A stretch of 35,669 nucleotides of DNA from Thermoleophilia bacterium (lineage in GTDB: Bacteria; Actinomycetota; Thermoleophilia; Gaiellales; Gaiellaceae): NCBI GenBank assembly GCA_013362295.1, contig JABFWJ010000125.1, forward strand, positions 1-35,669. The letters run 5' to 3'. Below, piece by piece: positions 1-35,669 of this stretch. Under the pieces are notes generated by a model. The model saw nothing but the letters and a program-made list of their open reading frames with translations. It made no database searches and was not told the origin of the DNA. The position numbers were made by a program, and so were the translations under genes. Each line of letters begins with the position of its first letter. Position 1 is the stretch's first letter.

Positions 1-2665
1 GCGCCGCGATCTCGAGCCGCACTGCGGCGCTCCGCTCGGGGTCGCGGTGCGAGCCCGTGATGAGGCGTGCGGGGCTGTCCTCGCCGACGAGATGGAGCGC
101 GACCCAGTCGGCGAGGTTCTCCGCGATCAGGTTGCCGAACCGGTGCAGCGTGTGCTCGATGTCCAGCGTCGAGCCGAGGAGTGCGCTCGCCTCGGCGAGG
201 AAGGCGAGCCGGTCGCGCCGGCGCTCGGCCGACCGGTAGAGGTGCGCGTTGTCGACGGCGACTGCGGCGCGGGCGGCGAGCTCCTGTGCGAACTGCAGGT
301 CGGCCTCGCGGTAGTGGCGGCCGGACGCTGCCGACGCGAAGGTCATTGCTCCGAGCGTGCGCTCGCGCGCGCTCAGCGGGACGATCACGGCGGACGTCAG
401 GTTCAGGCTCAGGAGCATCTCGAGATACTCGGGACGCTTCCCGAACGCCGCGCGCAGTGTCGACTCGTCGAGCTCGGTGGACAGGATGGCCTCGCCGGTC
501 CGGATGACCGCGCCGACACCCCAGTCGTCCTCGACTGACGAGGGGAACGCGGCGAACATGCGCCGTGCGAGCTCGGCACTCTCGTCGTCGAGATGCTCGA
601 TCGCCACGCGCTGGATGCCGCCGTCGGGGGCGACGAGGTCGACCGTGCACCAGTCGGCAAAGTGCGGGACCGCGAGCCTCGCGACACGCGCGAGGGTGGC
701 GTCGACGTCGAGCGACGACGCGAGCAGCGTGCTCGCCTCGCCGAGGAAGTGCAGGCGCTCCTGCGCCACGCGCTCCGCCTCGTAGAGCGCGACCTGGTTG
801 ATCGCCATCGCGATGCGGCCCGCGACCAGCTCGAGCAGCCGCGCGTCTTCCTCGACGAACTGGGCGAAGGCGATCGAGCCCGCGTGGAGGACCCCGATCA
901 CGCGGTCCTCGGCAATCAGCGGAATCGCGACGACCGAGTTGATTCCGCGCTCATGCAGCACCGGGCTGACCAGCTCGAGCTCGGACAGGTCGGGGACGAG
1001 GAGCGGCGCCCGCGTCGCGGTGACCGTCCCGGCCAGCCCCTTGCCGACCGGCACGGCAACGGCCCGCTCGAGCTCGGCTCCGAGTCCGACCGTGGAGCGC
1101 ACGTGCAGGAGCCCGTCCTCCTCGAGCAGCAGGATCGCCGCGCTGTCGGCCTCCAGCACCTCGACGATCCGGGTGAGGATCGAGCGCAGGAGATCCTCGA
1201 GGGTCGAGTGCTCGAGCGCCGCCTCCGAGACGCGAGCCAGCTTCCGCAGGGTGGACGCGGCGGCCTCGGCCTCGGTGCGGGCGGCCCGCTCGCGCTGCAG
1301 CAGCAGGCGGCGCTCGTCTTCCGCACGCTTGCGCAGCAGGAACTGGCCGAGCTGCACGCCGATCGCGGTCAGCGTCTGGAGCAACTCGCCGTCCTCGGAG
1401 AGCCGCGACGACGAGAACGCCTCGAGCACGCCGGCGACCTCGCCGTCGACGGGCACGGGGAAACCGACGCCTGAGCGGAGCCCCTCCGCAGCCGCGACGG
1501 AAGCGGTCGTCCCGACGGGAAGGTCGGACAGCCACTCCGGCGACCCCGACAGGGCCACGCGGCCCGCAAGCGTGTCCGGCGAGAGCATCGCGCGTTTCGT
1601 CATCGCGAGGAACCCGTCCAGCTGCCGGCCCGGCCTGGCCCAGGTGACGGTCGGCTGATCGGGGTCCGGGTCGGTCGACCAGTAGCAGCCGACGTCCCAG
1701 TCGAGCGTCCGGCAGATCGCCTCGAGCACCCGCGGCACCGCGTCCTCCGTCGCGTCCGACTCCGCGAGAATGCGCGTCACCGCGAGCTGCAGCTCCGTGC
1801 GTTGCTCGGCGCGCCGCCGCTCGCTGATCTCCTCGACGACGCAGCCGACGCCGAGGGCCTCGCCTTCGGGCGACAAGACCGGGTAGTAGCTCGCGAGCCA
1901 GTGCCTCGTCGCCTCTGGCGTGCTCGGCGTCCCGGAGACGACCTCGAGGGCGATCACGGGCTCACGGCTCTCGAGCACGCGCCGCGCCATCGGCTCGAGC
2001 AGGTGCGCGAGCTGCGGCACGACCTCCGCGAACGTGCGGCCGACATGGTCGGCCGCCGGGCGCTCGTTGATCTCGGCCAGCTTCTCGTTGACGCGCACGT
2101 AACGAAGCTCGCGGTCCCAGAAGCCGAGGCCGACGGGGGCCGCGCCGTAGAGCGCATCGAGCAGCGCCGTCGTGCGCTCGGCCTCGCGGTAGAGCGCCGC
2201 ATACTCGTCGGCGTTGGCACGCTGCTCGTCCGTGCGCGCGAGCTCGTCCGTCACCTCGCGGAAGAACGTGATCGTGTAGCGCACGGACCCGCTCGCGTCA
2301 CGCACGGCGAGGGCGCGCACCTCCGACACGCGGTCGGGCCCGTCGGGCCCGAGCCTGAAGCGGACGAGCATCGGCTCGGTGTCCTCGCCGGCGAGCGCGC
2401 GGCTGCCGGGCAGGCGCCCCGGCGGGAGCGGCTTCCCGTCGATGTCGAAGATCTCGAAGCGCGAGCGCGCCTCGTCCTGCGGCGCGAGGCGCATCTCCTC
2501 GGCCGACGCATAGCCGGTCAGCCGCGCGGCCTCGTCGTTGACGTAGAGTCGCTGGCCGTCGGCGCCCGCCACGACGACGCCCTCGTGCAGGTTTGCCAGG
2601 ACGACCTCGAACAGCTCGCGCGCACCGGCGAGGGCGAACGTCGAGCTCTCGGCGGTTCGACTCAA
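1..2665 (-). CDS. Multi-domain PAS/GAF sensor protein (N-terminal part; output domain lies outside the window)
   Basis: Continuous minus-strand reading frame from a TTG at 2665 (upstream GGGGGG) to the window edge. Translation LSRTAESSTFALAGARELFEVVLANLHEGVVVAGADGQRLYVNDEAARLTGYASAEEMRL is PAS-like; a second PAS-like segment (ALLDALYGAAPVGLGFWDRELRYVRVNEKLAEINERPAADHVGRTF) and repeated GAF-like segments follow. Not in the ORF track because no stop falls inside the window. Confidence 0.85.
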   Translation of the reverse strand, partial: MSRTAESSTFALAGARELFEVVLANLHEGVVVAGADGQRLYVNDEAARLTGYASAEEMRLAPQDEARSRFEIFDIDGKPLPPGRLPGSRALAGEDTEPMLVRFRLGPDGPDRVSEVRALAVRDASGSVRYTITFFREVTDELARTDEQRANADEYAALYREAERTTALLDALYGAAPVGLGFWDRELRYVRVNEKLAEINERPAADHVGRTFAEVVPQLAHLLEPMARRVLESREPVIALEVVSGTPSTPEATRHWLASYYPVLSPEGEALGVGCVVEEISERRRAEQRTELQLAVTRILAESDATEDAVPRVLEAICRTLDWDVGCYWSTDPDPDQPTVTWARPGRQLDGFLAMTKRAMLSPDTLAGRVALSGSPEWLSDLPVGTTASVAAAEGLRSGVGFPVPVDGEVAGVLEAFSSSRLSEDGELLQTLTAIGVQLGQFLLRKRAEDERRLLLQRERAARTEAEAAASTLRKLARVSEAALEHSTLEDLLRSILTRIVEVLEADSAAILLLEEDGLLHVRSTVGLGAELERAVAVPVGKGLAGTVTATRAPLLVPDLSELELVSPVLHERGINSVVAIPLIAEDRVIGVLHAGSIAFAQFVEEDARLLELVAGRIAMAINQVALYEAERVAQERLHFLGEASTLLASSLDVDATLARVARLAVPHFADWCTVDLVAPDGGIQRVAIEHLDDESAELARRMFAAFPSSVEDDWGVGAVIRTGEAILSTELDESTLRAAFGKRPEYLEMLLSLNLTSAVIVPLSARERTLGAMTFASAASGRHYREADLQFAQELAARAAVAVDNAHLYRSAERRRDRLAFLAEASALLGSTLDIEHTLHRFGNLIAENLADWVALHLVGEDSPARLITGSHRDPERSAAVRLEIAA

Positions 2666-2738
2666 GACACCCCCCGCGGCAGGTAGACGATCTCCGCGCT
2701 CAGGGTACTGCTGAAGACCCGAGTCGCCTAGGAGGAAT

Positions 2739-3506
2739 TCAGGGCGAGACCTGGTTCTCCACGTCGAGCACGAGAATCGCGTCGCCGTCGGGAAGCGGCT
2801 CGAAGTGCGCCGGGAACGTGTTCGAGAGCGTGAGGGCGTCGATCACCGGCGCCTCCACCGCGTCCTTGGCGTCGGCGGCCGGCGCCGCCGCGAGCGGCAG
2901 GGTGTCCCGCAACGGGTGCCTGAGCTCGGGGATCAGATCGTCCTTGCGCAGGAAGACCGCGCTCGTCCCGCCCGACTTCACCGACTGGACGAGCGAGACG
3001 ACCTGGTCGACGCCCTTCAGGTACTTGAACGAGTAGAGCGAGAGCTCGAGCGCCGCGCGGCGCAGGGCACGCTCGCGCTCCGGGGTGCTCTCCCCCTGCA
3101 CCCCGCAGTTGGTCTGCAGGCCGCAGAAGGCGTAGATGAGGGTCTTGTCGGTGCCGTACATGCCGATGTACGGGTCGATCTGGCCGCCGGAGCTGAGCCT
3201 GCGCACGCCGATCGCCTCGAGCCTCAAGCCCTGCACCTGCGCACCGTGCGGCTGGACCGCGACGAGCTGCACGCCGTTCGCGCCCCGGTACTGCGAGGCG
3301 ACGCGCAGGCTGATCTCGCGCGCGCCGGGCAGGCCCTGCGTATCCGGCTTCCACGCCGACCAGACGATCGGCTTCGAGTGGTTCGGCCGGACGATCAGCA
3401 CGACGAACCCCGCGACGGAGATCCAGAAGGCGAGTGCGAGCACGCCGTAGGCGAGCCGGAACATGTGCTTCTGGCCTTCCGGCCGTTCGCTCAGAGGCGC
3501 GGCCAT
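2739..3506 (-). CDS. Single-TM membrane-anchored protein of unknown function, translationally coupled to the FtsH-like protease
   Basis: 255-aa ORF; N-terminal TM (YGVLALAFWISVAGFVVLIV), rest probably extracytoplasmic. ATG overlaps the 3' end of the upstream protease gene by 16 bp. Confidence 0.8.
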   Translation of the reverse strand: MAAPLSERPEGQKHMFRLAYGVLALAFWISVAGFVVLIVRPNHSKPIVWSAWKPDTQGLPGAREISLRVASQYRGANGVQLVAVQPHGAQVQGLRLEAIGVRRLSSGGQIDPYIGMYGTDKTLIYAFCGLQTNCGVQGESTPERERALRRAALELSLYSFKYLKGVDQVVSLVQSVKSGGTSAVFLRKDDLIPELRHPLRDTLPLAAAPAADAKDAVEAPVIDALTLSNTFPAHFEPLPDGDAILVLDVENQVSP

Positions 3507-5812
3507 GCCTCGTCCTTCGTCAGGTCGAGCTCCGGCAGTGCGATCTTCTGGGCATCGAGCAGCCGGACGACGTCGTCTCCGTACAGCTCACGCTTCTCGA
3601 CGAGCTCGTCGGCGACTCGCGCGACCGCGTCGCGGTTCGCCTCCATCAGGTGGTGCGCGGCGAGATATGCCTGGCCGAGCAGCTGCTCGACCATCTGGCG
3701 CTGGCTCGGGTCGTGCAGCACTGCGGACTCCGCGCTCCCCGCGTGCGTGCGGTTCACGATCTGCGTGCCGATCCGCTGGAAGCGCTTCATCACGCGTTCG
3801 CGCGCCTCGTCCTCCGACTCGTCGTCACAACGGAGCTCCATGTGCTCGGGCGCCATCCCACACGCGCCGACCATCCACGCGGCGCGGTCCGTCGCCGCCT
3901 GCACGTCGCCGCCGACACCGGTCGAGTTCTCGCCGTAGAACACACGCTCGGCCGCCATCGCCCCGAGCGCCCAGATCAACCGCGCCATCTCCTCGCTGCG
4001 CCACGACGAGAAGCGCTCCTCCTTCTGCAACGCCATGTGGTGGCCCAGCGAACCGCCGCGCCTGCGAATCGACAGGCGGGTCGACTCCGCCCCCTTCAGG
4101 TACGCATGCGCAGCGAGCGCGTGTCCGGCCTCGTGGATCGCGACCGCGCGTGTCTCGTCGGGCACGTACTCGATGTCGATCGCGGTGCCGGACTCGACCG
4201 TCGTCATCGCGTTCACGATGTCCTCCCAGCCGAACGCCTCGCGCCCCGTGTGGTGAGCGACCGTCAGCGCCATCGAGCAGACCTGTTCGATCATCGCGGG
4301 CGAATAGCCCATGGTCATGCGGTCAAGCTCGTCGCGGCGTTCGGGCCGGTCCAGGTCCACGACGTGGGAGACGCGGCCGAGGTAGAGGTCGAAGATGTCC
4401 AACCGGTCGCTCTTCGTGGGCGTGCGGAACCAGACGTGACGGCCCATGCGGCCCGGCCGAGTGAGCGCAGGATCGAGCTGCTCGATCGGGACGTTCGTCG
4501 CGCCGATGAAGTAGATCTGCTCGTTCCGCGGGCGCGGCGGTGGCAGCCGAAGCCGGCGGCCCTTCACGCGGGGCGGGACGAAGTAGAGCGCGTCGAGCAG
4601 TGTGTTGACGCCGTTCGTGAGCACGCGCTTCCCGAGCGGCGGACTGTCCAGGCCGTCCATGACGACGAGCAGCTGGTTGAGCGCCATCTGGCCGCTGCCG
4701 CCGCCGAACACGCTGCCGCCCGGCACCTGGTTGACGATGCGCACGAATCGCGACGGCTCGGGGCGCTCGGGTGCGCGCAGCTCGAACTGCTTCTCGCGCC
4801 AGGCCCGCGTCTCCAGCACGAGGTCGCCGGACGGCTCGAACGTCGGCTCCCGGAACGAGGGCAGGCTGTCGCCGAGCGTGCTGCGCCGCCTGCCGACCGC
4901 GTCGATCTCGTCGATGAAGACGATGCACTGCCCGCCCCACTTGCGCGCGAGCCGCTTCGCCTTGCGTGCGAGGTAGCGGACGAGGATCGAGTCGAGTCCG
5001 ATGAACGTCTGCGCGAAGCCGGAGCCCGGGATGGTGACGAACGGCGAGTTGAAGCCGGTCGCGATCGCCTTCGCGAGCATCGTCTTGCCGGTGCCCGGCG
5101 CGCCGAGAAAGAGCAGGCCGCGCTCGCGCTTGCCGCCCGCGCGCTCGAACCGCTCGCCGGACTGCCAGAGCGTGACGATCCGGCGGATCTCTTCCTTCGC
5201 CTCGGCCTGGCCGCGTACGTGCTCGAGCTTCACGCCCCATTCCGCGTCGCCGGGCTGGTAGCCGCGGATCTGCGAGATGCCCATCGCGAGCATCGGGCCC
5301 ATGAAGATCAGGAAGTTGAAGAGGAAGAAGAACGGCAGCGAGATGAACGTGCCGAACGAGTTCGGGCTCCAGAGATGGCTGAGGCCGTGCCACAGGGAGC
5401 CTGCCGTCTCGCCCCAGCTGAGCCCGTGCCCGAAAAAGTCGAGCACGATCCAGAGCAGCGTGACGAGGACGAGCACGAAGCGCACGAGCTTCCAGACCAT
5501 GCGCCAGAAGGCGACACGCCGCCGGGCGACGATGTCGTCGTCGCGCAGCTCCACGCTCTCTTCGCCGAAGAGGCTCGGCGTCTCGAGGACCCGGCGGAAC
5601 GCGAGGTCGACGAGCCCGCGGAAGCCGGCCACCTCGATCACCGTCAGCAGCAGCGCGTACCGCAGCGCGAGCCCTTGGCGGTTGTGCAGCCACACGAAGA
5701 CGGCAGGCGACGTGAGCACGGCGACGAACGTGGCGGCTCGCGTCAACGACCGCCACTGCGCGGTCAGATTGGGTGTCGGTCTGCGAGGAGCTGCGCTTGC
5801 GTCGGTCGTCAT
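3491..5812 (-). CDS. Divergent FtsH-like membrane AAA+ zinc metalloprotease
   Basis: 773 aa; several N-terminal hydrophobic segments, Walker A GAPGTGKT, Walker B CIVFIDEIDAVGRRR, second region of homology GATNVPIEQLDPALTRPGRMGR, zinc motif HEAGH, putative third ligand in STGVGGDV. Confidence 0.93.
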   Translation of the reverse strand: MTTDASAAPRRPTPNLTAQWRSLTRAATFVAVLTSPAVFVWLHNRQGLALRYALLLTVIEVAGFRGLVDLAFRRVLETPSLFGEESVELRDDDIVARRRVAFWRMVWKLVRFVLVLVTLLWIVLDFFGHGLSWGETAGSLWHGLSHLWSPNSFGTFISLPFFFLFNFLIFMGPMLAMGISQIRGYQPGDAEWGVKLEHVRGQAEAKEEIRRIVTLWQSGERFERAGGKRERGLLFLGAPGTGKTMLAKAIATGFNSPFVTIPGSGFAQTFIGLDSILVRYLARKAKRLARKWGGQCIVFIDEIDAVGRRRSTLGDSLPSFREPTFEPSGDLVLETRAWREKQFELRAPERPEPSRFVRIVNQVPGGSVFGGGSGQMALNQLLVVMDGLDSPPLGKRVLTNGVNTLLDALYFVPPRVKGRRLRLPPPRPRNEQIYFIGATNVPIEQLDPALTRPGRMGRHVWFRTPTKSDRLDIFDLYLGRVSHVVDLDRPERRDELDRMTMGYSPAMIEQVCSMALTVAHHTGREAFGWEDIVNAMTTVESGTAIDIEYVPDETRAVAIHEAGHALAAHAYLKGAESTRLSIRRRGGSLGHHMALQKEERFSSWRSEEMARLIWALGAMAAERVFYGENSTGVGGDVQAATDRAAWMVGACGMAPEHMELRCDDESEDEARERVMKRFQRIGTQIVNRTHAGSAESAVLHDPSQRQMVEQLLGQAYLAAHHLMEANRDAVARVADELVEKRELYGDDVVRLLDAQKIALPELDLTKDEAWPRL

Positions 5813-5855
5813 TGACAGAGACTAGGTAGTCCCCGTTGTCTTTCGTGTTAAGCCT

Positions 5856-6875
5856 ATGACCGGTTTTACGACGCAGGAAATGGCGCGCGCCCGCAGTTAT
5901 CACCGCCCGCGCTACGTCGCGCTCCTGCTCGACCTCGTCCTGTCTGCGGCGGTGCTCGGCCTCCTCACGCAGCTGTCGCTGCCGCTCCTCGCCGCCCCGC
6001 CGGCGATCGGCACGATCGCCGCCGCGGCGCGCTTGCCGGTCGCGTGGTGGCGCTACCACCACGACCGCGCGGGGGGCTTCGCGACGCAGTCGCCGCAGGG
6101 CTGGGCGGTCGACCGCGGAAAGGAGATCGTGATCGACGCACTGCTCCTGCTGGTCGCGCTCGCGCCGCTCTTCTGGCTCGCACGGCGGTTCCCGCACGGC
6201 TGGGTCTGGCCGACCGCGATCGGCGCCGCGCTGCTCGTGTTCCTGCTCGGCTTCCTCGCACCGGTGGTGCTCGAGCCCGTGTTCAATCGCTTCAGGCCGC
6301 TCGAAGACGAGGCGCTCGCGCGGCGCCTCCACGCGCTCGCCGCGCAGGCGGGCGCACCGGTGCGCGCCATCCTCGTCGCGGACGCGAGCCGCCGGACGAC
6401 CAAGACGAACGCCTACGTCTCCGGCATCGGCAAGACGCGACGCGTCGTTCTCTGGGACACGCTGCTCGCGACGCCCGAGGAGCAGGTCGCGGTCGTCCTC
6501 GCCCACGAGCTCGGCCACCGGGTGCGCCGCCACGTCGCGGTGTTGACCGCGCTCGCGATGGCGGGCGCCGCCGGGTTCGTGATCGTGCTGCGCCTGCTCC
6601 GGCCGCATCCCGTGCCCCGCGACACGGCGTTCATCCTCCTGCTCGGGCTCGCGCTGGAGCTCGCCCTGCTCCCGGCCGGCAGCGCGCTCGCGCGCCGGTT
6701 CGAACGCGTCGCGGACCGCTTCTCGCTCGATCTGACGGGCGACCGGGCGGCCTACCGGGCGCTCCATCACGATCTCGCGACGACGAATCTCAGCGATCTC
6801 TCCCCGCCGAAATGGCTCTACTACTGGATGTTTTCGCATCCGACAGCGCCGGAGCGTCTCTCTGACGCCTCCTAG
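5856..6875 (+). CDS. M48 family (Ste24/HtpX-like) membrane metalloprotease
   Basis: 339 aa; multiple TM segments, zinc motif VVLAHELGHRVRRH, FERVADRFSLDLTGD glutamate/aspartate motif. Confidence 0.92.
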   Translation: MTGFTTQEMARARSYHRPRYVALLLDLVLSAAVLGLLTQLSLPLLAAPPAIGTIAAAARLPVAWWRYHHDRAGGFATQSPQGWAVDRGKEIVIDALLLLVALAPLFWLARRFPHGWVWPTAIGAALLVFLLGFLAPVVLEPVFNRFRPLEDEALARRLHALAAQAGAPVRAILVADASRRTTKTNAYVSGIGKTRRVVLWDTLLATPEEQVAVVLAHELGHRVRRHVAVLTALAMAGAAGFVIVLRLLRPHPVPRDTAFILLLGLALELALLPAGSALARRFERVADRFSLDLTGDRAAYRALHHDLATTNLSDLSPPKWLYYWMFSHPTAPERLSDAS

Positions 6876-6890
6876 ATGCTCGATAGACGC

Positions 6891-6919
6891 TTGACAGACA
6901 CCAGTGGTGATGTCATAGT
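6891..6919 (+). promoter_or_regulatory. Sigma70-type promoter: -35 TTGACA (6891-6896), 17-bp spacer, -10 CATAGT (6914-6919)
   Basis: Perfect -35 consensus with 17-bp spacing to a 4/6 -10. Predicted start falls ~2-3 nt before the ATG at 6929. Confidence 0.65.
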
Positions 6920-6928
6920 GCTGTCATC

Positions 6929-7381
6929 ATGAATCTGACGATCGTGCTCGAGGGAATCCAGGAGGACCTGCAGGGGCTCGCCGAGCTCGGCGACGAGCGC
7001 TCGGCCCAGATCGCCCGGCGCCTCAGCGAGGCGCTGACCTCGAACCTGCGGCTGAAGCTGTTCGACCTGCTCTCGCAGGCCGCCGTGGAGCTCTCGTCCA
7101 AGTTGCCCTCCGGCCACATCGAGGTCCGCCTCGCCGGCCAGGAGCCCGAGCTCGTGTTCGTCGACACGTCCGGCGATGCCGCCGGCGCGGCGACGGGTGA
7201 GGAGCTCTCGGCGCGCATCAGTCTGCGCCTGCCGGAGTCGCTCAAGACCGCGGTCGAGAAGGCCTCGGCGCGCGAGGGCATCTCCACGAACGCGTGGCTC
7301 GTGCGAGCAATCGCGCGGGCGACCGAATCGCGCCCCGTGCACGTCAGCGGCAAGCGCCTGTCGGGCTACGCCCAGAGTTAG
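6929..7381 (+). CDS. Ribbon-helix-helix (HicB/Arc-like C-terminus) protein, putative regulator
   Basis: 150 aa; C-terminal SARISLRLPESLKTAVEKASAREGISTNAWLVRAIARA matches the RHH pattern (strand-helix-helix). N-terminal ~75 aa distinct. Confidence 0.8.
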   Translation: MNLTIVLEGIQEDLQGLAELGDERSAQIARRLSEALTSNLRLKLFDLLSQAAVELSSKLPSGHIEVRLAGQEPELVFVDTSGDAAGAATGEELSARISLRLPESLKTAVEKASAREGISTNAWLVRAIARATESRPVHVSGKRLSGYAQS

Positions 7382-7390
7382 GAGGAAACG

Positions 7391-8263
7391 ATGCAGAAGG
7401 CATTCGACGTCGACGGCCCGGCAGAGATCGACGTCCGGCTTGCGTCCGGCGACATCGAGGTCGACCCGTCGCTCGAGGGCCGCATCGAGCTCGAGCTCGT
7501 CGCGCACGACGAGGAGTCGCAACGGCTCGTCGACGAGGCGCGGATCGAGCTGCACGAGCACCACGGCCGCCCGCAGCTGATCGTCGACGTGCCGCACAAG
7601 AGCCGCGGCTTCAGCTTCTCGATCGTGTTCGGACGGTCGGGCATCTCGTGCCGCATCCGCTGCCCCCGCGGCTCGCTCGTCTCGGTGCGGTCGAAGTCGG
7701 CCGATCTCCGGGTGAGCGGAACGATCGGCGGGCTGAACGTGACGACCGCGTCCGGCGACGTCGAGGCGACGATGGTCGAGGGTGGCGTCAACGTGAAGAG
7801 CGCGAGCGGGGACGTCAACGTCCGCGAGATCCGCGGCGGCGTCAACGTCCAGACGGCGTCGGGCGACATCGAGCTCGACATCGCGCACGGCCCCGTCAAC
7901 GTCCAGACGGCGTCCGGCGACCTTGCGATCGGCGAGGCGTACGACAACGTCAGCGCCAACACCGTCAGCGGCGACCAGCAGCACGGCGCCGTCATGCGGG
8001 GAAACGTCGCCGCGCACTCCGTCTCCGGTGATGTCCGGATCGGTGTGCGCCGCGGCTCGAAGGTCTATCTCGACTGCAACACCGTCAGCGGGGACACGAG
8101 CTCCGAGCTCGAGCTGACCACCGAGGCCCCCGCCGGCGACGGACCGCTCGTCGAGGTCCGGGCGAAGACCGTCTCCGGCGACATCACGATCACGCGGGCG
8201 CCCGCGCCGCAGAGCACGCCGCCCGCCCACGACTCCAATTCGGTGCAGGAGGTGCACTCATGA
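7391..8263 (+). CDS. DUF4097-type beta-repeat protein with SGD ladder
   Basis: 290 aa; SD AGGAGGAA upstream of ATG. Repeated (T/S)xSGD motifs: TASGDVEA, SASGDVNV, TASGDIEL, TASGDLAI, TVSGDQQH, SVSGDVRI, TVSGDTSS, TVSGDITI. Confidence 0.88.
   Translation: MQKAFDVDGPAEIDVRLASGDIEVDPSLEGRIELELVAHDEESQRLVDEARIELHEHHGRPQLIVDVPHKSRGFSFSIVFGRSGISCRIRCPRGSLVSVRSKSADLRVSGTIGGLNVTTASGDVEATMVEGGVNVKSASGDVNVREIRGGVNVQTASGDIELDIAHGPVNVQTASGDLAIGEAYDNVSANTVSGDQQHGAVMRGNVAAHSVSGDVRIGVRRGSKVYLDCNTVSGDTSSELELTTEAPAGDGPLVEVRAKTVSGDITITRAPAPQSTPPAHDSNSVQEVHS
7841..7921 (+). repeat. Near-identical direct repeat inside the DUF4097-like gene
   Basis: gtcaacgtccagacggcgtc(g/c)ggcgac at 7841-7867 and 7895-7921, 26/27 identical, 54-bp offset (18 codons). 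Confidence 0.85.
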
Positions 8264-8412
8264 ACCGTCTCTCGTGGGACACGACGGCGCCCAGGCGCCC
8301 GAACGGCAAGCGCACGGCGGCCCAGCCGCGGCCCGAGCTCGGCCTCGTCGAGTCAGAGGCGGAGCTGATCCGCGTCGCCTGGGACAAGCCGACCCGCATC
8401 GCGCCGTTCTGA
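8260..8412 (+). CDS. 50-aa microprotein of unknown function
   Basis: ATGA overlap with the DUF4097-like stop; strong SD AGGAGGTG at 8247-8254. MNRLSWDTTAPRRPNGKRTAAQPRPELGLVESEAELIRVAWDKPTRIAPF*. Below the ORF-track length cutoff. Confidence 0.75.
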   Translation: MNRLSWDTTAPRRPNGKRTAAQPRPELGLVESEAELIRVAWDKPTRIAPF

Positions 8413-8437
8413 GCACGCTGCCGCAGAACGCAGCAAA

Positions 8438-8463
8438 CGAAGGCCCGCTCCGGCGGGCCTTCG
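8438..8463. terminator. Strong stem-loop, probable bidirectional terminator
   Basis: CGAAGGCCCGC-TCCG-GCGGGCCTTCG, 11-bp perfect stem with 4-nt loop, placed between convergent genes ending at 8412 and 8470. Confidence 0.8.
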
Positions 8464-8469
8464 TCGTGC

Positions 8470-9525
8470 TCAGTCCGTGCCGAAGACGGTGAGCGGGCCG
8501 TCCTTGAACTGCCGGCCGGTGGACCAGGTCGCCGGCAGGACCGTCAGGTGCGTCTCGAGGCTCATCGCGGTGAGCGACGTGCCGCCGCCGCGGCAGCAGC
8601 GGTCGCGGAAGCGGAGCGTGCCGCCGCCGTCGGGTGTGAGGATGGCGATCCAGTAGGTGGCGCCCGGAGTGAGCGCCGTCTTCGGGACGTGGACCGTGTT
8701 CCAGTCGCCGCCTCCCTGAGCGAGCGGCGTCGAGGCCTGCGCGAGCAACTGCCCCGGACCGCCTTCGCCGTCCGCGTAGATGCCGGCGACGAGGGACGTC
8801 GCCGTCGAGCCCGGGTCGACATAGATGTTGATCCGGGAGAGGGCGGACCCGGTCGCGCCGACCTGGAACGCCTCGGCCGAGCCTGCCGGGTTGGAGTCCA
8901 CCTTCGGCTGTACCGTCTCGGCGCCGAACGCGGTCGCTATCGGCGGATAGTCGAGAGACGTGTTCCCCCATCGCCCCCAGGCTCGCAGGTAGTCGTTGAA
9001 CGCCCAGCGAGCGTCGAGCAACAGGTGTCGGTCACCGAGATCGATGTCGTGCTGAATGCTCCACCACCGCGCGAACCCACCTGGGTCCTGCAGGAACCTG
9101 AACGAAGACGCCATGCTCGACGCCGTCTCCGCGAGGCCCTTGACCATGTTCACGATCTCGAGGATCTGGGGGTGCGCCTTCGCGGCGAGCTCTCCCGATG
9201 CGTCGGCCGCTGCCAGGCGATGGAGCGCGACCCTGATCCCCTGCCAGCACCGCCCCGCGCTGAGCCCGTCTGGCCACTGGCCTTCGCTCGCCCAGCAGTC
9301 GGCGTCGATCGACCAGCCGAGGCTTGCGACCGAGCGCGAGAGCCACAAGCGCGCGGAGGGGGTGGTGAGCGACCCGCGGAGCGCGATCAGCTCCGTACGC
9401 GTCGTCCCGAGCTGAGCCTCGGGCGAGCCGGGCGGGTACGCGGACGCGCCGCCGGCCAGCGCCAGCAGGACCGCGGCGATCAGCGCGAGCGCAGCCGCGC
9501 CCCAGATCCTCTTCGACCCCCTCAC
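8470..9525 (-). CDS. Secreted protein of unknown function with C-terminal beta-sandwich-like region
   Basis: Signal peptide VRGSKRIWGAAALALIAAVLLALAGGASA. GTG at 9525 has a GAGGAG SD, preferred over the ORF-track ATG at 9546. C-terminal RINIYVDPGSTATSLVAGIYAD...TPGATYWIAILTPDGG looks like a jelly-roll/choice-anchor type domain. Confidence 0.75.
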   Translation of the reverse strand: MRGSKRIWGAAALALIAAVLLALAGGASAYPPGSPEAQLGTTRTELIALRGSLTTPSARLWLSRSVASLGWSIDADCWASEGQWPDGLSAGRCWQGIRVALHRLAAADASGELAAKAHPQILEIVNMVKGLAETASSMASSFRFLQDPGGFARWWSIQHDIDLGDRHLLLDARWAFNDYLRAWGRWGNTSLDYPPIATAFGAETVQPKVDSNPAGSAEAFQVGATGSALSRINIYVDPGSTATSLVAGIYADGEGGPGQLLAQASTPLAQGGGDWNTVHVPKTALTPGATYWIAILTPDGGGTLRFRDRCCRGGGTSLTAMSLETHLTVLPATWSTGRQFKDGPLTVFGTD

Positions 9526-9655
9526 TGTCTCCTCGTTTCCGTCCATGCCGCAAGGCTGCGGCGGAAGGGAGAAACCTAGTGGCGAGGTGTCCCTCCGCCT
9601 ACTGGACGAACCTCCAGGGTCGGACGGACGGTGGTCGGGTCCCTAGGCTGACCCG

Positions 9656-10072
9656 ATGCGGAAGGACCTCGCCCTCGACGATGTCGGCGACCTGCTCGAG
9701 CTGCCTTTGCTCGCGGTGCTCGCGACATATCGCCGCGACGGGACCGTCCTCCTCTCGCCGGTCTGGCACGAATGGCGCGACGGCGGTTTCACCGTCGCGA
9801 CCAACGGCGACGGCGTCAAGGTTCGTCACCTGCGCCGCGATCCGCACGCGAGCCTCGTCGTCTGCGAGCAGTCGCCGCCCTATCGCGGCGTCGAGCTCCG
9901 CGCGGCAGCTCGGCTGGTTGTCGACGGCGCACCGGAGGCGGCCCGCCGGATCGCCGTCCGCTATCTGGGAGACGCCGACGGAACTGCCCAGGCGGCGCGG
10001 CTCGCCGACGACACGCTGATCCGTCTCGAGCCGGGCGCCCTCCGCGTGTGGGACTTCGCCGACGAGTACTGA
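9656..10072 (+). CDS. PPOX-class (probable F420-dependent) pyridoxamine 5'-phosphate oxidase-like protein
   Basis: 138 aa; LLELPLLAVLATYRRDGTVLLSPVWHEWRDGGFTVATNGDGVKVRHLRRDPHASLVV is the split-barrel flavin/F420 oxidoreductase pattern. Confidence 0.85.
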   Translation: MRKDLALDDVGDLLELPLLAVLATYRRDGTVLLSPVWHEWRDGGFTVATNGDGVKVRHLRRDPHASLVVCEQSPPYRGVELRAAARLVVDGAPEAARRIAVRYLGDADGTAQAARLADDTLIRLEPGALRVWDFADEY

Positions 10073-10084
10073 CGGCGTTCTACG

Positions 10085-10258
10085 TCAACGGCCGGAGCCG
10101 CGGCCCGACTGGTAGTTCTCGCCGGCGGCCGAGCGCTGGCTCAGGCGGATCGTCTCCATCTCGTCGCGCAGCCGGTCCGACTCGGCCTGGGCGGCGATCT
10201 CCTCCGGCGTCTTCGGCGTCGGGCGGAACAATTCGAAGAACTTGCGCAAGATGCTCAC
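10085..10258 (-). CDS. 57-aa small protein of unknown function downstream of tRNA-Lys
   Basis: GTG start at 10258; MSILRKFFELFRPTPKTPEEIAAQAESDRLRDEMETIRLSQRSAAGENYQSGRGSGR*. Purine-rich AAGGTG upstream. Below the ORF-track cutoff. Confidence 0.6.
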   Translation of the reverse strand: MSILRKFFELFRPTPKTPEEIAAQAESDRLRDEMETIRLSQRSAAGENYQSGRGSGR

Positions 10259-10279
10259 GGCAGCACCTTACTGCGAGGA

Positions 10280-10352
10280 TGGGCCGTGTAGGGATCGAAC
10301 CTACGACCTTGGGATTAAGAGTCCCCTGCTCTACCAGCTGAGCTAACGGCCC
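10280..10352 (-). tRNA. tRNA-Lys (anticodon CTT)
   Basis: Reverse complement GGGCCGTTAGCTCAGCTGGTAGAGCAGGGGACTCTTAATCCCAAGGTCGTAGGTTCGATCCCTACACGGCCCA folds as a canonical cloverleaf; anticodon loop CTCTTAA; T-loop GGTTCGATCC; no encoded CCA. Confidence 0.97.
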
Positions 10353-10395
10353 GCTTGTCTTTCCGATTTCAAGCGCCGCGTATCGTAGCGCCCTC

Positions 10396-11406
10396 ATGCG
10401 TGTGCTCTCGGTGGTCGGCAACCGTCCCCAGTTCATCAAGTCGGCACCCTTGTCGGTCGCCCTGCGGGCCGCCGGGATCGACGAGATCGTCCTGCACACG
10501 GGGCAGCACTGGGACCCGGAGATGTCGCAGGTCTTCTTCGACGAGCTCTCGATCCCCGAGCCCGCATACCGGCTCGACCTGCGTACCGCAGACACCGAAG
10601 CGATGACCGCGCCGATCCGCGAGGCCGTCGCGCGCGAGCGTCCCGACTGGGTTCTCGTCTACGGCGACACGAACACGACGGCGGCCGGGGCGCGGGCGGC
10701 CGGCGGCGTGCCGGTGGCCCACGTGGAGGCGGGTCTCCGGAGCTTCGACCTCTCGATGCCCGAAGAGCGGAACCGGATCGAGGTCGACCGGCTGTCCGCG
10801 CTGCTGCTCGTGCCCGACACGCGCTCGGCGGAGCAGCTCACGGCCGAGGGCGTCGAGGGCCGCATCGAGCTCGTCGGCGACGTGATGGCGGATGCAACGC
10901 GGGTCTTCCTACCGATCGCGCAGCGGCTCGAGAACCCCTACGAGGGGCCGTACGTGGCCGTGACGATCCATCGGCAGGCGAACACGGAGCCGGACCGGCT
11001 GCGCAAGATCGCAGCCGCGTTCGCAGAGAGCGGGCGGCGGTTCGTCTTTCCCGTGCACCCTCGCACGCGGCACGTGCTCGACGAGCACGGGATCCCGCTG
11101 CCCCCGAACGTGCAGGCGATCGAGCCGCTCGGCTACCTGGAGATGCTCGCGTTCCTCGCGGCGGCCGAGTGCGTCCTCACCGACTCCGGCGGCCTGCAGA
11201 AAGAGGCGTACTGGCTGCACGTCCCGTGCGTCACGGTGCGCCCCAACACGGAGTGGGTGGCGACGGTGCAGGCGGGCGCGAACACGCTCGTCGAGCCGGG
11301 CGGCCTGGCCCGCGCCCTGGACGAGTCGCGTTTCCCGGCCGGCGCGCCGGAGCTGTACGGGGACGGCCACGCCGCCGAACGCATCGCGGCCGCCCTGTAC
11401 CCTTGA
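10396..11406 (+). CDS. wecB: UDP-N-acetylglucosamine 2-epimerase (non-hydrolysing)
   Basis: 336 aa; MRVLSVVGNRPQFIKSAPL, VLHTGQHWDPEMSQVFF, VYGDTNTTAAG, HVEAGLRS, PEERNRIEVDRLSALL, TDSGGLQKEAYWLHVPCVTVR are signature segments. Confidence 0.95.
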   Translation: MRVLSVVGNRPQFIKSAPLSVALRAAGIDEIVLHTGQHWDPEMSQVFFDELSIPEPAYRLDLRTADTEAMTAPIREAVARERPDWVLVYGDTNTTAAGARAAGGVPVAHVEAGLRSFDLSMPEERNRIEVDRLSALLLVPDTRSAEQLTAEGVEGRIELVGDVMADATRVFLPIAQRLENPYEGPYVAVTIHRQANTEPDRLRKIAAAFAESGRRFVFPVHPRTRHVLDEHGIPLPPNVQAIEPLGYLEMLAFLAAAECVLTDSGGLQKEAYWLHVPCVTVRPNTEWVATVQAGANTLVEPGGLARALDESRFPAGAPELYGDGHAAERIAAALYP

Positions 11407-11411
11407 GCGCC

Positions 11412-12680
11412 GTGCCGGAGGAGAGCCTGTACGACGTCGCCGTCATCGGCGCGGGATACGTCGGCGTGCCGCTCGCCGCGACCTTCGGCGAGGCCGGGAG
11501 CCGGGTGCTGCTCATCGACGTGCAACAGCACGTCGTCGATGCGCTGAACCGCGGCGAGAGCCACATTGAGGACGTCAGCTCCGAACGCCTCGCGGCGCTC
11601 ACGGAGAAGGGGCTCGTCGTCGCCACGACCGACTACGAGCAGGCGAAGCGCGCCCACGCGGTGCTGATCGCGCTCCCGACGCCGCTCTCCCGCCAGCGCG
11701 AGCCGGACCTGTCGTACATCGAGCGGGCGGGGCAGAGCCTCGCGCCGGTGCTGCAGCGCGGACAGGTCGTGATCCTCGAGTCGACGACGTGGCCGGGGAC
11801 GACGCGCGAGGTCCTGCAGCCGATCCTCGAGGAGGGCTCGGGCCTCACGGCAGGCGTGGACTTCCACCTCGCGATGTCACCCGAACGTGTCGATCCCGGC
11901 CGCGAGGACTGGACGACGAAGACGACGCCGAAGGTCGTCGGCGGCATCAGCCCCGAGTCGACGAAGGCTGCGGCGGACGTGTACCGCATCGCGATCGACA
12001 CCGTGCACGAGGTCTCGACGCCCGACGCCGCCGAGCTGACGAAACTGCTCGAGAACATCTATCGCGCCGTCAACATCGCGCTCGTCAACGAGCTCGCGCA
12101 GCTGTGCGACCGGATGGAGATCGACGTCTGGGAAGTCGTCGACGCCGCCGCGACGAAGCCGTTCGGCTTCGCGTCGTTCAAGCCGGGCCCGGGCCTCGGC
12201 GGCCACTGCATCCCGATCGATCCCTTCTACCTCACCTGGAAAGCACGCGAGTTCGACTTCTCGACGCGCTTCATCGAGCTCGCCGGCGAAGTCAACAACA
12301 ACATGCCGTACTTCTGCCGATCGTTGATCTCGCAGGCGCTCAACCACGGTGCGAACAAGTCGGTCGCCGGGTCGAAGATCCTGATCCTCGGGGTCGCCTA
12401 CAAGCCGGACATCGGCGACATGCGCGAGTCTCCGGCCGAGAAGCTGATCCACCTGCTGCGCAACGCGGGCGGCGACGTCTCCTATCACGACCCCCACGTG
12501 CCGGAGTTCGACGGAATGCACTCCGTCGCGCTCGAGCCCGACGCGTACGACTGCATCGCGATCGTAACCAACCACTCCGGCATCGACTACCGCGAGGTCG
12601 TGCGCCGCGGGCACGTGATCGTCGACTTCCGCAACGCGACGAAGGGATACGAGGGCGACGGCAAGGTCTGGAAGCTGTGA
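11412..12680 (+). CDS. Nucleotide-sugar dehydrogenase (UDP-GlcNAc/UDP-ManNAc 6-dehydrogenase, WbpA/WecC family)
   Basis: GTG at 11412; VAVIGAGYVGVPLAATF Rossmann motif, ESTTWPGTTREV, KLLENIYRAVNIALVNELA, GFASFKPGPGLGGHCIPIDPFYL catalytic Cys segment, ILGVAYKPDIGDMRESPA. Confidence 0.93.
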   Translation: MPEESLYDVAVIGAGYVGVPLAATFGEAGSRVLLIDVQQHVVDALNRGESHIEDVSSERLAALTEKGLVVATTDYEQAKRAHAVLIALPTPLSRQREPDLSYIERAGQSLAPVLQRGQVVILESTTWPGTTREVLQPILEEGSGLTAGVDFHLAMSPERVDPGREDWTTKTTPKVVGGISPESTKAAADVYRIAIDTVHEVSTPDAAELTKLLENIYRAVNIALVNELAQLCDRMEIDVWEVVDAAATKPFGFASFKPGPGLGGHCIPIDPFYLTWKAREFDFSTRFIELAGEVNNNMPYFCRSLISQALNHGANKSVAGSKILILGVAYKPDIGDMRESPAEKLIHLLRNAGGDVSYHDPHVPEFDGMHSVALEPDAYDCIAIVTNHSGIDYREVVRRGHVIVDFRNATKGYEGDGKVWKL

Positions 12681-13645
12681 CCAAGGTCGCAGTGGCGGGC
12701 CTGGGCTACTGGGGCCCGAACCTCGTTCGCAACTTCGACGAGCTGACCGAGCTCGCCTGGCTCGTCGATCTCGACCCGCAGCTGCGCGAGCGCTTCGGCG
12801 GGCGCTACCCGGACGCGAGAGTCACCGACGACTTCGACGAGGTGCTCGCCGACGACGACGTCGACGCGGTCGTGGTCGCGACGCCCGTGCCGACGCATTA
12901 CGCGCTCGCGAAGCGCGCGCTCGAGGCGGGGAAGCATGTGATGGTCGAAAAACCGCCGGCGATGCGCCGCTCCGAGATGGACGAGCTCGTGAGCCTCGCC
13001 ACCGAGCACGACCGCGTGCTCATGCCGGGGCACCTGCTGCTCTACCACCCGGGCGTCGTCAAGCTGAAGGAGCTGATCGACGCCGGCGAGCTCGGCGAGG
13101 TGCTGTGCGTCTACGGCAACCGCCAGAACCTCGGGATCGTGCGCACGAACGAGAACGCGCTCTGGTCGCTGGGCGTGCACGACCTCTCCGTGATCCTCTA
13201 CCTGCTCGACGAGGATCCCGAGGTCGCCACGGCGCAGGGTCGCGACTTCCTCACGCCCGGCGTCGAGGACGTCGTCTTCTGCTACCTGCGCTTCCCGAGC
13301 GGCAAGATCGCGCACATGCACTTGTCGTGGCTCGACCCGCACAAGATGCGGCGGATGACGGTCGTCGGGCGCGAGAAGATGGTCGTATTCGACGACATGG
13401 AGCTGGAGCGCAAGGTGACGGTCTACGAGAAGTCGCCGTGGAAGCGCGCAGAGACGTACGGTGAGTGGATGACGCGCTCCGGCGACATCTACATTCCGAA
13501 GATCTCGACCGACGAGCCGCTGCGCCTCGAGTGCAGCTACTTCCTCGAGCTGATCGGCGGCAAGCACGACAAGGCCAAGGTCGCGCGGGACGGGGCACGC
13601 GTCGTGCGCGCGCTCGAGATGCTGACCAACTCGCTGGACGGCTGA
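12677..13645 (+). CDS. Gfo/Idh/MocA-family oxidoreductase (WbpB/WlbA-like)
   Basis: GTGA overlap with upstream stop; VTKVAVAGLGYWGPNLVRNF, VVVATPVPTHYALAKRALEAGKHVMVEKPPA are typical. Confidence 0.9.
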   Translation: MTKVAVAGLGYWGPNLVRNFDELTELAWLVDLDPQLRERFGGRYPDARVTDDFDEVLADDDVDAVVVATPVPTHYALAKRALEAGKHVMVEKPPAMRRSEMDELVSLATEHDRVLMPGHLLLYHPGVVKLKELIDAGELGEVLCVYGNRQNLGIVRTNENALWSLGVHDLSVILYLLDEDPEVATAQGRDFLTPGVEDVVFCYLRFPSGKIAHMHLSWLDPHKMRRMTVVGREKMVVFDDMELERKVTVYEKSPWKRAETYGEWMTRSGDIYIPKISTDEPLRLECSYFLELIGGKHDKAKVARDGARVVRALEMLTNSLDG

Positions 13646-13653
13646 GCCCCGGA

Positions 13654-14304
13654 ATGGCCGACGTTCATCCGTCCGCGATCGTGTACGAGGGCACGGTGCT
13701 CGGCGAAGGCGTCCGCGTCCTCGAGCACGCCGTCGTCGGCAAGCAGCCGTCGCTCGGCGCAAAGTCGACGGCGCGGCGCGAGCCGCTGCCGCCGGCGAAG
13801 ATCGGCGACGGGACCGTGATCTCGACCGGCGCGATCGTCTTCGCGGGCTCGACGATCGGCGCCAACTGCATCGTCGGCGACCAGTCGTGCATACGCGAGC
13901 GGGTCGAGCTGGCCGACGATTGCGTCCTCGGGCGCGGCTCGCTGATCGAGAACGACACGACCGTCGGCACCGGCACGCGCATCCAGGCCGAGGCCTACAT
14001 CACCGCCTACTCAACGCTCGAGGAAGACGTCTTCATTGCGCCGTGCGTCGTCACGACGAACGACAACTTCATGGGCCGGACGGAGAGGCGCAAGGAGCTG
14101 ATGAAGGGGCCGACGATCCGCCGCAGCGCCCGCGTGGGCGGCGGCGCGATCCTCTGTCCGGGCATCGAGGTCGGCGAAGAGGCCTTCGTCGGCGCAGGCG
14201 CCGTCGTCACGAAGGACGTGCCCCCGCGCACGCTCGTCGTCGGCAGCCCGGCGCGCGTGCTGCGCGACGTCGCCGACAACGAGCTGCGCGAGAACGGCGG
14301 CTAG
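13654..14304 (+). CDS. Left-handed beta-helix acyltransferase (WbpD-like N-acetyltransferase)
   Basis: MADVHPSAIVYEGTVLGEGVRVLEHAVVG...hexapeptide repeats...VGGGAILCPGIEVGEEAFVGAGAVVTKDVPPRTLVVGSPARVLR. Confidence 0.9.
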   Translation: MADVHPSAIVYEGTVLGEGVRVLEHAVVGKQPSLGAKSTARREPLPPAKIGDGTVISTGAIVFAGSTIGANCIVGDQSCIRERVELADDCVLGRGSLIENDTTVGTGTRIQAEAYITAYSTLEEDVFIAPCVVTTNDNFMGRTERRKELMKGPTIRRSARVGGGAILCPGIEVGEEAFVGAGAVVTKDVPPRTLVVGSPARVLRDVADNELRENGG

Positions 14305-14314
14305 CCTCTATCCC

Positions 14315-15838
14315 TTAACCTCCCGCTCCGCCGTCATGCGCGACGTCGGGCGAGAAGTCCTGCCACCAGCTCGGGCAGGAGAGAGCACCCGAGTTCAGCC
14401 GGAAGTCGTCGTAGGCGACGCTTCCGTCGAGGTGGCCGAAGCTCGCCGCCGGTGTCGACAAGCCCATGCCGTACGTCGTCGTCCCGTTGACGCCCGGCAC
14501 GGCCAGGAGCAACGTCCAGTCGGCTCCGGGAGAGCGGACGTAGGCGCGGTAGACGCCGTCGGTGCGGGTGAGCCGCATCGACCCGGCCAGATCGAGCGTG
14601 TTCAGCTGGTTGAACGTGAACGGCACGGTGATGTTCGCCCAAGCGTTGTACGACTGGTCGAACGGCGCGTCGAACGGCGTCGACACGCGCGCCACCGCGC
14701 CGTCCGCGAAGAACGCGTTGAGCGTGGCGAAGAAACCGCCGTGCTGCGGCCAGGTGAGGAGCGTGTAGTCGACCTGGTAGTCGAAGTCGCCGGCGAGCCG
14801 GCACTGCGAGCCCCAGTGCTCGTCGATCTGGTCGAACTGTCCGCCGGGAACGCCCGTGCCCGAGATGGACGCGACGAGCCTTCCGTCCTGCTCGCCGATC
14901 GTGCCACCCGGGTCGTTGATCTGGTGCCAGAGGCTCGCGTCCCGCACGCCTTCGTCGAACGCCTCGTCGAGGGGAGCGGACGGCGCCGTTCCGACGTCGC
15001 CGATGCTGCCGTCGGCCAGTGACACGGAGCGGATGCGAGCGTCGTTTCCGGACTGGTAGACGATCGAGCTTCCGTCAGCCGACCACGCCTGCCAGAACTC
15101 GTTGTCCGACGGCGTCGCCACGACCTGCCGCAGATCCCTGCCGTTCGCGTGCACGACGTAGATGTCGTTGTTGCTGCCCGTGTCGTCGCGCAGGAACGAG
15201 AGATCGTCTCCGTGCGGCGCCCAGCGCGGGTTGAAGTCGCCGAACGCGGCCGGCCCTGTCGTGATCTGCCGGTCGCCTTTGCCGTCGAGCGTGGCGACGT
15301 GGAGCGACCACGAGCCGCCGGCATCCGTCGCGTAGGCGATCCGGTTCCCGGCGGGAGCCGGGTCTGCGGTGAGGATGTTGCCCGCGAGCGGCAACTCGGC
15401 CCGCTGTGAGCCGTCGGCGTTCATGATCCACTCGCTGCACGGGCAGAAGAACGGCCCGCGCTGCCAGACGATGCGGCCGTCGGCCGTCCACCGCGGGTTG
15501 TCGTCGCGCTCCGCGTCCGACGTCAGCCGTGTGAGGCCGCCGCCGACGGCGTCGACCGTGTAGATGTCCCAGGTCCCGTCGGGAGCGCGGCCGGCGAACG
15601 CGACGCGGCTGCCGTTCGGCGACCACGCGGGGCCACGCTCGAACAGGTCGTCGAACGTCAGGCGATGCTCGCCCGAGCCGTCCGCGTCGACGACGTAGAG
15701 CTCGCGCTCCCCGTCCGCCCGGTTGCTGGCGAAGACGATCTTGCCGCCGCCGCCCCCACCCCCCGCCCCTGCGGCGAGCGCCGCGGGCGAGGTGATCAGC
15801 AGCAGTCCGGCGCAGCACATGACTACGCGCTTCATCAC
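14315..15838 (-). CDS. Secreted TolB-like beta-propeller (PD40 repeats) protein with C-terminal beta-sandwich
   Basis: Signal peptide MMKRVVMCCAGLLLITSPAALAA; repeated IVFASNRADGERELYVVDADGSGEHRLT / RVAFAGRAPDGTWDIYTVDAVGGGLTRLTSDA motifs; C-terminal LamG/DUF1349-like segment. Confidence 0.88.
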   Translation of the reverse strand: MMKRVVMCCAGLLLITSPAALAAGAGGGGGGGKIVFASNRADGERELYVVDADGSGEHRLTFDDLFERGPAWSPNGSRVAFAGRAPDGTWDIYTVDAVGGGLTRLTSDAERDDNPRWTADGRIVWQRGPFFCPCSEWIMNADGSQRAELPLAGNILTADPAPAGNRIAYATDAGGSWSLHVATLDGKGDRQITTGPAAFGDFNPRWAPHGDDLSFLRDDTGSNNDIYVVHANGRDLRQVVATPSDNEFWQAWSADGSSIVYQSGNDARIRSVSLADGSIGDVGTAPSAPLDEAFDEGVRDASLWHQINDPGGTIGEQDGRLVASISGTGVPGGQFDQIDEHWGSQCRLAGDFDYQVDYTLLTWPQHGGFFATLNAFFADGAVARVSTPFDAPFDQSYNAWANITVPFTFNQLNTLDLAGSMRLTRTDGVYRAYVRSPGADWTLLLAVPGVNGTTTYGMGLSTPAASFGHLDGSVAYDDFRLNSGALSCPSWWQDFSPDVAHDGGAGG

Positions 15839-15893
15839 GCGCTCTCCTTCGGTCGGCGTTGCCGCCAGCCTAAGGGCGAGCGCTCATCAAACG

Positions 15894-17342
15894 CTAATGG
15901 CGCGTGAGCGAGAGCCGGTACTCGACGGGATTGCGGACCGGCGAGACGAGCTTCGCTTCCAGGTAGTACACGCCCGTCGCCGGCGCACGGTAGGCGAGCC
16001 GCAACTGGCGGCCGATGCGGCGGGAGCGCGCGACGCGCGTGTCGACGAGCTTCGCGCCGGGCGTCAGCTCGACGCGCTTCGTGCCGGGGGCCCAGAGCGC
16101 GAGCTGCACCGGCGCGGGCGTCGACAGCCGCGCGAAGAGCCGCGCGCCCTTTGTCACGGTCACGCGGTAGACGTCCGTGTTGTCGTCCCAGAAGTCGAGC
16201 GACGCGCTGATCGTCCGCGGCAGCGGCGGCAGCGCGTGCGCCCACGGGCCGGCATCGTCGTTCGGCTCGTAATGATCGGTTGCGGGCAGCGGCGTGGCGC
16301 CGAGCATCGTCAATGCGTTCAGCACGTCGAGTCTTCCCCACCCCGTGTAGATGTCGCGTCCCGCCGTGCATTTCGCGCAACCCGTCGCCGTGGTCGCGTC
16401 GTCGGCGCTGCGCTCGAGGAGCCACGAGACCTGGTCGGGTTTCAGCGCAGGATCCTGCCCGAGCAGGAGCGCTGCCGCCGCGCTCACCTGCGGAGCGGCG
16501 AACGACGTCCCGATCCCCTCCTGGAACTCGTTCGGGCCGCAGTCGGAGTAGGGCCGGGACGCGCAGTCGGCCGTCGTCGAGACGAGCTGCTGCGGGATCG
16601 TGGAGAAAATCGAAGCGCCGGGCGCGGCGATGTCGTTGTAGATCGCGTCGCGGTTCGAGTAGTCCGGGACGACGCCGTCCTGACGAATCGCGCTGACGCC
16701 GATCACGTGCGGCAGCGCCGCCGGATAGTGCGCGAAGCCCCACGGGGTCGCCGGCGACTGGGGGCCGTTCCCGACCGCGGCCACCACCACGACCCCCCGC
16801 GAGTACGCATATTCGACGGCGGCCTGCTCGAGCGGCGAATAGGTGTCGAGCTTGGGGTTGAGCGGGTCGCGGACGCCGCCGAGGCTGAGGTTGATCACGC
16901 GGGCTCCGTTGTCGACGGCCCACCGGATGGCCGCGACCTCGCCCTCCAGGGAGATCGTGCCGCTGTTGTCGACTACCTTCGCGATCATCAGCCTGGCATT
17001 GATCGCGAGCCCCGCGATCCCCTCGTTGTTCGCCGGGTTCGCGCCGATCAGGCACGCGATGAACGTGCCGTGCCCCTGGTCGTCGCGAGAGGGCGAGCCC
17101 CCGACGAAGGAACGCGCCGCGACGACGCGCCCGACGAGATCCGGGTGGTTTCCGTCGATCCCGCTGTCGATCACGGCGACGTTGACCGGGAACAGCTTCG
17201 GCGTCGTCGGCCAGTACGTCCACGCGTTGTCGCTCGTCAGGTACCACTGCTTGTCGGCGAGCGGCTCGGTGTTGTCGAAGGCGAGCGCCGGCGCGGCGAG
17301 AGCCGCCGCGGTGAGAACGGCTGCCAGGACGAGCTTCAGCAA
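15894..17342 (-). CDS. Secreted S8 subtilisin-like serine protease
   Basis: TTG start overlapping the upstream stop; signal LLKLVLAAVLTAAALAAPALA; catalytic VAVIDSGIDGNHPD (Asp), DDQGHGTFIACLIG (His), GTSFAAPQVSAAAAL (Ser). Confidence 0.9.
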   Translation of the reverse strand: MLKLVLAAVLTAAALAAPALAFDNTEPLADKQWYLTSDNAWTYWPTTPKLFPVNVAVIDSGIDGNHPDLVGRVVAARSFVGGSPSRDDQGHGTFIACLIGANPANNEGIAGLAINARLMIAKVVDNSGTISLEGEVAAIRWAVDNGARVINLSLGGVRDPLNPKLDTYSPLEQAAVEYAYSRGVVVVAAVGNGPQSPATPWGFAHYPAALPHVIGVSAIRQDGVVPDYSNRDAIYNDIAAPGASIFSTIPQQLVSTTADCASRPYSDCGPNEFQEGIGTSFAAPQVSAAAALLLGQDPALKPDQVSWLLERSADDATTATGCAKCTAGRDIYTGWGRLDVLNALTMLGATPLPATDHYEPNDDAGPWAHALPPLPRTISASLDFWDDNTDVYRVTVTKGARLFARLSTPAPVQLALWAPGTKRVELTPGAKLVDTRVARSRRIGRQLRLAYRAPATGVYYLEAKLVSPVRNPVEYRLSLTRH

Positions 17343-19033
17343 CAGGAGATCTTGGACAGGCCCGGCGCCAGGCCGTGGCCGGGCGCGACCCGCGCGCGAT
17401 AGGAACCGGGATCGGCGCCCGGCGCCGTGAGCGCGAACGCTCCGGAGGCGTCGGTCGTGGATGTCGCGACCGTCTGCCAGCCGGTCGTCCCGTCGGCGCT
17501 CCATTGCAGCTCCACGGCGGCATTCGCGACCGCCGGCCTGGTCGTGCCCGACGCAGCGCCGTGCTGGATCGTCGCGTCGACGCGCACGGCGACGGCGATC
17601 TTCGCGAGCCCGGCGCGCACGTTTCCCCACGCGAGCCGGTACTGCGTGGCGGTTTGCGGCCGTACGATCGTCGCGAAGGCGCCGTTGCCGTCGAGGAGCA
17701 GCTCGCCGGCGGGCGCCCAGCCGAGGCCGAACGCCTTCTCCTCGAGCGAGACCGTCTCGACTCCGCGAGCGCGTCCCGTGAGCGAGACCGCGCCGCCGTA
17801 GGTGATCGTCTTCGACCGCGGAAGGAGCTGCAGGAGCGCCGGCGTGAACCACGTCGAGCGCAGCTCGAGCGCGCCGCGCACCTGGTTGCCGGTCATGGTC
17901 ACTTGCGACTCGTCGTCCGAGACGACCGTCAGCGACTTGACGCGGCCCGAGGGCCCGCTCGAGGCCTGCAGGTCGGCGATCGGGGACGCGAGCTTTAGCT
18001 CCTTCGCGACGATCCCCGCGTCCAGCAGCATCGGCCCCCAGTCGTGGTAGGGCGAGGCCGTGTCGTACGGGTCGGCAACCGGGACGAGATACGGGACCGC
18101 GATCCCGGTCGCCTCGGCCGCCGATGCGGTGCGGCCGCCCGACGTGGAGAAGAACAGCGTGTTCGCGACCTTGCCGTTGTAGAGGACGACCTGACCCTTC
18201 GTCGCGTCGACGGCCGCGCTCGCGGCCGGACTCTCGGCCGGGACGCCGCCGAAGACCTGGCTGCGGGTGTCGCCGTAGAGGTCGAAGGCCTTGCCGGCCG
18301 TGAGATTCGCGAGCGCGTACGAGCGCGCGGCGACCGCCTGCGCCTCGAGCGCCTCCGGCGGCCAGGCCGACGGCATCTCCGCGGGTACCACGCCCTTCAG
18401 ATACGTCTCGAGGGGAAGCGTGTCGATCACCTGCAGGGCCTTGCCGTCACTCGACACCTTGATCCGGCCGCGGTAGGCCGTCTTCTTGACCAGCAGAGGC
18501 TGCGCGGCGGCAAAGGTCAACGGCGGCTGCAGGTCGGGATGGCTTGCGATCGCGAGCTTCGCCTTCAGGACGAGCGGGCCGGGGTCGAGGGGCGTCTTTG
18601 CGCCGGTCGCGTCCACCACGCTCCACGGCCCGGGCGACTCCAGCGTCACCTTCTTTCCAGAGGAGAGCAGCACGCGGACCGACGACACCTTGGCGGGCCC
18701 GAGCGTCGTGCCCGTGTAGTAGTGGGCGAGGATCTTGTCGAACGTCCAGCCGTGCTTCGCGTAGCCGTAGGCGCCCCATTGGCTGAGCCCGAGCCCGTGG
18801 CCCCAGCCGTGGCCGCTGACGACCAGGATGGACGGCGCTGCGCTCGTCACGACGGTCGCCGTCGACGACGAGGTGGTGGCGGGCGCCGCGGGCGGCCCGG
18901 CGGCGAGGAGCGACGACCCGAGTCCTCCCAGGAGCAGGCAGAACGCACCCAGGGGCACGGCACAGCGGCGCACGCGGGCCACGGTAGCCGAGGTGCCGCG
19001 GGCCTCCAGCCAGGCTTTACCGAACGTTTCCAT
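17336..19033 (-). CDS. SpoIID/LytB-domain secreted protein
   Basis: LPLETYLKGVVPAEMPSAWPPEALEAQAVAARSYALAN and GHGWGHGLGLSQWGAYGYA are SpoIID/LytB motifs. Start uncertain (ATG 19033 or a later GTG just before the signal peptide). Confidence 0.88.
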   Translation of the reverse strand: METFGKAWLEARGTSATVARVRRCAVPLGAFCLLLGGLGSSLLAAGPPAAPATTSSSTATVVTSAAPSILVVSGHGWGHGLGLSQWGAYGYAKHGWTFDKILAHYYTGTTLGPAKVSSVRVLLSSGKKVTLESPGPWSVVDATGAKTPLDPGPLVLKAKLAIASHPDLQPPLTFAAAQPLLVKKTAYRGRIKVSSDGKALQVIDTLPLETYLKGVVPAEMPSAWPPEALEAQAVAARSYALANLTAGKAFDLYGDTRSQVFGGVPAESPAASAAVDATKGQVVLYNGKVANTLFFSTSGGRTASAAEATGIAVPYLVPVADPYDTASPYHDWGPMLLDAGIVAKELKLASPIADLQASSGPSGRVKSLTVVSDDESQVTMTGNQVRGALELRSTWFTPALLQLLPRSKTITYGGAVSLTGRARGVETVSLEEKAFGLGWAPAGELLLDGNGAFATIVRPQTATQYRLAWGNVRAGLAKIAVAVRVDATIQHGAASGTTRPAVANAAVELQWSADGTTGWQTVATSTTDASGAFALTAPGADPGSYRARVAPGHGLAPGLSKISCC

Positions 19034-19044
19034 CCCGCCGTCTG

Positions 19045-19064
19045 GGGCAACGCTTTCGTTGCCC
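19045..19064. repeat. Perfect 8-bp inverted repeat GGGCAACG-CTTT-CGTTGCCC in divergent spacer
   Basis: Read directly; lies between the SpoIID-domain gene (-) and the kinase gene (+). Confidence 0.85.
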
Positions 19065-19072
19065 GGCCTGGC

Positions 19073-20431
19073 ATGCCTCCCCGTCCCGACATCTTGCTCC
19101 CACGGCGCTACGGCGATATACGTCCGCTCGCCCACGGCGGCATGGGCGAGATCTACGTGGCCACGGACCGCGAGCTGGGCCGCGAGGTTGCGGTCAAGGT
19201 GCTCGCGGAGCGCTACGCGAAGGACGAGAGCCTGCGGGCCCGTTTCAAGCGGGAGGCGCTCGCCGCCGCCCGCCTCTCTGGCAACCACAACATCGTCACC
19301 ATCTACGACGTGGGCGAGCGCGACGGTCGGCCGATCATCGTCATGGAGTACCTGGCCGGCGGCTCGCTTGAGCAGCGCGTCGCCGGCGGCAGGCCGTGCA
19401 GCCCGGCGCAGGTACTCGACTGGCTCGACCAGGCGGCGGCCGCGCTCGACGCTGCGCACGACGCCGGCGTCGTCCACCGGGATGTCAAACCGGGGAACCT
19501 GCTGCTCGACGATCTCGATCACGTGAAGGTGGCCGACTTCGGCGTCGCGAGTGCCGCGGGCCTCGACTCGTTCACGAAGACGGGGACGGTTCTCGGCACC
19601 GCCGGCTACCTGTCGCCGGAGCAGGCGAGAGGCGAGCGCGCCACGGCCGCGAGCGACCGCTACGCCCTCGGCATCGTCGCCTGGGAGCTGCTCGCGGGCA
19701 GGCGGCCGTTCGAGTCGGAGGCGCCGACCGCCGAGGCGCTCGCCCACATCAACGCGCCGGTGCCGTCCGTGCACGCCGCCAATCCGGCGCTCCCTTCGTC
19801 GCTCGATCCGGTCTTCGATCGTGCACTCGCGAAGGATCCCGCCGACCGGTACGCCACGGCGTCCGACTTCGCGAGCGAGCTCCGGAGCGCGCTGCGCGAC
19901 CCGAGGCCGACGCCGACGCCGATGCCGATGCCGATGCGAGTCGTCACGCACGCAAGCGCGCGCCGCTGGTGGGTCGTGCTCCTCCTGGCCGCGCTCGTCG
20001 CCGGCGGCGTGCTCGCCGCCGTGCTCGCTCCAGGCTCGAAGCACACCTCGCAGGCGGGCCCGCGCACGATCGTGCAGACCGTCACCGGGCCCGGCCGCAC
20101 CGTCACGACGACGACCACCACGCCGACGACGCCCGCGCCGGCGACGACACCGCCGAGCTCGGCAAGCGGCGCGCAGCTCAACGACGCCGGGTTCACGAAG
20201 ATGAAACAGGGCGACTACGGCGGGGCATTGCCGCTGCTCGAGCAGGCGGTCCAGAAGCTCGGCGGGACGGGATCGATCGTCGAGGCGTACGCCGACTACA
20301 ACCTGGCCTATACGCGCCGCAAGCTCGGGCAGTGCGCGGACGTTCTGCGGCTGCTCGACCGGTCGGAGGCGGTGCAGGGCCACCGCGACGAGATCGACGC
20401 GTTGCGCGCCGACGCGCAGAAAGCGTGCTAG
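19073..20431 (+). CDS. PknB-like Ser/Thr protein kinase, one TM, Thr/Pro-rich linker and extracytoplasmic TPR-like domain
   Basis: LAHGGMGEIYVATDRELGREVAVKVL, VVHRDVKPGNLLLDD, VADFGVAS, GTAGYLSPEQARGE; TM WWVVLLLAALVAGGVLAAVLA; then TTTTTTPTTPAPATTPPSS and GFTKMKQGDYGGALPLLEQAVQKL. Confidence 0.93.
   Translation: MPPRPDILLPRRYGDIRPLAHGGMGEIYVATDRELGREVAVKVLAERYAKDESLRARFKREALAAARLSGNHNIVTIYDVGERDGRPIIVMEYLAGGSLEQRVAGGRPCSPAQVLDWLDQAAAALDAAHDAGVVHRDVKPGNLLLDDLDHVKVADFGVASAAGLDSFTKTGTVLGTAGYLSPEQARGERATAASDRYALGIVAWELLAGRRPFESEAPTAEALAHINAPVPSVHAANPALPSSLDPVFDRALAKDPADRYATASDFASELRSALRDPRPTPTPMPMPMRVVTHASARRWWVVLLLAALVAGGVLAAVLAPGSKHTSQAGPRTIVQTVTGPGRTVTTTTTTPTTPAPATTPPSSASGAQLNDAGFTKMKQGDYGGALPLLEQAVQKLGGTGSIVEAYADYNLAYTRRKLGQCADVLRLLDRSEAVQGHRDEIDALRADAQKAC
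19906..19935 (+). repeat. Hexanucleotide microsatellite (GCCGAC)2(GCCGAT)3
   Basis: Five tandem hexamers encoding PTPTPMPMPM-like juxtamembrane linker in the Ser/Thr kinase. Confidence 0.85.
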
Positions 20432-20434
20432 ACG

Positions 20435-21424
<990 letters not shown>

Positions 21425-21485
21425 GGACCGAAGGTTAGCCGCGTCCCTGCGCCGGTCGAGTCTAGGTCAGGTCTAGAAACCCACC

Positions 21486-22301
21486 TCAAGCCTCTAGGCG
21501 TTCGAGGCAGGCTCGCAGGCCCTCGCGCCAGTGTGGGAGTGTGGGTGCGCCCTTCTCGCTCCGCAGCACCGAGTACGCCGGCCGCGGTGCGCGCGCGCCG
21601 AACTCAGCCGTCGTGATGCGGCGCACATGCGTGTCGAGGCCGGCCTCCTGGAAGATCGCCTCGGCGAAGTCGGCCCACGTGCAATCGCCGTCCGCAGCGA
21701 CGTGATAGATGCCATAGGGGCGGCCGATGATCTCCTTCGTCGCCTCCGCGAGATGTCCGACATACGTGGGCGCGCCGCGCTGATCGTCGACGACGGCAAC
21801 CTCGTCCCGCTCCGCGCCGAGGCGCAGCATCGTGCGCAGGAAGTTGTGCGAGGTCGGGCCGAAGAGCCAGGACGTGCGCACGATCCACGCGCGATCGCCG
21901 GCCGCCGCTTCCCCGTGCAGCTTCGTCCGCCCGTACGCGCCGAGCGGGCACGGTGCATCGGACTCGAGGTAGGGCGTGCGCTTCGTGCCGTCGAAGACGT
22001 AGTCGGTCGACCACACGACGAGGGGCGCTCCGAGCGATGCCGCGTTGAGCGTCCCACCGACGTTCACCGCCGCGGCGCTCTGCGGGTCGTCCTCGGCGCC
22101 GTCGACGTTCGTCCACGCGGCAGCGTGCAGCACGAGCTCGGCGTCGAGGCCCTCCGGCGGTGGATAGGTCACGTCCCACGCGGCGCGCGTCAGCGCGCGC
22201 GCCTCCGGGAACGCCTCGGCGAGCGCGTGGCCGAGCTGCCCACCGGCGCCGGTGATCAGACTTCGTCGCGTGCGGACAGGATCGGGGACTTCGTGCTCCA
22301 C
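21486..22301 (-). CDS. rmlD: dTDP-4-dehydrorhamnose reductase
   Basis: LITGAGGQLGHALAEAFP, HAAAWTNVDGAEDDPQSAAAVN, VVWSTDYVFDGT, PLGAYGRTKLHGE, VRTSWLFGP. GTG start at 22301 inferred (overlaps rmlC). Confidence 0.92.
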   Translation of the reverse strand: MEHEVPDPVRTRRSLITGAGGQLGHALAEAFPEARALTRAAWDVTYPPPEGLDAELVLHAAAWTNVDGAEDDPQSAAAVNVGGTLNAASLGAPLVVWSTDYVFDGTKRTPYLESDAPCPLGAYGRTKLHGEAAAGDRAWIVRTSWLFGPTSHNFLRTMLRLGAERDEVAVVDDQRGAPTYVGHLAEATKEIIGRPYGIYHVAADGDCTWADFAEAIFQEAGLDTHVRRITTAEFGARAPRPAYSVLRSEKGAPTLPHWREGLRACLERLEA

Positions 22302-22705
22302 AGATCGACGACGCGCGGATCGTTCCACGGCACGCCGTGCTCGTCGGGGTCAGCCGGGTCGTACTCCTCGGTCACGAAATAACAGAAGAGGCAATCCGTG
22401 AGCGCCTCGTAGCCGTGCGCCATCGTGCCCGGCACGTAGATCGCGACCGGGTTGTCGTCGCCGATGTCCTCCGTGAAGGTCTCGCCCGTGTCGCGGTCGA
22501 GCACGACGACGCGGACCATGCCGTGCAGGCAGAGGAAGAGATCGTCCTGGCCGCGCTCGTGATAGTGGAGTGCGCGAATCACGCCCCGGCGCGAGCGCGC
22601 GAGATTCGCCTGCCGCACCGGCTTCGGCAGCTCGCTCGCGCGCATCAGCTCCATGAACCATCCGCGCTCGTCCTCGTGCCGCCGCAACGGGATGCGCGTG
22701 ACCAC
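22256..22705 (-). CDS. rmlC: dTDP-4-dehydrorhamnose 3,5-epimerase family protein
   Basis: VVTRIPLRRHEDERGWFMELMRASELP...RSRRGVIRALHYHERGQDDLFLCLHGMVRVVVLDRDTG...IYVPGTMAHGYEAL; context rmlA-C-D. Confidence 0.88.
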   Translation of the reverse strand: MVTRIPLRRHEDERGWFMELMRASELPKPVRQANLARSRRGVIRALHYHERGQDDLFLCLHGMVRVVVLDRDTGETFTEDIGDDNPVAIYVPGTMAHGYEALTDCLFCYFVTEEYDPADPDEHGVPWNDPRVVDLWSTKSPILSARDEV

Positions 22706-23472
22706 TACTTGTTGGCCCCTGTCTCCTCGATCCGCCTGCCGATGTCGGCGAGATCGCCCCAGTGCTTGCCGCCGTCGTGCCACCAGCCCTCGACGCGCCG
22801 CACGGCGAGGTCGCCGCGCTGGGCGTACACGCGGTTGACGTCGGTGATCTCCAGCTCGCCGCGGTTCGAGGGCGCGAGCCCGTCGATGATCTCGAAGACG
22901 TCGGGCGGGTAGCAGTACAGACCGACGACCGCATCGTTCGACGGCGGTGAGTCGTAGCGCGTGTCGACGGTCCCCGCCTTCTCGACGATGTCGGTGACGT
23001 TCATGTCGCCGTCGTAGACGAGGACGCCGAAGTTCTCGGGATCGGGTACCTCCTTGACGAACACCATCGCGCCCTCCTGCCACGACCTGATCGCATCCGC
23101 CTGGGCATGCTCGAAGATGTTGTCGCCGAGGCAGACGACGAGCTGGTCGCCCGCCGCGAACTCTCGCGCCATGCCCACGACCTGCGCGATCCCGCCGGCC
23201 TGGACCTGCACCTTGTAGGAGAGATCGAGGTCGAACAACAGGTCGCCGCCGGCGCGCGACTCGACGCGGCCGTTCCCGAGCAGGTCGATGAACTGGCCCG
23301 CGTGCTGCTGCCCGGTGACGATCAGCACTTCGCGCACGCCTGAACGCTGCAGCAGCTGCAGCGGGTAGTAGACCATCGGCCAGCGGCCGACGGGCAGGAG
23401 ATGCTTGTTCGTGACCCGGGTGAGCTCTTCGAGGCGGGTTGCGTTGCCGCCCGCGGCGATGAGGCCTTTCAC
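22705..23472 (-). CDS. rmlA: Glucose-1-phosphate thymidylyltransferase
   Basis: VKGLIAAGGNATRLEELTRVTNKHLLPVGRWPMVYYPLQLL; CLGDNIFEH; GLYCYPPDVFEIIDGLAPSNRGELEITDVNRVY. GTGA overlap with MFS stop. Confidence 0.92.
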   Translation of the reverse strand: MKGLIAAGGNATRLEELTRVTNKHLLPVGRWPMVYYPLQLLQRSGVREVLIVTGQQHAGQFIDLLGNGRVESRAGGDLLFDLDLSYKVQVQAGGIAQVVGMAREFAAGDQLVVCLGDNIFEHAQADAIRSWQEGAMVFVKEVPDPENFGVLVYDGDMNVTDIVEKAGTVDTRYDSPPSNDAVVGLYCYPPDVFEIIDGLAPSNRGELEITDVNRVYAQRGDLAVRRVEGWWHDGGKHWGDLADIGRRIEETGANK

Positions 23473-24698
23473 GCGGGCGATCCTACGGGACGCGCGCGCG
23501 CGTCGTGACCGCGCGCCGCGACGAGCCCGAGGATCCCGGCGACCACGCCGACCGCCGCGACGCAGACCCACATCGTCGCGTCGCCGTAAGCCGAGCGCAC
23601 CTGCAGCCCGAGGAACGGCGTCGCCGCCCACCCGACCGACCACGTTCCGCCGAACGCGCCCATGTAGGCGCCGCGGATGTCCGCCGGCGCAAGCGCCGCC
23701 ACGACCGCCTGCGACGTCGGCACCCACAGCATTTCCCCGATCACGAACAGGACGATGACGAGCGCGATCACCGGCACCGAGCCGTTGACGTTCAGGAGCA
23801 GGAACGGCACGCCCATCAGCGGCATCGCGAGGCCGAGCTTGAGCGAGGCCGGAACGCCCGCGGTCCGGCGCGTGAGCCGCAGCTGGAAGAGCGTCACGAG
23901 CAGCGGGTTGGCGATCATCAGCACGCCCCAGGCGGCCGGCGCCAGGTGGTGCGTCGTCGTGACGGAGATCGGCAGCAAGGTCTCGGTGGCCACGTACGTC
24001 ATCGTCGCGAACACGGAGGAGAGCATGAAGAGCAGGAACGGCGCGTCGCGGATGATCACCGCGAGCGAGCCGCGCTGCGGTGGCCCCTCCGGGGAGTAGG
24101 CACCGCGCCGCGGGATGAACCGCCAGGCGATCGCGAAGCCGGCCGTCGCGAGCGCGAACGTCCCGAGCCAGAGGTGGTGCCAATGCCCGCCGATCAGGAG
24201 CAGGCCGCCGATCGGCGGACCGATCGTGACGCCGAGGTTGGAGGCGACGCGAACCGACGCGTAGGCCGCCTCGTGTCGCTCCGGCGCGACCAGGTCGGCG
24301 ACCATCGCCTGGTCGGCGGCGCCGCCGAGCGAGCCGAAGGCCGGCAGCAGCGCGAGCAGGCCGAGCCCGAGGAAGACGTGCGAGCCGGCGGCGAGCAGCC
24401 CGAGCGGGACGAGCGCCTGAAACCCCCAGCCGGCGAGGATCAGCGGCCGCCGCCCGACCCGGTCCGACCAGTGCCCGCCCGCGTAGCCGACGACACCGGC
24501 GAGCACGGCGCTGATCAGGTACGTGAACGCGAGCCGCGTCTGCGTCGCGTGCAGGTCCTTGATCGCCCAGATGCCGAGAAAGGGAAACGCCGAGGATCCG
24601 GCGATCGACCCGGCCAGCGACACGGCGAGCACCGGCCGCAGCGCGCGGTCGACGTCGGCGCCCCAGACGAGGCGGAAGAGACGGGCGAAGAGCTTCAA
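23469..24698 (-). CDS. MFS transporter
   Basis: About 12 hydrophobic segments; GGHWSDRVGRRPLILAG is the MFS loop 2-3 motif. TTG start at 24698 inferred from domain boundary. Confidence 0.9.
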   Translation of the reverse strand: MKLFARLFRLVWGADVDRALRPVLAVSLAGSIAGSSAFPFLGIWAIKDLHATQTRLAFTYLISAVLAGVVGYAGGHWSDRVGRRPLILAGWGFQALVPLGLLAAGSHVFLGLGLLALLPAFGSLGGAADQAMVADLVAPERHEAAYASVRVASNLGVTIGPPIGGLLLIGGHWHHLWLGTFALATAGFAIAWRFIPRRGAYSPEGPPQRGSLAVIIRDAPFLLFMLSSVFATMTYVATETLLPISVTTTHHLAPAAWGVLMIANPLLVTLFQLRLTRRTAGVPASLKLGLAMPLMGVPFLLLNVNGSVPVIALVIVLFVIGEMLWVPTSQAVVAALAPADIRGAYMGAFGGTWSVGWAATPFLGLQVRSAYGDATMWVCVAAVGVVAGILGLVAARGHDARARPVGSPA

Positions 24699-24737
24699 GG
24701 CGGGCTGGAGCGACCACGGTATCGTTCGCGCCGGTTC

Positions 24738-25523
24738 ATGCCGGTGCGGCGCAGACGCAGCTGCCTGACCGTTCCCGCCGACGACGCGCGGAAGCTCGCG
24801 AAGGCCGCCGGGATCGACGTCGACGAGGTGATCCTCGACCTCGAGGACGCCGTCGCGCCCGAGCGCAAGGACGGGGCGCGCGAGACGCTGGCGCGCGCGC
24901 TCCGCGATCACGAGTGGCGGCCGGAGACGGTGGCGATCCGCGTCAACCGCGGCGCCGACGACGATCTCGCGCTCGTCGCGGAGCTGAAGCCGGATGTCGT
25001 CGTCGTGCCGAAGGTCGAGTCACCCGATGAGGTGGACGGGCTGCCGGTACCCGTCGAGGCGCTGATCGAGACCGCGCGCGGCCTCGTCGAGTGCGCGCGC
25101 ATCGCGGCGGTGGCGGGCGTCGAAGCACTCGTGCTCGGGCCGGGCGACCTCGCGGCTTCACTCGGCGTTCCGGAGCTGACGATCGGCGGCGGGGCGCACG
25201 TGGAACAGGCGCTCTTTCAGGTCGCCGTCGCCGCACGCGCCTTCGGCCGGGCCGCGATCGACGGCCCCTATCCGGTGCTCGGCGACGCCGAAGGCCTGCG
25301 CGCGGCCGCGGCGCGCTCGCGCGCGCTCGGCTACGACGGCAAGTGGTGCATCCATCCGGCCCAGATCGCCGTCTGCAACGAGGTCTACACGCCGACGGCC
25401 GTGGAGGGCGACCGCGCGCGGCGGATCCTCGCGGGCGAGGGCGTCGCTCGGCTCGACGGCGAGATGGTCGACGAGGCCAACCGCCGCATGGCCGAGGCCG
25501 TGCTCGCTCGTTTGCCGTCCTGA
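24738..25523 (+). CDS. HpcH/HpaI aldolase / CitE-family CoA-ester lyase-like protein
   Basis: RRRSCLTVPADDARKLAKAAGIDVDEVILDLEDAVAPERKDGARE, VPKVESPDEV, ALIETARGLVE, LGYDGKWCIHPAQIAVCNEVYTPT. Confidence 0.9.
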   Translation: MPVRRRRSCLTVPADDARKLAKAAGIDVDEVILDLEDAVAPERKDGARETLARALRDHEWRPETVAIRVNRGADDDLALVAELKPDVVVVPKVESPDEVDGLPVPVEALIETARGLVECARIAAVAGVEALVLGPGDLAASLGVPELTIGGGAHVEQALFQVAVAARAFGRAAIDGPYPVLGDAEGLRAAAARSRALGYDGKWCIHPAQIAVCNEVYTPTAVEGDRARRILAGEGVARLDGEMVDEANRRMAEAVLARLPS

Positions 25524-25545
25524 CGAAAGCGGAAGAAAGAGCGGG

Positions 25546-25749
25546 ATGCCCGAGCAGCACGACATCGATGCTCGCCACGACTCGATCCTCGTCGAAGGCG
25601 ACGACGCGGACCACGTTCTCCCGCCGCAGGAGCTCGACCCCTTCACGCCTGAGCCGGCACCGACTCAGGACGCGCGGAACGTCATGTGGGTCGCCGTCGC
25701 GATCATGGTCGTGATCGCGTTGATCCTGCTCTATGCCGTACTGCGCTGA
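25546..25749 (+). CDS. Small C-tail-anchored membrane protein of unknown function
   Basis: 67 aa; acidic N-terminus, C-terminal TM NVMWVAVAIMVVIALILLYAVLR. Confidence 0.65.
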   Translation: MPEQHDIDARHDSILVEGDDADHVLPPQELDPFTPEPAPTQDARNVMWVAVAIMVVIALILLYAVLR

Positions 25750-25763
25750 GCAGGGTAGTACGG
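25736..25763. repeat. Inverted repeat CCGTACT-N14-AGTACGG upstream of hsp20-lon
   Basis: Perfect 7-bp arms at 25736-25742 and 25757-25763, 10 bp before the ATG at 25774. Confidence 0.8.
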
Positions 25764-25773
25764 TTCGCGGCGG

Positions 25774-26205
25774 ATGACGCGGCGTGATGTCGACAAGCTG
25801 CAGGAAGAGATCGAGGAGCTGTTCGCGGACCTCTGGCAGGTGCCGCGCTTCTCGGGGATCAGACACGGCTTTCGCCCGAACGTCGACTGCTTCCACACCG
25901 ACGATCCGCACGCGCTCACGGTCGTCGTCGAACTGCCCGGAGTCGACCCGCGCTCGCTGCGGATCGTCGCCGGTGAACGGCTGCTGCTCGTGAGCGGGGA
26001 ACGCAAGCAGCCGAAGGTCCCGGGCCGCGTGTACCAGCAGATGGAGATCGAGACCGGCCCTTTCCACCGGCAGGTGCGCCTCGGCGAGGACGTCGACCCG
26101 GAGCGCGCACGGGCGACGTTGGAGAACGGTGTGCTCACGATCGAGCTGCCGGTCGTCGACCATCCACCGGCCGGCCGCATGACGATCAGGTTGGGAAGCA
26201 CATGA
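25774..26205 (+). CDS. Hsp20/alpha-crystallin small heat-shock protein
   Basis: LTVVVELPGVDPRSLRIVAGERLLLVSGER...VRLGEDVDPERARATLENGVLTIELPVV is the ACD pattern. Confidence 0.92.
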   Translation: MTRRDVDKLQEEIEELFADLWQVPRFSGIRHGFRPNVDCFHTDDPHALTVVVELPGVDPRSLRIVAGERLLLVSGERKQPKVPGRVYQQMEIETGPFHRQVRLGEDVDPERARATLENGVLTIELPVVDHPPAGRMTIRLGST

Positions 26206-28622
26206 CCGACCTGGCGTTCGACGCGTCGGAGGAGCACCAGCTCGAGTTTCCGGCGACGCTGCCCGTGCTGCCGCTGAAGGAGACCGTCGTGTTCCCGCAG
26301 TCGATGGCGCCGCTCGCGATCGGCCAGGAGCGGTCGGTCCGGCTGATCGACGACGTCGTCGCCGGCGACAGGTTGCTCGCGCTCGTCACGGCGAAGGACG
26401 GTGCCAACGAAGCGCCGGACTGGGACGACCTCTACGACGTGGGGACGGTCGCGCTCGTCCACAAGATGATCAAGGTCCCCGACGGCACCTTGCGCATCCT
26501 CGTTCAGGGCATCGAGCGCGTGCGACTCGAGAAGCGGCTCGACAGCGAGCCGTACCTGCTCGGCGAGTTCACCGCCCTGCCCGACGTGCTCGTGGAAACG
26601 CCGGAGGTCGAGGCGCTCACGCGCAACGTGCAGGGCCTGTTCGCGCGCATCATCGGGCTCGCGCCCTACCTGCCGGAGGAGCTGCAGCTTGCGGCGGCGA
26701 ACGTCGACGACCCGAGCGCGCTCTGCCACCTGGTGGCGTCGACGCTGCGCACGATCCGGACCGAGGAACGCCAGCAGATCCTCGAGGAGGTGGACGTCGA
26801 AGCACGGCTGCGTCTCGTCCTGCAGATCCTGAACCGCGAGCTCGAGGTGTTCGAGCTCGGGTCGAAGATCCAGTCGCAGGTCCAGTCGGAGATGGAGAAG
26901 GGCCAGCGCGAGTACTTCCTCCGGCAGCAGCTGAAGGCGATCCAGCAGGAGCTCGGCGAAGGCGATCCCGAGCTGGCCGAGATCAACGAGCTGCGCGAGC
27001 AACTCGCTGCGCTCGACGTCCCGGACGACGTGCGCAAGGCGGCCGAGCGCGAGCTCGGCCGACTCGAGAAGCTGCCGCCGGCCGCCGCCGAATACGGCGT
27101 GATCCGCACGTACCTCGAATGGATCCTCACGGTCCCGTGGCGGACCTACACCGACGACAACCTCGATCTCGAGCACGCACGCCGAGTGCTCGACGCCGAC
27201 CACTTCGACCTCGAGAAGGTGAAGGACCGCATCATCGAGTACCTCGCCGTCGCGAAGTTGCGCAACGAGATCTCGGGGCAGATCCTCTGCTTCGTCGGTC
27301 CTCCCGGCGTCGGCAAGACCTCGCTCGGACACTCGATCGCGAATGCGCTCGGCCGGAAGTTCGTGCGCCTCTCGGTCGGCGGCGTCCGCGACGAGTCAGA
27401 GGTCCGCGGACACCGGCGCACGTACATCGGGTCGATGCCGGGCTCGATCATCCGCTCGCTGCGCGACGCCGAATCGGCGAACCCGCTGGTGCTGATCGAC
27501 GAGATCGACAAGATGGGCGCCGACTGGCGCGGTGACCCCGCCAGCGCGATGCTCGAGGTGCTGGACCCTGAGCAGAACCGCAGCTTCCGTGACCACTACC
27601 TCGACCTGCCGTTCGACCTGTCGAAGATCCTCTTCATCTGCACGGCGAACACCGTCGACACGATCCCGGGCGCGCTCCTCGACCGGATGGACGTGATCTC
27701 CCTCTCCGGCTACACCGAGGAGGAGAAGCTCGGGATCGCGAAGCGCTATCTCCTGCCGAAGCAGCTCCGGCTGCACGGGCTCACGCGCCCGCAGCTGACC
27801 CTGTCCGACAAGGTGCTGCGAGGGATCATCCGCGACTACACGCGCGAGGCGGGCGTGCGCAACCTCGAACGCCGGCTCGCGGACATCTGCCGCAAGGCGG
27901 CCGCGCAGATCGCCAAGGGAAAGGCGCAGAAGCCGCGGGTCGACGAGACGCGCGTCCGCGAATGGCTCGGCCCGCGGCGCTTCCCGGGCGAGGTGCGCAA
28001 GCGTCTGTCGGTCCCCGGTGTCGCGACCGGCCTTGCGTACACGGCGGTCGGCGGCGACGTGCTCTTCATCGAGGCGACCGCGTACGCCGGCAAGGGCCGG
28101 CTGACGATCACCGGCCAGCTCGGCGACGTGATGCAGGAGTCCGCACAGGCGGCGCTCTCCTGGGTGCGCTCGCATACCGACGAGATGAACCTGCCAGCAA
28201 CGTGGTTCGCCGAGCACGACGTGCACATCCACGTGCCCGCCGGCGCGGTGCCCAAGGACGGGCCCTCGGCCGGCGTGACGATGGCGACGGCGCTCGCGTC
28301 GCTCGTCCGCGAGGAGCCCGTGGCGGACGACGTCGGCATGACGGGCGAGATCACGCTCACGGGGCTGGTGCTGCCGATCGGCGGCCTGCGGGAGAAGTCG
28401 CTCGCCGCCCAGCGCGCAGGGCTGAAGCGCGTGATCTTCCCGCGCGAGAACGAGCCGGATCTCGACGAGCTGCCGCCGGAGACCCGCAAGGCGCTCGAGT
28501 TCATCCCCGCGGACAGGATCCAGGACGTCTTCGCGGCGGTCTTCGACGGGAAGCGGCGCACGCGGGCGCAGAGACCTCAGGGGATCGAGCGCCAGGCCGC
28601 TATGCCCGCGAGAAGCTCGTAA
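26202..28622 (+). CDS. lon: ATP-dependent Lon protease
   Basis: ATGA overlap with hsp20. [14 protein letters not shown]-domain, [15 protein letters not shown] Walker [13 protein letters not shown] catalytic Ser, [15 protein letters not shown] catalytic Lys. Confidence 0.97.
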
Positions 28623-29172
28623 CGAGCCGGCTGCACGCCGCTGCGCGGTCTTCCGAGCTTCGCCGGCAGAGCAGCAGGTACTCGCGCTTGCCGTTGAGGA
28701 GGAACGTGTATTCGTCGATGTGGTCGCCGACGGTGACGTCGTATGCGTGCGAGCGCACGCCGTCGGCTGTGACGGTTCGCTCGCCGCTCAGATGTCCGTT
28801 CGTCTGCCCTGCGATCTCACGCATCCGCGAGCGCAACTCGACCGCGACCCGGCCGAAGAGCCGCGCGTCGTACGGTTTCAGGAGCGGGAACGTCGCCACC
28901 TGCACGAGCTCGGAGTCGTGCGTCGCGGTGACACGGCGCTCGGCGCGCGCGACCTTCCAGCCGGCAGGTGCCTCGAAGCTGAATCCGCGACCGCCCACCG
29001 TCTGCCAGTCGCCGGCCCCCGCGCCCGTGTGCGCTCCGCCGCACGCTGCCCCCCAAAACCCTGCGATGCAAAACCCTGCGAGAATCACTGCGACACGATG
29101 GAGCGTCTGTTTGCGTCGGAGGTCCCGGGGTATCAGGCGCGCGGTAACGAGGCGAAAGGATCCAGCGAGCAT
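28600..29172 (-). CDS. Probable lipoprotein of unknown function (start uncertain)
   Basis: Lipobox-like FCIAGFWGAAC-GG; body WQTVGGRGFSFEAPAGWKVARAERRVTATHDSELVQVATFPL. The ORF-track start (29190, TTG) overlaps the divergent gene; an ATG at 29172 also overlaps its start codon. Confidence 0.65.
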   Translation of the reverse strand: MLAGSFRLVTARLIPRDLRRKQTLHRVAVILAGFCIAGFWGAACGGAHTGAGAGDWQTVGGRGFSFEAPAGWKVARAERRVTATHDSELVQVATFPLLKPYDARLFGRVAVELRSRMREIAGQTNGHLSGERTVTADGVRSHAYDVTVGDHIDEYTFLLNGKREYLLLCRRSSEDRAAACSRLVTSFSRA

Positions 29173-29593
29173 GGCCAAGACGAAGGACAAGGTCTACGAC
29201 GCGGCAGGAAACGTCAAACCATACGTCGAGCGGGCGATGTCGGACGAGAAGCTCCGCGACGACGTGCTGAGCGCGTTCTCGACCGCGAAGGAGCTCTACA
29301 ACGAACTGATCGGCGGTCGCAGCGCGGTCACGCTGGCCACGCGCGTCGCCACCGACGACGAGGTCCGCGACAAGCTCAAGGACGCGATCGAGGATCTCCG
29401 CAGCGCCGCCGACCGCCTGCAGGGCAAGCGGAGCCACAGCGGCCGCAACACGACGCTGCTGATCGCGGGGATCGCGCTCGGCATCCTGTTCAACCCCGTC
29501 ACGGGCCCCGAGACCCGCAAGTGGGTCAAGGACATGATCAGCGGCGGCTCCGACGAGTTCGGCGGCGACTACTCGTCGAACGGCGGGAGCTAG
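29171..29593 (+). CDS. Small protein with C-terminal hydrophobic segment (YtxH-like style), unknown function
   Basis: 140 aa; SD-like GAAAGGA upstream of ATG; NTTLLIAGIALGILFNPVTGPETRKWVKDMI. Confidence 0.7.
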   Translation: MAKTKDKVYDAAGNVKPYVERAMSDEKLRDDVLSAFSTAKELYNELIGGRSAVTLATRVATDDEVRDKLKDAIEDLRSAADRLQGKRSHSGRNTTLLIAGIALGILFNPVTGPETRKWVKDMISGGSDEFGGDYSSNGGS

Positions 29594-29600
29594 AGGCCAG

Positions 29601-31055
29601 CTAGCCCCGGCCGAGATCCTTCGCCGGCGCGGGCTGCGTCGGCACGAGCGTCTGCATCAGCGCTGACGGCTTCAGCGGCGTCAGCGCGCGCTGGAGCGAC
29701 GCCGGGTCGAGCCCGTCGGCGGTCGAGATGTCGGACATGCCGAGCAGGATCGCTCCCGGCTCCGGCGCCGCACGGCCGCCGGGGATCGCCGGCGCCCAGC
29801 CGGTGACGACCGGGAACGGCAGGTCCTGCTGGTGGCTCCACGCGTCCAGGTACGCCGTCGGGTCGACCGCGCCGTCGTAGCCGAGGTAGAGCAGCGAGAC
29901 CGGGTGCACCTCGAAGTGGAGGTGGTACGGCGTCCCCTCCGCGTCACCCGTCCTGCCCATGAATCCCACGACCTCGCCGGCCTTCACGTGCGCGCCGTCG
30001 ACCGCCGCGGTCGAGAACGCGGACAGGTGCGCGTAGTAGAACTGGTTGCCCTGGCTGTCGAGGAGCCACAGCCGGTTGCCTCCGACCTTGTTCCAGCCGA
30101 CCGAGAAGAGCGTGCCGTCCGCGACCGCGAGCAGCGGCTGCCCGAGCTGGCCGAAGATGTCGTCACCGTGGTGATAGGAGACGTCCGACCGCGCCGCGCC
30201 GAAGGTGTCGATGTACGACGAGGGCCCGTAGACCGGGAACACGTAGCGGCCCGCCGTCAACTTCGGGTGGACGGTAAGCGGCGCGGCCTTGACCTTCTTC
30301 CCCGCCTTCGGCATCCGGTCGCGCGGCGAGTCGGCGCTCCGGACGTCGGGTGTGGCCGTCGTCTCGGTCGGAGCGGTCTCGGTCGGCGTCGGCGTCGTGG
30401 TCGGCGGCGGGGGCGGGGCCGTCTGTGCGGTCACGTCCGCGTAGCCGATCTGGATCTCGCTGTTCGCGGGCAGGCCGTCGTGGTCGGCGGTCAGGTGGAC
30501 GTCGATCTCAGTGACGAACGTCCGGTAGCCCTTCGCGCCCGCGGGCGCACTGCGGTCGACCGCTTCGCTGCCGACGGTCAGCTGGCCCCAGTCGCCGAGC
30601 GCGACGCGGCCGCCCGTCACCGGCTGACCGAGCGCGACGAGATTCGTCACCCCGCTTCCGAGCACGTTTCCGCCGGCGCCCGAGGGGCCGGTGCCCGCGG
30701 ACGCGCGGGCGGTGACGGCGTCGGCCGTGATCTCGCCCTTGAAGATCGAGATTCCCGTGACGACGCTTTCGGCGCGCGCGGACGCGTTCCGCTGGACGTC
30801 GGTGGCCGCGCTCGAGGTCGAGGACGAGGCCGTCACGACCGAACCGTCGGAGGGATAGGCGAAGCTCTCGACGGCCGGCGTCGGGTTCGGCGGCGATGCG
30901 ACCGTCGTCGTGCCCGCCCCCGCGCCCCCGGCGACCGAGACCCTGACCCCCCAGGCGGTCGCGGCGGCGCCCGGCGTCCTGGCAGGCCCTTCCGCACCCG
31001 CGGGGCCGATCGCGAAGAGCGTCACGAGGAGAAGCAGGGCGAGGCGACGGCGCAC
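29601..31055 (-). CDS. Secreted M23-family metalloendopeptidase
   Basis: GTG start at 31055 with signal VRRRLALLLLVTLFAIGPAGA; VSYHHGDDIFG (HxxxD) and PYHLHFEVHP motifs. Confidence 0.9.
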   Translation of the reverse strand: MRRRLALLLLVTLFAIGPAGAEGPARTPGAAATAWGVRVSVAGGAGAGTTTVASPPNPTPAVESFAYPSDGSVVTASSSTSSAATDVQRNASARAESVVTGISIFKGEITADAVTARASAGTGPSGAGGNVLGSGVTNLVALGQPVTGGRVALGDWGQLTVGSEAVDRSAPAGAKGYRTFVTEIDVHLTADHDGLPANSEIQIGYADVTAQTAPPPPPTTTPTPTETAPTETTATPDVRSADSPRDRMPKAGKKVKAAPLTVHPKLTAGRYVFPVYGPSSYIDTFGAARSDVSYHHGDDIFGQLGQPLLAVADGTLFSVGWNKVGGNRLWLLDSQGNQFYYAHLSAFSTAAVDGAHVKAGEVVGFMGRTGDAEGTPYHLHFEVHPVSLLYLGYDGAVDPTAYLDAWSHQQDLPFPVVTGWAPAIPGGRAAPEPGAILLGMSDISTADGLDPASLQRALTPLKPSALMQTLVPTQPAPAKDLGRG

Positions 31056-31120
31056 CGTGACCTGATTCTGCCAGGCCGGCGCGATGCCTCTCCCGGTCCT
31101 CGCCGGCGACGGCCCGTGGC

Positions 31121-31510
31121 TCAGCCGAGCTGCCTGCGGGCGAACTCGCGGAAGCGCTCGCGCGCGTCGTCGTCCGGACCCATCGTCTCGTCGTCCGAGT
31201 AGCGCGGATCCGCAGCGATCTCCTCCGCAACCGCACGCAGCTCCTGGACGACGGCTTCCTTGTGGAGCGGCTCGCGCAGCAGCGCTTCGATCCACGTCTC
31301 CGTCCCGTCGTACTCGGGTACGTCGTGGTCGACGAGCAGCTGGCCCAGCAGGATGCCGACCCGGATGTACGCGAACGTGCGGAACGCGAGGATCTTGTGG
31401 GGTGACGAGACGAGCTCGTCGATCTCTGGATGCGTCGCCTGCAACGTCGCCACGATCGAGCCGATCGGCTCGTCGACCAGCGGGATCCAGACGTCGTCGC
31501 GCTCGCTCAT
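31121..31510 (-). CDS. Conserved-looking hypothetical protein
   Basis: 129 aa from ATG 31510: MSERDDVWIPLVDEPIGSIVATLQATHPEIDELVSSPHKILAFRTFAYIRVGILLGQLL... Confidence 0.65.
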   Translation of the reverse strand: MSERDDVWIPLVDEPIGSIVATLQATHPEIDELVSSPHKILAFRTFAYIRVGILLGQLLVDHDVPEYDGTETWIEALLREPLHKEAVVQELRAVAEEIAADPRYSDDETMGPDDDARERFREFARRQLG

Positions 31511-31567
31511 CACGGGAAGTGTCCACGATCGGCGCGGAATCTGCCAGAAGCCACTTACTGTACGGGC

Positions 31568-32275
31568 GTGGATGCCCTGGCCACGATCGCGTCGGAACCG
31601 ACGAAGGCAGCGCTCTTCCTCGACGTTGACGGCGTCCTCGCGCCGATCGTTGCGCGTCCCGAAGACGCGCGCGTTCCGGCGAACACGCGAACCGTGCTCG
31701 GGCGCCTCGCCGGGCGCTATGCGCTCGTCGCGTGCGTAACGGGAAGGCCCAGCGACGTCGCGCGCGAGATCGTCGGCGTCGACGGGCTGACGTACGTCGG
31801 CGAGCACGGGCTCGAGCTCGATCCCGCGGCCGAGGACTGGGCCGGGCGGATCCACGGCTTCGCGGCGGAGGTGCCGTGGACCGACGTCGAGGTGAAGCCG
31901 TTGAGCGTCGCGTCTCACTACCGCACGCATCCCGATCCCGACGCGGCGCGAGCGTTGCTCGAACCGGTCGCGGCGAGCGCGCTCGACCTGGGGTTCCGCG
32001 CGCGCTGGGGCCGTATGGTGCTCGAGGTGCTGCCGCCGGTGGACGCCTCCAAGGGCACGGCGGTCCGCCGCCTGCTCGAGACGAGCGGATTGCGGCGGGC
32101 GCTGTACGCGGGCGACGACACCACGGATCTCGACGGCTTCTCGGCGCTCGACGGGCTCGAGGCGTCGGTCCGCGTGGCGGTGGTCTCGGCGGAGGGGCCG
32201 TCGGAGCTCGGCGAGCGCGCGGACATGATCGTCGGCTCGACCGACGTCTTCCGCGAGCTGCTGGAGGATCTCTAG
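31568..32275 (+). CDS. otsB: Trehalose-6-phosphate phosphatase
   Basis: AALFLDVDGVLAPIVARPEDARVP, VACVTGRPSDVAREIVG, YVGEHGLEL, KGTAVRRLLE, ALYAGDDTTDLDGFSAL. Confidence 0.93.
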   Translation: MDALATIASEPTKAALFLDVDGVLAPIVARPEDARVPANTRTVLGRLAGRYALVACVTGRPSDVAREIVGVDGLTYVGEHGLELDPAAEDWAGRIHGFAAEVPWTDVEVKPLSVASHYRTHPDPDAARALLEPVAASALDLGFRARWGRMVLEVLPPVDASKGTAVRRLLETSGLRRALYAGDDTTDLDGFSALDGLEASVRVAVVSAEGPSELGERADMIVGSTDVFRELLEDL

Positions 32276-32985
32276 AGACCGAGACGCTCGCGCAGCTGTC
32301 TCGACTGCCGTCGCGCGACGTCGAGCTCGGTGTGCGCCGCGTCCGCGAGCTGCAGGCAGAAGCGGTCGGGCGCCGGCCGGCGAACGCCCGCGACCTTGCC
32401 GAGGTTGACGACGTACGAACGGTGGATGCGCGCGAAGCGCCCCGCCGGCAGGCGCTCCTCCAGCTCCCCGAGCGACGCCGTGCAGAGGTAGGAGCGGTCG
32501 TAGGTGTGCACGCGGCTGTAGTCGCCGTCCGCCTGGACGTAGTGCACCTGGTCGTAGTCGAGCAGCTCGGTCCTCCCGCCGGCGACGACGGGGACCTTCT
32601 CGACCGGTGCGACGTTCTCGACCGACCGCTCGCGGAGCCGCTCGATCACACGCGCGAGCCGATCGGGGTCGACCGGTTTGAGGAGGTAGTCGAACGCCTC
32701 GACGGCAAACGCGTCGACCGCATACCGCTCGTGCGCGGTCACGAACACGACGGCCGGTGGATCGGCGCGCTCGCGCACGAGCGGCGCGGCCTCGACACCG
32801 GTGAGACCCGGCATCTCGACGTCGAGGAACACGACGTCGTGTGCGACGCGGCGCGAGAGCTCGAGCGCGTCGCCCGCGCTCGCCGCCTCGCCGACGACCT
32901 CGACCTCCGGATGCGAGCCGAGGAGATACCGCAGCTCCGAGCGTGCCGGGGCCTCGTCGTCGACCAGCAGTGCCTTGATCGTCAC
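32272..32985 (-). CDS. LytTR-family response regulator
   Basis: Receiver: KALLVDDEAPARSELRYLL, VVFLDVEMPGLTG, VFVTAHERYAVDAF, YLLKPVDPDRL. LytTR domain: LDYDQVHYVQADGDYSRVHTYDRSYLCTASLGELEERLPAGRFARIHRSYVVNLGKV. Confidence 0.95.
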   Translation of the reverse strand: MTIKALLVDDEAPARSELRYLLGSHPEVEVVGEAASAGDALELSRRVAHDVVFLDVEMPGLTGVEAAPLVRERADPPAVVFVTAHERYAVDAFAVEAFDYLLKPVDPDRLARVIERLRERSVENVAPVEKVPVVAGGRTELLDYDQVHYVQADGDYSRVHTYDRSYLCTASLGELEERLPAGRFARIHRSYVVNLGKVAGVRRPAPDRFCLQLADAAHTELDVARRQSRQLRERLGL

Positions 32986-34046
32986 TGGGCCGCCGGCACC
33001 TCGAGCCTGACGATCGTGCCGAACGGGAACGAGCGCAACCGCACGCCCTCGCCGTAGTGGGCCGTCAGCCGGAGGTTGACGTTCGCCAGCCCGAGTCCCG
33101 TGCCTTCGCCGACACCCTGTTCGAGCACGCGCTCGATCGCATCGCGCGCGATGCCGCGGCCGTCGTCGCGCACCGTCACGCGTAGCCGCCCACGGCGCAC
33201 GCGGGCGCGGACGATCAGGTGCAGCGGCCGGTCGGTCTTGCCGTGCTTGATCGCGTTCTCGACGAGCGGCTGCACGAGCAGCGGCGGCAGGCGGACGGCG
33301 AGCGCGTCGCGGTCGGCGTCGATCGTGACCTGCAGCTGCGCCCCGAAGCGCGCCTGCTCGAGATCGAGGTAGCTCCGCACGTGCCGCAACTCTTCCTCGA
33401 GCGTGATGAACTCGCCGGGACGCGCCAGCCGGCTGCGCAGGTGATCGGCGAAGGCGAGCACGAGCCTGCGCGCGCGCTCCGGCTCCGTGCGGATGAACGA
33501 CGCGATCGTGTTCAGCGCGTTGAACACGAAGTGCGGCTCCATCTGCGCCTGCAGCGCCGTCGCCGTCGCGGAGTGGAGCTCGGAAAGCTGCAGCTGGGCG
33601 GACAGCTGCGTGCCGAGCGCGTTCAACGTCGCGACCGCGGTCTCGTCGAGCGGCGAGCCGGCCGTCGCATACGCGACGACGGCGCCGGCGGCGCCGTCGC
33701 TCAGCTGCAGCGGCACGACGGCCGCCGCCCCGAGCGGGCAGGCCGGATGCGGGCACTCGGTGCGAATGCCGAGCGGCGCGAGCAGCGGGCCGCCGCGCGT
33801 GATCGCCTCGTACACGGGCCGCATCAGCGTGTCGCCTCTGCCGTGGTGATCCGCGCCGGCGCCGACGAACGCGAGCACGGCGTGCGTGTCGGTGACCGCG
33901 ACGGCGCCGTACCCGAGCTTCTCGAAGAGCTGGTACGCGACAGTTCGCGCGGCGCCCTCGGTGAGCCCGCGCCGCAGCTCGGGCAATGTCGCCTCGAGCA
34001 GCTCGAGCGCAGGGGCCTGACGCCGGGGCCTGCGCACGCGCGGCAT
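32982..34046 (-). CDS. LytS-like sensor histidine kinase (GAF-like sensor, His_kinase, HATPase_c)
   Basis: QAQMEPHFVFNALNTIASFIR phospho-acceptor segment, PPLLVQPLVENAIKHG N-box, GTGLGLANVNLRL G-box; overlaps RR start (GTGA). Confidence 0.93.
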   Translation of the reverse strand: MPRVRRPRRQAPALELLEATLPELRRGLTEGAARTVAYQLFEKLGYGAVAVTDTHAVLAFVGAGADHHGRGDTLMRPVYEAITRGGPLLAPLGIRTECPHPACPLGAAAVVPLQLSDGAAGAVVAYATAGSPLDETAVATLNALGTQLSAQLQLSELHSATATALQAQMEPHFVFNALNTIASFIRTEPERARRLVLAFADHLRSRLARPGEFITLEEELRHVRSYLDLEQARFGAQLQVTIDADRDALAVRLPPLLVQPLVENAIKHGKTDRPLHLIVRARVRRGRLRVTVRDDGRGIARDAIERVLEQGVGEGTGLGLANVNLRLTAHYGEGVRLRSFPFGTIVRLEVPAAQ

Positions 34047-34678
34047 CAGAGAACGTCCAGCACGCCCGGGATCGAGGTCACGCGCGGGCCGTCCCAGTCC
34101 TCGAGTCCCCAGAGCGGCCGTTCGCCCGGGCGGTGGATGAGGATCGCCTGCATGCCGACGCGGCGCGCACCCTCGAGCTCGTCGTTCGCGCCGTCGCCGA
34201 CGAACACCGCGTCGTGGGGCTCGACGCCGAGCGCCTCGCAGCAGGCGAGGTAGATGCGCGGGTCCGGCTTCGAGACGCCGACGCGCGACGAGAAGATCTC
34301 CGCGTCGAAGAGTCCCGCGAACTCCGTTTCGGGCCACAGCACCTCGATGTCCTCGCTGCAGACGGTGATCAGCCCGAGGAGGTAGCCGAGCTCGCGCAGG
34401 CGGCGAAGCGTGTCGACCGCGCCGGGCCGGGGCACGAGCGCTCGCCGGTGGTACCCAAGCCGAATCGTGCAGATCTCCTCGATCAGCTCCTCGGGCACGA
34501 GCGCCTCGGCGAGCGCCGTCCGGATCGGCGCGATGTAGCGACGATGCGAGCTGTCCCAGCGCGCGGCGAAGCCGCTGCCGACGAGCTCGTCCACCTCCCG
34601 GAGCATGCGCCCCGCCGACTCGCGGTCCCAGTCGATCAGCGTCTCCCAGAGGTCGAAGATCACTGCTTTCGGGCGCAC
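34046..34678 (-). CDS. HAD-superfamily hydrolase
   Basis: VRPKAVIFDLWETLIDWD, LGLITVCSED, VGVSKPDPRIYLACCEALGV, AVFVGDGANDELEGARRVGM. Confidence 0.92.
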   Translation of the reverse strand: MRPKAVIFDLWETLIDWDRESAGRMLREVDELVGSGFAARWDSSHRRYIAPIRTALAEALVPEELIEEICTIRLGYHRRALVPRPGAVDTLRRLRELGYLLGLITVCSEDIEVLWPETEFAGLFDAEIFSSRVGVSKPDPRIYLACCEALGVEPHDAVFVGDGANDELEGARRVGMQAILIHRPGERPLWGLEDWDGPRVTSIPGVLDVL

Positions 34679-35669
34679 GCGCGCAGCACCTCCCAGGAGC
34701 GGCGGATGTCCTCCTCCGTCGTCGCCGCGTTGCCGATCGCGAGCCTGATCATCGGCTCCCCGCGCAATCTCGACGACGCGACGAACAGCTCGCCGGTCGC
34801 CGTCGCCGCCCGCGCGAGCTCGTCGTTGTCGGCACTGACGTGCCGGAAGCACACGGTCGAGAAGGGGTGGGGCGCCACGACCTCCCAGCCCGGCTCCGAC
34901 TCGACGAGCGTCGCGAACAGCTGGGCGAGGCGGACGTGCTCGCGGATCAGCGCGCGCAGTCCCTCGGCGCCGTACCAGCGCAGCACCGTCCAGAGCTTGA
35001 GCGCACGGAAGCGGCGGCCGAGCGCGGGGCCGTAGTCCTTGATGTCGACGGCCTCGGGCGTCGCCGCGAGGTACTCGGGCACGAGCGCAAATGCCTCGTG
35101 GAACGCCTCGGGCCGGCGCGTCCAGAGCGTCGAGCAGTCCATCGGCGTGAACAGCCACTTGTGGGGGTTGACCACGATCGAGTCGGCCCGATCGCAACCG
35201 TCGAGGCACCAGCGGAACTCCGGACAGACCGCGGCCGACCCCGCGTACGCGGCGTCGACGTGCAGCCACACCCCCGCTTCCTCGCAGCGATCGGCGAGCG
35301 CGGGGACGGGATCGACGGAGGTCGTGCCCGTCGTCCCGACCGTCGCGACGACCGCGGTCGCATCCTCGAGCGGGAAGTCCGGCCGCATGCGGAACGCGTC
35401 GTCCACGTCGACCTTGCGGTACTCGAGCCCGACGAGCCGCGCCGCCTTCTCGACGCTGAAGTTCGCCTGCTCCGATGCGTAGACGACGCCGCCGGGCCGG
35501 CGCGTGCGGGCGGCCGCGAGCGCGGCGATCGTCGCGGTCGAAGCCGTGTCCTCGATATGGCCGTGCCACGTCCGCGGCAGGCCGAGCAGTTGCGCGAGCC
35601 ACTCCATCACCGTCACCTCGAGCTCGGTGGCCGCGGGCGACGAGGCCCACGTGAACGCGTTGACGTTCA
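34660..35669 (-). CDS. PLP-dependent decarboxylase (aromatic-L-amino-acid decarboxylase family), 5' end outside window
   Basis: NVNAFTWASSPAATELEVTVMEWLAQLLGLPRTWHG continues to the window edge; VHVDAAYAGSAAVCPEFRW and SIVVNPHKWLFTPMDCSTLW (PLP lysine). Confidence 0.92.
   Translation of the reverse strand, partial: NVNAFTWASSPAATELEVTVMEWLAQLLGLPRTWHGHIEDTASTATIAALAAARTRRPGGVVYASEQANFSVEKAARLVGLEYRKVDVDDAFRMRPDFPLEDATAVVATVGTTGTTSVDPVPALADRCEEAGVWLHVDAAYAGSAAVCPEFRWCLDGCDRADSIVVNPHKWLFTPMDCSTLWTRRPEAFHEAFALVPEYLAATPEAVDIKDYGPALGRRFRALKLWTVLRWYGAEGLRALIREHVRLAQLFATLVESEPGWEVVAPHPFSTVCFRHVSADNDELARAATATGELFVASSRLRGEPMIRLAIGNAATTEEDIRRSWEVLRACARKQ

Follow-up and report, generated by a model that had tools for sequence, protein, structure and literature searches.

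The window, a stretch of 35,669 nucleotides, holds an FtsH-like protease gene, a partner gene (P255) that overlaps its end on the same strand, and a divergently oriented M48 protease gene (Table 1). The three open reading frames, the 16-bp overlap and the 43-bp divergent spacing were all found where a sequence-only reading of this DNA had placed them. On the minus strand, GCATGGCCGCGCCTCTGA reads as A-W-P-R-L-stop in one frame and as M-A-A-P-L in the other, which puts the start codon of P255 inside the W770-P771 codons of the FtsH-like gene. A consensus scan of the 43-bp gap between the FtsH-like and M48 genes gave no sigma-70-like promoter. The draft genome from which the window comes consists of 498 contigs and is 82.6% complete.

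Table 1. Features of the locus in window coordinates; those of the Walker A to Walker B and AAA-insert regions were converted from residue numbers.
Feature	Position	Strand	Basis
FtsH-like AAA+ / M41 zinc metalloprotease, 773 aa	3491..5812	-	Pfam AAA and Peptidase_M41; motifs; FtsH fold
Walker A (GAPGTGKT) to Walker B (FIDEID), FIG pore loop between	4901..5104	-	FtsH-like residues 237-304; conserved in alignment A2
Region of the two AAA inserts of FtsH-like	4520..4900	-	After Walker B; between MDG and GATN strand
M41 zinc motif HEAGH	4121..4135	-	FtsH-like residues 560-564; invariant in A2
Partner P255, 255 aa, one TM helix followed by a domain of ~210 aa	2739..3506	-	Alignment A1; AF2 model
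Stop/start overlap of FtsH-like and P255, 16 bp	3491..3506	-	P255 start ATGGCC within conserved Trp-Pro codons
Divergent intergenic gap between FtsH-like and M48 starts, 43 bp	5813..5855	.	Starts at 5812 and 5856
M48 membrane protease (HELGH), 339 aa	5856..6875	+	Pfam M48 and M48_N; lineage-restricted head-to-head neighbor

The FtsH-like protease and its membrane partner

Pfam assigns an AAA domain (5e-25) and a Peptidase_M41 domain (PF01434, 1.9e-24) to the FtsH-like protein. Scored against the NCBIfam FtsH model TIGR01241, the protein reaches 256.8 bits, below the curated cut-off of 600, and is therefore a member of the superfamily rather than a canonical FtsH. An alignment of 34 relatives (A2) shows complete or almost complete conservation of Walker A, Walker B, the RPGRxGR arginines, HEAGH and D636. 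Residues H560, E561, G563, H564 and D636 are invariant, the last being a candidate third zinc ligand. With Walker A, Walker B and the second-region arginines (RPGRMGR) the sequence qualifies as an AAA ATPase and, at motif level, with HExxH followed further on by an acidic ligand, as an M41 peptidase. Given the conservation of these motifs among the 34 relatives, the FtsH-like protein is expected to be an active ATPase and protease.

The AF2 model (pLDDT 80.7) has the FtsH fold, with a best Foldseek E-value of 3.6e-26. The likeness to FtsH of E. coli and Thermotoga and to the mitochondrial m-/i-AAA proteases comprises the AAA and M41 domains, Walker A/B, the arginine fingers, the FIG pore loop, HEAGH and the fold. 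The structures that the model matches include the Ycf2-FtsHi motor of chloroplasts, which likewise has diverged FtsH relatives; the listing for FtsHi proteins gives them as inactive proteases, whereas the FtsH-like protein keeps HEAGH and D636. An identity as the anti-phage protein IetA (PADLOC) was rejected, the best matching stretch being only the AAA core (residues 203-311).

The predicted membrane topology departs from that of canonical FtsH. In each E. coli FtsH subunit an outer domain lies between two TM helices, and the AAA and protease parts follow in the cytoplasm (PMC12048511, PMC13097134). Whereas canonical FtsH thus has a folded extracytoplasmic domain set between its two TM helices, the AF2 helices and the positive-inside pattern indicate four TM helices in the FtsH-like protein; the fourth rests on the model and the charges, since a plain hydropathy cut-off finds three. 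The mean number of K+R per loop is 7.3 for the TM2-3 loop as against 0.3 and 0.9 for the outer loops, which are predicted to be ~6 and ~30 residues long. Four TM helices joined by such short outer loops would leave the protein without the canonical folded extracytoplasmic domain, to which Pfam found no match in it.

Two inserts in the AAA domain and a dedicated gene partner set the FtsH-like protein apart from canonical FtsH. The insert after Walker B measures 72-97 residues in the FtsH-like family versus 17-22 in the other FtsH-type proteins of the genome, and the one separating MDG from the GATN strand measures 47-48 versus 9. FtsH relatives in other actinobacterial classes also carry inserts at these two positions, most of them shorter. 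The genome carries three further FtsH-type genes, one of them truncated by the sequence end, so that the FtsH-like gene is an additional copy. A search of one literature library for FtsH together with Thermoleophilia returned nothing.

P255 has one TM helix, at residues 21-39. Its 50 aligned homologs (A1) have in common one TM helix, a W-S-x-W-x-P segment, an LCGLGxxC motif and the RREALELALYTF helix; Cys128 is invariant and Cys134 occurs in at least 90% of the members. No match to the family was found in Pfam, NCBIfam, PHROGs or PADLOC, the window protein gave none in Pfam even at 0.1, and SPFH was absent among the weak Pfam matches of the 50 members. The AF2 model of P255 (pLDDT 90.8) had no Foldseek match at E 0.001 in the PDB or BFVD, and its comparison with PDB chains, including SPFH and the FtsH periplasmic domain, gave nothing significant. 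The best PDB sequence match (E 0.02), a ribosomal protein, was judged to be due to chance. The earlier description of P255 as a single-TM protein was right, and P255 belongs to no family in the libraries searched.

The number of K+R before the TM helix exceeds that after it in 37 of the 50 members and equals it in nine. In the window protein the flanking charges are equal, three and three, and its orientation consequently rests on the family pattern. A remote homolog (G027) has a signal-peptide-like start in place of the TM helix. Taken together, the charge bias, the Cys pair and this signal-like start suggest that the C-terminal domain of P255 probably faces outward, making P255 probably an outward-facing partner of the FtsH-like protease.

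Pairing of the two genes across genomes

In a survey of 399 genomes of the window's class, with P255 genes called by anchoring on their start, the FtsH-like gene was found in 79, the partner in 80 and both in 78 (Fisher p ~1e-79, with relatedness ignored). The partner lies directly downstream of the FtsH-like gene on the same strand in 76 of these 78 genomes; in the remaining two (G036 and G047) both genes are at contig edges. The FtsH-like gene of G028 is at a contig end and the partner of G376 at a contig start, and the one clear exception is G027, in which the remote partner homolog occurs without an FtsH-like gene. A second partner homolog in G010, on a 5.6-kb contig without the FtsH-like gene, indicates that the partner domain is not in every case tied to the protease.

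Across 397 genomes of the phylum, full-length partner matches were confined to the same class. Two matches outside it, with E near 1e-3, covered only the N-terminal and TM region and were judged to be chance. Among the direct neighbors of 12 wider FtsH relatives of other classes, no partner was recognized. The overlap of the two genes is 16 bp in 31 of 51 loci and 4 bp in 15, and the pair stays together while other neighbors vary between genomes.

Since both genes are conserved over a class, their pairing is beyond chance, and the FtsH-like protease and its partner form a real, conserved pair. The sequence-only reading had proposed P255 as a dedicated adaptor or modulator; the survey supports P255 as a dedicated neighbor of this FtsH-like family, with the two paired in 76 of 78 genomes and P255 in none of the library families searched. 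The points that might have told against the pair were examined: the two genes proved to be neighbors in other genomes, and the partner fell into no known family with an unrelated role. Judged by sequence, the pair is a variant of the FtsH-type protease with a previously unclassified membrane partner, present in some actinobacteria. The pairing gives context to a protein family that has had no Pfam or NCBIfam annotation.

Proposed role of the partner

The choice of membrane substrates by FtsH-type proteases is still disputed, and there is no consensus on what the extracytoplasmic domain and HflK/C do (PMC13097134, PMC12048511). HflK/C assemble around E. coli FtsH and affect the access of membrane substrates (PMC12048511, PMC13097134), while the Bacillus subtilis rhomboid YqgP is a membrane adaptor that presents substrates to FtsH (PMC7231995). 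HflK and HflC are membrane-anchored, have an extracytoplasmic part and associate with FtsH (PMC12048511), and P255 resembles them in its anchor and its predicted outer part. The resemblance is one of analogy only: HflK/HflC are SPFH proteins, whereas P255 has no Band_7/SPFH match and no significant fold match in the PDB. Genes for Band_7 proteins exist elsewhere in the genomes carrying the pair. YqgP is itself a rhomboid protease, in contrast to P255, which is single-pass and belongs to no protease family.

A protease devoid of an outer domain that is nearly always paired with a single-pass protein bearing one suggests supply in trans. We favor, with moderate confidence, a two-gene FtsH-type protease whose extracytoplasmic function is provided in trans by the dedicated single-pass partner. 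An FtsH-type membrane protease, intact by its motifs, would be made in translational coupling with the partner, the C-terminal domain of which is predicted from topology to lie outside the cytoplasm. Within the membrane the partner would assemble with the protease, to which it would contribute extracytoplasmic substrate sensing, docking or gating; canonical FtsH covers this role in cis, and in E. coli it is also added by HflK/C. The AAA ring would then pull substrates in, to be cut in the cytoplasm by the M41 domain. We infer a physical association of the two proteins and, with it, a role in substrate handling; a pattern of presence and absence in adjacent genes does not count as independent evidence that their products touch. 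If the outer part does reside on its own gene, it could be removed, swapped or assayed alone.

An evolutionary extension of this two-gene reading is put forward more tentatively. The protease may be a two-component FtsH that lost its outer domain and had it replaced by a separate single-pass subunit with a fold unseen in the PDB, often accompanied in the operon by a small HExxH metallopeptidase. With such a system actinobacteria would have arrived independently at a way to fill the role of the FtsH periplasmic domain and HflK/C.

Alternatively, P255 could serve the FtsH-like protease as a dedicated inhibitor or be its regulated substrate, kept at a fixed ratio to it by translational coupling, instead of being a subunit that acts positively. 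Tight coupling is as compatible with a regulator as with a subunit, and so is the rapid divergence of the partner, for which relatives show 25-38% identity to the window protein versus 53-64% for the protease. Nevertheless, near-perfect co-occurrence is somewhat likelier for an obligate subunit or adaptor than for a substrate, and a role as inhibitor or substrate is considered unlikely.

Metallopeptidases next to the pair

The M48 gene product matches Pfam M48 (PF01435, 2.5e-24) and M48_N (PF16491, 2.7e-8), a CAAX-protease-type membrane domain. An M48 domain with HExxH together with M48_N makes it Ste24-like, and it shares these two domains and HELGH with Ste24/CAAX-type M48 proteases. NCBIfam HtpX models scored at most 24 bits on it, versus cut-offs of at least 245. 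The M48 assignment made previously stands, with a closer resemblance to Ste24/CAAX-type M48 proteases (PF16491) than to HtpX.

An M48 ortholog lies head-to-head with the FtsH-like gene in nine genomes, all of family f1. Most of the f1 genomes examined lack it at this place, as does every genome examined outside f1. A unit of three genes is therefore not general. The arrangement was not conserved across related genomes, and the proposal that the three genes act as one functional unit was not supported: M48 is an optional, lineage-specific neighbor of the pair and not a core part.

A different gene is the commoner third member, found in 25 genomes as against nine for M48. It encodes a ~120-aa HExxH protein with HELCHVWQ (alignment A3), metallopeptidase-like by motif and without a Pfam family at cut-off, and it lies directly downstream of the partner with a few-base gap or overlap. 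These observations make an accessory role beside the pair likely for this small HExxH family. A reading compatible with the two-gene explanation is that an accessory slot is held by alternative zinc metallopeptidases, HELCH in most lineages and M48 in some of f1, each of which would prepare substrate for the FtsH-like protease. In none of the 45 loci with sufficient flanking sequence are HELCH and M48 both linked (Fisher p 0.004, relatedness ignored), and no HELCH gene at all was found in six of the nine M48-linked genomes. However, the other three have HELCH elsewhere, 16 loci link neither gene, related genomes are not independent, and HELCH catalysis is read from the motif only; such a slot is rather improbable. 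Strict genome-wide exclusion of M48 and HELCH was rejected, as three genomes hold both, unlinked.

A three-gene module of FtsH-like protease, partner and M48 is doubtful as well; in it, for example, M48 would make the first cut and the FtsH-like protease would extract the fragment. It is favored by the head-to-head orthologs in the nine genomes, which are spread over two regions of the FtsH-like tree and require four changes of the trait, and by M48 profile scores above 400 bits for linked copies and of at most 274 for nearly all unlinked ones. The tandem of YqgP and FtsH offers a precedent of two membrane proteases acting together (PMC7231995). Against it, M48 is missing from the locus in most genomes, the G218 ortholog sits on a different contig from the FtsH-like gene, and elsewhere the small HExxH gene is linked instead.

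Conservation of the pair just as a coupled operon for expression, with proteins that do not work together, is very unlikely: an overlap is by itself enough to couple translation, and a start codon within conserved Trp-Pro codons may resist loss, but the pair is also kept at loci with 4-bp, 19-bp or zero overlap, and across the whole class while its other neighbors vary.

Partner genes and their neighbours

A gene for a small HELCHVWQ protein (about 120 aa) lies immediately 3′ of the 255-aa partner of the FtsH-like protease in 25 genomes, and a Pfam search with this family returned nothing at cut-off. Partner homologues also occur on two contigs without an FtsH-like gene, namely L138 (genome G010, 5.6 kb), which carries a second partner copy, and L139 (9.4 kb), which carries a remote homologue.

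FtsH relatives of other actinobacterial classes

The FtsH relatives from other actinobacterial classes (L126–L137) have AAA inserts at the same two sites as the window's FtsH-like protein. Walker B reads FIEEIDA in several of them (L127–L131, L133, L137). No partner homologue was recognised among their direct neighbours. In one group (L134, L135, L136), a lipoprotein-like gene with a YVRNTEARTAFKVP motif lies immediately 5′ and a cysS-like gene 3′; the lipoprotein-like gene is perhaps a different dedicated partner of these relatives.

Coordinates and other features

Coordinates of partner homologues, neighbouring genes and window features
Feature	Position	Strand	Remark
Remote partner homologue	L139:4279-4992	-	signal-peptide-like start
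Second partner copy	L138:1686-2423	+	3′ of NDP-sugar epimerase-like gene
HELCHVWQ genes (examples; further loci exist)	L042:4777-5127; L046:11265-11642; L091:11128-11475		
PAS/GAF-type sensor	window 1-2665	-	3′ of partner; incomplete at window start
Long open frame	window 3434-5815	+	antisense to FtsH-like gene
Sigma-70-like match	window 6891-6919		immediately 5′ of ribbon-helix-helix-like gene
Ribbon-helix-helix-like gene, then DUF4097 gene	window 6929-8263	+	9 bp between them

The sensor gene was not seen 3′ of the partner in relatives. The antisense frame is regarded as a high-GC artefact. The ribbon-helix-helix-like and DUF4097 genes possibly form one operon.
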